64,000 nucleotides of DNA. Origin: Microbacterium murale. Lineage in GTDB: Bacteria; Actinomycetota; Actinomycetes; Actinomycetales; Microbacteriaceae. The translations under genes were made by a program, and so were the position numbers. The DNA lies in assembly GCF_014635185.1 (NCBI RefSeq), contig NZ_BMCM01000005.1:1-64000 (forward strand), given 5' to 3'. Positions 1 to 64,000 of this stretch are shown here, piece by piece. Every line of letters begins with the position of its first letter. Positions within the stretch are counted from its first letter, which is position 1. The notes under the pieces are model-generated. The model was not told the origin of the DNA and searched no databases. It was given only the letters and a program-made list of their open reading frames with translations.

Positions 1-708
1 GTCGAGGGCCGGTCGAAGGCGGCGTTCAAGACCTGGCTCGCCGACCGCGACGACGCCTTCCGTGACGCGGTCGAGGTGGTCGCGATGGACGGCTTCACCG
101 GGTTCAAGACCGCCGCTGCAGAGGAGATCCCGGACGCGGTCACGGTGATGGATCCCTTCCACGTCGTGCGCCTGGCCGGTGACGCCCTCGACAGGTGCCG
201 GCGCCGGGTCCAACTCGAGATCCACGGGCACCGTGGGTTCAGGGACGACCCGCTCTACAAGTCGCGGCGCACGCTGCACACCGGCGCGGACCTGCTCACC
301 GACAAGCAGAGCGACAGGCTACGCGCGCTGTTCGTTGATGACGCTCACGTCGAGGTCGAGGCGACCTGGGGTGTCTACCAGCGGATGATCGCCGCCTATC
401 GCCACGAGGACCGGCAACGTGGCCGCGAGCTCATGGAGAAGCTGATCACCGACCTCAGCGCCGGCGTCCCCAAGGTGCTCACCGAGCTCACCACCCTGGG
501 CCGGACCCTGAAGAAGCGAGCCGCTGACGTGCTCGCCTACTTCGAACGACCCGGCACCAGCAACGGGCCGACCGAGGCGCTCAACGGACGGCTCGAACAC
601 CTGCGCGGCTCCGCACTCGGGTTCCGCAACCTGACCAACTACATCGCCCGAAGCCTGCTCGAGACCGGCGGCTTCAGACCCCAACTCCTACACCCCCGAT
701 TGGGATGA
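1..708 (+). CDS. ISL3-family transposase, C-terminal 235 residues (5' end outside window)
   Basis: The frame is already open at base 1 (in-frame codons precede the first Met at 76) and closes with TGA at 706-708, so this is the 3' part of a longer gene. The segments MDGFTGFKTA, VMDPFHVVRL and SNGPTEALNGRLEHLRG are characteristic of the ISL3 (IS1096/IS1165-like) DDE transposase core. The Asp of DPFH and the Glu of PTEALN are the likely second and third catalytic acids. The tail ARSLLETGGFRPQ is also typical. The protein moves its own element. No frameshift or internal stop is seen in the visible part, so the transposase may be functional. Base use is strongly GC-rich, like the copper genes beside it. 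Confidence 0.85.
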   Translation, partial: VEGRSKAAFKTWLADRDDAFRDAVEVVAMDGFTGFKTAAAEEIPDAVTVMDPFHVVRLAGDALDRCRRRVQLEIHGHRGFRDDPLYKSRRTLHTGADLLTDKQSDRLRALFVDDAHVEVEATWGVYQRMIAAYRHEDRQRGRELMEKLITDLSAGVPKVLTELTTLGRTLKKRAADVLAYFERPGTSNGPTEALNGRLEHLRGSALGFRNLTNYIARSLLETGGFRPQLLHPRLG

Positions 709-711
709 GCC
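1..711 (+). mobile_element. Right part of an ISL3-family insertion sequence
   Basis: The window starts inside the element and shows its right end. The transposase stops at 708, and three bases later the sequence reads GATGAGCC, whose reverse complement GGCTCATCCCAATCGGGGGT looks like an ISL3-type terminal inverted repeat beginning GGCTC. I place the outer end at about 711. ISL3 elements usually make 8-bp target duplications, so 712-719 would be one copy. The left end and the other copy lie outside the window, so this cannot be confirmed. The element abuts and truncates the neighbouring minus-strand oxidoreductase gene. Confidence 0.7.
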
Positions 712-1738
712 TCGTTCCCGGTCTCGCAGTCCCGACGCCATTCAGGGATGATCCGTAGATGTTCACTGAGTAGCCGCTGATCGGTCGGTAGTGTCCGGGA
801 TCGTTTCCGTGAGTCACGTCATGCAGCAGAGCTCTGGCCGCGTGTGCTCCCTGTGCGACGGCATCGTCCCAATGATCAATGCGATTACGTCCGCCACCAG
901 GGCTCGGATGCAGGACTGCGCCGCCCGCAGCGTACACGTGGGGCAGCCCTTCGACGCGAAGCGACGCATCCACAGTGACCCCCGCGCTGCCGGAGGGCAC
1001 CCACGCTGTCGCCGGAGTCGTGCCCTGCGCGGTGACAACCAGATCGGACTCCCACACCTGCGCATCGTCGAGATGCACCTCGATGCCACGGGCGGTTCGC
1101 CGCAGCGCCGTCACGGTGCGGCCGCCGTGGAAAATCGTGTGCTCGCGGTGCAGATCCCGCAGCCGTGTGGCGACAGGAGTCCCGAGAGCCGAAACCAGCG
1201 GGACCTCTGACCGAGCCACAAGGTGCACCCGTGCTCCCGACGCGGTGAAGACACTCGCCGCTTCCGTCCCGACCAGCCCGGCGCCGAGCACCGTCACGAC
1301 TCGTCCCGCAAAGTCGCTGCCGACATGAGATCGGATCTGCTGCGCGTCGACGGCACGGTGGAGCGGGAACACGCCCTCCACCTCTCCGTTCCGCAGCACC
1401 GGACGCGGTGTACTCCCGACCGCGAGCAGCAGAGATCGGAATGGGAGCTCCGTTGCATCTGCGAGTCGCACGAGACGCTCAGCCGGGTCGATCGCGGACG
1501 CCTTCCCCGACACGATCTCCACACCCAGTGACGCGAGCGACGGTAGCGCGGCCTGCACGGGTGTGAGGAGCCCCGGGAGTATGCCCTTGTCCACGAGGGT
1601 GCGGTTGTACGGCGCGACAGGTTCGTCATGAACGACGCGCACGGTGCCGTCAAAGCCATCGCGACGCAGAGTCGTGGCTGCCGAATGCCCCGCCGCCCCC
1701 GCTCCGATGATGAGCACATCCGAGTCGTGTGACGTCAT
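674..1738 (-). CDS. NAD(P)/FAD-dependent oxidoreductase, 3' end truncated by the insertion sequence
   Basis: ATG at 1738 is preceded by a good ribosome site (GAAGGAGA). The protein begins with the FAD dinucleotide fold VLIIGAGAAGHSAA near residue 8 and has a second NAD(P)-binding fold VTVLGAGLVGTEAA near residue 145. A motif resembling the second FAD site, VYAAGGAV, lies near residue 265. This is the layout of ferredoxin/rubredoxin-reductase-type class I pyridine nucleotide oxidoreductases. Genuine sequence runs to about residue 342 (base 712); the last dozen residues come from the IS end, read antisense. Family members usually carry a further C-terminal dimerisation domain, so the product is probably shortened and perhaps inactive. 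It is divergent from the copper operon and shares its operator region, which suggests copper-responsive expression and a redox role in copper stress (inference). Confidence 0.8.
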   Translation of the reverse strand: MTSHDSDVLIIGAGAAGHSAATTLRRDGFDGTVRVVHDEPVAPYNRTLVDKGILPGLLTPVQAALPSLASLGVEIVSGKASAIDPAERLVRLADATELPFRSLLLAVGSTPRPVLRNGEVEGVFPLHRAVDAQQIRSHVGSDFAGRVVTVLGAGLVGTEAASVFTASGARVHLVARSEVPLVSALGTPVATRLRDLHREHTIFHGGRTVTALRRTARGIEVHLDDAQVWESDLVVTAQGTTPATAWVPSGSAGVTVDASLRVEGLPHVYAAGGAVLHPSPGGGRNRIDHWDDAVAQGAHAARALLHDVTHGNDPGHYRPISGYSVNIYGSSLNGVGTARPGTRLIPIGGVGVGV

Positions 1739-1758
1739 TTTCGTCTCCTTCGCAACAG

Positions 1759-1818
1759 TTGACAGGAATACCCCCAGTGGGTATACGGTTGAGCGTAGCA
1801 GTACCCCACCGGGGTATC
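1759..1818 (+). promoter_or_regulatory. copZ operon promoter with two CsoR-type operators
   Basis: TTGACA at 1759-1764 and TATACG at 1782-1787 are separated by exactly 17 bp, a near-consensus sigma-70-type promoter reading into copZ. Two GC-rich palindromes of the CsoR type (TACCCC...GGGGTA) lie here: ATACCCCCAGTGGGTAT at 1768-1784, which covers the spacer and -10, and TACCCCACCGGGGTA at 1802-1816, just downstream of the expected start. A copper-free CsoR bound at either would block the promoter. The csoR gene is the last gene of this operon, giving an autoregulatory loop. The same sites may also control the divergent oxidoreductase gene. Confidence 0.8.
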
Positions 1819-1839
1819 CGTTTTGAGGAAGGTTGCAGC

Positions 1840-2052
1840 ATGAGCACGAACGAGTATCAGGTCACCGGGATGAGCTGCGGGCACTGCGAGGTCGCCATTC
1901 GCGGCGAGGTCGGCCAGATCGCGGGCGTTACCGATATCGACGTCACCGCCCAGAGCGGGAAGCTCATCGTGAGCAGCGATCAGCCGCTCGATGATGCCGC
2001 GGTTCTCGCTGCGGTCGACGAAGCCGGGTACGAGGCGGTCCGGATCCGATGA
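1840..2052 (+). CDS. copZ: Copper chaperone (heavy-metal-associated domain protein)
   Basis: This 70-residue protein is a single HMA domain. GMSCGHC at residues 10-16 supplies the two cysteines (CxxC) that bind Cu(I). The rest fits the compact beta-alpha-beta-beta-alpha-beta fold, including EAGYEA near the end. CopZ proteins carry Cu(I) in the cytoplasm to the ATPase and to the repressor CsoR. The ATG at 1840 was chosen because GAGGAAGG precedes it and the domain begins at once; longer frames run through the operators. It is the first gene of the operon and its stop overlaps the next start (ATGA). Confidence 0.93.
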   Translation: MSTNEYQVTGMSCGHCEVAIRGEVGQIAGVTDIDVTAQSGKLIVSSDQPLDDAAVLAAVDEAGYEAVRIR

Positions 2053-3011
2053 ACACCGCTGGTCGCCTGGGCGCGTACGCCGCAGGTCTTGTGGCGGTAT
2101 TCGCTGCGGCCTTCGCCGTCGGTGGCGCCGTCGTCCCTGACAGCACCGTCGCGGCCTGGACGGAAGCCAGCTCCTCCGAGCATGGCGAGCATAAGGCCGA
2201 GGACACCACCACTGCCATGAAGGCTGAGGAAGTGAGCGTGAGTGGCGTGTCGATTGCGGCGTCGGAATTACGTCTCGGGTCGGTGCGGGCACCGTCTGAG
2301 AGCGGTGTCGAAGGGGAACTGGCTTTCGAGATTCTCAATGTCGCCGGGAACCCCGTCACCGAGTACGAAACTGCGCACGGCAAACAGCTTCACCTGATCA
2401 TCGTGCGCAGCGATGGGAGCGAGTACCGGCACGTGCATCCGGTCCTTGACGTCGCCACCGGCACCTGGGCGCTGCCCTGGCAGTGGAAGTCTGCTGGCAC
2501 ATATCGCGTCTACGCAGACTTCACCGCGCTCGGCGGCGCGAGCGCCACCCTCACACGCACGGTCGATGTTGCCGGCACTGTCACTCCGGCACCGCCGACA
2601 GAGATCAAGACGCACGACACGGCCGACGGATTCGATGTGAGCATCACGGGAGAACTCACCGCCGGCACGGGCAGCGATCTGACGCTCGAGATCACCCGAG
2701 ACGGCGAGCCTGTGACCCAGTTGCAGCCCTACCTTGGCGCGTTCGGACACTTGGTCGCACTCCGCGAGGGCGACCTGGCCTACCTCCACGTTCACGCGCA
2801 CGGTGAGGAGCCCGAGGAGGGGGATGTGGCCGGTCCCACCGTGGTGTTCACAGCTGAAGTTCCCACTGCTGGCCGTTACCTGTTGTACCTGGACTTCCAG
2901 GTTGCTGGGGAAGTCCACGCCGCCAGCTTCGTCCTCGACGCGGGAGCATCGCCTGTCTCGACCTCGGAGGATGAATCGGACACGAGCGACGACGACCACG
3001 GCGGCCACTGA
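2049..3011 (+). CDS. Exported or membrane-anchored His-rich protein of the copper operon
   Basis: The product has 320 residues. An N-terminal hydrophobic helix (about residues 8-30, [19 protein letters not shown]) acts as signal peptide or anchor, so the rest should lie outside the membrane. Two beta-rich repeats follow, each ending in a histidine cluster: [10 protein letters not shown] near residue 125 and [11 protein letters not shown] near residue 240. The C-terminus is acidic and ends DDDHGGH. These are likely copper ligands. I recognise it only as a protein recurring in actinobacterial copper clusters; its exact role, such as extracytoplasmic copper buffering, is inferred. The start overlaps the copZ stop, so the two are translationally coupled. 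Confidence 0.7.
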
Positions 3012-3063
3012 ACGCCGATACGCATCAGCCTTACTTGAACGAACAGTGATTGAGGAGAACATC

Positions 3064-5391
3064 ATGACGGATACGCAGTCCGCGGCCGACGTCGCCAGCG
3101 TGGAGCTGGAAATCGGTGGCATGACGTGCGCATCGTGCGCGATGCGGATCGAGAAGAAACTCAACAAGCTCGACGGTGTCACGGCAACGGTGAACTATGC
3201 CACTGAAAAGGCCAAGGTCACCGTTCCCGCAGGCATCGACACGGCGCTGTTGATCTCGGAAGTCGAGAAGACCGGCTACACGGCTGCCCTCCCCGCCCCG
3301 GATGAGCCCTCGCGCAACGAAGACGCCGACGCGCCGGATGCGGAACTCGTGAGCCTGCGCAACCGCCTGATCGCGTCAGTGGTGCTGACGATCCCGGTCA
3401 TCGCGATGGCGATGGTCCCTGCGCTGCAGTTCACGTATTGGCAGTGGCTGTCGCTCGCTCTGGCGGGTCCGGTCATCGTGTGGGCGGCATGGCCGTTCCA
3501 CAAGGCGGCGTGGACGAACCTCCGCCACGGCGCGGCGACCATGGACACGCTCATCTCGATGGGCACTCTCGCTGCACTGCTGTGGTCGCTGTATGCGCTG
3601 TTCTTCGGGACGGCCGGTGCTCCTGGGATGACGCACCCGTTCGAGCTCACCGTTGCTCCCAGCGATGGTGCCGCGAACATCTACCTCGAAGTCGGGGCCG
3701 CGGTGACGATGTTTATCCTCGCCGGCCGGTATTTCGAGAAGCGTGCCAAGCGTCAGGCCGGGGCCGCGATGCGCGCCCTGCTGGAGCTGGGAGCGAAGGA
3801 TGTCGCCGTGCTCCGCGGCGGCGTGGAGACGCGTATCCCTACCGCCGAGCTGGCCGTGGGCGACGAGTTCGTCGTCCGCCCCGGTGAGAAGATCGCGACG
3901 GACGGAGTCATCGTTTCGGGGACATCGGCGGTGGACGCGTCGATGCTCACCGGCGAGTCCGTGCCGGTCGAAGTCCGCGAAGGCGACTCGGTCACCGGTG
4001 CGACGGTGAACGCCGGAGGTCGGCTCGTGATCCGCGCGACCAGGATCGGATCAGACACACAGCTCGCGCAAATGGCGAAGCTCGTCGAGGACGCGCAGAC
4101 CGGGAAAGCGGAAGTGCAGCGCCTCGCGGACCGGATATCCGGGATCTTCGTCCCCATCGTCATCGCGATCGCACTAGGAACACTCGGCGTGTGGCTCGGT
4201 GCCGGATTCCCCGCCGCTGCTGCTTTCACGGCCGCTGTCGCCGTCCTGATCATCGCCTGCCCGTGCGCGCTCGGACTGGCAACGCCGACCGCCCTTCTGG
4301 TGGGCACCGGCCGCGGCGCCCAGCTGGGCATCCTCATCAAGGGCCCGGAAATCCTCGAGTCCACCCGCAGGGTCGACACAGTCGTTCTGGACAAGACCGG
4401 CACTGTGACCACCGGCAAGATGACCCTCACCGACGTGTACACGGCCGACAACGTCGCCCGTAATGACGTGCTGCGTCTCGCTGGGGCGCTCGAAGATGCG
4501 TCCGAGCACCCCATTGCTCAGGCCATCGCCAGGGCCGCGACCCAAGAACTCGGCACCCTCCCCATCGTGGAGAACTTCGTGAACATCGAAGGCAAGGGGG
4601 TCCAGGGCATCGTCGACGGACACGCAGTGCTCGTCGGTCGCCAGTCACTGCTCGCCGACTGGTCACAGCACCTTCCCCCACGCCTCGCCACGGCCAAAGC
4701 CGATGCGGAGCGACAGGGCAAGACCGCGATCGCGGTCGGCTGGGACGGCCACGCCCGCGGTGTGCTCGTCGTCGCCGACACCGTCAAGGCCACCAGCGCG
4801 GAAGCCATCACACAGCTGAAGCGTCTGGGCCTGACCCCTGTGCTGCTCACCGGCGACAACCAGGCCGTGGCCGAACAGATCGCGGCGGAGGTCGGCATCA
4901 CCGAGGTCATCGCGGAAGTCCTCCCCAAAGACAAGGTCGACGTAATCACCCGCCTCCAGGGAGAAGGAAAGGTCGTGGCGATGGTCGGCGACGGCGTCAA
5001 CGACGCTGCTGCCCTCGCTCAAGCCGACCTAGGTCTCGCGATGGGTACCGGCACTGACGTCGCCATCGAAGCCAGCGACATCACCCTCGTCCGCGGTGAC
5101 CTGCGCAGCGCCGCCGACGCGATCCGACTCTCGCGAAAGACGCTCGGCACCATCAAGGGCAACCTGTTCTGGGCGTTCGCATACAACGTCGCGGCGATCC
5201 CGCTCGCTGCGCTCGGGCTGCTCAACCCCATGCTCGCCGGCGCGGCGATGGCGTTCTCCAGCGTCTTCGTCGTCGGCAACAGCCTCCGCCTGCGCTCATT
5301 CCGCAGCCAGGCGGCGGACCCCTCTCCGGCAGGCGCCCGTGCACCGCGTGAAGACGCGACAGCTGCGGTTCCCGTCGGAACACACCACTGA
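3064..5391 (+). CDS. copA: Cu(I)-exporting P1B-type ATPase
   Basis: The 775-residue integral membrane pump exports Cu(I) using ATP. In order it has an N-terminal HMA domain with GMTCASC at 19-25, membrane helices from about residue 100, the actuator motif TGES at 296-299, the CPC copper-transfer motif at 399-401 in the sixth helix, the phosphorylation site DKTGT at 443-447, SEHP at 480-483 and GDGVND at 642-647. All catalytic residues are present. ATG 3064 follows TTGAGGAGAAC. A longer in-frame extension upstream lies antisense-like within the preceding gene and has no family similarity. CPC plus HMA marks the P1B-1 (copper/silver) class. It receives copper from CopZ. Confidence 0.95.
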
Positions 5392-5410
5392 AATCGAAAG
5401 AGGAAACACT

Positions 5411-5671
5411 ATGTCTGACACCTCCGCTGGCTCCTGCTGCAGCCACAACAGTCACGCCCATGTCGACGCCGAAGGACGCAAGGATCTCCTCGCCTCGCAG
5501 GCGGAAGATCTCGCCGAATGCCCCGTCATGACCGGAAGCACCGTGGTCAAGGCAGATGCCGAAGCCGCCGGCCTGTTCCGCGACTTCGAGGGCACCCGCT
5601 ACTACTTCTGCTGCGCAGCATGCGGGCCCTTGTTCGACGCCGACCCGGCAAAGTACGCGGCCGCAGCCTAA
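5411..5671 (+). CDS. YHS-domain metal-binding protein
   Basis: This is a small cytoplasmic protein of 86 residues. The N-terminus carries CCSHNSHAH, a Cys/His patch. The remainder is a YHS domain with CPVM near residue 37 and the hallmark YYFCCAACGPLF followed by DPAKY. YHS domains are small treble-clef-like metal-binding modules often fused to or adjacent to heavy-metal ATPases, where they may sense or hand over metal. ATG 5411 is preceded by AAGAGGAAAC. It sits between the two ATPase genes and is probably co-transcribed with them. A role as metallochaperone for CopB is a reasonable guess only. Confidence 0.85.
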   Translation: MSDTSAGSCCSHNSHAHVDAEGRKDLLASQAEDLAECPVMTGSTVVKADAEAAGLFRDFEGTRYYFCCAACGPLFDADPAKYAAAA

Positions 5672-5745
5672 ACCGCACCCTCCGTGTGAGGCTCGCCACG
5701 ATGCGGGCCTCACACGGTTTCACCATTCCCGAGGAGGATAGGTCC

Positions 5746-7965
5746 ATGAGCGACTCGCACAACGATGACGTTGAACACACCACCGCGCATCACGATCACC
5801 ACGGCCACGCATCTCACGAAACCGGCCCCAGCGACGCCCCGCAGCATCAGCATCATGCGGACCACGCCACGACGGCGACGCACGACCGGCACGAGCCCTC
5901 GATAAACGGGACCGGCCACGACGAACATGCGCAGCACACCGGGCATATGGACGCCGGCGGTCACGGCGGCCATGCTGGTCACGGCGATCACGTGGGGCAG
6001 TTCCGCCGACTGTTCTGGATCATGCTGATCCTCGCGGTACCCACCGTGGCACTGTCAGGAATGTTTGCGATGATCCTCGGATACACCCTCCCGGATATTC
6101 CCGCTCTCGCCTGGATCTCCCCGGTCCTGGGGACCGTCATGTACGTATGGGGTGGCCGACCATTCCTCGTCGGCGCCGTCAGCGAGATCCGCGCCCGCAA
6201 GCCCGGCATGATGCTCCTCATCGGGCTGGCGATCACCGTCGCGTTCTTCGCCTCCTGGGGTGCGAGCCTCGGCCTGATCCACCACGAGCTCGACTTCTGG
6301 TGGGAGCTGGCGCTGCTGATCGTCATCATGCTCCTCGGCCACTGGATCGAGATGCGCTCACTCGCCCAGACCACCTCCGCGCTGGACTCGCTAGCGGCGC
6401 TGTTGCCCGATGAGGCCGAACGCATCGAAAACGGTCAGGTCGTCTCCGTCTCACCCGCCGACCTCGTCGTCGGCGACCTCGTCGTCATTCGTCCCGGTGG
6501 CAGCATCCCCGCTGACGGGCGGATCGTCGATGGCAGGGCATCCATGGATGAGGCCATGGTCACCGGTGAATCGGCCACCGTCACCCGCTCTGCCGGCGAC
6601 CTGGTCACCGCGGGTACCGTCGCCACGGACTCCGGGCTTCGCATCGAGATCACCGCGACGGGAGACGACACCACTCTCGCCGGCATCCAACGCCTGGTCA
6701 CCGAGGCGCAGAGTTCATCGTCCCGGGCGCAACGGCTCGCGGACACAGCCGCGGGATGGCTGTTCTGGTTCGCCCTCGGAGCAGCCGCAATCACAGCCCT
6801 CGTGTGGACCGTGCTCGGCTTCCCCGACGCCGCCGTCGTGCGCACGATCACCGTTCTCGTGATCGCCTGCCCCCACGCGTTGGGTCTAGCCATCCCGCTC
6901 GTCGTTTCCATCGCCACCGAGCGGGCCGCGCGCGGCGGTGTGCTCGTCAAGGATCGGCTCGCACTGGAGAGCATGCGCACCGTTGACACCGTGCTCTTCG
7001 ACAAGACCGGGACGCTCACCAGAGGCGAGCCCGTCGTGAGTGAGGTCTCGGTACCCGACGGCGGCGACCGTGATCAGGTTCTCGCCCTCGCGGCCGCCGC
7101 GGAGGCGGACAGCGAACACCCCCTCGCCAAAGCCATCGTCCGCGCGGCCGCCGACAAGAACCTCACCGTACCCGCGAGCCGCGACTTCACCTCCTCACCG
7201 GCCGTTGGCGTCACCGCGACCGTAAACGAGACGACGGTTCGGGTGGGCGGACCGCACCTGCTCACGGAGGAGAACGCGGGCGAGCTGACTGTGGCGGACA
7301 GCTGGCGGCAGGACGGCGCCATCATCCTGCACGTCGTGCAGGATGGGCAAGTGATCGGTGCTCTGAAACTCGCCGATGAAGTGCGATCCGAGTCCCGTGA
7401 AGCCGTCGACGCACTCCACGCGCTCGGCGTGCAAGTCGTCATGATCACCGGAGACGCCGAAGCCGTCGCGCACACCGTGGCTCAAGACCTCGGGATCGAC
7501 CGGTTCTTCGCGGGAGTTCGTCCCGAGGACAAGGCCGCCAAGGTCCAGGAGCTGCAGAAGGAAGGCCGCAAGGTCGCGATGGTCGGCGACGGGGTGAACG
7601 ACGCCCCCGCGCTCGCACAGGCCGATGTCGGACTGGCTATCGGAGCCGGTACCGATGTCGCGATCGCATCCGCGGGCGTCATCCTCGCCAGCGACGACCC
7701 CCGCTCCGTCCTCTCCGTCATCGAACTCTCGCGTGCCGCGTACCGGAAGATGAAGCAGAACCTGTGGTGGGCCGCCGGCTACAACCTCATTTCGGTACCG
7801 CTCGCGGCAGGGGTGCTCGCGCCGATCGGGTTCGTCCTGCCGATGTCCGTCGGAGCAATCCTCATGTCGCTGTCAACCATCGTCGTCGCACTCAACGCAC
7901 AACTGCTGCGCCGACTCGACCTCCGACCCGACACCACCACCCGGATAGTCCTCGACAAGCACTGA
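5746..7965 (+). CDS. copB: Second copper-exporting P1B-type ATPase, CPH type with His-rich N-terminus
   Basis: The 739-residue membrane pump begins with a long metal-binding tail containing 22 histidines in the first 82 residues instead of an HMA domain. Core motifs follow: TGES at about 273, CPH at 375-377 in place of CPC, DKTGT from D419, SEHP at about 455 and GDGVND in the P-domain. A CPH motif with a His-rich N-terminus defines the CopB (P1B-3) class, associated with Cu(II) or Cu(I)/Ag(I) export. The ATG at 5746 was chosen for its GAGGAGG ribosome site. With CopA this gives the operon two pumps of different specificity. Confidence 0.92.
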   Translation: MSDSHNDDVEHTTAHHDHHGHASHETGPSDAPQHQHHADHATTATHDRHEPSINGTGHDEHAQHTGHMDAGGHGGHAGHGDHVGQFRRLFWIMLILAVPTVALSGMFAMILGYTLPDIPALAWISPVLGTVMYVWGGRPFLVGAVSEIRARKPGMMLLIGLAITVAFFASWGASLGLIHHELDFWWELALLIVIMLLGHWIEMRSLAQTTSALDSLAALLPDEAERIENGQVVSVSPADLVVGDLVVIRPGGSIPADGRIVDGRASMDEAMVTGESATVTRSAGDLVTAGTVATDSGLRIEITATGDDTTLAGIQRLVTEAQSSSSRAQRLADTAAGWLFWFALGAAAITALVWTVLGFPDAAVVRTITVLVIACPHALGLAIPLVVSIATERAARGGVLVKDRLALESMRTVDTVLFDKTGTLTRGEPVVSEVSVPDGGDRDQVLALAAAAEADSEHPLAKAIVRAAADKNLTVPASRDFTSSPAVGVTATVNETTVRVGGPHLLTEENAGELTVADSWRQDGAIILHVVQDGQVIGALKLADEVRSESREAVDALHALGVQVVMITGDAEAVAHTVAQDLGIDRFFAGVRPEDKAAKVQELQKEGRKVAMVGDGVNDAPALAQADVGLAIGAGTDVAIASAGVILASDDPRSVLSVIELSRAAYRKMKQNLWWAAGYNLISVPLAAGVLAPIGFVLPMSVGAILMSLSTIVVALNAQLLRRLDLRPDTTTRIVLDKH

Positions 7966-7979
7966 CACCAGGAGCACCC

Positions 7980-8297
7980 ATGACCGATACCGCTGAGCAG
8001 GCGACGTCCTGCGAACACGCAAACCACGGCTACATCACCGACAAATCCCGCTACCTCGCCCGCCTCAAACGCATCGAAGGACAAGCACGCGGCGTGCACC
8101 GAATGGTCGAGGACGAGAAGTACTGCATCGACATCCTCACCCAGATCTCTGCCCTTACCAGCGCCCTGCAGAGCGTCGCCGTCGGACTCCTCGAAGACCA
8201 CCTCCGCCACTGCGTTACAGACGCCGCCCGAACCGACGCAGACATCGAAGGCAAAATCCGCGAAGCCTCACAAGCCATCGCGCGACTCGTTCGCTGA
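7980..8297 (+). CDS. csoR: Copper-sensing transcriptional repressor
   Basis: The 105-residue protein belongs to the CsoR/RcnR (DUF156) all-helical family. The metal ligands are visible as Cys49, His74 and Cys78, with the exact C-x24-H-x3-C spacing of copper-type CsoR. RLKRIEGQARGVHRMV is the conserved first-helix signature. Apo-CsoR binds GC-rich palindromes, and Cu(I) releases it; two matching operators lie ahead of copZ. The start ATG 7980 follows CCAGGAGCACC. An N-terminal extension CEHANHG adds extra Cys/His. It is the last gene of the copper operon, 14 bp after copB. Confidence 0.93.
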   Translation: MTDTAEQATSCEHANHGYITDKSRYLARLKRIEGQARGVHRMVEDEKYCIDILTQISALTSALQSVAVGLLEDHLRHCVTDAARTDADIEGKIREASQAIARLVR

Positions 8298-8682
8298 TGT
8301 ATCTGTGATAGTCGTTGGCGCCGCTTCTGGATGCTCGAGCTGTCCATGCTCGCCGCCTGGGCCCTCGGCCTCCTCGGCGTCGTGCAAGTCCTCGGGCGGC
8401 TCCTGCACGTCCCCATCCCGCACACCGCCGCGCCCTGGATCCCTTTCGCGGCCACGGCCCTCATCGCTGTTGCTCTGGCCGCGCTCTCGCTCGTCTGCGC
8501 ACGGTTCTCAAGTCGGCGTTGCAACCTACTCCGGATGGTAGGCATCAGATCGTTTTCTCTACGACTGGTGGGAAGACACCTCATCGAACTACGCAGTTCA
8601 GTTTGCGCAACGATACTTGCCCAAGCTGCGCCGCACCATGCGTACCAGCGTGCTTCATGGGGACCTGCATAGCATCGGTCCC
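8298..8682. other. Intergenic stretch with a decayed membrane-protein fragment
   Basis: About 385 bp separate csoR from the next clear gene. A plus-strand frame from 8331 to about 8520 encodes two hydrophobic helices (LELSMLAAWALGLLGVVQVL and WIPFAATALIAVALAALSLV), then loses character in a GC-shifted tail. There is no good ribosome site and no start upstream, so I read it as a remnant of a membrane protein rather than a gene. A composition change near 8510-8560 marks the passage from the copper segment to the lower-GC defence-like segment. TAGCAT at 8670-8675, 7 nt before ATG 8683, is a possible -10 for a leaderless transcript. Confidence 0.4.
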
Positions 8683-9441
8683 ATGCGGGCCCCTGTTCCT
8701 GAGCTTGAGCGTTCCCGTGTGCCAGGCGCTGGCGGACGCATCAACTGGGACACGCAACACGCGGTCTATTGCAGCAACCTCACTTCAAAAGACGTTTCAG
8801 ATCTTCACACAGTCTTTCTCGACGAACCGCGCTACGGGGGCTATATCGACGTCTCCTATACCAGCCCAGTTCGCGACTACGTTGCCAGCACGCTGGTCAG
8901 CCAGATGCTCCTCAGCGACGGAATCGCGCTCGTCGGCCACGGCGTCGAAGAACCTGTCATCGGCAGCGAAGATCCAATGAGGTTCGGTTTCCGTGACCAC
9001 GGGCTCCGTCTCGTAAGCCTGATGGACGACTACTTCGACACGTTCCTGTCGTACAAGGTCGAAATCGGGCACACCGCGGGCGCCGAGATGGACCGTACGC
9101 TGAACCTTGCTGCTATTACTGGCACCATCGTCGACGTCGAGAGTTGTCCGATCGTGGTCCCCGCGTTGAAACTCGACGGATACTTACTCAAGAAGGACGA
9201 CCGGCTACGCCTTATGACTCGTATCGGCCTCCAGGACGTTACCCCTGACGAACTCGCCGGGGTCATTCGCGAGAAGCTGCTGCAGAGGTACATTTACGAT
9301 CTGAAGTACGCCGAAGAGGGAACGCCAACGTTTGCCGTCACGGCTGAGTTTGCATCTGCAGATGGCACGCCGACACGACGGCTGATTGCTCTGAAGTACG
9401 ACGCGAACGAACGCGCGATCAGCCTCGTCTCGGTGCACTAG
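8683..9441 (+). CDS. Unrecognised protein paired with the nuclease-NACHT gene
   Basis: I do not recognise this family. From ATG 8683 the product is 252 residues, soluble, with no membrane helix, signal peptide or obvious catalytic motif. It is mixed alpha/beta with a central hydrophobic segment (TLVSQMLLSDGIALVGHGVE) and a lysine-rich part (GYLLKKDDRLRLMTRI). Frame extensions to ATG 8638 or TTG 8617 are possible, but 8683 has a -10-like TAGCAT 7 nt upstream, as in other leaderless genes here. Codon use is less GC-biased than in the core genes. It lies 71 bp before, and on the same strand as, the Mrr-NACHT gene, suggesting a two-gene unit; it could be a regulator, sensor or antidote (speculation). 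Confidence 0.6.
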   Translation: MRAPVPELERSRVPGAGGRINWDTQHAVYCSNLTSKDVSDLHTVFLDEPRYGGYIDVSYTSPVRDYVASTLVSQMLLSDGIALVGHGVEEPVIGSEDPMRFGFRDHGLRLVSLMDDYFDTFLSYKVEIGHTAGAEMDRTLNLAAITGTIVDVESCPIVVPALKLDGYLLKKDDRLRLMTRIGLQDVTPDELAGVIREKLLQRYIYDLKYAEEGTPTFAVTAEFASADGTPTRRLIALKYDANERAISLVSVH

Positions 9442-9512
9442 TAATAGACCACCCCGAGCTACCGCGCTCAGCGCTGATCGGGAGTGTCCCTTCTATCCGC
9501 CAAGATGTCCCT

Positions 9513-12305
9513 ATGGACTATGACCTTGCCCGACTTGGCCCGACTGAGTTCGAACACATGGTGCAAGCACTCGCCATAGCGGAGCTCGGCATACGGGTGT
9601 CAACGTTCGGAGCCGGACGCGACGGTGGCCGAGAAGCAACGTTCTCAGGGGCTGTCAGTACCCCAGACGAGTCCAGTTACAGGCAGTGGGATGGCTACGG
9701 GATTGTCCAAGCGAAGACGATACGTTTCGAAGGAACAACTTCAACCAACGCGACCTCAATCGCATCCGCCGTCACCTCGGAACTGGATCGGTTCATAGCG
9801 ACCAACGGGTCGGACCCTGAGCGAGACCCCGCCCCGCAGTACTACATCATTGCCACCAATGTGCGGCTCACGCCCTTCCCCGGAAGCGGCGGGTTAGACC
9901 AGGTCGAGAAGGTCCTTCGCGAACACCCAGTACGTCTCGCGGGCTTCGCTGTCTGGCACTACGAGCACATCTGCCGGCTACTGGACCGGCACACCGGCAT
10001 ACGGCGAACCTTTGCGGGCTTCATCACGCCCGGCGACGTCCTAACTCGACTCATCGAAGTACTCGAGGGGAGCGCGGTCGAGCTCGGCCCTATTCTGCGT
10101 GGACATGCTGCCGCACAGGTCATGGCACGACAAGAACTCAAGCTAGACACGGGCGAGATCACTGATGTCGCCAAGGTTCAGCTAAGCGACGTAGCAATCG
10201 ACCTACCGGCCAAGGGCCGATATGGATCAGAGGTTCAGACGATCCAGCGAATCCTGCAGTGCGGCGATCATTCGCTTCGCGCCTCTCATAAGCCTGAGGA
10301 TCCTTACGGGTTTGTCGTCATAGGCGGGCCCGGCCAAGGAAAGAGCACCTTGGGACAGATTGTCGCGCAGTCATATCGAGTCGCCCTTCTCCAGGACGAG
10401 ACGGTCTCTATCTCGCCTCGCATCGACGCGGCCATTGCAGACACGCGGCGCCGCATCAGCGATATGGGACTCGCGCAACCTCGAAACCGGCGCTGGCCAG
10501 TAACTATCGATATCGCCTCGTTCGCAGACGCCATCTCCGAGAACGGAGACCTTACGATCGTGGAGTACATCGCGAGGCAGCTTCGCAATCAGGCGGCGTC
10601 AGTCACTGCCGGACAGCTGGTGTCTTGGCTCGCGGCGTGGCCATGGGTCCTGATCTTCGACGGTCTCGACGAGGTCCCGGCGCCTGCAAGCCGTAGTGCA
10701 GTCGTTCAAGCTCTGAACGATCTCATCATCGAATCAAGAGTGGGCAACTGGGACGTGCTTATCGTCGCCACAACCCGGCCCCAGGGATATGAGAACGAGT
10801 TCGACGAACTGCGCCCCGAACGACTCGAGCTTCGCTCGCTCACCCCCAGCGAAGGATTCGAATACGGGCGACAGATCATTGCCACCAAGTTCACCACCGA
10901 CCCAGAACGTATCTCTGCACTAACTGACAAATTGCGAGAAGCAAGCGTTCAAAACCATGCTGCGAAGCTCATGACGACACCACTTCAGGTGTCCATCATG
11001 GAGTTCCTCGTTGAGGAGCTCTTCGAGGTCCCCCGCACCCGTCACGAACTCTTCGACGGCTACTACAAGGCGATTTACTCACGAGAGAGCAGAAAAGCCG
11101 GCCGCTTGGGCAGGGTCCTACGCACCCACGAGGAACAGGTGGCGTGGGTACACGAACGCGTCGCGGTGGGCCTCCAAGCACAATTAGAGCATTCGGGCGA
11201 AACCGTTGCGTCGTTGCCTGACGCGGAAGTCAGGCAGCTCATCGCTGAGCGGCTCAAAGCGCAGCAGTACGACGCGGGAGAGGTGGATCGACTCTCTGAC
11301 GAATTGGAGAAGGCCACAAAGCAGCGGCTAGTGCTCCTCATCCCGAAGGGCGAGGATCGCGTCGAATTCGAGGTGCGGAGCCTGCAGGAGTACATGGCGG
11401 CCCGGTGGCTCGTCAAGGGCGACGCGCATACCGTCTTCGATCGTCTTTCCAACCTCGCACCCTCGGCGTATTGGCGAAACACCTGGTTACTCGCCGCAGG
11501 ACGTTTCTATGGCTCGCGTGATCATGAACGCGACGCGTTCATTGAGCGGCTACGACAGCTCGACAGCGACTCACTGATCGGCGGCTTCCTCGGGTTCGGT
11601 GCACAACTCTCCGTCGAGTTGCTCGACGATAACTTTGCATCGAGCGTTCCCGCACACCGGAGATCGCTCCTCGCGCTGGCCATGACGCAGTCGACCAGAT
11701 GGCCCGGACCTGACCTCAAGAAGTTGGCGCGGTTAGCACGAGATGCCGTCAATAGCGGTGACCAGGTCTCTGAAAACATCGTGCTCGACGCACTCGCCGA
11801 CGGCCTCGACTCAACTGGAAGATCGCATCTCAGCGCCGTCTCAATACTTCAGCATTGGAAATCAGATCGGAACGAATCCGGGCGTTTCGCCCGCAGCAAG
11901 CTTGAGAACATTGATCTAGCGTCCCGGCCAAAGTCTGCGCCGGTACGTCAAATCACCATCGGAGCCCTGCTCGACGAGTATCACCAGCCCGCTGGAGCGG
12001 CATCGAAGGATCAAAATGGGTGGAAGCGGGCGCGCGAAGTGCTCGACGAGATTGCTGTACCTGATCACAGCCTTCTGTTAGAGGCTGTCGCGTTCGGCAA
12101 TGCCGAACTTGAGATTAAAGCCGTGAGGCACGCTTCCCTCGAGGATCCAGCGGCGCAAGAAGCCCTCGTCCGCACTGCGAACAAAGTGCCAATCAGTCGA
12201 GCCGCCGCGCCCATCTTGTTGCGACGTCTTCTGCTCGCCACGATGCAATCGACACCGAGAGGACACTTCCTCGGCGCAACCGCGTTCGGGGACATCAGCG
12301 GCTGA
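9513..12305 (+). CDS. Mrr-like nuclease-NACHT ATPase fusion, candidate anti-phage effector
   Basis: 930 residues. The N-terminus resembles a PDDEXK restriction endonuclease of the Mrr type: TEFEHMVQALA at 11-21, GRDGGREATF with Asp37, and GIVQAKT with Gln66-x-Lys68, which gives the D...QxK active site. A NACHT/STAND NTPase follows, with Walker A GGPGQGKST at 271-279, Walker B LIFDGLDEV at 380-388 and ATTRPQGY at about 419-426. The remaining ~450 residues are predicted helical and HEAT-like, a likely sensor region. Nuclease-NACHT and nuclease-STAND proteins (bNACHT, Avs types) act as phage sensors that degrade DNA on activation. Rare Leu codon TTA occurs several times and GC is lower than in flanking genes, indicating horizontal gain. 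CAAGAT lies 6 nt before ATG 9513. Confidence 0.8.
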   Translation: MDYDLARLGPTEFEHMVQALAIAELGIRVSTFGAGRDGGREATFSGAVSTPDESSYRQWDGYGIVQAKTIRFEGTTSTNATSIASAVTSELDRFIATNGSDPERDPAPQYYIIATNVRLTPFPGSGGLDQVEKVLREHPVRLAGFAVWHYEHICRLLDRHTGIRRTFAGFITPGDVLTRLIEVLEGSAVELGPILRGHAAAQVMARQELKLDTGEITDVAKVQLSDVAIDLPAKGRYGSEVQTIQRILQCGDHSLRASHKPEDPYGFVVIGGPGQGKSTLGQIVAQSYRVALLQDETVSISPRIDAAIADTRRRISDMGLAQPRNRRWPVTIDIASFADAISENGDLTIVEYIARQLRNQAASVTAGQLVSWLAAWPWVLIFDGLDEVPAPASRSAVVQALNDLIIESRVGNWDVLIVATTRPQGYENEFDELRPERLELRSLTPSEGFEYGRQIIATKFTTDPERISALTDKLREASVQNHAAKLMTTPLQVSIMEFLVEELFEVPRTRHELFDGYYKAIYSRESRKAGRLGRVLRTHEEQVAWVHERVAVGLQAQLEHSGETVASLPDAEVRQLIAERLKAQQYDAGEVDRLSDELEKATKQRLVLLIPKGEDRVEFEVRSLQEYMAARWLVKGDAHTVFDRLSNLAPSAYWRNTWLLAAGRFYGSRDHERDAFIERLRQLDSDSLIGGFLGFGAQLSVELLDDNFASSVPAHRRSLLALAMTQSTRWPGPDLKKLARLARDAVNSGDQVSENIVLDALADGLDSTGRSHLSAVSILQHWKSDRNESGRFARSKLENIDLASRPKSAPVRQITIGALLDEYHQPAGAASKDQNGWKRAREVLDEIAVPDHSLLLEAVAFGNAELEIKAVRHASLEDPAAQEALVRTANKVPISRAAAPILLRRLLLATMQSTPRGHFLGATAFGDISG

Positions 12306-12551
12306 TGCAGCGCTGCGGTCGCGCTCGTTTCGCAGGCCGTGGGGACTGATGCATGCCCTTATGCCGACACTCCCGCACTGGTCCAAGAACGCCAGTACGG
12401 TCCAACCTGATGATCAGATCGCCAGCCCGTTCGATTGCGGACGAAACGAGCCTGAGGCAGGGCCACGAAGAGACCATGACTAGCGACCTCCGGCATCCGG
12501 TCGAGGTCTCCGCGATGACTGGATAGTGTCCAGACGTACACAAAGGACTGC
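12306..12551. other. Terminal segment of the island up to the comM junction
   Basis: About 245 bp with no convincing gene on either strand. Frames here encode Arg/Ser-rich shadow peptides only. The comM-derived sequence on the minus strand ends at about 12551. Next to it a small inverted repeat CTGGA(12519-12523)...TCCAG(12529-12533) encloses CACTA when read on the minus strand. I could not identify a known transposon terminus, integrase gene or target duplication, and the other end of the island is outside the window. Confidence 0.5.
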
Positions 12552-13586
12552 AAGCTGGAATCGTGCGGGGAACCGGGCACGGAAGCCGGCGCGGTCGATC
12601 TCGATGCTCCCTGTCTCCAACGGCTGGCGCAGCGCGTCGAGTGCGACACGTGAGAACTCCGCTGCCTCATCCAGGAACAGGATTCCCCGATGAGCGCGGA
12701 CGATCGCCCCGGGCCTGACCGCCCTCGAACCACCGCCGACGAGCGCTGCCACCGAGGCGCTGTGATGCGGCGCCTCCAGCGGCGGCACGTCGTCGAGAAC
12801 GTCGACGGCTGCGCCGGAAAGCGATCGTATCGACGCGACCTCCAGTGCCGCGTCCTCGGTCAATGGAGGAAGTATCCCCGGCAGCCGACGCGCCAGCATC
12901 GTCTTCCCCGCCCCTGGCGGGCCGCTCATCAGCAGGTGATGTCCACCGGCAGCAGCGACGATCAGGGCCTCGACGGCCTCCTCCTGTCCGACGACATCGA
13001 CGAGATCGAGGATCTCCGGCTCGTGCCGGGGCGCAACAGCGGCAGTCACTGGTTCGACGTCGACAGGTGCGATGTCGGCGCCGTGCCACATCGCCACCTC
13101 CGCGAGCGTGGTCGCGGCGCGCACCTGCATCCCCGGCACGAGTCGCGCCTCCGCCGCGTTCGCATGGGGCACGATCACCTGTTCGAATCCCGCGCGGGCG
13201 GCTGCGAAGACCGCGGGGAGCACGCCAGGCACCGGACGTACCCTGCCGTCGAGGCCCAGCTCGCCGATGTGCACGGTGCGCGCGATCGACCCGGCGTCGA
13301 GCACTCCCCCGGTCGCGACGGCAGAGATCGCGATACCGAGGTCGAATCCGCTGCCGTGCTTGGGCAGGCTCGCCGGCGAGAGATTCACCGTGAGCCTGCG
13401 GCGAGTCAACTCCAGTTGCGCGTTCGTCACGGCGTTGTGCACGCGCTGCGCGGCTTCACCCAGCGCTTTGTCCGGCAGGCCGACGATCTTGAACCCCGGT
13501 GTCTGGTTCGACACGTCCGCCTCGATCTCGACGAGGTGGCCGTCGACACCGGTGAGAGCGACAGCCCACGTGCGAGCCGTCTTCAT
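12480..13586 (-). pseudogene. comM: comM (YifB-type AAA+ Mg-chelatase-like helicase), disrupted after codon ~345
   Basis: ATG at 13586 overlaps the yraN stop. The N-terminal domain (VEIEADVSNQTPGFKIVGLP, residues 20-39) and the AAA+ core with Walker A MSGPPGAGKTML and Walker B GILFLDEAAEF are intact. Similarity runs to FPARFQL at 343-345; homologues continue with a sequence like VLAANPCPCG, but here unrelated residues follow to a stop at 12480. Full-length ComM is about 500 residues, so the sensor and C-terminal domain are lost. ComM is a hexameric branch-migration helicase used in natural transformation. The lost part presumably lies beyond the island, outside the window. comM is a known integration site for genomic islands in other bacteria (AbaR/Tn6022 in Acinetobacter). 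Confidence 0.88.
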
Positions 13587-13945
13587 CGCAGGTCGACCAA
13601 GTGCTCGAGCGTGCCCGTCGCCGGGTCTGCGCCGACGATCCCGATGATCTCGAGGCGCAGCATCCGGTGTCCGGCGAGATCTCGATGCTCAGCGGCCCAC
13701 GCGTATCCCAACCGCCAGAGCCGCAGCCTCTTGCGCTCGTCTATCGCGTCGAAGGGATGGCCGAAGCCTGTGCTGCGCCTGGTCTTGACCTCGACGATGC
13801 CGAGGATGCCGTCGAGCTCGGCGACGATGTCGATCTCGCCCTGGGCGCAGCGCCAATTGCGATCGAGGATGCGATACCCGTGCGCGGCCAGGTGCTGTGC
13901 GGCGCGGTCTTCACCCGCACGTCCGAGGTCGTCTTTCGCTGCCAT
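13583..13945 (-). CDS. yraN: YraN family (UPF0102) endonuclease-like protein
   Basis: The 120-residue protein shows the UPF0102 signature: GRAGEDRAAQHLAAHGY near the start, ILDRNWRCAQGEIDIVA and VEVKTRRSTGFGHPFDAI. The E...D...ExK residues fit a PDDEXK nuclease fold related to Holliday-junction resolvases, though the physiological role is not established. In many bacteria it neighbours comM, rnhB, rplS and lepB, as here. The stop overlaps the comM start (ATGA), indicating coupled translation, so disruption of comM affects only the downstream gene of this pair. Confidence 0.92.
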   Translation of the reverse strand: MAAKDDLGRAGEDRAAQHLAAHGYRILDRNWRCAQGEIDIVAELDGILGIVEVKTRRSTGFGHPFDAIDERKRLRLWRLGYAWAAEHRDLAGHRMLRLEIIGIVGADPATGTLEHLVDLR

Positions 13946-14007
13946 GGAGACAGCATGCGCGTGATCGCAGATCCTTCATCCGCGTGATTCACGCGACCTG
14001 GGGATCC

Positions 14008-14031
14008 GGCACCAAAATGATTTTCGGTGCC
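14008..14031 (-). terminator. Weak hairpin downstream of the DUF2469 gene
   Basis: GGCACC-AAAAT-G-ATTTT-C-GGTGCC forms a hairpin 8 bp beyond the DUF2469 stop, in the 93-bp gap before yraN. There is no long T-run after it, so it may only slow transcription or be a processing site. Confidence 0.35.
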
Positions 14032-14038
14032 GAGAGAG

Positions 14039-14365
14039 TCACTTGCCGTCGAGCGAGAGCTCCTCGGGAAGCTCGAACTCACGCCGCTGCAGCTCTTCGA
14101 CATTGACGTCCTTGAACGTCAGCACCCGAACGGCCTTGACGAAGCGGTCGGCGCGGTAGATGTCCCAGACCCAGACATCGGTCATCGAGATCTCGAAGTA
14201 GAAATCGTGCTCGGTGTCTCGCCGGACGACGTTCACCTCATTCGCGAGATAGAACCGGCGCTCGGTCTCGACGACGTACTGGAACTGCCCAACGACGTCG
14301 CGATACTCGCGGAACAGTGCGAGTTCGAGTTCGCGGTCGTAATCGTCGAATGCCTCTTCGTCCAT
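14039..14365 (-). CDS. DUF2469 family protein
   Basis: 108 residues, acidic and soluble (starts MDEEAFDDYDRELELALFRE). It matches the actinobacterial DUF2469 family, a small conserved protein of unknown function regularly found between rnhB and yraN/comM. The middle is beta-rich (QYVVETERRFYLANEV, DFYFEISMTDVWVWDIYR). No catalytic motif is visible. ATG 14365 lies shortly after a TAGGAT box on the minus strand with no Shine-Dalgarno sequence, so it may be read from a near-leaderless transcript in addition to read-through from rnhB 20 bp upstream. Confidence 0.9.
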   Translation of the reverse strand: MDEEAFDDYDRELELALFREYRDVVGQFQYVVETERRFYLANEVNVVRRDTEHDFYFEISMTDVWVWDIYRADRFVKAVRVLTFKDVNVEELQRREFELPEELSLDGK

Positions 14366-14385
14366 GATGAGTCCATCCTACGAGT

Positions 14386-15045
14386 TCAGAAGAGAGTGGG
14401 GGCATCGGCGATCGCCCACGACGCGCGGTGGAACGGCGAGAGCCCCGCCTCACGGATCGCCGCGCGGTGCTCCAGGCTCGCATAGCCCTTGTTGCGGTCC
14501 CATTGATACGCCGGGTGATCGACGTGCAGTGCGCTCATGTGGTCATCGCGTGCGACCTTGGCGATGACCGACGCCGCCGACACCGAGGCGCAGTCGCGGT
14601 CGCCCTTGATCACCGAGCGCACCTGCAGGGGTGCCGAGTGCACGCGCGAGACGTAGTCGTAGTTGCCGTCGAGGATCACCAGAGCTCCGTCGAGCGACGC
14701 GCCCAATGCGACGACGGCATCGATCGCACGGGATGCCGCAAGTCCCAGCGCACGCATGATGCCTCCGTCATCGACCTCGGCGGCGCTCGCCCACCCGACA
14801 CCGGATGCCTGCACCCAGGCAGCGGCGCGAGCGGCCACGTCGGGTCGGCGCTTCTCGGTGACGAGTTTCGAGTCGCGCAGCCCCTCTGGGACCCGACGAC
14901 GGCAGCCGGCAGCATCCATGACCGATGCACCGACCGCGACAGGACCGGCAAGCGCGCCGCGACCGACTTCGTCGAGCGAGATGATCAGGTCGAACTCGGC
15001 GAGCAGCTTGCGCTCGAGTCTGAGCGTGGGCGCGACGACAGTCAT
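14386..15045 (-). CDS. rnhB: Ribonuclease HII
   Basis: 219 residues. RNase HII removes ribonucleotides from DNA and RNA primers. The DEVGRG motif with Asp25-Glu26, the third acid in LDGNYD (Asp126) and the lysine/aspartate segment VIKGDRDCASVSAASVIAKV are all present. The start ATG 15045 overlaps the lepB stop (ATGA), supporting translational coupling; a longer frame to 15117 would read into lepB without family similarity. It is part of the rplS-lepB-rnhB-DUF2469-yraN-comM gene order typical of actinobacteria. Confidence 0.95.
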   Translation of the reverse strand: MTVVAPTLRLERKLLAEFDLIISLDEVGRGALAGPVAVGASVMDAAGCRRRVPEGLRDSKLVTEKRRPDVAARAAAWVQASGVGWASAAEVDDGGIMRALGLAASRAIDAVVALGASLDGALVILDGNYDYVSRVHSAPLQVRSVIKGDRDCASVSAASVIAKVARDDHMSALHVDHPAYQWDRNKGYASLEHRAAIREAGLSPFHRASWAIADAPTLF

Positions 15046-15773
15046 TCCTGCGGATCCGGTACGCCGTTGAACACTTCGTGATGACCATCGACCGTGCCTA
15101 TCCGGTTCAGCGGCCACGTGGTCACGAACGTCTTGCCCACCACGTTGTCCAGCGGAACGAAGCCGCCGCTGGGCAGATCCTGGTGCGCGCGTGCGTCCTG
15201 CGAACGGTCCCGGTTGTCGCCCATCAGCCAGAGGGAGCCCTCGGGGACCGTGACATCGAACGGCTCGTTGGATGCCGCCGTGTCGCCCTCAGGCAGGTTC
15301 AGATACGACAGCTCGTCGATGGGAGCGCCGTTGATCTCGATCTGTCCGAGTGAATTGCAGCAGACGACGTGATCACCTGGCAGGCCGATCAGGCGCTTGA
15401 CCAGATGATCCTCGCTGTCCGAAGCGGAGAGCCCGATGAGGGTGAGTACCGAGTCGATCGCCTCGACCAGAGGCGGACCGGCCGGCTCCTGCGTGTGGGC
15501 GGGCAGCCATCCGCCCGGATCCTCGAACACGACCACATCGCCTCGCGCATACCCCGTCCAGTTCGGCGTCAGCTCATCGACCAGGATCCGGTCGTTGACG
15601 AGGAGCGTGCGTTCCATCGAGGCCGACGGGATGTAGAACGAGCGCACGACGAATGTCTTGACGAGGAAGGACACGAGCGCCGCGATCACGATGATCACCA
15701 GAACGTCTCGAAGGAAGATCAGGAATCCGCGGCGCCTCTTGTGACGCACGTCGGGGGCGGATTCAGTCGTCAT
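15042..15773 (-). CDS. lepB: Signal peptidase I
   Basis: 243 residues, membrane bound and facing outward. After a basic N-terminus, one transmembrane helix (about 17-38, FLIFLRDVLVIIVIAALVSF) anchors the enzyme. The catalytic serine is Ser52 in IPSASME and the general base lysine is Lys126 in HLVKRLIGLPGD. GDNRDRSQDAR is the box E-like signature. It removes signal peptides from exported proteins. Start ATG 15773 is preceded by CTGAAGGAATGCG. The stop overlaps rnhB. Confidence 0.95.
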   Translation of the reverse strand: MTTESAPDVRHKRRRGFLIFLRDVLVIIVIAALVSFLVKTFVVRSFYIPSASMERTLLVNDRILVDELTPNWTGYARGDVVVFEDPGGWLPAHTQEPAGPPLVEAIDSVLTLIGLSASDSEDHLVKRLIGLPGDHVVCCNSLGQIEINGAPIDELSYLNLPEGDTAASNEPFDVTVPEGSLWLMGDNRDRSQDARAHQDLPSGGFVPLDNVVGKTFVTTWPLNRIGTVDGHHEVFNGVPDPQE

Positions 15774-15848
15774 CGCATTCCTTCAGGAGGGTCTTCGCAC
15801 CGCGCTCTGACGGCACCATCTAGGTTCGCACACTCCGGCGTGAACGAA

Positions 15849-15879
15849 AGCACCCCGGGACGCTGTGTCCCGGGGTGCT
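15849..15879 (-). terminator. Rho-independent terminator after rplS
   Basis: A perfect 13-bp stem AGCACCCCGGGAC/GTCCCGGGGTGCT with a 5-nt loop starts 20 bp after the rplS stop. On the minus strand it is followed by TTTCGTTC. It separates rplS from lepB, so lepB needs its own promoter or read-through. Confidence 0.8.
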
Positions 15880-15898
15880 CTGTGAAGAAGAAGCTGCG

Positions 15899-16243
15899 TC
15901 AGCCGCGCTTCTCCTTGATCTTGGCCTTCTTGCCGCGGAGTTCGCGGAGGTAGTAGAGCTTCGCGCGACGCACGTCACCGCGGGTGACGACCTCGATGTG
16001 GTCGATCACCGGGCTGTGCACCGGGAAGGTGCGCTCGACGCCCACCTGGAAGCTGATCTTGCGGACTGTGAAGGTCTCGCGCACGCCATCGCCCTGGCGG
16101 CCGATGACGATGCCCTGGAAGACCTGGACACGGGAGCGGGTGCCCTCGGTGATGTTCACGTGCACCTTGACGGTGTCACCGGGGTTGAAGTCAGGAATGT
16201 CGGAACGGAGCGAAGCCGCGTCGACGGCATCCAGGATCTGCAT
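15899..16243 (-). CDS. rplS: 50S ribosomal protein L19
   Basis: The 114-residue protein is a component of the large subunit at the 30S/50S interface. Signature segments are [30 protein letters not shown] and [23 protein letters not shown], ending with the basic tail [11 protein letters not shown]. The ATG at 16243 begins [13 protein letters not shown], as in homologues, and follows AGAGAGACG. A longer frame to 16393 has no similarity. It is usually expressed strongly, consistent with the strong terminator that follows. Confidence 0.97.
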
Positions 16244-16409
16244 GATCGTCTCTCTCTGCACTCGCCTCAGGTCGGATGCATGGGATGGAAGGATTACGTG
16301 AATGTGTGCTTGACGGCGCGTGATGCGACCGCGGGCTCCCCTGAGGCAGAGCCGGTAACGGCACAAAGATCTATTCTGCCATGGATCCGGCATGGCACCA
16401 AAACACGGA

Positions 16410-16916
16410 TCAGTGCTCTGAGGCGGGCTTCTCCCTGATCACGAACACTTCGCCGTCGGCGGGCGTGCGACGCGGGCGTTCGGTCTCAGCCTCCGGCTGC
16501 GGCGCACCGACAGTGGGGATCGTGACGCGGATGCCGCCACCCGCGCCGCGCGCCTCGTCCCACAACTGTCGCAGCATGAGCCAGAACAGCGCCAGCGCCA
16601 CAGCGATCGCGCCGGTGAGAAGGAGCGGGAACCATGCCTGCGGGTAGCAGCCGACGGCGATCGTCAACGCATGCCAGACGCCGAATCCCAGCACGTCCCA
16701 CCACGACACCATGCGGGTCTCGCGCACCGATGCACGCGCGCGCACCAGCAGAGTGAGGGCGAGCTGACCGATGAACACCGACGGGATCGCGATGAACAGC
16801 ACCCAGAGGAATGCCCACCCGCCGGCATTGAAGATCCCCCAGCCGATCAGCAGCCACAACGGCAGCACGACAGCCGCCGGCATGAGCCATCGATAGAACG
16901 CTCGTCGCAACCACAT
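16410..16916 (-). CDS. Four-helix membrane protein of unknown function
   Basis: 168 residues from ATG 16916 ([13 protein letters not shown]). Four hydrophobic segments are visible at about 9-28, 31-55, 75-95 and 100-120, separated by a basic loop with [10 protein letters not shown]. The C-terminal 45 residues are polar and presumably cytoplasmic. I do not recognise a family with confidence; actinobacterial genomes carry similar small membrane proteins beside map. The frame extends upstream to 17102, but that part is antisense to the map promoter region and Arg/Ser-rich, so I exclude it. Confidence 0.65.
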
Positions 16917-17032
16917 GCTGAGATCGTACGACTCTCTCCTGCGCGCACGGCGGGTGTTCGCTGTGAGCATGGACCGCACGCATCGGACAGACCGCGCGCA
17001 TCGGGGAGAATGGAACAGACGAGAGGAACACC

Positions 17033-17815
17033 ATGATCGAATTGCGCACCCCTGCCGAGATCGACGAGATGCGAGCGGCCGGACGATTCGTCGCCGAGAC
17101 ACTCGCGACGCTGCGCGATGAGACGAAGATCGGAACGAATCTGCTCTCGATCGATCGGCGTGCGCACGACATGATCCGCAAGCAGGGCGCCGAATCCTGC
17201 TACATCGACTACCACCCCTCGTTCGGCGCCAGTCCGTTCGGCAAGGTCATCTGCACCTCGATCAACGATGCCGTGCTGCACGGACTCCCCCATGACTACA
17301 CGCTTCGTGACGGCGACCTGGTGACGTTGGACTTCGCGGTCTCCGTGGACGGCTGGGTCGCCGACTCCGCCGTGTCATTCGTCGTCGGCACGCCCCGCGA
17401 CGAGGACCTCCGCCTCATCGACACCACCGAGAGGGCGCTGGATGCGGCTATCGAAGCCGCCACGATCGGCAATCGCATCGGCGACATCTCTGCGGCGATC
17501 GCCGCGATCTCGCACGGCGAGGGCTACTCCATCAACACCGACTTCGGGGGTCACGGGGTCGGCCGCATCATGCACGGCGACCCGCATATCCCGAACGACG
17601 GCCGTGCGGGCCGCGGCTTCCCGCTCCGCGCGGGGCTCGTGTTCGCGATCGAGCCGTGGCTGCTCGCCACCACCGACGAGCTCGTCACCGACCCGGACGG
17701 TTGGACGCTGCGCAGTGTCGACGGCTCTCGAGGCGCGCACTCCGAGCACACGATCGCGGTCACCGAGGACGGTCCCATCATCCTCACCGACCGCTCTTTC
17801 CTCGGGGTGAACTGA
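17033..17815 (+). CDS. map: Methionine aminopeptidase, type I
   Basis: 260 residues. Removes N-terminal Met from nascent proteins with a di-metal site. The ligands appear in order: Asp in TLDFAVSVDGW, Asp in VADSAVSF, His in GGHGVGRIMH, Glu in VFAIEPW and Glu in HSEHTIAVTEDG. The substrate-binding His is in DAVLHGLP. The N-terminus MIELRTPAEIDEMRAAGR is standard. GAGAGGAACACC precedes the ATG. It is divergent from the small membrane protein gene. The companion peptide deformylase gene is at 44.6 kb. Confidence 0.96.
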   Translation: MIELRTPAEIDEMRAAGRFVAETLATLRDETKIGTNLLSIDRRAHDMIRKQGAESCYIDYHPSFGASPFGKVICTSINDAVLHGLPHDYTLRDGDLVTLDFAVSVDGWVADSAVSFVVGTPRDEDLRLIDTTERALDAAIEAATIGNRIGDISAAIAAISHGEGYSINTDFGGHGVGRIMHGDPHIPNDGRAGRGFPLRAGLVFAIEPWLLATTDELVTDPDGWTLRSVDGSRGAHSEHTIAVTEDGPIILTDRSFLGVN

Positions 17816-17854
17816 CTTCTCCGCTTTCGCGCTCGGGTATGCCACTCTGAGGGC

Positions 17855-18448
17855 ATGATCCCTGAGGACCGTCACGTACCGCACCGTGTGCTGCTCGTGC
17901 GTCACGGCCAGACCCAGTGGAATCGCGAAGGGCGGTTGCACGGTCAGCTCGATTCCGCCCTGACGGCGGACGGCATCGCCCAGGCGTCGGCGGTCGCCGA
18001 GCGATTGGTGCCGTTCGGCGCACGCACGGTGTGCTCCAGCCCGCAGGGACGCGCGCTGCGAACAGCGGTCATCATCGCCGAGCGGCTCGGCGCAGACCTG
18101 GTCGAGGTGCCTGAACTCAGCGAGCTGCACCTGGGCGAGATGGCAGGCATGACCCGCGTCGAGATCGAGGAGGCGTTCCCCGGCGCGCGTGAGGCACGCG
18201 CGGAGAATCGCTACGGCTGGGCGTTCCCCGGCGGGGAGAGTTACGCCGCGGCGCGGGGCAGGGCGCGTACGGCGCTGTCGGCATGCGGATGGGCGGCCGA
18301 CGGAGTCCCTGTCCTTGTGACGCACGAGATGATCGGGCGGATGCTGCGCGCGGAGCTGCGCGGACTGGATGCTGCGCAGGCGCTCGCGCTGCGGCATCCG
18401 CTCGGCTCGGTGTTCGAGGTGACCGCCCGTTCCGAGCGGATGCTGTAG
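17855..18448 (+). CDS. Histidine phosphatase family protein (phosphoglycerate mutase-like)
   Basis: 197 residues. RVLLVRHGQTQWNREGRLHG near residue 11 is the RHG motif carrying the phospho-accepting His. CSSPQGRALRTA, ELHLGEMAGM and the second histidine in VTHEMIGRML complete the active site. The family contains phosphoglycerate mutases and varied phosphatases; the substrate cannot be told from sequence. It lies 39 bp after map, without an obvious ribosome site except GAGGGC 1 nt before ATG, and could be co-transcribed with map or start from a TATGCC box just upstream. Confidence 0.88.
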   Translation: MIPEDRHVPHRVLLVRHGQTQWNREGRLHGQLDSALTADGIAQASAVAERLVPFGARTVCSSPQGRALRTAVIIAERLGADLVEVPELSELHLGEMAGMTRVEIEEAFPGAREARAENRYGWAFPGGESYAAARGRARTALSACGWAADGVPVLVTHEMIGRMLRAELRGLDAAQALALRHPLGSVFEVTARSERML

Positions 18449-18473
18449 CCACTACTCTCTCGCGTGAGACCCC

Positions 18474-18512
18474 ACCGTCTGCATGAGACCCCAACCATAG
18501 CGGGGTGTCTCA
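18474..18512. terminator. Repeat-containing hairpin between convergent genes
   Basis: GTGAGACCCCA at about 18465-18475 and TGAGACCCCA at 18484-18493 are direct repeats. The second pairs with GGGGTGTCTCA at 18502-18512 to make a hairpin with a 2-nt bulge. It lies between the 3' ends of the phosphatase (plus) and methyltransferase (minus) genes and may act as a bidirectional terminator. No clear T-run is seen. Confidence 0.45.
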
Positions 18513-18547
18513 CGCAGCGGATGTTGCCTCAAGCAGGATAATCGCGG

Positions 18548-19285
18548 TCAGACCGCGCGGTAGACGAAGACTTCGGTCAGCATGGGGAGCTCGAACCGCG
18601 GCTGACCCGCGGTCTGAGGGTCCGTATCCAGAATCTCCTCGATCCCGGCGACCATACCCGCGCGGGTCTCCTCATCGGCGACGAGAAAGCTGCTCACCGT
18701 GAGCCAACGAGCGATGTAGTCGGCGCGGGTGATGCTCTCCGACCATGCGATCTCGGCTCTGCGGTCGAAGGTGAATCCGGGCAGATCCTCCGCGGCGGAT
18801 TCGGTCGTCGCATCCTTCTCGGCCACTGCCGGGTGGGCGACGCGATGGCAGGCACGGTCCCAGGCGCACGTCGGATCCGAGTGGTTCCAGAGCAGGCCCA
18901 GCGTGCCGCCCGGAACGAGCACACGGGCGATCTCCGCGCACGCGGGATCACGATCGAACCAGTGGAACGCCTGCGCGACGGTGACGGCATCCACCGACAA
19001 ATCGGGCAGCGGGATGCTCTCCGCACCCGCGACGATCGCCTCGGTGTCGGGAAGCTTGGCGCGAAGCACATCGAGCATCGCCGCAGACGGCTCGACCGCG
19101 ATCACTCGGTCGGCGCGAGTGAAGAGCAGTTCGGTGAACTTGCCGGTGCCGGCTCCGAGGTCGAGCACCGTGCTCACGCGCGAAGGAAGGATCTCGGCTG
19201 CGGCGGCATCAGGGAACCCCGGCCGGAACCGGTCGTACTCCTCGCCGATGTTCTCGAACGACTTCGCCAGCTGCTGCTTCTGCAT
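18548..19285 (-). CDS. Class I SAM-dependent methyltransferase
   Basis: 245 residues. The SAM-binding loop is TVLDLGAGTGKFTELL near residue 39, followed by IAVEPSAAML (motif II acid) and VDAVTVAQAFHWFD, the layout of UbiE/Tam-like methyltransferases of the Methyltransf_11 group. The C-terminal half has the aromatic residues common in small-molecule methyltransferases. The substrate is unknown. ATG 19285. It is alone on the minus strand, 23 bp after the ABC-F gene's stop, and is probably transcribed with it. Confidence 0.85.
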   Translation of the reverse strand: MQKQQLAKSFENIGEEYDRFRPGFPDAAAAEILPSRVSTVLDLGAGTGKFTELLFTRADRVIAVEPSAAMLDVLRAKLPDTEAIVAGAESIPLPDLSVDAVTVAQAFHWFDRDPACAEIARVLVPGGTLGLLWNHSDPTCAWDRACHRVAHPAVAEKDATTESAAEDLPGFTFDRRAEIAWSESITRADYIARWLTVSSFLVADEETRAGMVAGIEEILDTDPQTAGQPRFELPMLTEVFVYRAV

Positions 19286-19308
19286 GCCTCGACGCTAACA
19301 GCCGCAGG

Positions 19309-20907
19309 CTACGCGAGTTCGATCAGGTCCTGGTACTCCTGGCTCCAGATGTCTTCGACTCCGTCAGGCAGGATCAGCACGCGCTCGGGGTTGAGCGACT
19401 GGACGGCCCCAGGGTCGTGCGAGACGAGCACCACAGCGCCCTCGTAGTGCGCCAGGGCGTCGAGGATCTCCTCACGCGACGCGGGGTCGAGGTTGTTCGT
19501 GGGCTCATCGAGCAGCAGCAGGTTCGCGGATGACACAACGAGGGTCGCCAGGGACAGACGCGTCTTCTCGCCACCGGAGAGAACCCCGGCGGGCTTGAGC
19601 ACATCGTCGCCCGTGAACAGGAACGAGCCGAGAACCCGTCGCGCCTCCATCTCCGTGATGTGCGGGGCTGCCGAGACCATGTTCTGGAGCACAGACCGCT
19701 CCACGTCGAGGTTCTCGTGCTCCTGCGCGTAGTAGCCGATCTTCACGCCGAAGCCGGGCTGCAGCTCGCCCGTGTCCGGCTCGTCGACGCCGGCGAGCAT
19801 GCGCAACAGCGTGGTCTTTCCCGCACCGTTGAGTCCGAGCACGACGACCTTCGAACCGCGGTCGATCGCGAGGTCGACATCGGTGAAGATCTCCAGCGAC
19901 CCGTACGACTTCGACAGGCCCGTCGCCATCATCGGCGTCTTGCCGCAGGGCGCGGGCTTCGGGAAGCGCAGCTTGGCGACGCGATCGACTTCGCGCACGT
20001 CATCCAGGCCGGCCAGCATCTTCTCGGCGCGCGCCACCATCTGGTGCGCAGCGGCGGCCTTCGACGCCTTGGCTCCGAAGCGAGCGGCCTGCTGCTGCAG
20101 CGTGGTCGCCTTCTTCTCGACGTTCGCGCGCTCCTTCTTGCGACGCTCCTCGTCGGCGACCCGCTGGCGGAGGTAGTTCTTCCAGTTCATGTTGTAGATG
20201 TCGATGTTCTGACGGTTCGCGTCCAGGTAGAACACCCGGTTGACCGTCTCGCCGACGATCTCGACATCGTGGCTGATCACGATCAGCCCGCCCTTGTAGC
20301 TCTTCAGGAACTCACGCAGCCACACGACGCTGTCGGCGTCGAGGTGGTTCGTCGGCTCATCGAGGATCATCGTCTCGGCGTCGGAGAACAGGATGCGCGC
20401 GAGCTCGATGCGTCGGCGCTGACCACCGGAGAGCGACTTCAACGGCTGGTCGAGAATCCGGTCCGGCAGCGAAAGGTTGTTGGCGATGGAGGCCGCTTCA
20501 GCCTCCGCAGCATACCCGCCGAGTCCTTCGAACTGCTCCGTGAGATTGCCGAATCGACGCATGGCCTTGTCGGCCACGGCCGGGTCAGACGATGCCATGT
20601 CCTCAGCGGCCTTGGTCATGCCCAGCTGGATCGTGCCGAGGCCTCGTGCGTCGAGGATGCGCGTGCGCGCGAGCATCTCCGGATCACCGCTGCGGGGGTC
20701 CTGCGGCAGGTAGCCGAGCTCACCGGACTTCGTCACCTTGCCGTCCGAAGGCAGCAGGTCGCCTGCGAGCACCTTCGTCAGAGTGGTCTTGCCGGCGCCG
20801 TTGCGGCCGACCAGTCCGATCTTGTCGCCGTCGGAGACGCGGAACGACACGCCGTCCATGAGGAGGCGGGCGCCAACGCGAATCTCGAGGTCGTGCACGG
20901 CAAGCAC
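19309..20907 (-). CDS. ABC-F family ATPase (ribosome-associated)
   Basis: 532 residues with two ABC domains and no membrane helices. Domain 1 has Walker A GLVGRNGAGKTTL near residue 34, signature SLSGGQRRRIELA and Walker B TMILDEPTNHLD. A basic, coiled linker follows (residues ~240-300, DEERRKKERANVEKKATTLQ), which is the P-site tRNA-interaction motif of ABC-F proteins. Domain 2 has GLNGAGKTTLLRM, VLSGGEKTRLSLA and LLLLDEPTNNLD. ABC-F proteins act on ribosomes, either in translation or in antibiotic protection. Which subgroup (Uup, EttA, ARE) this is cannot be settled. The start is GTG 20907. A TATACT box on the minus strand at 20960-20965 is a plausible -10. Confidence 0.9.
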   Translation of the reverse strand: MLAVHDLEIRVGARLLMDGVSFRVSDGDKIGLVGRNGAGKTTLTKVLAGDLLPSDGKVTKSGELGYLPQDPRSGDPEMLARTRILDARGLGTIQLGMTKAAEDMASSDPAVADKAMRRFGNLTEQFEGLGGYAAEAEAASIANNLSLPDRILDQPLKSLSGGQRRRIELARILFSDAETMILDEPTNHLDADSVVWLREFLKSYKGGLIVISHDVEIVGETVNRVFYLDANRQNIDIYNMNWKNYLRQRVADEERRKKERANVEKKATTLQQQAARFGAKASKAAAAHQMVARAEKMLAGLDDVREVDRVAKLRFPKPAPCGKTPMMATGLSKSYGSLEIFTDVDLAIDRGSKVVVLGLNGAGKTTLLRMLAGVDEPDTGELQPGFGVKIGYYAQEHENLDVERSVLQNMVSAAPHITEMEARRVLGSFLFTGDDVLKPAGVLSGGEKTRLSLATLVVSSANLLLLDEPTNNLDPASREEILDALAHYEGAVVLVSHDPGAVQSLNPERVLILPDGVEDIWSQEYQDLIELA

Positions 20908-21045
20908 AGCAATGGTCCGTTTCGTCAGGGAGGGAAGTCGGCCGATGGGCCAGCCTCTCAGTATAGGTCGGCTCGTCTGTCAGGACGCCCACAGGAGCAT
21001 GTACAAGACACCTCTGGAGTATGACGAGGTCGATACCTGAGGGTG

Positions 21046-21744
21046 ATGTGGGCGTACCCGGCCGATACGTACGTTCTACGGGTGGACATCGTCAACGACC
21101 TCATCCTTCAAGCCGCCGCCTCGCCCTGGCTCTACCTCGTGATGTTCGCGACTGCGGTGATCGACGGCTTCTTCCCGCCCATCCCCAGCGAGACCGTGCT
21201 CGTCGCCGCGGCAGCCGTCGCGGCATCCACTGGCGAGACGAACATGCCGCTGCTGATCGCCGTCGCCGCTCTCGGGGCGATGATCGGCGACAACATCGCG
21301 TACGCGATCGGTCGGTCGGTCGGCACGACGCGGTTCGCGTGGATGCGCCGGCCGAGGGTGGCTGCGGCGTTCGATCGTGCGCAGCGCACTCTGTCACGCA
21401 GCGGCGCGCCGCTGATCCTCGGCGCCCGCTACATCCCGGTCGGCCGCGTCGCGGTGAACATGTCGGCAGGCGCGCTCGGATACTCCTGGCGGCGCTTCCT
21501 GCCGCTCAGCGTCGTCGGCGGTGTGATGTGGGCTGTGTACAGCGCCGGCATCGGCCTGCTCGCTGGTCACTGGCTCGAGGATCAGCCACTGCTCAGCGCG
21601 GTCTTCGGCGTCGCCTTCGCTCTGGTGCTCGGCTTCGTGATCGACCGCGTGGCAGCGGCGATCCGCCGACGCCGCACCGTTGTCGACTGCGGATCTGCCG
21701 ACGACGAGGTGCACGCCGGCCAACCCGCAGGAGTGACAGGATGA
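21046..21744 (+). CDS. DedA family membrane protein
   Basis: About 232 residues, with several membrane segments. AVIDGFFPPIPSETVLVAAA near residue 40 is the DedA (SNARE-associated/VTT) signature, and GARYIPVGRVAVNMSAGALG is the second conserved segment with the buried Arg. DedA proteins are implicated in lipid (undecaprenyl-phosphate or phospholipid) flipping and membrane homeostasis. The start is uncertain: GTG 21043 or ATG 21046 follows CTGAGGGT, while GTG 21082 would give a more usual N-terminus. The stop overlaps the start of the histidine kinase gene, so the DedA protein and the two-component system may share an operon. Confidence 0.87.
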   Translation: MWAYPADTYVLRVDIVNDLILQAAASPWLYLVMFATAVIDGFFPPIPSETVLVAAAAVAASTGETNMPLLIAVAALGAMIGDNIAYAIGRSVGTTRFAWMRRPRVAAAFDRAQRTLSRSGAPLILGARYIPVGRVAVNMSAGALGYSWRRFLPLSVVGGVMWAVYSAGIGLLAGHWLEDQPLLSAVFGVAFALVLGFVIDRVAAAIRRRRTVVDCGSADDEVHAGQPAGVTG

Positions 21745-23033
21745 CTCCCATGAAGGCCGCCCGACTCGAGAAGCGCGAGTACAAGCGCGAGCACAAGCGC
21801 GAGCAGAAGAACGAGAAGCGCGAGCGGAAGCAGCGGGGCAGGGCGGCCCGCCGTCCGCTCGACCGACGCACCACGATGATCGTGATCCTCTCGGCGATCG
21901 CCCTGGTGCTCTACTCGGTCACCGTCCCCGTGCACGTCGCGCTGTACGCCAGCTCTGTTCCCATCATGATGCTCCTGGCAGCAGTCGCGGTCACCGCGGC
22001 TCTGGTCGGCGTCCGATATCCGAACCTGGCGATCATCATGTTCACGGTCGCCGCAGTGCTGATCCCCCTCACGATCAGCAGAGACGCGGCGCTGCACGCA
22101 CCGTGGCCATGGTCGGTCCCGATGCTCATCGCCTTCGCCGTCACGGTCGCCGCGCTCACCTTCCAACACGGGTGGCGCCACGGACTGATCATGCTCGCGC
22201 TGGGCACGGCCGCGGGTCTCGTCGCGTCGGTGATGCTGCCAACGGTGCCAAGTGCGAACTCGCTCATCGTCACGACCTCGGTCGTCGGCGGCATCTATCT
22301 GATCGCGGTGCTGCTGGCGGGACGGTTACGCCTGGGTGACGAACTCACCCGCCAACGTGAGCACACCGCAGAGGAGCAGGCCCGGCGGGAACTGATCGAG
22401 GAACGCACCCGGATCGCACGCGAATTGCACGACGTCATCGCGCACAGCATGTCGGTGATCCAGGTGCAGGCCTCCACCGCCCGCTACCGGCTGCCCGATC
22501 TCCCGGCTGACGCGGCATCCGAGTTCGACGATCTGGCGGCCACGGCCCGCTCGTCGCTCACGGAGATGCGTCGTCTGCTGGGGGTGCTGCGCACCGAGGA
22601 CCAGTCCGCCGAACTCGCCCCGCAACAGGGCATCGACGACATTCCGGCGCTCGTCGACAGCATCCGACGCGCCGGCGTCGACGTCGGGCTCGAGCTCGTC
22701 ACCGCTGACGTGTCCGCTGCACCGGCCGGCGTGCAGATCGCCGCGTTCCGCATCGTCCAGGAAGCACTGAGCAACGCCGTGCGGCACGCCCCCGGATCCC
22801 GCATCTCGGTCAGTGTCCGCACCGATGACTCGGCGATACGTCTCCGCGTGCACAACACCGCCGCGACCGGTGAGACATCGCCGAGTGCTGCACAGTCCAA
22901 TGGGCACGGCCTTCGCGGGATGAGAGAACGTGTCGCCCTCGTCGACGGTACTCTTGAGGCCGGTCCGGATGCGGACGGCGACTGGACCGTGGCCGCTGCG
23001 CTTCCGTGGGTGTCGAAGCAGGAGAGCATGTGA
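21741..23033 (+). CDS. Sensor histidine kinase (NarL/LytS-type HisKA_3)
   Basis: 430 residues. A striking Lys/Arg/Glu-rich N-terminal tail (residues 5-43) is followed by about six membrane helices (47-195). The dimerisation/phosphoacceptor helix has [20 protein letters not shown] with His230, then an HATPase_c domain with the N-box [11 protein letters not shown] (Asn345) and the G-box [11 protein letters not shown]. It is a membrane sensor with no large external domain, like actinobacterial LiaS/DesK-like kinases that detect membrane or envelope stress. ATG 21741 overlaps the DedA stop. It is paired with the response regulator immediately downstream. Confidence 0.9.
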
Positions 23034-23698
23034 GCATCGAAGTCCTCATCGCCGACGATCAGGCGATGGTGCGCGCCGGCTTCGCCGCGCTCCTCGACGC
23101 TCACGATGGCATCACCGTCACCGGCCAGGCATCGGATGGCGCAGAGGCCGTGGCGCTCGCCGCCAGGCTCGATCCCGACGTCATCCTGATGGACGTGCGG
23201 ATGCCGGAACTCGACGGAATCGAGGCGACCAGGCGCATCCTCGGACCCGGTTACCCCGCCGCCAAAGTGCCGCGCATCCTGATGCTCACCACGTTCGACA
23301 TCGACGATTACGTCTACGACGCTCTGAAAGCCGGTGCCAGCGGGTTCCTGCTCAAGGACGCCCTGCCGGAGGAGCTCGTGCACGCCGTGCGCGTGATCGC
23401 CGCGGGTGACGCACTGCTGTCGCCCAGCGTCACCCGGCGCATGATCGCGCAGTTCGCGACGCAGAAACCGCGCGCCACGGCATCCGGCAATCTGCTCGCC
23501 GAGCTCACCGACCGCGAGCGAGAGGTGCTGGTCCTCATCGGACAGGGCCGCTCGAACAACGAGATCGCCGCCACCCTGTTCATCGCGGAGCAGACCGTGA
23601 AGACGCATGTCGGCAAGGTGCTCGCGAAGATCGGCGCACGCGACCGCGTGCAGGCCGTGATCTTCGCCTACGACACCGGGCTCGCCGAACCCGCCTGA
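23030..23698 (+). CDS. NarL/FixJ-type response regulator
   Basis: 222 residues from GTG 23030, which overlaps the kinase stop (GTGA) after GGAGAG. The receiver domain has Asp10 in the acidic pocket, phosphoacceptor Asp55 in [10 protein letters not shown] and Lys109 in GFLLKDALP. The C-terminal LuxR-type helix-turn-helix covers about 158-205 ([20 protein letters not shown] and [12 protein letters not shown]). It regulates transcription on phosphorylation by the upstream kinase. A perfect 16-bp palindrome lies only 4 bp after its stop and ahead of the next gene, a plausible binding site. Confidence 0.92.
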
Positions 23699-23702
23699 TC
23701 TG

Positions 23703-23718
23703 CCCTACCGCGGTAGGG
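23703..23718. promoter_or_regulatory. Perfect 16-bp palindrome CCCTACCGCGGTAGGG
   Basis: The palindrome lies between the response-regulator stop (23698) and the acyltransferase start (23798). A loop-free DNA dyad of this length suits a dimeric regulator, for example the NarL-type protein just upstream, controlling the acyltransferase gene. It has no T-run, so a terminator role is less likely. Confidence 0.45.
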
Positions 23719-23797
23719 GTCATGACGACCCCGCAGTGTGATGTGACCACGGCCGCCGCGTGAATAACCTCCTCGAACACCCACTGAGGAGGACGTC

Positions 23798-25129
23798 ATG
23801 GCCATCGCGGAACTGCGATCGAGCATCACCACCAAATCGACGCGCGACACCGGCATCGACTTCGTGCGAGCGCTGTGCGTGCTCGGAGTCGTCCTGCTGC
23901 ACTCGATGATGGTGGGCGTCACAGTCACCGAATCCGGTCCTCTGTTCGCCAATGCCAGTGACGGCTCGTGGTGGATCACTCCGCTGAGCTGGGTGCTGCA
24001 GGTCATGCCGCTGTTCTTCGTCATCGGCGGATTCGCCGGATACACATCGCTCCGGCGCGCGCAGCAGCGCGGCGGCACCGCGAAGGAGTTCGTGGCGGCA
24101 CGCATCCACCGGCTCGTCCTGCCCGCCGTCGTCACGATCGGCGTCGTCGGCATCGTGTTGACAGTGCTTCTCGCGAACGGGGTTCCCGCTGATCTCGTGG
24201 CGATCGCCGGCTACCGCTACGGCCAACCGCTCTGGTTCCTCGGCGTCTTCCTGCTGTGCCAGGTGCTGCTGCCGCTGTTCGCGGCTGCCCACAGACGCGC
24301 CCCGTGGATCACGATCACTCTGCTCGTCGCCGCGGCCGTGGCAGTGGATGCCGTGCGCAATGCGACCGGCATCGAGGGCGTCGGGTTCGTGAACCTCGCG
24401 TTCGTCTGGCTCGCGCTGCAGCAGCTCGGCTTCTTCTTCGCCGACGGACGGATCGACGCTCTCAGCCGACGCACCCGGACGGTGATCGGCGTCGCGGCCG
24501 TCGCCGCCCTCGCCGGCACGTTCCTCACCGGCGTGTACTCCCCCGACCTGATCGCGAACATCAATCCGCCCACGGCGTCACTGCTGCTCGTAGGAGTCGC
24601 ACACACCATGCTGCTCTCGCTGCTGCGCGGACGCCTGGCGGTGTGGAGCGCGCGTCCCCTTCCCACCCGGTTCCGCAACTTCGTCACCCCGCGTGCCATG
24701 ACCATCTACCTGTGGCACATGCCGGTGCTGCTCGCCATGGCTGGAGTGTCAGCGGTCTTCGCGTTGACGACAGGCATCGCTCTGCCAGAGCCCAGCAGCA
24801 TCGCATGGTGGACGACCAGGCCGCTGTGGCTCGCCACAGTCGTCGTGTTGACCGCCCTCATCGCCTCCGTGCTCGCCGGCATCGAGGCACGGCGCATTCC
24901 GGAACCCACGCGTTCCAATGGGCGTCTCTTCGCAGCGAGCGCGATCGGCACCGTCGCCATCGTCGGGCTGCTGGTCGTCGGCACGACGCCGGTGACCGCC
25001 ATGATCGCGGTGGCTCTGCTGATCGCGTCCCTGCGACTTGCGCGTCCGCGTCACGCCGCTTCGGCGGCGTGGCCGAGCCGCAACCCGGGAATCGCCGCGA
25101 CAAGCACCAGAGCGATGCAGAATGCGTAG
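23798..25129 (+). CDS. Acyltransferase 3 family integral membrane protein
   Basis: 443 residues with about ten membrane helices. The N-terminus TGIDFVRALCVLGVVLLHSM carries the D...R...H residues characteristic of acyltransferase-3 proteins (OafA/WecH/MdmB-like). Such enzymes O-acylate cell-surface glycans or other extracytoplasmic molecules. MTIYLWHMPVLLAM near residue 304 is another conserved segment. ATG 23798 follows CTGAGGAGGACGTC. The 3' end overlaps the convergent MFS gene by about 79 bp. Its expression may be controlled from the palindrome upstream. The substrate is unknown. Confidence 0.85.
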   Translation: MAIAELRSSITTKSTRDTGIDFVRALCVLGVVLLHSMMVGVTVTESGPLFANASDGSWWITPLSWVLQVMPLFFVIGGFAGYTSLRRAQQRGGTAKEFVAARIHRLVLPAVVTIGVVGIVLTVLLANGVPADLVAIAGYRYGQPLWFLGVFLLCQVLLPLFAAAHRRAPWITITLLVAAAVAVDAVRNATGIEGVGFVNLAFVWLALQQLGFFFADGRIDALSRRTRTVIGVAAVAALAGTFLTGVYSPDLIANINPPTASLLLVGVAHTMLLSLLRGRLAVWSARPLPTRFRNFVTPRAMTIYLWHMPVLLAMAGVSAVFALTTGIALPEPSSIAWWTTRPLWLATVVVLTALIASVLAGIEARRIPEPTRSNGRLFAASAIGTVAIVGLLVVGTTPVTAMIAVALLIASLRLARPRHAASAAWPSRNPGIAATSTRAMQNA

Positions 25130-26412
25130 ACGACCGGGAACGCGTGCACGCCCCCACCGAGGGTCGCCACGCCGAGTCCCGCCAGTGCGACGGCCATGGC
25201 AGATCCGGTGGCGTCCGAGATCGATAGCGCTGACGAGTTGAACCCTTCGTTGCCCCGCTCCGAATACGCCAGCATCAGCACGTTGAGACGCGGATATATG
25301 AGCCCCATGCCTCCTCCCGCGAGTCCCCAGCTGACGACGATGACGATCGGCGAAGCATCCGCGAGTGCCGTCACGAGCACCGCAAGGAGTGCCACGAGGA
25401 TCAGCGCGATGCTGGTCATCGCGATGCGGTGGTTGCCGAGCGCCTCTCCGTATCTCCCCTGAAGTGCGGATCCCCCGGCCCACGCCAAGGCGCCCAGCAT
25501 CAGCGCGACTCCCGACCAGGTCGGTGAGAAGCCGAACTGCTCCATGAGCAGATACGGGATGTACGCTTCTGCGGCGAAGAACGCCCCGGCGATGAGTCCG
25601 CGCGCCAGCACCACGCTCGGCAGTCCACGCGCAGCGCGAAGCGTGCCTCTGGGCAGCAGCTTCAGCACGGCGAACCCGATGATGAGCACCGCCACGACAG
25701 CCGTCGGCCAACCAGTACTCGGAGGGAGGTCGGCAGCGAGTCCAACGGTCACTGCGGCGACGGCCACGACGAGGGCGAGCAGCAACCGAAGCCAGACTCG
25801 ACCGACGCTCAAGGCGTTCCCGCCGCCCAAGTCGACACCGTGCAGACGCGCGGCGATCGTGACGAATGCGATCAGGGTCAGAACTGCGACACCGAGGAAC
25901 GCCCAGCGCCAGTCCAGGAACTCGGCGACGGCGCCCGCGAGGAACGGTCCGATCATCGAGGGGACCACCCAGGCGGCAGCGAATACCGCGAAGATCCGTC
26001 CGTGCAGATGAGGGGGGTACAGGCGTGCGACGACCACGTACAGAGCAACGGTCTGACCGCCGGCACCGAGCCCCTGCACGAGTCGTCCGATCAGGAACTG
26101 CTCCATCGTGAACGCGAACCCTGAGATGACGAGTCCGGCGACGAAGAGCGTCACCGCGGTGTAAAGAGCGCCTCGCGGGCCGCGGACATCCGATGCGGCA
26201 CCACACGCGACCATGCCGATCACGCTGGTGGCCAGTGTCCCCGCGAATGCCACGGCGAAGAGCGCCTGCCCGTCGAGCGCCTCGCTGACAACAGGCATGA
26301 CCGTCGTCACTGCCAGCGCCTCGATCGCGCCGAGGAAGATCAGCGCAGTGGCGCCGACCGTCACCCAGATGCGTTCCCGATCCCAAATCGAGACGGGATG
26401 AACGTCGGTCAT
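25051..26412 (-). CDS. Major facilitator superfamily transporter
   Basis: 453 residues with 12-14 hydrophobic helices. The loop 2-3 motif appears as ASDVRGPRGALYTA near residue 75. The second helix pair includes FLIGRLVQGLGAGGQTVALY, resembling drug/H+ antiporters of the DHA2/EmrB-like group. It probably exports drugs or metabolites; the substrate is unknown. Its ATG overlaps the stop of the aminotransferase gene upstream (ATGA), so the two are coupled, and the transporter might export a product or by-product of that enzyme (speculation). The 3' end overlaps the convergent acyltransferase gene. Confidence 0.87.
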   Translation of the reverse strand: MTDVHPVSIWDRERIWVTVGATALIFLGAIEALAVTTVMPVVSEALDGQALFAVAFAGTLATSVIGMVACGAASDVRGPRGALYTAVTLFVAGLVISGFAFTMEQFLIGRLVQGLGAGGQTVALYVVVARLYPPHLHGRIFAVFAAAWVVPSMIGPFLAGAVAEFLDWRWAFLGVAVLTLIAFVTIAARLHGVDLGGGNALSVGRVWLRLLLALVVAVAAVTVGLAADLPPSTGWPTAVVAVLIIGFAVLKLLPRGTLRAARGLPSVVLARGLIAGAFFAAEAYIPYLLMEQFGFSPTWSGVALMLGALAWAGGSALQGRYGEALGNHRIAMTSIALILVALLAVLVTALADASPIVIVVSWGLAGGGMGLIYPRLNVLMLAYSERGNEGFNSSALSISDATGSAMAVALAGLGVATLGGGVHAFPVVYAFCIALVLVAAIPGLRLGHAAEAA

Positions 26413-27566
26413 ACGTCACGGAGCGCGGCGATGCGCGCGACGGCCTCAGTCAGGATCTCGGGACCGGTGCCGAAGTTGAGGCGCACGTGACCTGCGCCTT
26501 CCGCGCCGAAAGCGTGCCCGTAGTGCAGTGCGACCTTGGCCTCCCTGAGGATCCGCCTGGCCGGGTTCTCACCCCAGCCGAGATCGGTCAAGTCGATCCA
26601 CGCGAGGTATCCTGCGTCCGGAATCCGGTAACGAGCGTCGGGGACATGCTCGGAGAGGAGAGTCGCGAGCAGGCGCCGGTTCTCGTCGAGAGTCGCGAGC
26701 AGCCCGTCGAGCCACTCGTCGCTCTCCGCGCTGAATGCGGCGACGGCGGCGAGAAGACCGAACTGGCCGGTGCGCCACTCCACCTCGATCGGCAGGGAGC
26801 GCAGGACCCGCGTCGGATCATCGGATGCTGTGACGATCAGCGCGCACTTGAGGCCGGCGAGGTTGAACGCCTTGCTCGCGCTCACGACGGCGTAGCCGAC
26901 CTCGCGCGCGACGTCCGACACCGCGAGGAAAGGCGTGAACCCGGCATCCGGCTGCGCCAGCGGCGCATGGATCTCGTCGGAGACGACCGCCGCGCCGTGA
27001 ACAGCGGCGAGTTCCGCAAGCGCCGTGAGCGAGGCGGCGGAATGCACGGTGCCCGTGGGATTGTGCGGGCTGCAGAGCAGGATCGCGCGTGCGCCGCCCT
27101 CCAACGCACTGCGGACGCCGTCGAGGTCGATCTCCCAGGCCGTTGCGGTGTCGCGGAGCGGCACCCGCTCGACGATCGCCCCGGCCTCTTCGACCAGGTC
27201 GTAGAACGGCGGGTAGACCGGCGGCATCACGATCACACGGTCGCCTGGTGCAGTGACGCGACGCAGGATCTCGACGATGCCCATGCTGACATCAGCGGTG
27301 GAACGCATGCGTGCAGGATCCGGCGTCCAGCCGAACCGACGCCGTGCGAACTCCGAATAGGCGGCGGCGAGCGGCGTGCGCGAGGCCACATACCCCGTGT
27401 CTCCCGCCGCCACCGCCTGCTCCAGCGCCCGGGTGATCCCGGGCGCTAGAGGGAAATCGGTCTCGGCGACGAACAACGGCAGCACATCGGCCGGATACTC
27501 CCGCCACTTCTCGCTGGTGCGCTCACGGAGCTGCTTCAGCGGAAGCGCACGGACGATCGTGCTCAC
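26409..27566 (-). CDS. MalY/PatB-type PLP-dependent aminotransferase (probable cystathionine beta-lyase)
   Basis: Fold-type I aminotransferase, ~385 residues. PLPLFVAETDFPLAP-like N-terminus (residues ~25-40), MPPVYPPFYDLVE, SPHNPTGTVH, VVSDEIHAPL and the PLP lysine in SASKAFNLAGLK match the MalY/PatB C-S lyase group, which cleaves cystathionine or related thioethers. I take GTG 27566 as start; GTG 27596 would extend 10 residues and overlap the preceding gene's stop. It directly follows the SUF operon genes, where actinobacteria often have sufS and sufU instead, so a sulfur-metabolism role is attractive but unproven. Confidence 0.85.
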   Translation of the reverse strand: MSTIVRALPLKQLRERTSEKWREYPADVLPLFVAETDFPLAPGITRALEQAVAAGDTGYVASRTPLAAAYSEFARRRFGWTPDPARMRSTADVSMGIVEILRRVTAPGDRVIVMPPVYPPFYDLVEEAGAIVERVPLRDTATAWEIDLDGVRSALEGGARAILLCSPHNPTGTVHSAASLTALAELAAVHGAAVVSDEIHAPLAQPDAGFTPFLAVSDVAREVGYAVVSASKAFNLAGLKCALIVTASDDPTRVLRSLPIEVEWRTGQFGLLAAVAAFSAESDEWLDGLLATLDENRRLLATLLSEHVPDARYRIPDAGYLAWIDLTDLGWGENPARRILREAKVALHYGHAFGAEGAGHVRLNFGTGPEILTEAVARIAALRDV

Positions 27567-27573
27567 GGCGGTG

Positions 27574-27903
27574 CTAGATGGCGAAGCCGAGGGCACGCAT
27601 CATGTCGCGCCCGTCATCCGTGATCTTCTCCGGGCCCCACGGCGGCATCCACACCCAGTTGATGCGGAAGCGGTCGACCACAGCATCCAGTGCCTGAGCC
27701 GTCTGCTCCTCGAGCACATCGGTGAGCGGGCAGCCGGCGCTCGTCAGTGTCATGTGGATCACTAGGGCGTCGTTCTCGTCGTCCCAGGCGAGATCGTAGA
27801 TGAGTCCGAGGTCGACGACGTTGATCCCGAGCTCGGGATCCATCACGTCCTTGAGAGCCTCGGTGACCTCATCGAACTTCTCTGGGGCAAGAGTCGCGGT
27901 CAT
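27574..27903 (-). CDS. MIP18 family metal-sulfur cluster assembly factor (SufT-like)
   Basis: 109 residues. EVTEALKDVMDPELGINVVDLGLIYDL-type N-terminus (split here as VMDPELGINVVDLG near 20-33) and LTSAGCPLTDVLEEQ with the conserved Cys are hallmarks of the MIP18/DUF59 family. The tail VWMPPWGPEKITDDGRDMM is typical of the SufT subgroup. It assists Fe-S cluster maturation and transfer. It lies 9 bp after sufC and is certainly part of the SUF operon. Confidence 0.92.
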   Translation of the reverse strand: MTATLAPEKFDEVTEALKDVMDPELGINVVDLGLIYDLAWDDENDALVIHMTLTSAGCPLTDVLEEQTAQALDAVVDRFRINWVWMPPWGPEKITDDGRDMMRALGFAI

Positions 27904-27912
27904 GCGATCAGC

Positions 27913-28683
<771 letters not shown>

Positions 28684-29010
28684 TCAGACTTCCTTAGTTA
28701 CAGTCGGATCGATGAGCACGTCGTCGCCGTCGATCTGGACGACGTAGACCGGTACGGGCTCATATGCGGGGAGATTCTGGGGGATGCCGGTGCGCAGCGA
28801 GAATGCGGAGCCGTGAGCCCAGCATTCCAGCGTGTCGCCTTCGACGAAGCCTTCGGACAGCGATATCTCGCCGTGGGTGCAGGTGTCGCCGATGGCGTGC
28901 ACCTCCCCCGCTGAGTCGAGCACGACGGCCATCGGAACGCCATCGAGCTCCACCCGCAGCGGGGTGTCCTGCTCGAGTTCGCTCAGTCCGCAGGCGCGCT
29001 GTGCGCTCAT
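28684..29010 (-). CDS. Rieske-type [2Fe-2S] ferredoxin of the SUF operon
   Basis: 108 residues. The cluster ligands are visible as C-T-H in GDTCTHGEISL and C-W-A-H in LECWAHGSAF (CxH...CxxH), the non-heme-oxygenase ferredoxin type. Within actinobacterial SUF operons this ferredoxin is regularly inserted between sufD and sufC and may donate electrons for cluster assembly. Start ATG 29010 overlaps the sufD stop. Confidence 0.93.
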   Translation of the reverse strand: MSAQRACGLSELEQDTPLRVELDGVPMAVVLDSAGEVHAIGDTCTHGEISLSEGFVEGDTLECWAHGSAFSLRTGIPQNLPAYEPVPVYVVQIDGDDVLIDPTVTKEV

Positions 29011-30227
29011 GCGCTCACCGCCGCGAGTTCGGTTTCGATCGCGCTGAGCAGCTCCTCCTCGAGGGCAGGGATGCCGAGTCGCTGCACGACGTCGGTGAGG
29101 AAGCCCAGCACGACGAGGCGACGCGCCTCTTCTTCTGTGATTCCTCGTGCCTGCAGGTAGAACAGCTGCTCATCGTCGAAACGACCCGTCGCACTGGCGT
29201 GTCCTGCACCGAGGATGTCGCCGGTCTCGATCTCCAGGTTCGGGATCGAGTCGGCGCGAGCACCCTCTGTGAGCACCAGGTTGCGGTTCGCCTCGTAGGA
29301 GTCGGTACCGGTGGCGTTCGCGCCGATCAGCACGTCGCCGATCCACACGCTGTGCGCGCTCTCACCCTGCAGCGCGCCCTTGTAGAGCACGTCGCCCTTG
29401 GTGTGCGCGCCCTTGTGGTGCAGGTAGACCTGGCTCTCCAGGTGCTGTCCGGCATCGGCGTACGAGAGTCCGTAGAGGTAGCCCTCCGACCCGTTGCCCG
29501 CGAGCTCCACGTTCGGATTGACCCTGACGAGCCCGCCGCCGAAGCTGATGACGAAGTGCTTGAGCACGGCGTCGTTGTCGACGCGGGCCTGGTGAGATGC
29601 CGCGTGCACGGCGTCGTCGTCCCACCGCTGCACCGACACGACTGTCAGTCGCGATCCGGCACGAGCGATGATCTCGACGTTCTGCGCGTACTGCGCCGAT
29701 CCACGGTGGCGGAGGATCACTGTGGCAGAGCTGTGCTCCAGCGCCTCGATGACGATGTGGCCGTCAGCGCGCTTATCGGCGCCGTGGCCGGTGATCGTGA
29801 AGAGAATCGGCTCTGCGACCTCTTCATCGCGCGGGATGCGCACGTGCAGTGCTTCGGCCGAACCTTGCCAGGCGACTGCCGAGACGACGTCCTCGGAGAG
29901 GAAGTGCTCGCCTCGAGGCGCGGTACCGATGGCGAGGGACTCGGCGACATACTGCTCGCCGGTCGTGATCTCGTAGTCGACGCCGTCGTTCTGCGCGGTG
30001 ACGGTGAACATCCCGGAGAGGCGGTCGACCGGCGTGTGCTTCCAATTGACCTCACGGCCGGTCGGAGCGCCGAAATCGGCGGGCTCGAATGAGCGCGGAC
30101 GCGCAGACCGGGTCTGCACCGGAACGAATCCGGCAGAGGCCACCTGGGCTGCGGGGTCGATGTGCGCGCCTGCCTGGGGCGCGTTCGTGTGCTGCGCCTC
30201 GCTGGGCGCTGTCGTCGAGGCCGCCAT
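29007..30227 (-). CDS. sufD: Fe-S cluster assembly protein SufD
   Basis: 406 residues with the long right-handed beta-helix core shared with SufB. Typical segments are LVLTEGARADSIPNLEIETG, GAGHASATGRFDDEQLFYLQ and ARGITEEEARRLVVLGFL, the last two being the conserved C-terminal block. SufD pairs with SufB and two SufC in the scaffold complex. ATG 30227 abuts the sufB stop at 30228. The N-terminal ~35 residues are variable. Confidence 0.95.
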   Translation of the reverse strand: MAASTTAPSEAQHTNAPQAGAHIDPAAQVASAGFVPVQTRSARPRSFEPADFGAPTGREVNWKHTPVDRLSGMFTVTAQNDGVDYEITTGEQYVAESLAIGTAPRGEHFLSEDVVSAVAWQGSAEALHVRIPRDEEVAEPILFTITGHGADKRADGHIVIEALEHSSATVILRHRGSAQYAQNVEIIARAGSRLTVVSVQRWDDDAVHAASHQARVDNDAVLKHFVISFGGGLVRVNPNVELAGNGSEGYLYGLSYADAGQHLESQVYLHHKGAHTKGDVLYKGALQGESAHSVWIGDVLIGANATGTDSYEANRNLVLTEGARADSIPNLEIETGDILGAGHASATGRFDDEQLFYLQARGITEEEARRLVVLGFLTDVVQRLGIPALEEELLSAIETELAAVSA

Positions 30228-31646
<1,419 letters not shown>

Positions 31647-31877
31647 CACACTCTCCTTGTCAGGCCTCAACGGTGTCATCCGCCCCGACACCTCATGGCC
31701 CGTTCGAGTCGACGGGTGTGGGTGCCGCTGGTGGGCCTCATCACGGACGCATTCTTCGCGCCTAAACTGTTGGTGATGCACCTCGCGCTTTCCGCGGGCA
31801 TCGCAACAATTCGATTCTACAGGTTCCCCCTGACAAACGGGCCGCGCCCGTACGCTCGGGCGCGGGCCGGAGGACAC

Positions 31878-32981
31878 ATGCCCGACACCGCAGCGCCCGC
31901 AGCCACTTCCCCATACGAAGGTCATAGGGGTCGTCGACCCTCCGCATTCGGGCAGCCGCTGCGAGTTCTGGCGTGGCTGTCGTTCATCGCCGAGGTGATC
32001 ATCATCGGCACAGGCGGCGCCGTGCGCCTGACCGGATCCGGTCTCGGCTGCTCGGAGTGGCCGCTGTGCACACCCGAATCGCTCGTGCCGATCTATGAGG
32101 TCCAGGGCATTCATGGACTCATCGAGTTCGGCAACCGCACGATGACCGGGGTCGTGGGCCTGCTCGCACTCGCCGTCCTGCTGCTGACGCTTCACGCGAT
32201 CGGCGGGCGGCGCCTGGTCATGCGGGCGGTGTGGTTCGCCGTGGGTGGTGTCGTCGCCGCTGTCGTCGCCTACCTCGTCACCGATCCGTTCGGCCTTCCC
32301 GCGTTCGGCTTCGCCTCCGGTGCCCTGCTGCTGGCCGTCCTCGTCGCGGCTGTGGATTCGCTGCGACTGACGACGCGGAGACGGGATCTCTCCGCGCTCG
32401 CGTGGATCGTCCTCGCCGGGGTCATGGCGCAAGCCGTCGTCGGGGGCCTTGCCGTGCTGAGCGACCTGAACCCGTTCATCGTCGGCTTCCACTACACGTC
32501 GTCGCTGCTGCTCGTTTGCGTCACGGCTGCCTACCTCGTCAGACTTCGCGAATCCGGGGCTCCGCGCGAGCGCGTCGTGCCGAAATGGTTCGCGATCGGA
32601 TCGCACGTCACCGGGCTCGCGCTGGCTGTGACCATCTTCTTCGGGGTGCTCACCACCGGATCGGGCCCGCACTCCGGCGACGCGAACGTCGTGCGCGACG
32701 GGTTCGACGCCACGATCCTCGCGCACGTGCACTCGTGGCCCGGCTACGTGCTCGCGGCATTGGTCGCTGTGCTGACGGTCGTCGCGTGGGTGCAGCGGCT
32801 CGCACCACGGCGCTGGTTCCTTGTTCTCGTCCTCGCGATCCTGGTGCAGGTCGGCGTCGGCATCTGGCAGGCCCGCGAAGGACTGCCCGAATTGCTCGTC
32901 GGCATCCACATGGTGCTCGCCTCGCTCTCTGCTGCGGCCTACACGGTGACCGTGCTGCACCTGAAGCGGCCGGTGGTGTGA
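31878..32981 (+). CDS. ctaA: Heme A synthase
   Basis: 367 residues and about eight membrane helices. [20 protein letters not shown] near residue 50 contains the conserved cysteine pair, and the heme-ligand histidines appear in [33 protein letters not shown] and GIHMVLASL. CtaA oxidises heme O to heme A for the aa3 cytochrome oxidase. ATG 31878 follows GGAGGACAC; the longer frame upstream is antisense to sufB. It is divergent from the SUF operon. Its partner heme O synthase lies at 34.2-35.1 kb. Confidence 0.95.
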
Positions 32982-33652
32982 GCACGGACCCCGCGGCGCG
33001 TGCCGTCGTCTTCGACCTCGACGACACGCTGCTCGATCAGTCCTCGGCTGCAGATGCTGCCGTCATCGCCTGGGCGTCAGAGCTGGGGCTCGAGCATGTT
33101 GACGTCGCGGGCACCTGGTCCCGGATATCCAGCAGGCACTACACCCGCTATCAATCACGTGAGATCACGTTCGAAGATCAGAGACGCGAGCGCGTGCGAG
33201 AGTTCCTGGGGCGCAGCTTCACTGATGACGAGGCTTCCCGCACCTTCCGCGGCTACCTCGATCGCTACGAGTCCGGGTGGAGGTTGTTCCCAGACGCCAT
33301 TCCCGCTGCACGACGGGCGAGGGCTGCCGGCCGTCCGGTCGTCATCCTCACCAACGGAGATCGCACCCAACAGCTCAGGAAGCTGGACAGGTTCGCCTTG
33401 AGCGGCGAGATCGATGCGCTCGTCTGCTCCTCAGAACTGCCGTTCGGGAAACCGCATGCGTCCGCGTTCCTCGCCGCGACACGCGAGCTGGGGTTCTCAG
33501 AAGTCGATTCGCTCATGGTCGGCGACTCCGTCGCGAACGACTACCAGGGCGCGGTCGATTTCGGGATGCGGGCCATTCTCATCGACCGAGCGGGTGAGCA
33601 TCTCCATCGTGCGATCGCCTCAGTCGCGAGTCTCGACGACATCGCGTTCTGA
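32978..33652 (+). CDS. HAD family hydrolase
   Basis: 224 residues from GTG 32978, overlapping the ctaA stop (GTGA). Motif [13 protein letters not shown] has the nucleophile Asp and acid/base Asp; motif II is ILTNGD, motif III the Lys in [11 protein letters not shown], and motif [16 protein letters not shown] helical cap covers residues ~20-90. It is a phosphatase of the HAD-IA/YjjG-like group acting on small phosphates; the substrate is unknown. The overlap suggests co-expression with ctaA. Confidence 0.9.
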
Positions 33653-33773
33653 GCCGAGCCGCCCTCCGAACCGACGACAGTTCGCCAGCTGACGCGGATG
33701 CCGTGGTACGCACACAGGCCGCACATAAGCGCTGCACAGCGCGCGCATCAGAGCGTCCGTGAGGCTCGTCCAC

Positions 33774-34229
33774 ATGAAGAAATCACTCACACGCAGCATC
33801 TCGTACTGGCTCCTGCTCGTCCTGTCCCTCGTATCCGCCGGAGTGGGCGCCTGGCTGATCTCCGACAACGCGAGCATCATGACGGCCAAGCTGCTCGACG
33901 GAACGGCGACCGGCGTCGAGGTCTACGTGGGCCAGCCGATGATCGTCGTCGGAGCCGTCCTGCTCGGAGCCGGCGTGATCGGAGTCCTTCTCACGCTCGC
34001 CCTCGCGGCAGCGAAGTCCCTCGTTCCCGCCGCGGCACCCGTCGTCGTGGAACCGATCGACTGGGCGGCGGATGCTGAAGACGTACCCGCGCCCGACGCT
34101 ACGACAGGTGCCGAGACCGAGACCGACACCGTCGCCTCAGACTCGGCGACCGATACGAACGCGGACGATGAGGATCAGAACGGCAGCAGCGGGTCGACGG
34201 CGACAGCGACGAATATCAGTGTCAGGTAG
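33774..34229 (+). CDS. Small two-helix membrane protein with acidic tail
   Basis: 151 residues from ATG 33774 ([14 protein letters not shown]). Two hydrophobic helices lie at about 11-33 and 56-85; the C-terminal 60 residues are acidic and rich in Asp, Thr and Ala ([20 protein letters not shown]), low complexity and presumably disordered. I recognise no family. The 3' end overlaps the convergent ctaB gene by 55 bp. Its position between ctaA and ctaB suggests, but does not prove, a link to the respiratory chain. An upstream ATG/GTG at 33759 is less likely. Confidence 0.6.
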
Positions 34230-35080
34230 GTGATGGAGGCGTGGAACACCCGCATCGGACGCGGGTTCGTTCCACGCACCGCCTGCGAGTACAGCCGGTG
34301 CGACTCGTAGACGAACCAGCCGCCGAACACCAGAGCAGACACGGAGTACACCAACCCCATGTCGGCGACCGGAATCAGCAGCAGTGAGCACGCGAGCGTC
34401 GCCCAGGCGTAAAGAATGACCTGGAGGCCGACCTGCGATGCGTTGCGCGTGACACCCAGCATCGGAACATCGGCGCCCTCGTAGTCGTCGCGGTACTTCA
34501 TCGACAGCGGCCAGTAGTGCGCCGGCGTCCACAGGAAGACCAGCGCGAACAGAACGATCGCGGGCCAGGCGACGTCGCCTGTGACGGCCGACCAGCCGAT
34601 CACCACCGGGAAGCAGCCGGCGATGCCGCCCCAGATGATGTTCTGCTCGGTACGACGCTTCAGGATCATCGTGTAGATCACGACGTAGAAGAAGATCGCC
34701 GCGACCGACAGCGTCGCCGTCAGCCAGTTCGTGGTCGCCAGCAGCCAGATCGTGGATGCCGCGGCCAGAGTCCAGGAGAAGATCAGTGCCGCGCGCGGCG
34801 TGATCTCGCCGGTGACGAGCGGACGCTTCTCGGTGCGATGCATCTGCGCATCCATGTCGCGATCGAGGTACATGTTGAACGACGCCGCGGATCCGGCGCT
34901 CATCGAGCCGCCGATCACTGTGGCGAGAACGAGCCAGAGGTTCGGCATTCCCCCCTCGGCGAGGAACATGACCGGAACGGTGGATACGAGCAGAAGCTCG
35001 AGCACACGGGGCTTCGTCAGTGAGACATACGCCTTGATCGTCTGGCCGATCGGCCTTTTCACCGTCGTCGCCTCGGACAT
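34175..35080 (-). CDS. ctaB: Protoheme IX farnesyltransferase (heme O synthase)
   Basis: 301 residues, nine or so membrane helices. [19 protein letters not shown] near residue 95 is the first Asp-rich prenyl-diphosphate site, and [15 protein letters not shown] is the second. It attaches farnesyl to heme B, making heme O, the substrate of CtaA. ATG 35080 begins [20 protein letters not shown], typical for the family; a longer frame to 35161 is non-homologous. It is divergent from the tkt operon, with a 242-bp shared upstream region in which TAGACT (minus) is a possible -10. Confidence 0.95.
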
Positions 35081-35322
35081 AGTCGAGATATCGATCGCCT
35101 CCCAGCGCACACTCCGCCAACTGTTCCAGTCTAGTGCAGGCGCCGCACAGACCCTGCGCACAGCAGGGGTTGCACCTTGCGTGGCAAGAGAAGGAAATGA
35201 AGCATCGTGGATCGGGACACGACGCTATGCTGAAACCACTCGCGCGCCCGGCGCTGTGCTCCTGTCCGTGACGATGCGGAGGCGCAAGGAATTCGGGCGC
35301 CCTCGTAACCGTTGGAAAGGGC

Positions 35323-37425
35323 ATGACCTTGTCGGAATTGCAGTGGGAAGAGATTGACCGGCGCGCGGTGGACACCGCACGGATTCTGGCGGCGGATGCC
35401 GTCGAGAAGGTCGGCAACGGTCACCCTGGTACGGCGATGAGCCTCGCGCCCCTCGCCTACCTCCTCTACCAGCGCGTTCTGCGCCACGACCCGTCCGACA
35501 CCGATTGGCTGGGCCGCGACCGCTTCATCCTCTCCGCGGGCCACTCCTCGCTGACGCAGTACGTCCAGCTCTACCTGGGCGGCTTCGGTCTCGAGCTCAA
35601 CGACCTCAAGTCCCTGCGCACGTGGGGGTCGAAGACACCGGGTCACCCCGAGTACGGCCACACCAAGGGCGTGGAGATCACCACGGGTCCGCTCGGTCAG
35701 GGACTCGCGTCCGCCGTCGGCTTCGCGTACGCATCGCGCTACGAGCGCGGGCTGTTCGACCCGGAGGCCGCTGAGGGCAAGAGCCCGTTCGACCACTTCG
35801 TGTACGTGATCGCCGGCGACGGCGACCTGCAGGAGGGCATCACCAGTGAGGCCGGCTCGCTCGCCGGTCACCAGCAGCTGGGCAATCTCATCGCGTTCTA
35901 CGACTCCAACCAGATCTCGATCGAGGACGACACGAACGTCGCCTTCACCGAAGACGTCGCTGCACGCTACGAGGCGTACGGATGGCACGTGCAGACGGTC
36001 GACTGGAAGAAGACCGGCGAGTACGTGGAAGACGTCGCCGAGCTGTTCGCCGCGGTCGAGGCTGCGAAGGGCGAGACCGACAAGCCCTCTCTCATCGTTC
36101 TCAGGACGATCATCGGCTGGCCGTCGCCCGGCAAGCAGAACAGCGGCAAGATCCACGGTTCGGCGCTCGGCGCCGACGAGCTCGCCGCCACCAAGAAGGT
36201 GCTCGGCTTCGACCCTGAGCAGACTTTCGTCGTCGCGGACGAGGTGATCGCGCACACCCGCGCGCTCGCCGACCGTGCCGCTGAGGTGCGCGCCGCCTGG
36301 CAGGAGTCGTTCGACGCCTGGGCCGCCGCGAATCCCGAGCGCAAGGCGCTGCTCGACCGCGTCGAGGCGCACGAACTGCCCTCCGACATCTCGTCGGCGC
36401 TTCCCGCCTTCGAATCGGGTAAGGACGTCTCCACCCGCGCAGCGTCCGGCCAGGTCATCAACGCCCTCGCTGCAGAGCTCCCCGAGCTGTGGGGCGGTTC
36501 GGCCGACCTCGCCGAGTCGAACCTCACGACCATCAAGGACGCCGCATCGTTCATCCCTTCCGAGTGGTCGACGCACGAATGGTCGGGCAACCCGTACGGA
36601 CGGGTGCTGCACTTCGGCATCCGCGAGCACGCGATGGCCGCCATCATCAACGGCATCGTGCTGCACGGCCCGACCCGCGCCTTCGGCGGAACGTTCCTGA
36701 TCTTCAGCGACTACATGCGCCCGTCCGTCCGCCTGGCTGCGCTGATGAACATCCCCAGCCTCTTCGTCTGGACGCACGACTCCGTCGCACTCGGCGAAGA
36801 CGGCCCGACGCACCAGCCGATCGAGCAGCTCGCGACACTGCGTGCCATCCCGAACTTCACGGTTGTGCGCCCCGCGGACGCGAACGAGACCTCGGTCGTC
36901 TGGCTCGAGCTGCTCCGCCGCCACGCTGGACCGGCAGGCCTCGCTCTCACCCGCCAGAACATCCCCGTGTTCGCACGCGGGGAGGGCGCAGCATCCGGCG
37001 ACACCTTCGCCTCAGCCGACAACGCGACCAAGGGCGCCTACGTGCTCGCGGAAGCACCGAACGGCACGCCAGACGTCATCCTCATCGCCACGGGCTCCGA
37101 GGTGCAGTTGGCCGTCGCCGCTCGCGAGACGCTGGCCGCCGACGGTATCAACGCCCGTGTCGTCTCGGCTCCGTCTCTGGAGTGGTTCGACGAGCAGGAT
37201 GCCGCGTACCGCGAGTCCGTGCTCCCGGCAGCCGTCACCGCGCGCGTGTCCGTCGAGGCGGGCTCCGCGCTCACCTGGCGCGGCATCGTCGGCGACAAGG
37301 GACGCTCCGTCGCGATCGATCACTTCGGCGCATCCGCCGACTACAAGACCCTGTTCCAGGAATTCGGCATCACCGCCGAGGCCGTCGTCGAGGCGGCGCG
37401 CGCAACTGTCAAGGAGAACGCATGA
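35323..37425 (+). CDS. tkt: Transketolase
   Basis: 700 residues. Thiamine-diphosphate enzyme of the non-oxidative pentose phosphate pathway. [20 protein letters not shown] near residue 25, the ThDP motif [20 protein letters not shown] near 165 (GDG...N) and the pyrimidine domain with [11 protein letters not shown] and [15 protein letters not shown] are intact. The C-terminal domain begins near 570. It heads a six-gene operon tkt-tal-pgi-zwf-opcA-pgl in which most neighbours overlap by 4 bp. GTTGGAAAGGGC lies before the ATG. Confidence 0.97.
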
Positions 37426-38534
37426 GCACCCCCACCGCAGACCTCGCAGCCGCAGGCGTCAGCATCTGGCTGGATGACCTCTCCCGCACCCGCATCAACT
37501 CCGGCAACCTCGCCGAGCTGATCGAGTCGCGAAACGTCGTGGGGGTCACGACGAACCCGACGATCTTCGCCGGTGCCATCACCAACCCGGATGACACGTC
37601 GTACGACGCGCAGGTCACCGAGCTCGCCGCTTCGGGCGCGACTGCCGAGGAGGCCGTGTTCGCGGCCACCACCCAGGACGTCGGTGCAGCCCTGGACGTC
37701 TTCCGTCCCGTGTGGGAGAAGTCCGGACACGTCGACGGACGAGTCTCGATCGAGGTCTCCCCCGACCTCGCCCACGACACAGAAGGAACGGTCGCGCAGG
37801 CGAAGCAGCTGTGGGCGGAGATCGATCGCCCGAACCTGCTCGTGAAGATCCCCGCGACCAAGGCGGGCCTTCCCGCGATCGCGCAGGCGATCGGCGCGGG
37901 CATCAGCATCAACGTCACCCTGATCTTCAGCCTGGAGCGCTACGCCGAGGTCATCGAGGCGTACCTGACCGGGCTCGAGACGGCGAAGGCCGCAGGCATC
38001 GATCTGTCGACGATCGAGTCGGTGGCGTCGTTCTTCGTCTCGCGCGTCGACACCGAGACCGACAAGCGCCTGGTCGCGATCGGCACCGATGAGGCGCTCG
38101 CGCTCAAGAGCAAAGCCGGCCTCGCGAACGCTCGTCTCGCGTACGAACTGTTCGAGAAGACCTTCGCGGGCGACCGCGCCAAGGCGCTTCTGGATGCCGG
38201 CGCAAACCTGCAGCGTCCGCTGTGGGCCTCGACGGGCGTCAAGGACCCGGCTCTTCCCGACACGCTGTACGTGACAGAACTCGTCGCGAACGGCGTCGTC
38301 AACACGATGCCGGAGAAGACGCTCGAGGCGACCTTCGACCACGGCGTCATCGCGGGCGACACGATCACCGGCGGCTACGACGAGGCACGCGAGGTCTTCG
38401 CCGGACTCGAGAAGGTCGGCGTCGACTTCGCCGATGTCACCCAGGTGCTCGAGGACGAGGGCGTCGCGAAGTTCATCGACTCCTGGCATGACCTGCTCAC
38501 CCAGGTCGCCGAGGGGCTCGAGGCCCAGCGATGA
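37422..38534 (+). CDS. tal: Transaldolase
   Basis: 370 residues from ATG 37422, overlapping the tkt stop (ATGA) after [26 protein letters not shown] near residue 44 and the Schiff-base lysine in [16 protein letters not shown] mark a class typical of actinobacteria (tal in tkt operons). It exchanges dihydroxyacetone units between sugar phosphates. The stop overlaps the pgi start. Confidence 0.96.
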
Positions 38535-40138
38535 CGTTCTCGATCCACGCGTCGGGCGCGGCGAAGACGGCGATCGACGAGGTCGTCCCGCAGCTTGTCG
38601 GCGACCTCATCGCATCCCGCATCACCGGGTTCGACTCGACGCTCTGGGGCGAAGCCGCCGAAGAAGAGGCAGCCAAGCGTCTCGGCTGGGTCGAGGCCGT
38701 GTCGGTATCGCGTCCTCTGGTTCCGGAGATCGTCGCGCTCCGCGATGAGCTGCATTCCAAGGGTGTCACTCGCGTGGTCCTCGCCGGCATGGGCGGCTCG
38801 TCGCTCGCACCGGAGGTGATCACGCAGACCGCAGGGGTCGCGCTCACGATCCTCGACTCGACGGCGCCCGGCCAGGTGCTGGCCGCGCTGGACGAGGGTC
38901 TCGAGCAGACCGCCCTCGTCGTGTCGTCGAAGTCGGGCTCCACCGTCGAGACCGACTCGCAGCGCCGCACGTTCGAAGCGGCGTTCCGCGACCTCGGCAT
39001 CGATCCCGTCGAGCGGATCATCGTCGTCACCGACCCCGGTTCGCCGCTGGACACATCCGCCCGCGAGGCCGGGTACCGGGTGTTCAACGCCGACCCGAAC
39101 GTGGGCGGCCGCTATTCGGCGCTCACTGCCTTCGGCCTGGTGCCCTCCGGGCTCGCCGGTGCCGACATCTCCGAACTGCTCGACGAGGCCGAGGCGACGC
39201 TGCTGCAGGTCGCCGTCGATGCGGCCGACAACCCGGCACTGCGCCTCGGCGCAGCCATCGCCGGCACGAGCCCGCGGCGCGACAAGCTGGGCCTGATCAC
39301 CGACGGAACGCACATCAACGGCCTGCCGGACTGGATCGAGCAGCTCATCGCCGAGTCGACGGGCAAGGACGGCACCGGCATCCTGCCCGTCGTCCTGCTG
39401 CCGGTCTCGCCCGAGCTGGACGATGTCCCCGCCGACCTGCAGATCGTGCGCCTCGTCGATGACGCGAACGAGTTCCACCTGCGCGAGCGCCACGAGGGCG
39501 AGATCCTCGTGAGCGGATCGCTCGGCGCGAACCTGATCGTCTGGGAGTATGCGACCGCGATCGCCGGCTACCTGCTGGGCATCGATCCGTTCAACCAGCC
39601 CGACGTCGAGTCCGCCAAGGTCGCCACCCGCGGCCTGCTGGACGCACGACCGGAGCCGACGGCGCCTGCGTTCGTCGAGAGCGGCGTAGAGGTCCGCGTG
39701 TCCGATCCGGCACTTGCCGCTTCGGGCAATATCGAGGCGGTCCTGGACGCGTTGTGGGCGCAGTTGCCGGAAGACGGCTACGTGTCGATCCAGGCATACG
39801 TCAACCGTCTGGAGCTGCCGCAGCTGCAGGGCCTTCGCGAGCTGGTCGCCGCCGATTCCGGCCGTCCGACCACGTTCGGCTGGGGTCCTCGGTTCCTGCA
39901 CTCGACCGGCCAGTATCACAAGGGCGGACCCGCACAGGGTGTGTTCCTGCAGATCCTGGAACGCACAGACGTCGATCTCGAGATCCCCGAGCGCCCGTTC
40001 ACCTTCGGGCAGCTCATCCAGGCGCAGGCCGCCGGTGACGCCGGTGTGCTCGCCGAGCATGGTCGCCCCGTCGTCTCGCTGACGATCACAGAGGACTCGG
40101 CCGACGTGCTCGCCCTCTTCGAAGCCGCCCAGAAGTAG
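38531..40138 (+). CDS. pgi: Glucose-6-phosphate isomerase
   Basis: 535 residues. SIS-type isomerase; [12 protein letters not shown] near residue 92 and [17 protein letters not shown] near 134 bind the phosphate, and [18 protein letters not shown] near residue 455 carries the catalytic His/Lys region. This is the actinobacterial variant, shorter and divergent from the E. coli enzyme. Its inclusion links glycolysis and the pentose phosphate operon. ATG overlaps tal. Confidence 0.94.
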
Positions 40139-40160
40139 CCCGTAGGAGAATCCCCCGCCG

Positions 40161-41708
40161 ATGACCGTTCCCGTATCACGCGGCCATAACCCGCTGCGCG
40201 ACCCCGACGACCGTCGCCTCAATCGCATCGCAGGTCCCAGCGCGCTGGTGATCTTCGGTGTGACGGGCGATCTGTCACGCAAGAAGCTCATGCCGGCGGT
40301 GTACGACCTGGCGAACCGAGGGCTGCTGCCTCCCGGTTTCGCCCTGGTCGGCTTCGCCCGACGCGATTGGGAGGATCAGGACTTCGCCGAGGTCGTGTAC
40401 GACGCGGTGAAGAAGCACGCGCGCACCGAGTTCCGCGAGGAGACCTGGCAGCAGCTGCTGCAGGGCATCCGCTTCGTCTCGGGCGAGTTCGACAACCCCG
40501 AGTCGTTCGCGAAGCTGCGCGAGACCGTCGAGAAGCTCGACGTCGAACGCGGCACGATGGGAAACCACGCGTACTACCTGTCGATCCCGCCGAAGTCGTT
40601 CCCCGTCGTCACGAAGCAGCTGAAGGACTCCGGGCTGGTCGGCGAGGACCACGGCGACGAGCGCTGGCGGCGCGTCGTCATCGAGAAGCCCTTCGGCCAC
40701 GATCTCGAATCGGCGCGCGACCTCAATGAGGCGCTCGAGGTCGCGTTCCCCGCAGACGCGATCTTCCGCATCGACCACTACCTCGGCAAGGAGACGGTGC
40801 AGAACATCCTGGCGCTGCGCTTCGCGAACGAGCTGTACGAGCCGATCTGGAACCGCAATTACGTCGATCACGTGCAGATCACGATGGCCGAGGACATCGG
40901 CGTCGGCGGTCGTGCCGGGTACTACGACGGTGTCGGCGCTGCACGGGATGTCATCCAGAACCACCTGCTGCAACTTCTCGCGCTCACCGCGATGGAGGAG
41001 CCGATCAGCCTGAGCGCCGAGCACCTGCGCGCCGAGAAGGAGAAGGTGCTCGCAGCCGTCACCCTTCCCGACGATCTCTCCCTCGCCACAGCACGCGGCC
41101 AGTACGCGGGCGGATGGCAGGGTGGCGAACAGGTCACCGGGTTCCTCGACGAGGACGGGATGGACCCGCACTCCACCACGGAGACCTACGCGGCGATCAG
41201 GCTCGACATCAACACGCGACGCTGGGCCGATGTTCCGTTCTATCTGCGCACCGGCAAGCGTCTGGGTCGCCGCGTCACGGAGATCGCAGTGGTCTTCAAG
41301 CGCGCCCCGCAACATCTGTTCGGACGCTCGAACACGGCTGAACTCGGTCAGAACGCCCTCGTCATCCGGGTTCAGCCCGATGAGGGAGTGACGATCCGGT
41401 TCGGATCCAAGGTCCCGGGTGCGGGAAGCAACGTCCGCGATGTGACGATGGACTTCGGATACGGCCACGCCTTCACCGAGGCGAGCCCCGAGGCGTACGA
41501 GCGGCTCATCCTGGACGTGCTCCTCGGTGACCCGCCGCTGTTCCCACGCCACGAAGAGGTCGAACTGTCCTGGAAGATCCTCGACCCCGTCGAGAAGTAC
41601 TGGGCATCGCAGAAGACACCGGTGGAGCAGTACGCCCCCGGTTCGTGGGGCCCGGCATCCGCCGATGCCCTTCTGGCCCGCGACGGACGAGTCTGGAGAC
41701 GACCGTGA
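40161..41708 (+). CDS. zwf: Glucose-6-phosphate 1-dehydrogenase
   Basis: 515 residues. NADP-binding ALVIFGVTGDLSRKKLMPAV near residue 29 (GxxGDLxxKK) and the active-site RIDHYLGKETVQNILALRFAN-type segment (key residues in RIDHYLGKE near 203). VIEKPFGHDLESA is also conserved. It performs the first oxidative step and makes NADPH. It begins 22 bp after pgi with GTAGGAGAAT ahead of ATG. OpcA, encoded next, is an assembly or activity factor for this enzyme. Confidence 0.97.
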   Translation: MTVPVSRGHNPLRDPDDRRLNRIAGPSALVIFGVTGDLSRKKLMPAVYDLANRGLLPPGFALVGFARRDWEDQDFAEVVYDAVKKHARTEFREETWQQLLQGIRFVSGEFDNPESFAKLRETVEKLDVERGTMGNHAYYLSIPPKSFPVVTKQLKDSGLVGEDHGDERWRRVVIEKPFGHDLESARDLNEALEVAFPADAIFRIDHYLGKETVQNILALRFANELYEPIWNRNYVDHVQITMAEDIGVGGRAGYYDGVGAARDVIQNHLLQLLALTAMEEPISLSAEHLRAEKEKVLAAVTLPDDLSLATARGQYAGGWQGGEQVTGFLDEDGMDPHSTTETYAAIRLDINTRRWADVPFYLRTGKRLGRRVTEIAVVFKRAPQHLFGRSNTAELGQNALVIRVQPDEGVTIRFGSKVPGAGSNVRDVTMDFGYGHAFTEASPEAYERLILDVLLGDPPLFPRHEEVELSWKILDPVEKYWASQKTPVEQYAPGSWGPASADALLARDGRVWRRP

Positions 41709-42640
41709 TCATCGACCTTCCCGACACGACCGTCAGCCAGGTCGCCAAGCAGCTCGTCAAACTGCGTGAAGAGGGCGGCGCCGTGGCTCTCGGCCGCGTG
41801 CTTACGCTGGTCATCGCCGCCCGCGAAGAGGTCGCAGAAGAGGCGATCGAGGCGGCGAACGACGCATCCCGTGAGCATCCGATGCGCGTGATCGTCCTCA
41901 CCGAACGCGACGGCGAAGCGCGTCTCGACGCCCAGATCCGTGTCGGCGGCGACGCCGGCGCGAGCGAGGTCGTCGTACTCCGTGCCGACGGTGAGGCGGC
42001 CAGCAATCAGGAGAGCCTGCTCACCGGTCTTCTGCTGCCGGATGCCCCGGTCGTCGCCTGGTGGCCGGACAACGCTCCGGAGGAGCCGTCAGCCACCCCG
42101 CTCGGACGCATCGCCCAGCGTCGTATCACCGACGCCGCCACCGCCAAGGACGTGCGTGCGCAGATCGAGTCGCTCGGGCGTTCCCACGCCCCCGGCGACA
42201 CCGACCTCGCGTGGACCCGTCTCACGTACTGGCGCGAGCAGCTCGCGGCAGTGCTCGACCAGCCGCCGTTCGAAGAGGTCACGGCCGTGGAGGTGCGAGG
42301 TGCGGCCTCGTCGCCGTCCACGGCACTGCTCGCTGCATGGCTCCAGCTCGCCCTCGACGTTCCGGTGCGATGGGCGTACGAGAAGCGCGATGAATGGGAC
42401 GAAGGCATCAAGTCGGTTCGTCTCAGCCGTGCGAGCGGGGACATCATGCTGGAGCGTCCTGTCCCCGGCGATGCCGTCCTGACACAGCCCGGTCAGCCGA
42501 ACCACGATCTGCATCTGCCGCGCCGCACTCTGAGGGAGTGCCTGGCGGAGGAGTTGCGCCGTCTTGATCCCGACGTCCTGTACGGTCGAGTGATCACCGA
42601 GGGCTGGGAGAAGCTGGGTCCGCCCGAGACCGGAGAGTGA
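41705..42640 (+). CDS. opcA: Glucose-6-phosphate dehydrogenase assembly protein OpcA
   Basis: 311 residues from GTG 41705, overlapping the zwf stop. The start VIIDLPDTTVSQVAKQLVKL and LLPDAPVVAWWPDNAPEEPS, then DLAWTRLTYWREQLAAVLDQ, are diagnostic of OpcA, the redox-sensitive partner of Zwf in actinobacteria and cyanobacteria. It follows zwf in nearly all such genomes. The stop is adjacent to the pgl start. Confidence 0.95.
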   Translation: MIIDLPDTTVSQVAKQLVKLREEGGAVALGRVLTLVIAAREEVAEEAIEAANDASREHPMRVIVLTERDGEARLDAQIRVGGDAGASEVVVLRADGEAASNQESLLTGLLLPDAPVVAWWPDNAPEEPSATPLGRIAQRRITDAATAKDVRAQIESLGRSHAPGDTDLAWTRLTYWREQLAAVLDQPPFEEVTAVEVRGAASSPSTALLAAWLQLALDVPVRWAYEKRDEWDEGIKSVRLSRASGDIMLERPVPGDAVLTQPGQPNHDLHLPRRTLRECLAEELRRLDPDVLYGRVITEGWEKLGPPETGE

Positions 42641-42645
42641 ACGAC

Positions 42646-43425
42646 ATGCAGGCATCATCCGCCGAGAAGCTGGTCGTCGTCGAGCCGACGCCGTCCGCTC
42701 TCGCCGACCGGGTCGCGCAGGCGTTCCTCACGCGGGTGAAGGCTCGGACGAAGAACGGCCGGACCGCGCATGTCGCCCTCACCGGCGGATCGATGGGCAG
42801 CACGGTTCTTCGCGCTGTCGCCGCACATCCGAAGGTGAACCGCATCGACTGGTCGCTGGTGCACTTCTGGTGGGGTGATGAGCGATTCGTCGCTCGCGAC
42901 GATCGGGATCGAAACGCCCTGCAATCGCGTGAAGCGCTGCTGGATCACATCACGGTGCCTGCGGAGAACATCCATGAGGTCGCCGGCTCCGACAGCGGTC
43001 TCTCACTCGATGAGGCCGCCGAGGCGTACGCCGCGGAGCTCGCGAAGTTCGGCGACGAGGAACATGCCTGGCCGTCGTTCGCGGTGTGCTTCCTCGGCGT
43101 CGGTCCCGACGGTCACATCGCCTCGCTGTTCCCGGATCGCTCTGAGGTCACCGAGACGGATGCCGCGGTGCTGCCCGTTCGCGACTCTCCGAAGCCGCCG
43201 CCGGAGCGGGTCACGCTGACCCGCCCGGTGATCAACTCCTCCAAGCGCGTCTGGCTGGTTCTCACCGGTGCAGACAAAGCCTCAGCGCTCGGGCTCGCAC
43301 TCGCGGGCGCGAGCTACACGAACGTGCCCGCAGCGGGCGCCAAGGGACGCAAGCGCACGATCTTCTTCGTCGATCAGGCTGCTGCGTCGGAGGTCTCCGA
43401 AGACCTCATCGAACAGGTCTACTGA
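42646..43425 (+). CDS. pgl: 6-phosphogluconolactonase
   Basis: 259 residues. GlcN6P-isomerase/6PGL fold: HVALTGGSMGSTVLRAV near residue 46, HFWWGDERFVARDDRDRN near 80 and FLGVGPDGHIASLFPD near 150. It hydrolyses the lactone formed by Zwf. I chose ATG 42646, which has GGAGAG 8 nt upstream; GTG 42637, overlapping the opcA stop, would add three residues. It ends the pentose phosphate operon and overlaps the convergent transporter gene by 7 bp. Confidence 0.95.
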   Translation: MQASSAEKLVVVEPTPSALADRVAQAFLTRVKARTKNGRTAHVALTGGSMGSTVLRAVAAHPKVNRIDWSLVHFWWGDERFVARDDRDRNALQSREALLDHITVPAENIHEVAGSDSGLSLDEAAEAYAAELAKFGDEEHAWPSFAVCFLGVGPDGHIASLFPDRSEVTETDAAVLPVRDSPKPPPERVTLTRPVINSSKRVWLVLTGADKASALGLALAGASYTNVPAAGAKGRKRTIFFVDQAAASEVSEDLIEQVY

Positions 43426-44516
43426 TCGCTGCTCTCCACCCCTGGGCCGTACTCGGTTCCTGGGCGCGTGGCGCCTGAGCCTTTGGATGTGTCCGAGGCG
43501 GACGTGTCAGAGTTGGACGGGCCAGAGGCGGACGTGTCAGAGGCGTCGCTCCCCCGGACGATGCCGAGTTCCTGGCTCTCGCTGAGCACCTGCGGGTGAT
43601 ACCTGGCGAGCCCGACCACTCCCCAGATCGCGATCGCCCCGGCGAGGCCGAAGCAGACCAGCACCCATGGCGGGGCGGCCGCGGCTTCGCCGAGCACGAG
43701 CATCCCGATCAGAACCGCGATCATCGGATCGACCACGGTCAATCCGGCGATCACGAGGTCGGGCGGGCCCGAGCTGTATGCGGTCTGGACGAAGTAGGCA
43801 CCGACGGCGGATGCGGCCACCAGGGCGATCACGCACACCAGCGTCACCCAGTCGAATTCCCCGGCCTGCACGCGCTTGATGACGGCCTTGGCCAGCGTCG
43901 CGACGAAGCCGTAGAGGATGCCGGCGCCGACGACGTAGAAGAGAGCCCGCATCCGGTGGCGCAGGATCAGCCAGAATCCGCCGAGAACGATGATCACGAC
44001 CAGCAGGATCGCGAGGATCACGAAGAGCTCGCGATCGGTGATCTCCTGCTCAACGGCGAACAGTGCCGCGAAGATGACGAAGATGAAGATGCCGCCCACG
44101 CACGCGCCTATGGCTATGAGCGACTTCCTGGTGGGCGTGTGCCCTGAGACACGGGCGTTGAGCAGGGTGGTGATCACGAGTGCGATCGCGCCGAGCGGCT
44201 GGACGACGATGAGCGGCGCAGCGGAGAGTGCCGCGAGCTGGCAGACGATCGCAAGGCCCAACATGAGCGTGCCGAGGATCCATGACGGCCTGGTCAACAG
44301 TCGTTTGAGCTGGTCGACGCTCAGACCGTTCGCTCCGTCTGCGCCGCTGAGGCGCTCGACCTTCTCGACGCCGCGGTGCTGGTACTGCGCTCCGAGCGAC
44401 ATGAACACCGCGCCCGCGAGCGCCAACGGAATGCCGAGCAGCAGCGCAGGGTTCTGGAAGACGCCGACGAGCTGGTTGCCGACATCCGTCTCTGCCATCC
44501 ACACGCCCGCGCTCAC
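43419..44516 (-). CDS. DMT family transporter (NIPA/EamA-like) with repetitive tail
   Basis: 365 residues. Nine to ten helices; FQNPALLLGIPLALAGAVFM, RPSWILGTLMLGLAIVCQLA and SAAPLIVVQPLGAIALVITT resemble NIPA-type magnesium transporters within the DMT superfamily. The substrate is uncertain. The C-terminal 45 residues are hydrophilic and repetitive (SDTSASGPSNSDTSASDTS), encoded by an 18-bp direct repeat. The ATG at 44516 may be replaced by M7 (MAETDVGNQLVG). It is a single-gene unit between the pgl and def genes. Confidence 0.8.
   Translation of the reverse strand: MSAGVWMAETDVGNQLVGVFQNPALLLGIPLALAGAVFMSLGAQYQHRGVEKVERLSGADGANGLSVDQLKRLLTRPSWILGTLMLGLAIVCQLAALSAAPLIVVQPLGAIALVITTLLNARVSGHTPTRKSLIAIGACVGGIFIFVIFAALFAVEQEITDRELFVILAILLVVIIVLGGFWLILRHRMRALFYVVGAGILYGFVATLAKAVIKRVQAGEFDWVTLVCVIALVAASAVGAYFVQTAYSSGPPDLVIAGLTVVDPMIAVLIGMLVLGEAAAAPPWVLVCFGLAGAIAIWGVVGLARYHPQVLSESQELGIVRGSDASDTSASGPSNSDTSASDTSKGSGATRPGTEYGPGVESSDQ
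43495..43542. repeat. 18-bp tandem repeat inside the transporter tail
   Basis: GAGGCGGACGTGTCAGAG occurs at 43495-43512 and again at 43525-43542 with a 30-bp period, giving two copies of the SDTSAS peptide. Such a repeat can change copy number by slippage and alter tail length. Confidence 0.75.
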
Positions 44517-44559
44517 ACTGAAACACTACCTGGCACAAGGCGCACAGTAGGGTTGTGGC

Positions 44560-45126
44560 GTGGCTGTTCTACCGATTCGCATCATGGGCGACACCGTTCT
44601 GCATTCCCCCGCATCGCCCGTCGCAGAGATCGATGACGAGGTCCGCACTCTCGTCGCCGACATGTTCGAGACCATGGACACGGCCCCTGGGGTCGGCCTC
44701 GCCGCCCCCCAGGTCGGAGTGCCCCTTCGCATCTACACGTATTCGTATGTGGATGATGACGACCAGCCGTGGCGCGGCGTGCTCATCAACCCGGTGCTGT
44801 GGATGTCTCCCCCCGAGCCCGGAGCCCCCGACCCGGACGAGGAGTCCGAGGGCTGCTTGTCGTTTCCGGGTGAGCGGTTCCCGCTGCGTCGTGCCGACCG
44901 CGTGCTGGTGACCGGTCTCGATCTGGACGGCGCGGCAGTGCGCATCGAGGTGGACGGCTGGCGGGCCCGCATCATGCAGCACGAGTTCGATCATCTCGAC
45001 GGCATCCTCTACATCGACCGGCTGTCCGACAGTGATTGGAAGACGGTCCAGAAGATCGCGCGCAAGCGCGGATGGGGCAAGCCCGGTGCGAGCTGGATGC
45101 CCGGAATCGACGATCTCGAGGCCTGA
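44560..45126 (+). CDS. def: Peptide deformylase
   Basis: 188 residues. The three motifs are present: GVGLAAPQVG near residue 48, EGCLSFPGE with the metal-binding Cys near 105 (Phe in place of the more usual Ser or Ile), and QHEFDHLDGILY with the two metal His and catalytic Glu near 144. It removes the formyl group from nascent peptides before Map acts. The start is GTG 44560; TAGGGT lies 6 nt upstream and there is no ribosome site, the leaderless arrangement seen elsewhere in this window. Confidence 0.95.
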   Translation: MAVLPIRIMGDTVLHSPASPVAEIDDEVRTLVADMFETMDTAPGVGLAAPQVGVPLRIYTYSYVDDDDQPWRGVLINPVLWMSPPEPGAPDPDEESEGCLSFPGERFPLRRADRVLVTGLDLDGAAVRIEVDGWRARIMQHEFDHLDGILYIDRLSDSDWKTVQKIARKRGWGKPGASWMPGIDDLEA

Positions 45127-45244
45127 GCGCGTACAGCTTCTGCATAACCCATTCAAAGTTGCGTCTCAGGTTCAGTGTTAGTACCGTTCCGGTGGGGCGG
45201 GCCATCGGTGTCCGTTGAAGACAATTCCTCGGAGGGGAACTCAC

Positions 45245-45787
45245 ATGATGAAACTGCGCAACCGGCGCGCGCTCGCACTGGCAGGAACGGCCGTTGCGCT
45301 CAGCATCGCCCTCAGCGGCTGCAGCGCGCTCAACGACCTCATCGTGGGCGGCGCCAACGACGCTCAGCGCGATGAAGAGACCGGCGAGGTCACCGAGGGC
45401 TCGAACATCGACATCTTCTCCCTCAAGGTCGGCGACTGCATGCCGGCGAGCGACACCTCCGGCGAGATCACCGATGCCGATGTCGTTCCGTGCTCCGAGC
45501 CGCACGCGGACGAGGTCTTCTTCGAGTTCGAACTCGCCGAAGGCGACCTTCCGACCGATGACGAGATCACCGCAGAGGTCGAGGCGCAGTGCGTCCCCGC
45601 CTTCAGCGAATTCGTCGGCATCGACTACTACGACTCCACCCTCGACTTCTGGTGGCTCACCCCCACCGAGGACACCTGGACGCAGGCTGACGACCGTCTC
45701 GTGCAGTGCGTGATCTACGAGCCCGACCCCGCGGACCCGCAGGCTTCGCTCGAAGTCACCGGCACGCTCAAGGGCGCCGCGCGCTGA
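45245..45787 (+). CDS. Septum-formation family lipoprotein
   Basis: 180 residues from ATG 45245, after CTCGGAGGGGAACTC. A lipoprotein signal peptide (RRALALAGTAVALSIALSGC) ends in the lipobox LSGC, so the mature protein is probably anchored outside. The body has FSLKVGDCMPASD, VVPCSEPHADEVFFEFEL and LVQCVIYEPD with paired cysteines, matching the actinobacterial 'septum formation' (Septum_form) domain. The name comes from a family member linked to septation; the function here is not known. A strong terminator follows. Confidence 0.85.
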   Translation: MMKLRNRRALALAGTAVALSIALSGCSALNDLIVGGANDAQRDEETGEVTEGSNIDIFSLKVGDCMPASDTSGEITDADVVPCSEPHADEVFFEFELAEGDLPTDDEITAEVEAQCVPAFSEFVGIDYYDSTLDFWWLTPTEDTWTQADDRLVQCVIYEPDPADPQASLEVTGTLKGAAR

Positions 45788-45801
45788 TCAGCCGCTGATG
45801 C

Positions 45802-45841
45802 GCACGAGAGGCTTCGCCCGATCGGGCGAAGCCTCTTGTGC
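45802..45841 (+). terminator. Rho-independent terminator after the septum-formation gene
   Basis: Near-perfect long stem GCACGAGAGGCTTCGCCC / GGGCGAAGCCTCTTGTGC with a GATC loop (one G-T mismatch), 14 bp after the stop codon. Confidence 0.85.
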
Positions 45842-45945
45842 GTTGCGGAACGTCGCGATCGAAGTCGATGGGAGGTTCTCGCACGTTCCGAACATCGCAC
45901 GCGTGCGAATAGCTCCCATCGGTCGCGGGATCGCCCGCAAAACGA

Positions 45946-45974
45946 AGAAGGCCCCGTGCAAGACGGGGCCTTCT
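45946..45974 (-). terminator. Rho-independent terminator after tRNA-Asn
   Basis: A 12-bp perfect stem AGAAGGCCCCGT/ACGGGGCCTTCT with a 5-nt loop, 8 bp beyond the 3' end of the tRNA. On the minus strand it is followed by TCGTTTTG. Confidence 0.85.
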
Positions 45975-45981
45975 GTGCTGG

Positions 45982-46054
45982 CTCCCCAAATTGGACTCGA
46001 ACCAATAACCTGCCGATTAACAGTCGGCTGCTCTGCCAATTGAGCTATTGGGGA
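45982..46054 (-). tRNA. tRNA-Asn (anticodon GTT)
   Basis: Read on the minus strand: acceptor TCCCCAA/TTGGGGA, D-arm with GGCAGAGC-type loop, anticodon stem CCGACTGTTAATCGG with GTT at its centre, and T-loop GGTTCGAGTCC. The discriminator is G and the CCA is encoded in the genome (45979-45981). The cloverleaf is complete and the anticodon reads Asn codons AAC/AAU. Confidence 0.96.
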
Positions 46055-46148
46055 TCAGGCGTCGTCGCCGAAGCAACTCCACAATCTTAGCAAACACCCG
46101 AGGGTGGTCGTGACACTCGCCGCTTCCCTCGGGCGTGTCGAACAGGGA

Positions 46149-46925
46149 TCAGCGGCCGAGCGAATCCGCCTCGCCATTGGGCACCCAGAGCAGGTCCTTC
46201 CCCACCCCTCGCGCCACCACATGACCGGCACGCAGCATCAGGGTCTCGGCATTGAGCTCACGGATGAAAGCCGCATCGTTCGTGACGAGCAGCGCTCCCA
46301 TCCCCTGCTCCTTGCGGCGCCGGGTGATCGCGTCGAACACCACCGGCCGCACTTCGAGATCGAGATTCGCGAGCGGTTCATCGGCGATGAGCACTCGAGG
46401 CTCGAGGACGAAGGCTCGTGCTATCGCGACTCGCTGACGCATCCCGGCGCTGAGTTCGTACGGGAACTTCGCCGCTGTGCCGAGCGGCAGGTGCAGTTCG
46501 TCCAGCAGCGTGGCGATGCGGATCGAGAGCGCCTTGCTGTTGACGCGCTTCTCGCGGATGAGGATCGGCTCAGCGATCACCTCGCTCACCGTGAGCGTCG
46601 GCGGAAGATCAGCGCCGGCCCCCTGCGGAATGAAGCCGGTGAGATATGTCAGCTCGCGGTGCCGGCGACCGGGCTTTCGCACGTTCACACCGCAGACCTC
46701 GGCGGTGCCGCCGACGATGCGCACCGATGGGTCCGTGGAACCCGCGAGCGCAGCGACCAGCGTGGATTTGCCGGATCCGGTGGGACCGGCGACGCAGATC
46801 AGGTCGCCGGGAGCGAGGGCGAACGTGACTCCGTCGACGGCGCGCGTGGGAGCTCCGTGCCCGATGCGATCTATGACCAGATCGAAGCAGTCGATCACGT
46901 TCGAGGAGTGTTGCCTTCGGGACAT
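46149..46925 (-). CDS. ABC transporter ATP-binding protein (solitary)
   Basis: 258 residues from ATG 46925, which has GGAGG 9 nt upstream; ATG 46934 would sit directly on that ribosome site. Walker A GPTGSGKSTLV, Q-loop GFIPQGAGADLPP, signature YELSAGMRQRVAIARAF and Walker B VLIADEPLANLD are complete. The arrangement resembles oligopeptide/nickel (Dpp/Opp) or ECF-type ATPases. No permease or binding protein gene is adjacent, so the partner is encoded elsewhere or has been lost. It lies between tRNA-Asn and dnaG. Confidence 0.82.
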   Translation of the reverse strand: MSRRQHSSNVIDCFDLVIDRIGHGAPTRAVDGVTFALAPGDLICVAGPTGSGKSTLVAALAGSTDPSVRIVGGTAEVCGVNVRKPGRRHRELTYLTGFIPQGAGADLPPTLTVSEVIAEPILIREKRVNSKALSIRIATLLDELHLPLGTAAKFPYELSAGMRQRVAIARAFVLEPRVLIADEPLANLDLEVRPVVFDAITRRRKEQGMGALLVTNDAAFIRELNAETLMLRAGHVVARGVGKDLLWVPNGEADSLGR

Positions 46926-46961
46926 GGGTTCCATCCTCCCCCGAAACGGCGCGGTGGCCCG

Positions 46962-48821
46962 TTACGACTCGGTGAAGCGCTGGCGCTCGATGTCGAGATC
47001 GCGCAGTCTCATGCGTAATGCCCGACCGCCGTCCGAGTCCGCAGGCACTCTCTGCACCGCGCCGAGCAGCTCGTTCTTCTCCCGATCGAGGTTGCGCAGG
47101 ATCATGCGCCGGAACAGATCCGCCGTCGATCTCGCCGCGCCCTCCTCATCTCGTGCCGGGAACGGCGACATGAGCAGCTCCCCGGCGAGTGAGCGATACG
47201 GCTCGCGGACCGCGTTGACAGCATCCATCGACCATCCGACGCGCGTGCGGTCAGGTGCGGCCACGACGACCTCGCGGATCGCCTCCAGCGCCGGGTGACG
47301 GAACGGCACCTCGAGCGCGCGCGCCAGCGTGGCCTCATCGATCTGATGCCCGTACTGCAGGGCTCCCATCATCGCGCCGCGCTCGAGTGCGACGTCTGCC
47401 GTGCGCGGCAGGCTCGCCAGCGTCACCGGCGCGACCGCCGCCGGATCCGAACTCGGCGGCGCGGCCTCTGCCGATTCGCGTCGTGCAGGAGCGTGGCTCG
47501 CTCCGCGCGCAGCACGCTCCACCTCCGCGCGCACCTCGGTCGGGTCCATACCCAGACGTCGTGCGAGTACCCGCTCGTACCCTGGGCGCAGCAGGCGATC
47601 GCGGATCTCGGCGACGATCGGGGCCGCGGCGCGCAGCGCGCCGACCTGCCCCTCGACGGTGGCGAGATCGAAACCGCCGAGCCTGCGGTCGATCGCGAAT
47701 TCGAACATCGGCACCTTGGCTTCCATGAGCCCGCGCACCGCGGCGTCGCCGCGCTGGAGGCGCAGATCGCACGGGTCGAGACCATTCGGAGCAACGGCGA
47801 CGAAAGTCTGGGCGTTGAAGCGGTCGTCCTCGGTGAAGGCGCGCAGCGCCGCCTTCTGGCCCGCCTCGTCGCCGTCGAACGTGAAGACGACCTCTCCCGA
47901 GGCGTTGTCGTCGCCCATCACACGTCGCAGAACCTTGATGTGCTCCGCGCCGAACGCCGTGCCACAGGTCGCGACAGCTGTCGTCAGACCCGCAAGGTGG
48001 CACGCCATGACGTCGGTGTACCCCTCGACGACCACGACGCGCCGCGGGTCACCACGAGAGATGTCGCGCTTGGCCAGGTCGAGCCCGTAGAGCACCTGGG
48101 CCTTCTTGTAGATGATCGTCTCGGGGGTGTTCAGATACTTCGGCCCCTGGTCGTCGTCATAGAGCTTGCGTGCGCCGAAGCCGATGGTCTGCCCGGTCAC
48201 ATCGCGGATCGGCCAGACCAGGCGGCCGCGGAATCTGTCGTACACCCCGCGCTGTCCCTGTGACACGAGTCCTGCGGCGAGCAGTTCGTCGCGGGTGAAT
48301 CCCTGCGCGGTGAGGGCCTTCATCATCCCCTCCCATCCGCGCGGCGCATAGCCGACGCCGAAATGGGCTGCGGCCCCTGCATCGAAGCCGCGTTCTCCGA
48401 GGAACTTCCGCCCGGTCTCCGCTTCGGCGGACAGCAGTTGGCCGCGGAAGAACTCGGCAGCTGCGGTGTTCGCCGCATACAGGCGGCTGCGGCCGCTGTT
48501 CTCCGGTGCAGACCCGCCGTCCTCGTAGTGCAGGGTGTACCCGATGCGGCCCGCGAGACGCTCGACCGCTTCGGTGAAACTGACGTGATCCATCTCCCGC
48601 AGGAACGAGTACACGTCGCCGGATTCTCCGCAGCCGAAGCAGTGGTAATAACCCACCTGCGGGCGCACGTGGAAGCTGGGACTCTTCTCGTCGTGGAAGG
48701 GACACAGTCCCTTGAGGGAACCGACACCGGCGGACTTCAGCGCGACGCGTTCTCCGACGATGTCGCCGATGTTGGTACGCGATTTGACCTCGTCGACGTC
48801 TGCCTGTCGGATCCTCGGCAT
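46962..48821 (-). CDS. dnaG: DNA primase
   Basis: 619 residues. The CHC2 zinc finger ligands are Cys40, His43, Cys61 and Cys64 (LCPFHDEKSPSF, HCFGCGESGDV). The Toprim catalytic core has VVVVEGYTDVMAC and FTFDGDEAGQKAAL, and the RNA-polymerase domain has GRLVWPIRDVTGQTIGFGAR. The C-terminal third binds the replicative helicase. It lays RNA primers for replication. ATG 48821 (MPRIRQADVDEVK) overlaps the dgt stop; a longer frame upstream is not homologous. Confidence 0.97.
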   Translation of the reverse strand: MPRIRQADVDEVKSRTNIGDIVGERVALKSAGVGSLKGLCPFHDEKSPSFHVRPQVGYYHCFGCGESGDVYSFLREMDHVSFTEAVERLAGRIGYTLHYEDGGSAPENSGRSRLYAANTAAAEFFRGQLLSAEAETGRKFLGERGFDAGAAAHFGVGYAPRGWEGMMKALTAQGFTRDELLAAGLVSQGQRGVYDRFRGRLVWPIRDVTGQTIGFGARKLYDDDQGPKYLNTPETIIYKKAQVLYGLDLAKRDISRGDPRRVVVVEGYTDVMACHLAGLTTAVATCGTAFGAEHIKVLRRVMGDDNASGEVVFTFDGDEAGQKAALRAFTEDDRFNAQTFVAVAPNGLDPCDLRLQRGDAAVRGLMEAKVPMFEFAIDRRLGGFDLATVEGQVGALRAAAPIVAEIRDRLLRPGYERVLARRLGMDPTEVRAEVERAARGASHAPARRESAEAAPPSSDPAAVAPVTLASLPRTADVALERGAMMGALQYGHQIDEATLARALEVPFRHPALEAIREVVVAAPDRTRVGWSMDAVNAVREPYRSLAGELLMSPFPARDEEGAARSTADLFRRMILRNLDREKNELLGAVQRVPADSDGGRALRMRLRDLDIERQRFTES

Positions 48822-50227
48822 CAGTTCGCCCTTTCGGCGACGGCCCGTTCGTCCTCGTGCACCCCGGAGCGCTGCCGGACGTGGCGCGGAGACCAGATTC
48901 CGACCTCTGCGGGGTCGATGTGTCCGACAAGCCGGCTGTGCCAGTCCAGAGCCGTCTGATCCGTCAAGCTGGCGATCTGGTCGACGACCACCCGCGCGCG
49001 CTGCGCATCCGTCTCGGCGTCGTGGAAGTCCGCCGCGAAGGCGGGCTCGAGCACGTCTGCTCCCGCCGTCCACAGAGCATCGGTCGACCAGAGCGCATCG
49101 GCGAGGCGCTTGAGCACGCGTCGCTGTTCCTTGTAGACGCCCTTGCGTGCATCGATCGTCACGATCGCCTGCCCCATGATGCCCTTGAGCACGGCGATCT
49201 CCGCCTCCACCACCCGCGGCACGACGACGTGCGCGCTGTACCGGGCGAGCACCGGGCCTCGGTAGGTCTCACGCGTCGCGGCGACGGCGGCGCGCGCGAA
49301 GCGGCCGATCAGGTCGCTGGTGAGGTTCTTGAGGCCGGCGAGGTCGCGGCGAGAGCGATCGAAGGACTTCAGCCACATCGGCTGGCTCGTCAGACGGTAC
49401 AGAGCGTCGGCGAGCTCTTCCCGAGTGAAGTCGTAGCCGACCCATTGCTGCACGCGCCCGACCAGCGCATCGTGCTCCTTCGGGTTCGAAAGCGTGGCCA
49501 CATCGAGATATCCGTTGACGATCGCATCTTCGAAGTCGTGCACGGAATAGGCGATGTCATCGGAGAGATCCATGATCTCCGCCTCGATGCACCGCAGACG
49601 CCCCGGTGCGTCCTCGCGCATCCAGCGGAAGACGTCCTCATCCTCGGGATACACGCCGAACTTCAGACGTCCCCCTGGGTCGGGGATCGGGCTGTCGACC
49701 GTCCACGGATATTTGCAGGTCGCATCCAGGCTCGCCCGTGTGAGGTTCAGGCCGACGGAGTGGCCATCGTCGTCGAGGACCTTCGCCTCCAGTCGGGTGA
49801 GGATGCGCAGTGACTGCGCGTTGCCCTCGAACCCGCCGATCGGCTCCGCCCATTCGTTCAGGGCGCGTTCGCCGTTGTGCCCGAATGGCGGGTGCCCCAG
49901 ATCGTGGCTGAGGCAGGCGGTGTCGACGACGTCGGCCGAGACGCCGAGCGCTCCGGCGAGTTCTCGGCCGACCTGCGCGACCTCGAGCGAGTGCGTCAGT
50001 CGGTTGCGGGCGAAGTCGGCAGTGCTCGCAGGGCTCAGCACCTGCGTCTTCGCCGCCAGACGACGCAGACCAGCCGAGTGCAGCACGCGGGCACGATCTC
50101 GGGCGAAGTCATCACGCTCTGAGCGATGCTGCTCGCTGACGAAGCGCGCGGTGTCGCGTGCTTCGTAGCCGTCGGTTCGCGCAGCCGCAGACGCTTCGAC
50201 GGGCTCAGCGGACGAACGATCAACCAC
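48821..50227 (-). CDS. dgt: Deoxyguanosinetriphosphate triphosphohydrolase-like protein
   Basis: 468 residues from GTG 50227, overlapping the dus stop. The HD-domain metal ligands appear as R-LTH (NRLTHSLEVAQVGREL), the HD pair in CLSHDLGHPPFGHNGE and the later Asp in IMDLSDDIAYSVHDFED. It hydrolyses dNTPs to nucleoside and triphosphate, controlling precursor pools. The pairing with dnaG downstream is conserved in actinobacteria. A much longer frame upstream (to 50632) is an antisense shadow of dus. Confidence 0.94.
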   Translation of the reverse strand: MVDRSSAEPVEASAAARTDGYEARDTARFVSEQHRSERDDFARDRARVLHSAGLRRLAAKTQVLSPASTADFARNRLTHSLEVAQVGRELAGALGVSADVVDTACLSHDLGHPPFGHNGERALNEWAEPIGGFEGNAQSLRILTRLEAKVLDDDGHSVGLNLTRASLDATCKYPWTVDSPIPDPGGRLKFGVYPEDEDVFRWMREDAPGRLRCIEAEIMDLSDDIAYSVHDFEDAIVNGYLDVATLSNPKEHDALVGRVQQWVGYDFTREELADALYRLTSQPMWLKSFDRSRRDLAGLKNLTSDLIGRFARAAVAATRETYRGPVLARYSAHVVVPRVVEAEIAVLKGIMGQAIVTIDARKGVYKEQRRVLKRLADALWSTDALWTAGADVLEPAFAADFHDAETDAQRARVVVDQIASLTDQTALDWHSRLVGHIDPAEVGIWSPRHVRQRSGVHEDERAVAERAN

Positions 50228-51374
50228 CGCTGTTCTCGATCTCCGCGCCGCGCAGCATCTCGCCGGTGTCGCCGGCGACATCACGTGAGTCCAACCACTT
50301 GTCGGGCAGAGCGGGGCGCTTCGGGCGACCGGCACGACCGCGCTGCCCCTCAGCATCCGCGCCGGGATACGGCGCATCACGGTCCAGCTGACCGAGCAGG
50401 TCATCGATGTGCGCGAGGCTCTGCGCGGTGGCGAGTCCTGTTCGGACGTCACTGCCGACGGGATAGCCCTTGAAGTACCAGGCGACGTGCTTGCGGATGT
50501 CGCGGCATCCGTGATCCTCGTCCTCGAGGAACTCCACGAGCAGCTGCGCGTGCCTGCGGAACGCGTCGGCGACGAAGCCCAGGGTGGCGTCGACCGGGCG
50601 CGACTCAGCGCCGAATGCTGCGGCGAGATCACCGAACAGCCACGGCCTGCCGAGGCATCCTCGTCCGACGACGACGCCGTCGCAGTCGGTCTCGGCCATC
50701 ATCCGCACGGCGTCGTCGGCCGACCAGATGTCGCCGTTGCCGAGCACCGGAATGCTCGTGACGGCCTGCTTCAACTCGCCGATCGCGTTCCAGTCGGCGT
50801 GGCCGGAGTAGAACTCGCTCGCGGTGCGTGCATGCAGCGCGACGGCGGCGGCACCGGCATCCTCAGCGGCGCGGCCGGCGTCGAGGAACGTGAGGTGGTC
50901 GGCATCGATGCCCTTGCGCATCTTCACCGTCAGCGGGATGTCTCCGGCCGCCTTGACCGCCTGATCGACGATCTCGGCGAACAGACCGGTCTTCCACGGC
51001 AGCGCCGCTCCCCCGCCCTTGCGGGTGACCTTGGGAACGGGGCATCCGAAGTTCAAGTCGACATGGTCGGCGTGATCTTCCGCCACGATGATGCGCACGG
51101 CCTCGGCGATGGTCTTTGGGTCGACGCCATACAGCTGGATCGACCGCGGCGTCTCACTCTCATGGTGACGGATGAGCCGCATCGTCGTGTCGTTGCGCTC
51201 CACCAGGGCGCGAGACGTGATCATCTCGCTGACGTAGAGGCCGGCGCCGTACTCGCGGCACAGGAGGCGGAACGCGGTGTTGGTGATGCCCGCCATGGGT
51301 GCGAGCACGACCGGCACGTCGAGGTCGATCGGGCCGATGCGCAGGGCGCGAGCGGGGGCGGAAGCGAGAGTCAT
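50220..51374 (-). CDS. dusB: tRNA-dihydrouridine synthase (DusB type)
   Basis: 384 residues. FMN-dependent TIM barrel: VVLAPMAGITNTAFRLLCRE near the N-terminus, VDLNFGCPVPKVTRKGGG with the catalytic Cys, VALHARTASEFYSGHADW and VVVGRGCLGRPWLFGD for FMN-phosphate binding. It reduces uridine to dihydrouridine in tRNA. ATG 51374 follows GGAAGGGAT. First gene of the dus-dgt-dnaG unit. Confidence 0.94.
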   Translation of the reverse strand: MTLASAPARALRIGPIDLDVPVVLAPMAGITNTAFRLLCREYGAGLYVSEMITSRALVERNDTTMRLIRHHESETPRSIQLYGVDPKTIAEAVRIIVAEDHADHVDLNFGCPVPKVTRKGGGAALPWKTGLFAEIVDQAVKAAGDIPLTVKMRKGIDADHLTFLDAGRAAEDAGAAAVALHARTASEFYSGHADWNAIGELKQAVTSIPVLGNGDIWSADDAVRMMAETDCDGVVVGRGCLGRPWLFGDLAAAFGAESRPVDATLGFVADAFRRHAQLLVEFLEDEDHGCRDIRKHVAWYFKGYPVGSDVRTGLATAQSLAHIDDLLGQLDRDAPYPGADAEGQRGRAGRPKRPALPDKWLDSRDVAGDTGEMLRGAEIENSGG

Positions 51375-51435
51375 ATCCCTTCCATTCTCCCATCCCCACG
51401 GCCCTCGGCGCCGCACCGCGTCTTAGGCTGTGGAT

Positions 51436-51930
51436 ATGACTGAAACCAGCGTGCGCCAGATCCCATTCACCGATGCCACGGGCGCTGAGAAGACGCTCGA
51501 CGACCTGGGAGCCGACGTTCTGCTCGTCGTCAATGTGGCGTCGAAATGCGGCCTCACACCGCAGTACGAGCAGCTCGAGCAGCTGCAGCGCACCTACGGC
51601 GAACGCGGCTTCAGCGTCGTCGGGTTCCCGAGCAACCAGTTCATGGGTCAGGAGCCCGGTTCAGTGGAGCAGATACTGGAGTTCTGCTCCACCACGTACG
51701 GCGTGACCTTCCCCGTGAACGACAAGGTCAAGGTCAACGGCCGCAAGGCCGACGAACTCTACAAGGCGCTCAAGGAGACTCCGGATGCCGGCGGCAAGGC
51801 CGGCCGCGTCGAGTGGAACTTCGAGAAGTTCCTGGTGCTGCCTGACGGTTCGGTCAAGCGCTTCCGTCCGAAGCAGAAGCCGGACGCCCCCGAGATCGTC
51901 GAGGCGATCGAGGGCGCCCTGGTCCGCTAG
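51436..51930 (+). CDS. Glutathione peroxidase family protein (Cys type)
   Basis: 164 residues. VVNVASKCGLTPQYEQLEQL near residue 35 has the peroxidatic Cys; GFPSNQFMGQEPG has the conserved Gln and WNFEKFLVLPDG the Trp-Asn, completing the catalytic set. It reduces peroxides, in actinobacteria most likely with thioredoxin. TAGGCT lies 6 nt upstream of ATG 51436 (GTG 51430 is the alternative start), a leaderless layout. Confidence 0.93.
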   Translation: MTETSVRQIPFTDATGAEKTLDDLGADVLLVVNVASKCGLTPQYEQLEQLQRTYGERGFSVVGFPSNQFMGQEPGSVEQILEFCSTTYGVTFPVNDKVKVNGRKADELYKALKETPDAGGKAGRVEWNFEKFLVLPDGSVKRFRPKQKPDAPEIVEAIEGALVR

Positions 51931-52607
51931 ACGGCAGACTCTGCGGTCTCGCCGCGCTTGGCCCAGAGGTCACGCAGCACGTTCTCGAACGTCTCCGGCG
52001 GCTGGGCCCCGCTGATGCCGTATTGACCGTCGATCACGAAGAACGGCACGCCCTGGATGCCGTATGCGCGAGCCTGCTCCTGGTCCTGGCGGACATCCGG
52101 GAGGTGCTTCTCGCTCTCGAGCGCTGCGCGCGCCTCATCGGCGTCCAGGCCGACCTCGACAGCCAGCTCGATCAGGTCGTCGATACGCCCGACATGCTTT
52201 CCCTCGGTGAAGTACGCCGACATCAGACGCTCTTCCATCTCGTGCTGCAGATCGTTCGCCTTGGCGTGGTGCAGCAGTTCGTGCGCCTTCACCGTGTTGG
52301 TGTGCTTCAGCAGATCGAAGCGGTACTCGAGACCGGCGTTCTTGGCGATGCCGGTCACGTTGTCGAGCATGCCCACCACCTGGTCACGAGGCATGCCCTT
52401 GTGGCCGGCGAGGAAGTCGATCTCGTCACCATCGAAGTCGACGGGAGTATCGGGCGAGAGCTCGAACGAATGGAAGGTCACGGTGACCTTCGGAGCGTCT
52501 TCGTCGTCGGCGACCGCCGCAAGACCTGTTTCGAGGTTGCGCTTGCCGATGTAGCACCAAGGGCAGGCGATGTCGGACCAGATGTCAATCGAGATAGGTT
52601 GGCTCAC
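51927..52607 (-). CDS. DsbA family oxidoreductase (FrnE-like)
   Basis: 226 residues from GTG 52607 (SQPISIDIWSDIACPWCYIG). The CPWC active site lies near residue 15, and GVPFFVIDGQYGISGAQPPE with the cis-Pro is near 180. There is no signal peptide, so it is cytoplasmic, like FrnE and HCCA-isomerase-type thioredoxin-fold proteins that handle oxidative stress or polyketide precursors. Convergent with the glutathione peroxidase gene (4-bp overlap). GGAGG lies 11 nt upstream. Confidence 0.9.
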   Translation of the reverse strand: MSQPISIDIWSDIACPWCYIGKRNLETGLAAVADDEDAPKVTVTFHSFELSPDTPVDFDGDEIDFLAGHKGMPRDQVVGMLDNVTGIAKNAGLEYRFDLLKHTNTVKAHELLHHAKANDLQHEMEERLMSAYFTEGKHVGRIDDLIELAVEVGLDADEARAALESEKHLPDVRQDQEQARAYGIQGVPFFVIDGQYGISGAQPPETFENVLRDLWAKRGETAESAV

Positions 52608-52640
52608 CTCAGTGGAAACCTCCTCGGACGCGCGAGTATT

Positions 52641-52737
52641 CCGTTGATAGCATCTTCGGATGCTCTCAGCCGACGATCCGCTCCCGTTCCGGCCCGAGCG
52701 CGTGCTGGTCGCCGGCGTCACCGGATCGGGCAAGACG
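52641..52737. repeat. Duplicated segment, copy 1 (leader and 5' part of the first FlaR-like gene)
   Basis: The 97 bp from CCGTTGATAG onward recur at 53309-53405: 67 identical bases, one mismatch, then 29 identical bases. The duplicated block includes the promoter-like TAGCAT 6 nt before the ATG. Confidence 0.9.
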
Positions 52738-53253
52738 ACGCTTGCACGGCGGATCGCGGCCCGCTGGGATCTCACGCACCAGGAGCTCGACGCGCTCTAC
52801 CACGGACCCGGCTGGACACCCCGACCGGAGTTCGTCGACGACGTGCGCGCATTCGCCGCAACGGACCGGTGGGTGACCGAGTGGCAGTACACGTCCAAGG
52901 GAACGAACACGGTCCTCCCGCGAAGTGCTGATCTGCTGGTGTGGATCGACTACCCGTACGGCGTCGCACGCCGACGGCTCATCCGTCGCACCTGGAAGCG
53001 TCGCATCCTACGCACGAAGCTCTGGAACGGGAACGTCGAGCCGAACCTGTGGCATGCGCTCACCGTGCGCAGCGACGAGAACATCCTCGACTGGCAGCGC
53101 CGCACTCGCCACAAGTGGAGCGAGCGGATGCCGCAGATCGAAGCAGAGCACCCGCATCTGACGATCGTCCGGCTCACGCATCCGCGCGAGACGGAGCGCT
53201 GGCTCGCACACCAACGGGGCGTTGAGCGAGCGAAGCGAGACGAAACGGGCTGA
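52660..53253 (+). CDS. FlaR-like P-loop kinase, copy 1
   Basis: 197 residues. P-loop [20 protein letters not shown] near residue 14, ELDALYHGPGWTPRPEFVDD near 44 and LLVWIDYPYGVARRRLIRRT near 95 match the AAA-type 'DNA topology modulation protein FlaR' group, related to adenylate kinases; the true substrate is unknown. TAGCAT lies 6 nt before the ATG, so the mRNA is probably leaderless. The last residues GVERAKRDETG are encoded by a dispersed repeat at 53221. It is followed by a tandem paralogue. Confidence 0.85.
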   Translation: MLSADDPLPFRPERVLVAGVTGSGKTTLARRIAARWDLTHQELDALYHGPGWTPRPEFVDDVRAFAATDRWVTEWQYTSKGTNTVLPRSADLLVWIDYPYGVARRRLIRRTWKRRILRTKLWNGNVEPNLWHALTVRSDENILDWQRRTRHKWSERMPQIEAEHPHLTIVRLTHPRETERWLAHQRGVERAKRDETG

Positions 53254-53275
53254 GCGAGCGAAGCGAGTCGAAGCC
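53221..53275. repeat. Dispersed repeat, composite copy (GTTGAGCGAGCGAAGCGAGA family)
   Basis: 55 bp made of two related units: GTTGAGCGAGCGAAGCGAGA with CGAAAC, then TGAGCGAGCGAAGCGAGTCG with AAGCC. The same composite occurs at 63255-63310 and inverted at 63708-63763. It overlaps the 3' end of the first FlaR-like gene, supplying its stop codon. Confidence 0.9.
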
Positions 53276-53308
53276 ACGACCTCACCGAGCCGCATAGGCA
53301 CCACCCCT

Positions 53309-53405
53309 CCGTTGATAGCATCTTCGGATGCTCTCAGCCGACGATCCGCTCCCGTTCCGGCCCGAGCGCGTGCTGATCGCCGGCGTCACCGGATCGGGCA
53401 AGACG
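53309..53405. repeat. Duplicated segment, copy 2 (leader and 5' part of the second FlaR-like gene)
   Basis: Matches 52641-52737 as described for copy 1, including the -10-like box and the first 26 codons. Confidence 0.9.
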
Positions 53406-53936
53406 TCCCTCGCCGGCCGCATCGCACGTCTCTGGTCGCTCGAACACATCGAGATCGACTCGCTCTTCCACGGCCCGAATTGGACGCCGCGACCTGAGTT
53501 CCTCGACGACGTGCGCGCATTCGCCGCAACGGACCGCTGGGTGACCGAGTGGCAGTACACCAGCAAGGGCACGGATGAGATCATGACGCCGCACGCGCAG
53601 CTCGCGCTCTGGCTGGACTATCCGTATCCGGTGGTGCGCTCGCGACTGATCCGTCGCACTCTCGGCCGCAGCATCCTGCGCACCGAGATGTACAACGGCA
53701 ACGTCGAGAAGCCCTTGTGGAAGCTGCTGGCGACCCGCGATCCTGGCGAGAACATCCTCGCGTGGCAGACCAAGACGCTGGGGTTCTGGACGGCGAAGAT
53801 GCCAGACGTCCGAGAGCGATTCCCCCATCTCACGATCGTGCGGCTTCGACACCCGCGCGAGACGGAGCGCTGGCTGCAATCTCAGGCGGACGGCGCATCC
53901 ACCGCGCCGCCGAAGCGGCGATCGCGCGACACATAG
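53328..53936 (+). CDS. FlaR-like P-loop kinase, copy 2
   Basis: 202 residues, paralogous to the gene just upstream and about 60-65% identical by eye, with the first 25 residues almost the same (P-loop [14 protein letters not shown]). It also shares [24 protein letters not shown]. The P-loop, Asp and Arg clusters are intact, so both copies may be active. Near-identity of the leader and 5' coding DNA suggests recent duplication or gene conversion. Its C-terminus overlaps the convergent uppS gene by 55 bp. Confidence 0.85.
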
Positions 53937-54679
53937 ATCTCGATCGCCCGCCAGAGCTCCTGGCGCGAGAAGTCGGGCCAGAGCGTGTCGAGGAACACCA
54001 TCTCGGCGTACGCCGACTGCCAGAGCAGGAAGTTCGAGGTGCGCTGCTCACCCGAGCTGCGCAGGAACAGGTCGACGTCCGGCAGCTCTGGCACGTACAG
54101 CTGGCGGCCGATCATCTTCTCGGTGATCGCCTTCGGCTTCAGACGCCCGGCGGCCACCTCGCCCGCAAGTGAGCGCATCGCGTCGACCAGCTCGACCCGC
54201 CCGCCGTAGTTCACGCACATCGTGAGTGTCAGCACGTCGTTGTCCCTGGTCAGCTCCTCCGCGCGCTGCAGCTCCTTGATCACAGATCCCCACAGTCGAG
54301 GCTTTCTTCCCGCCCAGCGGATCCGCACGCCCCACTCGTTGAGCTGATCGCGCCGGCGATGCAGCACGTCGCGGTTGTAGCCCATCAGGAAGCGCACCTC
54401 TTCGGGCGAGCGAGCCCAGTTCTCGGTCGAGAACGCGTAGACCGAAAGATGCTTCACGCCAGCCTGGATGGCACCCGCGACGACGTCGAGCAGCACCTCC
54501 TCACCCGCCTTGTGACCCTCGATGCGAGTGAGGCCGCGCTTGTTGGCCCAGCGGCCGTTGCCGTCCATCACGATCGCCACGTGCTCGGGCACCTTCGCGA
54601 ACGCCGGCGGATGCACGCCGGTCCAATCCAGCGGACGATACGCGACGGCATCCTTGTGCGTATAGGGCTTCGGCGTCAA
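53882..54679 (-). CDS. uppS: Isoprenyl transferase (cis-prenyl diphosphate synthase)
   Basis: 265 residues. [20 protein letters not shown] near residue 35 has the catalytic Asp; [20 protein letters not shown] and [20 protein letters not shown] are further signatures. It makes the long-chain polyprenyl diphosphate used as cell-wall lipid carrier (undecaprenyl or decaprenyl). ATG 54679 overlaps the recO stop, the usual recO-uppS arrangement of actinobacteria. Confidence 0.95.
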
Positions 54680-55419
54680 CGAAAGTCCTCTCGAGACGAG
54701 TCAAAGACGTGGGCGAGCGAGCGGATGCCGCGTTCCAGATGGAACTGCGCGTATGCCGACACGAGACCGGACGCGGCGGCGGTCTCGGCGTGCGGCGCCG
54801 CGTCCACGGCATCCCACTCCCCCTGCATGAGGGCGCGCAGCAGCTGCAGCGTCGACTGCGAGACCCGGGGGCTGCCTGCGGGCGCACAGTTCGCGCACAC
54901 GAGTCCGCCGAGCTGACCGATGAAGTGCGTGTGCGGTCCCGGTGCTGCACACCGCGCGCAATCGCTCAGCGCAGGCGCCCAGCCCGACAGCGCCATCACA
55001 CGCAGCAGATAGGAATCCAGGATGCTGCGAGGAGCGTGCTCGCCACGGGAAAGCGCGCGAAGGCCACCGACGAGCAGCAGATACTGCTCCGGCGTCGCCT
55101 CGGCGTCGCTCAGGCGGTCGGCGGTCTCGACCATGGCGTTCGCCGAGGTGAAGCGGTCGTAGTGCGCGGCGATCTCCGCGCCGTATGCGCCGAGAGACTC
55201 CGCCTGCTGCACGATGTCGAGTGATCGCCCCTGATACAACTGCAGATCAGCGACCATGAACGGCTCGAGTCTGGAGCCGAACTTCGACGAGGTGCGCCGC
55301 ACGCCCTTGGCCACGGCACGGATCTTGCCGTTGCGGCGAGACAGCATGGTGACGATGCGATCTGCCTCACCGAGCTTGTGAGTGCGCAGGATCACCGCTT
55401 CATCTCGATAGGTGGGCAC
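54676..55419 (-). CDS. recO: DNA repair protein RecO
   Basis: 247 residues from GTG 55419 ([20 protein letters not shown]). OB-fold N-terminal domain with [20 protein letters not shown], helical middle, and a zinc-binding site CARC...CANC near 165-190. RecO loads RecA with RecF and RecR in gap repair. GATAAT lies 6 nt before the GTG on the minus strand with no ribosome site, so the transcript is leaderless. A far longer frame upstream is antisense to the TRIC-like gene. Confidence 0.94.
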
Positions 55420-55455
55420 TGTCCGATTATCCTCCGTCCACGACACAATGGTCGT
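55420..55455. promoter_or_regulatory. Compact divergent leaderless promoters of recO and the TRIC-like gene
   Basis: Only 36 bp separate two divergent GTG starts. On the minus strand GATAAT plus 6 nt leads to GTG 55419; on the plus strand CACAAT (55444-55449) plus 6 nt leads to GTG 55456. Each -10 box lies within the upstream region of the other gene, so transcription may interfere. Confidence 0.6.
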
Positions 55456-56142
55456 GTGACCGAACCGCTCTTCACCATTCCGCTCTGGGCGGACCTTCTC
55501 GGCGTCGGCCTCGGCGGTATCCAGGGCGCGATGTTCGCCTCTGGGTTCCAGGGCCAGCGCCGACTCGACCTGCTCGGGGTTGCGATCATCGGCATCCTGA
55601 TCGGGATGGGCGGTGGCCTCATCCGCGATCTGTTGCTGGGGCAGCCACCGGCGACGCTGCAGAACAACTGGTATCTCATCGCCGCCGGTGGTGCTGCCAT
55701 CATCGGCATGCTGCTTGCCGGTCTCCTGAACCGTGCGAACGCCGTCATCGTGGGTCTCGATGCCGTCGTGATCGGGATGTTCGGTGCTTTTGGCACCAGC
55801 AAGGCACTCGGTCTGGGTGTTCCGGCCGTGCCCGCGGTCTTCATCGGCGCGTGCGCCGCCGTGGGCGGCAGCATCCTGCGCGATGTCATCATGGGGTTGC
55901 CCGTCGCGATCATGCACGTCGGGTCGCTCTACGCGGTCGCCGCTCTTCTCGGCTGCAGCGTGATCGTCACGGTGCACGCATTCGGCGTGAGCATCACGAT
56001 CGCCGGCGTCATCGGGCTGGTCGTGACGGCGGTGATCCGTGTGCTGGCCGTGATCTTCGACGTGTCGCTGCCGGAGCAGCGCCGTCTCTACCGCCGCAAG
56101 GTGGCGGCAGAGACCGGCGCCATCCCGATCGTGAAGCCGTAA
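55456..56142 (+). CDS. TRIC-like (trimeric intracellular cation channel) family membrane protein
   Basis: 228 residues from GTG 55456, with about seven helices in two repeats. Each repeat has a G-rich R-D motif: [20 protein letters not shown] and [15 protein letters not shown]. This is the UPF0126/TRIC prokaryotic family, some members of which form K+ channels or glycine transporters. The function here is unknown. It is divergent from recO. Confidence 0.88.
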
Positions 56143-56162
56143 TCGCCCCGCGAGACTGCAAG

Positions 56163-56205
56163 ACCACGCCGAGACGACCTCGAGTCGGCGCTGTCTCGGC
56201 GTGGT
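56163..56205. terminator. Bidirectional terminator between the TRIC-like gene and leuA
   Basis: A perfect 13-bp stem ACCACGCCGAGAC / GTCTCGGCGTGGT with a 17-nt loop, between two convergent genes. On the plus strand it is followed by GTTGCTGTTTCG. Confidence 0.8.
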
Positions 56206-56220
56206 GTTGCTGTTTCGAGG

Positions 56221-58044
<1,824 letters not shown>

Positions 58045-58061
<17 letters not shown>

Positions 58062-58092
58062 AGCTAAGAAGAAGCAGACCGCCGAAAGGCAT
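58045..58092 (-). CDS. leuA leader peptide MPFGGLLLLSCRDES
   Basis: A 15-codon frame on the minus strand starts at ATG 58092 and stops with TAA at 58045-58047, 70 bp before leuA. Four consecutive Leu codons (CTG CTT CTT CTT) sit in its centre, directly before a stable hairpin. Leucine-rich leader peptides ahead of leuA are known in actinobacteria as attenuators. No strong ribosome site is seen before the ATG, so it may be leaderless. Confidence 0.7.
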
Positions 58093-58137
58093 GTGGTCAT
58101 GCTAGCAGGCTGCGAGGGTCCACCGCGCTCCGCGTGC

Positions 58138-59073
58138 TCACGGGATGAGGGCGATCTTGCCGCCGGGGTGCTCCCCTGCGAGGAATCGGGTCGCCTCGAC
58201 CGCCTCGGACAGCGGATACGTGCGGGCGACCGGGACCTCCAGCATTCCGTGTGCGGCGAGGCTCACCAGTTCGCCACGGATGCTGTCACGGAAGCGTGCA
58301 CTCGCCGGCGCAGAGCCGACGATCCAGCGGAAACCCTCCGTACGGGCGCGACCGGCTGCGGCGATCGTCACGATGCGGTCGCGGGCGGCGACGAGTTCGA
58401 GCGACGCATCGACTGCCTCGTCAGTACCGACGGCATCCAGCGCTGCCGCGATCGCTCCGCCGGCAGTATCGCTGGCGCGATCGGCGAGACCCTCGCCATA
58501 GGCGATCGGGATGCCGCCGAACCGCCGCACCTCGTCGAACCGAGCAGGGCTCGCGGTGCCGATGACACGGACACCGAGGCGAGCCGCCTGCTGCAGCACG
58601 CTGACTCCGACCGCTCCGGATGCGCCGTGCAGCAGGATGGTCTCGCCCGCCTTCGCATTCGTGACGGCGAGCATCTCCGCGGCGGTCGTGCCGACGAGCA
58701 GCAGGTTCGCGGCCTCAGGATGCGTGAGCGCGGCCGGTTTGGCGAACGCCTTCTCCGCCGGGATGGTGACGTCGGTCGCGTAACCACCGCTGACCCGGAA
58801 GGCGACTACTTCGTCGCCGATCGCGGCGGGCCCCGATCCGATCGAGGTGTCAGGACCGATCGCGGTGATCTCCCCGGAGATCTCGTAGCCGATCGGCACA
58901 GGCAGCGCTACGCCGTCGCGCGGGCCGGCCAGATGCTTGCGGTCGGCGGGGTTCATGCCCGCGGCGCGCACGCGGACGGTGATCTCGCCGTGAACGGGTG
59001 CTGGCACCTCGTATTCGACGAGCTCCCAGTGCTCGGGAGAGCCCCAGTCCTTCGCGACCCAGTGAGTGGCCAT
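58138..59073 (-). CDS. Zinc-free MDR family NADPH:quinone oxidoreductase
   Basis: 311 residues. GroES-like N-terminal domain (EITVRVRAAGMNPADRKHLA near residue 30) and a Rossmann domain with GASGAVGVSVLQQAARLG near 150. The Zn-binding Cys of true alcohol dehydrogenases is missing, which points to the quinone-oxidoreductase branch of the MDR superfamily. The substrate is unknown. The stop codon is 46 bp from the leuA leader peptide. ATG 59073 adjoins the era stop (59075). Confidence 0.87.
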   Translation of the reverse strand: MATHWVAKDWGSPEHWELVEYEVPAPVHGEITVRVRAAGMNPADRKHLAGPRDGVALPVPIGYEISGEITAIGPDTSIGSGPAAIGDEVVAFRVSGGYATDVTIPAEKAFAKPAALTHPEAANLLLVGTTAAEMLAVTNAKAGETILLHGASGAVGVSVLQQAARLGVRVIGTASPARFDEVRRFGGIPIAYGEGLADRASDTAGGAIAAALDAVGTDEAVDASLELVAARDRIVTIAAAGRARTEGFRWIVGSAPASARFRDSIRGELVSLAAHGMLEVPVARTYPLSEAVEATRFLAGEHPGGKIALIP

Positions 59074-59074
59074 C

Positions 59075-59971
59075 TCAGAACCCGAGGCGTCCCAACTGCT
59101 TCGGGTCGCGCTGCCATTCCTTCGCGACCTTCACATGCAGTGCGAGGTAGACCCGCGTGCCGAGCAGCTCTTCGATTCCGACGCGGGCTCGTTTCCCGAC
59201 ATCCGCCAGTCGCTTGCCCTTATGACCGATGATGATCGCCTTCTGGCTGTCGCGCTCGACGACGATCTGCGCGTGCACGTCGGTGAGGTCGCTGTTCTCG
59301 CGCGGTGCCACGTCATCGATGACCACCGCGATCGAGTGCGGCAGTTCGTCGCGCACGCCCTCCAGCGCCGCCTCGCGGATCATCTCCGCGATCCGGTCCT
59401 CCTGCGACTCGTCTGTCGTGATCCCCTCGGGGTACAGGGCGGGGCCCTCCGGCATCATCGACAGCATCTCATCGGTGAGCACGTCGAGCTGCTCGCGGGT
59501 GAGCGCGGACAGCGGAATGACGGCGGCCCAGTCCTCTCTCAGAGCATCGACCTCGATGAGCCGCTCGGTGATCTGACTGTGGTCGGCGATATCGGTCTTG
59601 GTGACGATCGCGACCTTCTTCGCTCGCGCATAGCCGTCCAGCGACGCCGCGATGCGTCGATCGCCCGGCCCGACCTTCTCTGTGGCGGGGACGCAGAAGC
59701 CGATCACGTCGACGTCTCCCAGCACCTGCTCCACGAGATCGTTGAGGCGCTCCCCGAGCAGCGTACGAGGCTTGTGGATACCGGGGGTGTCGACGATCAC
59801 GAGCTGACCGGCCGGACGGTTCAGGATGCCGCGGATGGCGCGTCTGGTCGTCTGCGGCTTCTCGCTGGTGATGGCGATCTTCTCGCCCACCAGAGCGTTC
59901 GTCAGCGTGGATTTTCCGACGTTGGGACGTCCGACGAACGTCGCGAATCCGCTGCGGAAGGTGTCAGTCAT
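59075..59971 (-). CDS. era: GTPase Era
   Basis: 298 residues. G1 GRPNVGKSTLTN near residue 14, G2 TRR region, G3 VDTPGIHKP and G4 TKTD are present, followed by a KH domain (IIGHKGKRLADVGKRARVGI). Era binds 16S rRNA in 30S assembly. It follows the CNNM gene with a 4-bp overlap and is part of the conserved HIT-PhoH-ybeY-CNNM-era order. Confidence 0.96.
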   Translation of the reverse strand: MTDTFRSGFATFVGRPNVGKSTLTNALVGEKIAITSEKPQTTRRAIRGILNRPAGQLVIVDTPGIHKPRTLLGERLNDLVEQVLGDVDVIGFCVPATEKVGPGDRRIAASLDGYARAKKVAIVTKTDIADHSQITERLIEVDALREDWAAVIPLSALTREQLDVLTDEMLSMMPEGPALYPEGITTDESQEDRIAEMIREAALEGVRDELPHSIAVVIDDVAPRENSDLTDVHAQIVVERDSQKAIIIGHKGKRLADVGKRARVGIEELLGTRVYLALHVKVAKEWQRDPKQLGRLGF

Positions 59972-61254
59972 CGTGTGTCTCCATCGTGCATCTCTTCACG
60001 GGCGCCGGCGGCGCGTTCCACGAACACCGTGGCGATTCCCCGGCCCCGGCCGCGCGACGCGCCGCCGGTCAGAATCAGTCCGTCGATCGTGGCCGTCACG
60101 CCGGGCTGCGGGATCTGATCCACGGCCTTGCCGAGCAGGCCGCCGATCGAATCCACGTCCTCGTCTTCGAGTTCGATGCCGAACAGGTCGCCGACGTCGT
60201 CCAGCGACAACCGTGCGCTGACGCGATAGCGGCCGTCGCCCAGATCCACCACTTCCGCGGCGGCATGGTCGTATTCGTCGGAGATCTCGCCGACGAGCTC
60301 TTCGATCAGGTCTTCCAGTGTGACGAGTCCGGAGATACCGCCGTGCTCGTCGATCACGAGGCACACGTGCACCGCATCGCGCTTCATCTGCTGCAACAGC
60401 GTCTCTGCGCGCATCGATTCCGGCACGAAGGTGGCCGGCCTGGCGATCGGGCGGATGGATGCTGCGCGCCAGGCACTGTCGTCGCGATACGCGAACTGCA
60501 CCAGGTCTTTGAGATAGAGCACGCCGACGACATCGTCCGCGTCATCGTCGACCACCGGCATCCGGGAGACGCCACGTTGCAGGAACAGCGCCATCGCCTC
60601 GCTGTTGGTGGCCTCGGCGTCCACCGTCACCATCTCGGTGCGAGGAACCATGACCGCGCGCACGAACTGGTCGGTGAAATCGAAGACCGAGTGGATGAGG
60701 TCACGGTCATCCTCTTCGATCAGGTCATTGGATGCCGCTTCGTCGACCATGCTGAGAAGCTGATCCTCATTGGCGAACGAGCTGCGTCCGGTGCCCGGCG
60801 TGACCTTGTTGCCCAGCACGACGAGTCCCTGGGCGAGTGGACCGAGAATGAGGCGCAGGGCCCGCACGATCGAAGCGGTGCCGCGGATCATGCTCTCGGA
60901 GCGCTGCCTGCCGAAGGTCCTCGGGCTCGCGCCGACGAGGACGAACGTGATCCCCGTCATGAGTATGGCGGCGGCGAGCATCGCCCACCAGATGTTCTCG
61001 AACATGATCGTGAACGCGACCGTGACGAGCACGGCCGCGGTCACCTCCACGAGAACACGGATGAACGCGATCGCGTTGACGTGCGCATCGAGGTCGGCGG
61101 CGATGCGGGACAGCGCCTGCGCCTTGCGCCCCTCGGTGGCCATCTCGGCGAGGTCGCCGCGGGAAGTGACGCTGTATGCGGCGTCGATGGCGGCCATCAG
61201 ACCGCCGAACGCCACCAGCAGAACGGCGGCGAGGAGGAGGAGTATCTCGGTCAT
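59968..61254 (-). CDS. Hemolysin/CNNM family protein with CBS domains (CorC-like)
   Basis: 428 residues. N-terminal DUF21 (CNNM) membrane domain of three to four helices, then a CBS pair (residues ~195-320, MVPRTEMVTVDAEATNSEAM and VCLVIDEHGGISGLVTLEDL) and a C-terminal CorC_HlyC transporter-associated domain (LDDVGDLFGIELEDEDVDSI). Such proteins are linked to Mg2+/Co2+ efflux. Stop and start overlap the neighbours by 4 bp. Confidence 0.92.
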   Translation of the reverse strand: MTEILLLLAAVLLVAFGGLMAAIDAAYSVTSRGDLAEMATEGRKAQALSRIAADLDAHVNAIAFIRVLVEVTAAVLVTVAFTIMFENIWWAMLAAAILMTGITFVLVGASPRTFGRQRSESMIRGTASIVRALRLILGPLAQGLVVLGNKVTPGTGRSSFANEDQLLSMVDEAASNDLIEEDDRDLIHSVFDFTDQFVRAVMVPRTEMVTVDAEATNSEAMALFLQRGVSRMPVVDDDADDVVGVLYLKDLVQFAYRDDSAWRAASIRPIARPATFVPESMRAETLLQQMKRDAVHVCLVIDEHGGISGLVTLEDLIEELVGEISDEYDHAAAEVVDLGDGRYRVSARLSLDDVGDLFGIELEDEDVDSIGGLLGKAVDQIPQPGVTATIDGLILTGGASRGRGRGIATVFVERAAGAREEMHDGDTR

Positions 61255-61709
61255 CGGCCGCGTTCGGCGCGCGCGAATCCCTGGATCAACTCCTTCTGCA
61301 GCCCGAACATCTCACGCTCCTCTTCGGGCTCGGCGTGGTCATATCCGAGAAGGTGCAGCAGGCCGTGCGTTGTGAGAAGGATGAGCTCGTCCATCAAGGT
61401 GTGACCGGCGGCCTGAGCCTGCGATTCGGCGACCTGGGGGCACAGCACGATGTCGCCGAGAAGCCCGGCGGGAGTGGGGCGGTCTTCAGTGCCCGGCCGC
61501 AGCTCGTCCATCGGGAAGCTGAGCACGTCGGTCGGGCCCGGCTCGTCCATCCACTGCACGTGGAGGGCTTCCATCGCGCCCTCGTCCACGAGCACGATCG
61601 CGACCTCGGCATCGGGGCTGACGTGCAGCTGTGCGAGGTTGAAGTCGGTGAGCCGCTGGAGCACCGTCTCGTCGACGTCGATGGCCGACTCGTTGTTGAT
61701 CTCGATCAT
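61251..61709 (-). CDS. ybeY: Endoribonuclease YbeY
   Basis: 152 residues. The zinc-binding motif HGLLHLLGYDHAEPEEE near residue 115 (HxxxHxxGxxH) is intact. VLSFPMDELRP is also conserved. YbeY acts in 16S rRNA 3'-end maturation and ribosome quality control. It is overlapped 4 bp by phoH upstream and by the CNNM gene downstream. Confidence 0.95.
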   Translation of the reverse strand: MIEINNESAIDVDETVLQRLTDFNLAQLHVSPDAEVAIVLVDEGAMEALHVQWMDEPGPTDVLSFPMDELRPGTEDRPTPAGLLGDIVLCPQVAESQAQAAGHTLMDELILLTTHGLLHLLGYDHAEPEEEREMFGLQKELIQGFARAERGR

Positions 61710-62791
61710 GATGAGTGTCCTCGTTTGGGCGAGCGATCCTTCGGGCCCGGACGCTGGCCCGCACGGCGTTCTGCACGGTTCGCGAATTCGTGCGCTTTCT
61801 CGCGTTCCGCGCGCTGCGCGGTGCGCTGCTCGTCGTACTCGCTGTATGCGTCGACGATCCGTCCGACGAGCGAGTGACGCACGACGTCGGCGCTGGTGAG
61901 TCGGGAGAAGTGGATGTCTTCGATGTCGTCCAGCACGCGGGTGACGAGGCGGAGCCCCGAGGCGCCCTGCGGCAGGTCGACCTGGGTGATGTCTCCGGTG
62001 ACGACCATCTTCGTGCCGAACCCGAGACGGGTGAGGAACATCTTCATCTGCTCAGGTGTGGTGTTCTGCGCCTCGTCGAGCACGACGAACGAGTCGTTGA
62101 GCGTGCGGCCGCGCATGTACGCCAGGGGTGCCACCTCGATCGTCCCCGTGGCCATCAGGCGCGGGACGACGTCGGGATCCATCATCTCGTTGAGGGCGTC
62201 GTAGAGCGGGCGCAGATACGGGTCGATCTTGTCGTTCAACGTGCCGGGAAGGAACCCGAGTCGCTCCCCCGCCTCCACGGCGGGACGAGTGAGGATGATG
62301 CGCGTGACCTCTTTGCGCTGAAGGGCCTGCACGGCCTTCGCCATCGCGAGGTACGTCTTCCCGGTTCCCGCGGGGCCGATGCCGAACACGATCGTGTTCT
62401 CCTCGATCGCGTCGACGTACTCCTTCTGCCCCAGCGTCTTGGGCCGGATCACGCGACCCCTGGTCGACAGGATCGCTTCGCCGAGAACCTCGCTCGGTCG
62501 GGGACCGCCTTCCTGGCGGAGCATTCGTGCAGAACTCTCGACGTCGCTGGGAGCGAGGTCGTAGCCGTCTCTGGTCATCGTGAGCAGTTCCTCCACGAGG
62601 TTCTTGGCAGCGGCGACGGGTTCTCGGTCGCCGGTGAGGGTGATCTCATTGCCACGGACGAGCACCTGCACGTCAGGATGCTGTCTCTCGAGCATCTTCA
62701 GCAGGCGGTCCTGCGGCCCGAGCACTCTCACCATGGCGATACCGTCGACGTAGATCTGCTCGACGGTCGGGGCGGAGTCGGGGTCAGGCAA
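61706..62791 (-). CDS. PhoH family ATPase
   Basis: 361 residues. Walker A GIGPAGTGKTYLAMAKA near residue 135 and Walker B DSFVVLDEAQNTTPEQMKMF near 225 define the PhoH core; a KH-like N-terminal segment (VLVRGNEITLTGDREPVAAA) precedes it. The basic tail RAGQRPGPKDRSPKRG may bind RNA. PhoH is tied to ybeY in most bacteria and probably acts in RNA metabolism. Confidence 0.94.
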   Translation of the reverse strand: MPDPDSAPTVEQIYVDGIAMVRVLGPQDRLLKMLERQHPDVQVLVRGNEITLTGDREPVAAAKNLVEELLTMTRDGYDLAPSDVESSARMLRQEGGPRPSEVLGEAILSTRGRVIRPKTLGQKEYVDAIEENTIVFGIGPAGTGKTYLAMAKAVQALQRKEVTRIILTRPAVEAGERLGFLPGTLNDKIDPYLRPLYDALNEMMDPDVVPRLMATGTIEVAPLAYMRGRTLNDSFVVLDEAQNTTPEQMKMFLTRLGFGTKMVVTGDITQVDLPQGASGLRLVTRVLDDIEDIHFSRLTSADVVRHSLVGRIVDAYSEYDEQRTAQRAEREKAHEFANRAERRAGQRPGPKDRSPKRGHSS

Positions 62792-63131
62792 CGAGGCTCG
62801 TCTCCGTCAGCCCGCCGGCGAGGACGTGCGCATGGACGTGGAACACGGTCTGTCCGGCGTTGGCGCCGGTGTTGAACACGAGTCGGAAGTCGCCGTCGGC
62901 GTGATCGCCGGCGAGTTCACCGGCGAAGGCGATCAGTTCGGCGAGCAGTTCAGGATCGCCCGCGGCGAGTTCGGTGACATCGCGATACTGCTCGGTCTTC
63001 GGGATCACGAGCAGGTGCACAGGTGCCTGGGGCGAGATGTCGCGGATCGCGAACAGCTTTCCCGTGGACGCGATGATCTCACCGGGAACGTCACCGTTGA
63101 GGATTCGGGTGAAGATCGAGGGTTCCGTCAT
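62784..63131 (-). CDS. HIT family (histidine triad) protein
   Basis: 115 residues. The HxHxHxx triad appears as TVFHVHAHVLAGG near residue 100. SIFTRILNGDVPGEIIAS is the usual N-terminus. HINT-type proteins hydrolyse nucleoside phosphoramidates; the specific role here is unknown. It starts the minus-strand HIT-PhoH-ybeY-CNNM-era unit. ATG 63131. Its stop overlaps the PhoH start region by 8 bp. Confidence 0.94.
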   Translation of the reverse strand: MTEPSIFTRILNGDVPGEIIASTGKLFAIRDISPQAPVHLLVIPKTEQYRDVTELAAGDPELLAELIAFAGELAGDHADGDFRLVFNTGANAGQTVFHVHAHVLAGGLTETSLVA

Positions 63132-63208
63132 ATTCCCAGTCTACGGGGCGCGACCCATCGGGCGGATGGAATCCGCGCGGGGCCTGAGTGGTTCCCTGTT
63201 CGCGCGTC

Positions 63209-63234
63209 GTTGAGCGAGCGAAGCGAGACGAAAC
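63209..63234. repeat. Dispersed repeat, single unit
   Basis: GTTGAGCGAGCGAAGCGAGA plus CGAAAC, identical to the first unit at 53221 and 63255. It lies in the 5' region of the HIT gene unit. Confidence 0.9.
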
Positions 63235-63250
63235 CGCCTCTCCCGAAGCG

Positions 63251-63310
63251 GGTCGTTGAGCGAGCGAAGCGAGACGAAACGGGGTGAGCGAGCGTCAGCG
63301 AGTCGAAGCC
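63251..63310. repeat. Left arm of a perfect 60-bp inverted repeat flanking the GIY-YIG gene
   Basis: Begins GGTCGTTGAGCGAGCGAAGC and ends AGCGAGTCGAAGCC. Its exact reverse complement is 63708-63767, verified base by base. The 63235-63250 and 63311-63326 flanks also share CGCCTCTCCCGAAGCGG. Confidence 0.95.
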
Positions 63311-63414
63311 GCCTCTCCCGAAGCGGCCTGAGCGAGGAGCACAGCGACGAGTCGAAGGCGGCACTTATCCACAACCCGCGGATGCGGCATCCATGACGTC
63401 GTTATGGTGCCGTC

Positions 63415-63723
63415 ATGGGACACGCGTACATGCTCCGATGCTGCGATGGCACGCTGTATATCGGCAGCACAATCGACTTGGATCAGCGACTGAAGCAGCA
63501 CGAAGCCGGAATGGGCGCCGAGTACACCAAGCGCCGGCTCCCTGTGAGTCTCTTCTGGTGCGGCGAGTTCGACGGCGTCGATGAGGCGTTCGCATGGGAG
63601 AAGCGCCTCCAAGGGTGGAGCCATGCCAAGCGCGTCGCGTTCGCAGAGGGCGGACTAGACGCAGTGATCGGATGGCAGGCACGTCAACGACGTGAGAAGC
63701 AGCGTTCGGCTTCGACTCGCTGA
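63415..63723 (+). CDS. GIY-YIG family endonuclease-like protein
   Basis: 102 residues. AYMLRCCDGTLYIGSTIDLD near the N-terminus is a GIY-YIG variant (AYML...LYIGST) with the conserved Arg in QRLKQHEAG and the metal-binding Glu in AFAWEKRLQGW. It matches the small UPF0213/YhbQ-like single-domain nucleases. TTATGG lies 7 nt before ATG 63415, suggesting a leaderless mRNA. The last five codons (ASTR and stop) lie inside the right 60-bp inverted-repeat arm. It may be a housekeeping repair nuclease or part of a small mobile unit. Confidence 0.85.
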   Translation: MGHAYMLRCCDGTLYIGSTIDLDQRLKQHEAGMGAEYTKRRLPVSLFWCGEFDGVDEAFAWEKRLQGWSHAKRVAFAEGGLDAVIGWQARQRREKQRSASTR

Positions 63724-63767
63724 CGCTCGCTCACCCCGTTTCGTCTCGCTTCGCTCGCTCAACGACC
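63708..63767. repeat. Right arm of the 60-bp inverted repeat flanking the GIY-YIG gene
   Basis: Exact reverse complement of 63251-63310. It contains the stop codon of the GIY-YIG gene. The two arms enclose 397 bp. Confidence 0.95.
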
Positions 63768-63780
63768 CGCGGGAATGCCG

Positions 63781-63820
63781 CCGGAGGAGCGAAGCACCGC
63801 CCGGAGGAGCGGAGCACCGT
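63781..63820. repeat. Two tandem 20-bp repeats between the GIY-YIG gene and rsmE
   Basis: CCGGAGGAGCGAAGCACCGC and CCGGAGGAGCGGAGCACCGT differ at two positions. They lie directly beside the inverted-repeat arm, 27 bp before the rsmE stop. They may be part of the same repeat family cluster. Confidence 0.8.
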
Positions 63821-63846
63821 CCGTCAGGGGGCAAGCAGCATCCGCG

Positions 63847-64000
63847 CTACCAGCGGCCGAGAGTCGCGGAGAGCACGGCGATCGCCGCAGGACCCGCGGT
63901 CGATGTGCGCAGCACGGTGTCGCCGAGGCGCACGCGCTCGGCGCCGGCGGCCTCGAACTTCTCGAGCTCCTCGGGCGTGATCCCACCCTCGGGGCCGACG
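63847..64000 (-). CDS. rsmE: 16S rRNA m3U1498 methyltransferase RsmE, C-terminal part
   Basis: The minus-strand frame is open from the window's right edge to TAG at 63847-63849. It reads VGPEGGITPEELEKFEAAGA, then RVRLGDTVLRTSTAGPAA and AIAVLSATLGRW. GPEGG and LGDTVLRTSTA are hallmarks of the SPOUT-family RsmE SAM-binding knot. Only about 50 residues are visible; the start lies outside. It methylates U1498 of 16S rRNA. Codons and GC match the core chromosome. Confidence 0.9.
   Translation of the reverse strand, partial: VGPEGGITPEELEKFEAAGAERVRLGDTVLRTSTAGPAAIAVLSATLGRW

Follow-up and report, generated by a model that had tools for sequence, protein, structure and literature searches.

The window, a 64,000-nucleotide stretch at the start of Microbacterium murale contig NZ_BMCM01000005.1, encodes a large protein that combines a nuclease-like head, a NACHT NTPase, and a helical C-terminal region (Table 1). 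As the first-pass annotation had proposed, the locus disrupts comM: the 5′ part of this gene breaks off at 12480, and the sequence for its C-terminal domain is found on a different contig of the same genome (G000:C3:22743-23024). The metal ATPase and CsoR-like genes on the other side are probably for copper and represent other cargo of the region. The low GC and rare TTA codons remarked on earlier are also borne out, with a GC content of 0.598 in the NACHT gene and 0.586 in the open reading frame (ORF) upstream of it versus 0.664 in the window from 13600 on, and with five and one TTA codons in these two ORFs and zero in the five neighbour genes counted.

Table 1 Features at the NACHT locus and its surroundings in the window.
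Feature	Position	Strand	Basis
ISL3-family transposase (part), near contig end	76..705	+	DDE_Tnp_ISL3, E 1.3e-43
Two heavy-metal P-type ATPase genes and CsoR-like metal repressor	3001..8297	+	Pfam E1-E2_ATPase (twice), HMA, Trns_repr_metal
Stretch left of relic matching C3:5240-4711 of same genome	8319..8509	+	Three collinear pieces, 78-89% identity
Relic of unnamed ~365-aa family	8507..9441	+	5′ ~67 codons gone, reading frame broken near 8555 but open in the 3′ part
NACHT gene: Mrr-like nuclease head, NACHT NTPase, helical C-terminal region	9513..12305	+	ORF list, Pfam, homolog alignment
N-terminal nuclease-like region, residues 1-126	9513..9890	+	Invariant residues, weak Mrr_cat, hhalign
D37; Q66; K68	9621-9623; 9708-9710; 9714-9716	+	Invariant residues
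Walker A GGPGQGKST, residues 271-279	10323..10349	+	G271, G274, G276, K277, T279 invariant
Walker B region, residues 380-388	10650..10676	+	D383, G384, D386, E387, V388 invariant
comM 5′ part, cut	12480..13586	-	ChlI, Mg_chelatase

The NACHT gene is apparently single and intact, judging by its 930 stop-free codons and by an alignment of the window protein with 16 of 17 homolog ORFs (the C-terminally short, 740-aa ORF of L049 was left out, as were more distant matches in G192, G227, G274, and G160:C14, which are also outside the 26 loci considered below). Both ends of the protein are in line with the homologs: its ATG fits the MDYDL- or MDFDL-type starts of several of them, and its last residues align with their C-termini. 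The Pfam NACHT domain is matched at residues 342-456 (32.8 bits; cut-off 26.7), and the Walker A and Walker B residues are invariant in all 17 aligned sequences, window included, so the earlier call of a complete NACHT domain in a 930-residue protein stands, with every named residue at its given place. A profile of this alignment found only weak P-loop matches among PDB sequences (best 7.5e-4), including NLRC4 (0.0078). The C-terminal region, which is weakly conserved among homologs, is helical with moderate confidence at residues ~440-750 of an AlphaFold model, and pLDDT falls below 50 beyond residue 752.

An Mrr-type nuclease site of three residues had been assigned to the head. These residues, D37, Q66, and K68, are the same in every one of the 17 sequences aligned, counting that of the window, and in all 12 of a second alignment, and the head weakly resembles Mrr nucleases in sequence. 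Mrr_cat (PF04471) matches window residues 1-126 with 13.9 bits, below its curated cut-off of 21; it is found at E ≤ 1 in 7 of 12 heads (best E 0.0017). Comparison of the head with 11 Mrr domains by hhalign, a test that took in the 11 of 17 loci that passed a motif filter, placed FE, DGG, and QAK motifs in register with an E value of 6.4e-4 but a probability of only 27.8. TLP1_add_C scored slightly above Mrr_cat on the window head (16.1 bits, also below cut-off), and the head of one family member matched RIO1 (E 0.0011). A head profile had no match among PDB sequences, and the AlphaFold model is too poor here to assign a fold (block pLDDT 28-49 over residues 1-130; mean pLDDT 48.5). A DNA-cutting head of a predicted PD-(D/E)XK, Mrr-like type is probable.

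Members of the NACHT family span three phyla (Actinomycetota, Pseudomonadota, and Bacillota) as well as viral contigs, and three proteobacterial members measured 1320-1330 aa versus 930 aa in the window. Judging from their surroundings, the homologs are solitary cargo on mobile elements, including plasmids, three viral contigs (L056, L057, and L059), and an E. coli P2-like prophage, where WP_096949132.1 is encoded between the portal and replication endonuclease genes. The only ORFs recurring beside the gene in at least three of 22 loci, the minimum for a neighbour cluster to be counted, were antisense ORFs within the gene itself and one IS-like cluster. Searches of phage records gave no match for either the NACHT protein or the upstream-ORF protein. 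The defence library PADLOC contains Avs models. None of its models matches the window protein over the full length, none with an Avs name matches it at E ≤ 1, and no Avs-named model is among the eight PADLOC families matched at E ≤ 0.01 by 17 members.

The ORF upstream, annotated as a 252-aa protein at 8683-9441, lies inside a longer relic and is not borne out as a gene. It was rightly said to belong to no recognised family (Pfam, PADLOC, and NCBIfam gave nothing at E ≤ 1), and the same genome carries a second, longer, apparently intact copy of its family on contig C3, with which the relic shares 49% identity (146/295) over C3-copy residues 83-376. The presumed ATG at 8683 falls within this homology, which extends in the same frame to 8554, upstream of the ORF. 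In another frame, 8507-8557 matches residues 68-83 of the longer relative, albeit in a short and weak alignment (13/17 identities, E 0.005), placing a frame break near 8555 and the end of the relic homology at ~8507. Residues 1-67, which hold a conserved TLNAR motif, have no counterpart in the window copy. The neighbouring match to C3 ends at 8509, right at the start of the relic homology, and a recombination junction at ~8509 is probable. By alignment, then, the upstream ORF is a 5′-truncated, frame-broken 3′ remnant of an unrelated gene, likely a cargo gene that lost its 5′ end at that junction and would have no role here.

These observations bear directly on the proposal that the two ORFs form a functional two-gene anti-phage module with the 252-aa protein as the partner, which drew on their shared strand, their spacing of 71 bp, and their similarly low GC. 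We rejected this module because the upstream ORF is broken, lacking the ~67 N-terminal residues typical of its family, and because the two families were not found together outside this genome. The NACHT gene is in none of 19 loci of the relic's family, and the relic's family is in none of 26 other NACHT loci, five of which are stretches of 1.7-3.4 kb; within the samples searched (a family sample of 299 genomes and a phylum sample of 396), both were found together only in the window's own genome. The short stretches carrying the four distant NACHT matches set aside above likewise hold no relic-family relative. A lack of co-occurrence in other genomes had been named at the outset as grounds for dropping the module, and as far as the search reached this was the outcome. 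We therefore consider a two-gene module scarcely credible: the recombination junction appears to have left an open frame resembling a partner gene, giving a false two-gene appearance, and one candidate two-gene system is removed from the list.

The family of the relic is nonetheless, by homology, a real and unnamed one, of which the window ORF is the 3′ part. Its full-length relatives are 359-394 aa long, and searches of Pfam, PHROGs, and PADLOC with them gave no noteworthy match. GajA/GajB-like Gabija genes adjoin its members in four of the 19 loci, loci of Stutzerimonas among them; one of these members immediately follows GajB in the same orientation. Wadjet-like genes lie beside a member in one locus, and ThiF/multiubiquitin genes ~6 kb from a member in one. 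A likeness to AcrIIA14 was considered and left unproven, with matches from profiles A1 (E 7.8e-4) and A6 (2.2e-3) but no match from profile A2, which was built from 10 of 14 loci (omitting L033, which is close to L032, and L039, L040, and L042, each of which shows two shorter ORFs). A fold model of the family (pLDDT 68.7), searched against two structure libraries, matched nothing at E ≤ 1e-3; chains of the 6cp9 complex are among its best rows from the PDB (E 0.088). That the family is an undescribed defence-associated protein, which might assist or regulate several defence systems, is a speculative and rather unlikely reading. With its occasional Gabija neighbours, this family is the remaining loose end.

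For the NACHT gene, a likely reading is that the locus holds a working-looking, single-chain immune sensor of the STAND/NACHT type with an Mrr-like nuclease head, alongside a relic that plays no part. The C-terminal helical region would recognise some sign of phage infection, and ATP binding by the NACHT domain would drive oligomerisation, as in its family. This may bring together the N-terminal PD-(D/E)XK domains, with D37, Q66, and K68, so that they cut DNA and halt the phage, probably at a cost to the cell, and the gene would travel on its own as cargo carried by plasmids, phages, and islands. The earlier idea of a nuclease-headed phage sensor is supported because of the conserved motifs, homologs, and context, which make the protein probably anti-phage, with the nuclease fold of its head a prediction.

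The resemblance of the head to Mrr, whose E. coli annotation is that of a methyl-directed type IV enzyme, also suggests, in place of a sensor of phage proteins, a modification-dependent restriction enzyme whose head cuts modified incoming DNA while the NACHT domain powers or gates it, and mobile contexts suit type IV restriction equally well. However, STAND sensors, in which nuclease heads are effectors, are built in this way, with a NACHT domain followed by a helical C-terminus, and no domain that reads modified bases is among the Pfam matches here; we regard type IV restriction as unlikely. Still less probable is that the protein is no immune effector at all, being in decay or doing another job for a mobile element. 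The rearranged neighbourhood with its relic might suggest as much, but the gene keeps its full reading frame and every active-site and Walker residue, and its family is found on mobile elements in three phyla.

Under the immune-sensor reading, the NACHT protein looks like a further member of the recognised single-gene bacterial immune sensors. Since its family is broad and PADLOC offers no model that matches the window protein in full, the family is worth naming and assaying within that known class. The motifs of the head are in register with those of E. coli Mrr (EcoKMrr) and other Mrr_cat enzymes, at the weak level given above, and to our knowledge Mrr has no NTPase, unlike the window protein. 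Similar in layout, by the description in PMC12169576, are the clade 6 proteins bNACHT25 and bNACHT32, which join a PD-(D/E)XK-type head, a NACHT domain, and a helical C-terminus in one protein, as predicted for the window protein. Their active-site Asp is residue 48 (37 in the window protein), and D48A abolishes defence (PMC12169576). They contain the C-terminal domain NCH1, which is not among the window protein's Pfam matches at E ≤ 1, a difference informative only if the library has an NCH1 model. A blastn search with the Klebsiella member matched 3 of 5426 E. coli genomes, and the one examined has an accession other than that of bNACHT25. STAND proteins with an Mrr_cat head and the same domain order, as described in PMC9122126, are published from E. 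coli phage-satellite hotspots. That paper's own Mrr_cat protein comes from the P4 hotspot and would resemble the present family in its described domain order. The E. coli member WP_096949132.1 occupies the P2 defence hotspot that the same paper places between the portal and replication genes (PMC9122126).

The upstream open frame ORF1 and the large gene, which encodes a NACHT protein, were proposed in the first-pass annotation to form a candidate, perhaps undescribed, two-gene anti-phage pair, the first product being given 252 residues. Among the 19 loci holding the ORF1 family, tblastn detected a NACHT relative in none, nor did it detect ORF1 relatives at the 26 NACHT loci that lie outside the window (21 spanning 8–20 kb, five only 1.7–3.4 kb). 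In a family sample of 299 genomes, 2 carry ORF1 relatives and 9 carry NACHT relatives; the 9 include the window's own genome and three whose match begins only near residue 74 or 109. Both counts are taken to come from the same draw, as the listed genomes agree. In a phylum sample of 396 genomes, 1 carries an ORF1 relative and 5 carry NACHT relatives (head profile), and in each sample both families are found together only in the window's genome. With no co-occurrence elsewhere within the loci and genome samples searched, the main novelty claim, that of an undescribed pairing, falls.

The plus-strand frame holding 8683–9441 is present, while the proposed start does not hold up, the ATG at 8683 lying inside homology to longer relatives. 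These include a 376-aa member on C3, another contig of the same genome (L003/L008), a 359-aa member in Galbitalea (L002/L030), and longest ORFs of 362–394 aa in 14 of the 17 remaining loci (Burkholderia, Robbsia, Pseudomonas, Stutzerimonas, Paraburkholderia, and others). Neither Pfam, PHROGs, nor PADLOC puts a name to the family, single members giving stray matches there (E 0.03–0.11). Window positions 8554–9438 correspond in one frame to residues 83–376 of the C3 copy (146/295 identities, 49%), and the family profile search also begins its match at 8554, at model position 70. Residues 68–83 of the C3 copy match 8507–8557 in another frame as a short piece (E 0.005), and residues 1–67 are without a counterpart in the window. 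The segment 8319–8509 matches C3:5240–4711 in three collinear pieces of 78–89% identity and ends at 8509. One homology thus ends and an unrelated one begins around 8509, which is most simply read, from sequence, as a recombination junction. In 3 of the 19 loci two shorter ORFs take the place of one, so this gene may often be lost.

Apart from the GajA/GajB-like pairs listed in the table, two of which (L031 and L035) were examined with PADLOC, DUF5677 genes sit beside ORF1-family copies at 4 of the 19 loci (annotated as such at three, recognized by similarity at the fourth), multiubiquitin/ThiF genes lie ~6 kb from the copy in L006, and the genes beside the copy in L007 are presumably Wadjet-like, judging from DUF names. 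The anti-CRISPR protein AcrIIA14 weakly matches family profile positions 148–241 (E 8e-4 with profile A1 and 2e-3 with A6; no match with A2).

Locations of features in loci related to ORF1, the large gene, and comM
Feature	Location	Strand	Remark
ORF1-family member adjoining GajA/GajB-like pair	L031:1395-5810; L032:9968-14410; L033:9968-14410; L035:6563-11089		4/19 loci
Two shorter ORFs instead of one	L039; L040; L042		ORF1-family loci
Helicase-like gene following closest large-gene homolog	L025:11879-14422		Its start overlaps the homolog's stop by 4 bases; PADLOC PDC-S28, E 1.4e-64
1330-aa large-gene relative	L091:3001-6993		P2-like prophage of E. coli, between portal and replication endonuclease genes
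Tyrosine recombinase ORF directly adjoining comM 3′ part	L022:1-1287	(-)	G000:C3

The large gene itself is found at 9513–12305 (+) as annotated and encodes 930 aa; it looks complete, as several homologs support its start codon and its last residues line up with homolog C-termini. Pfam bears out the NACHT domain, at residues 342–456 (E 7.4e-8; 32.8 bits vs. a cut-off of 26.7). The proposed nuclease residues D37, Q66, and K68, the Walker A residues G271, G274, G276, K277, and T279, and the Walker B residues D383, D386, and E387 are all present and invariant in 17 of 17 aligned sequences (the window protein and 16 homologs). The closest homolog has 945 aa and 41% identity, and 17 homologs, sized as longest ORFs, form two groups of 923–1105 aa (plus one of 740) and 1320–1333 aa. 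Relatives were recovered by tblastn in 27 plasmid records, mostly of Rhodococcus and other actinobacteria, and also of Variovorax, Priestia, and Klebsiella; several lower-ranked matches start only past the N-terminal head (residues 1–126).

This head received no clean name from any library searched. Mrr_cat scores 13.9 bits in the window head (cut-off 21), and of 12 heads scanned 7 match it at E ≤ 1 (0.0017 at best); TLP1_add_C reaches 16.1 bits in the head scan, below its own cut-off, and RIO1 matches one member's head at 0.0011. Comparison of the head profile with 11 Mrr-type domains, E. coli Mrr among them, lines up the DGG and QAK motifs on both sides (E 6.4e-4, probability only 27.8). In PADLOC, the window protein has weak matches to the first 40–45 residues of REase- or TIR-named pAgo-associated models and PDC-S73; among the 17 members, 9 match PDC-S73 (best 1.4e-9) and 5 match mad8 (best 2.4e-7). 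Searching PDB sequences with the head gave no match, and an AlphaFold model built with only four sequences has a mean pLDDT of 48.5 (28–49 per block for residues 1–130). On these results, the head is taken as a likely Mrr-like PD-(D/E)XK nuclease. L066 (G403:C27:5641–5985) has the nuclease-like head in an open frame of just 321 aa, which may be a head lacking the NACHT part or may reflect a contig end. Two Mrr_cat matches occur on C3 (59857–60132 and 29175–29492); the second copy of the ORF1 family is ~2 kb from one, and the 3′ part of comM is ~6 kb from the other.

Genomic context was compared across 22 loci (the window, 5 genomes, 12 plasmids, 3 viral contigs, and 1 E. coli prophage). Because no neighboring ORF is common to at least 3 of them, save ORFs lying antisense within the gene and a single IS-like cluster (so read from an IS3 annotation), the large gene looks like a single-gene system. 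Known or suspected defense genes lie near some copies (Abi and HNH genes, a type I R-M subunit, a Lit-like gene, and the PDC-S28-matching helicase gene of L025), and other copies are placed among metabolic or plasmid genes. None of the phage collection records carries a relative; relatives were identified by DNA similarity in 3 of the 5426 E. coli genomes searched. One of these, the P2-like prophage relative between portal and replication endonuclease genes, aligns to 763 columns of the family profile. Passages of Rousset et al. (PMC9122126) identify that site, between gpA and gpQ, as an anti-phage gene hotspot and note Mrr_cat-headed STAND proteins for the P4 hotspot.

comM is cut, with its 5′ part at 12480–13586 (−) in the window and its C-terminal domain at C3:22743–23024, and the tyrosine recombinase beside the 3′ part is a candidate integrase. 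Further window cargo comprises two P-type ATPases and a CsoR-like repressor, and an ISL3 transposase lies close to the contig end, since the window (G000:C5:1–64000) opens right where its contig begins. Together, the split gene, recombinase, cargo, and transposase support the suggested island in comM, although no sequence links the two contigs.

The large gene probably encodes a further nuclease-NACHT sensor, of a kind already known, standing alone beside the remains of another gene. In such a protein, the helical C-terminal region would be the sensor of a putative ligand, the NACHT domain would be the switch, probably by oligomerizing, and the head would cut DNA, with cell death as the presumed outcome. 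Among the literature matches listed, we recognized no paper on this Mrr-NACHT family beyond PMC9122126 and PMC12169576. Sections of the latter describe bNACHT25 and bNACHT32 as NACHT proteins with an N-terminal PD-(D/E)XK DNase, in which D48 is required for defense, and report that DNA is degraded following infection. The window protein resembles them in its proposed layout of a PD-(D/E)XK-type head and NACHT, and the simplest reading, by analogy, is that the logic of bNACHT25 and bNACHT32 would apply to it as well.
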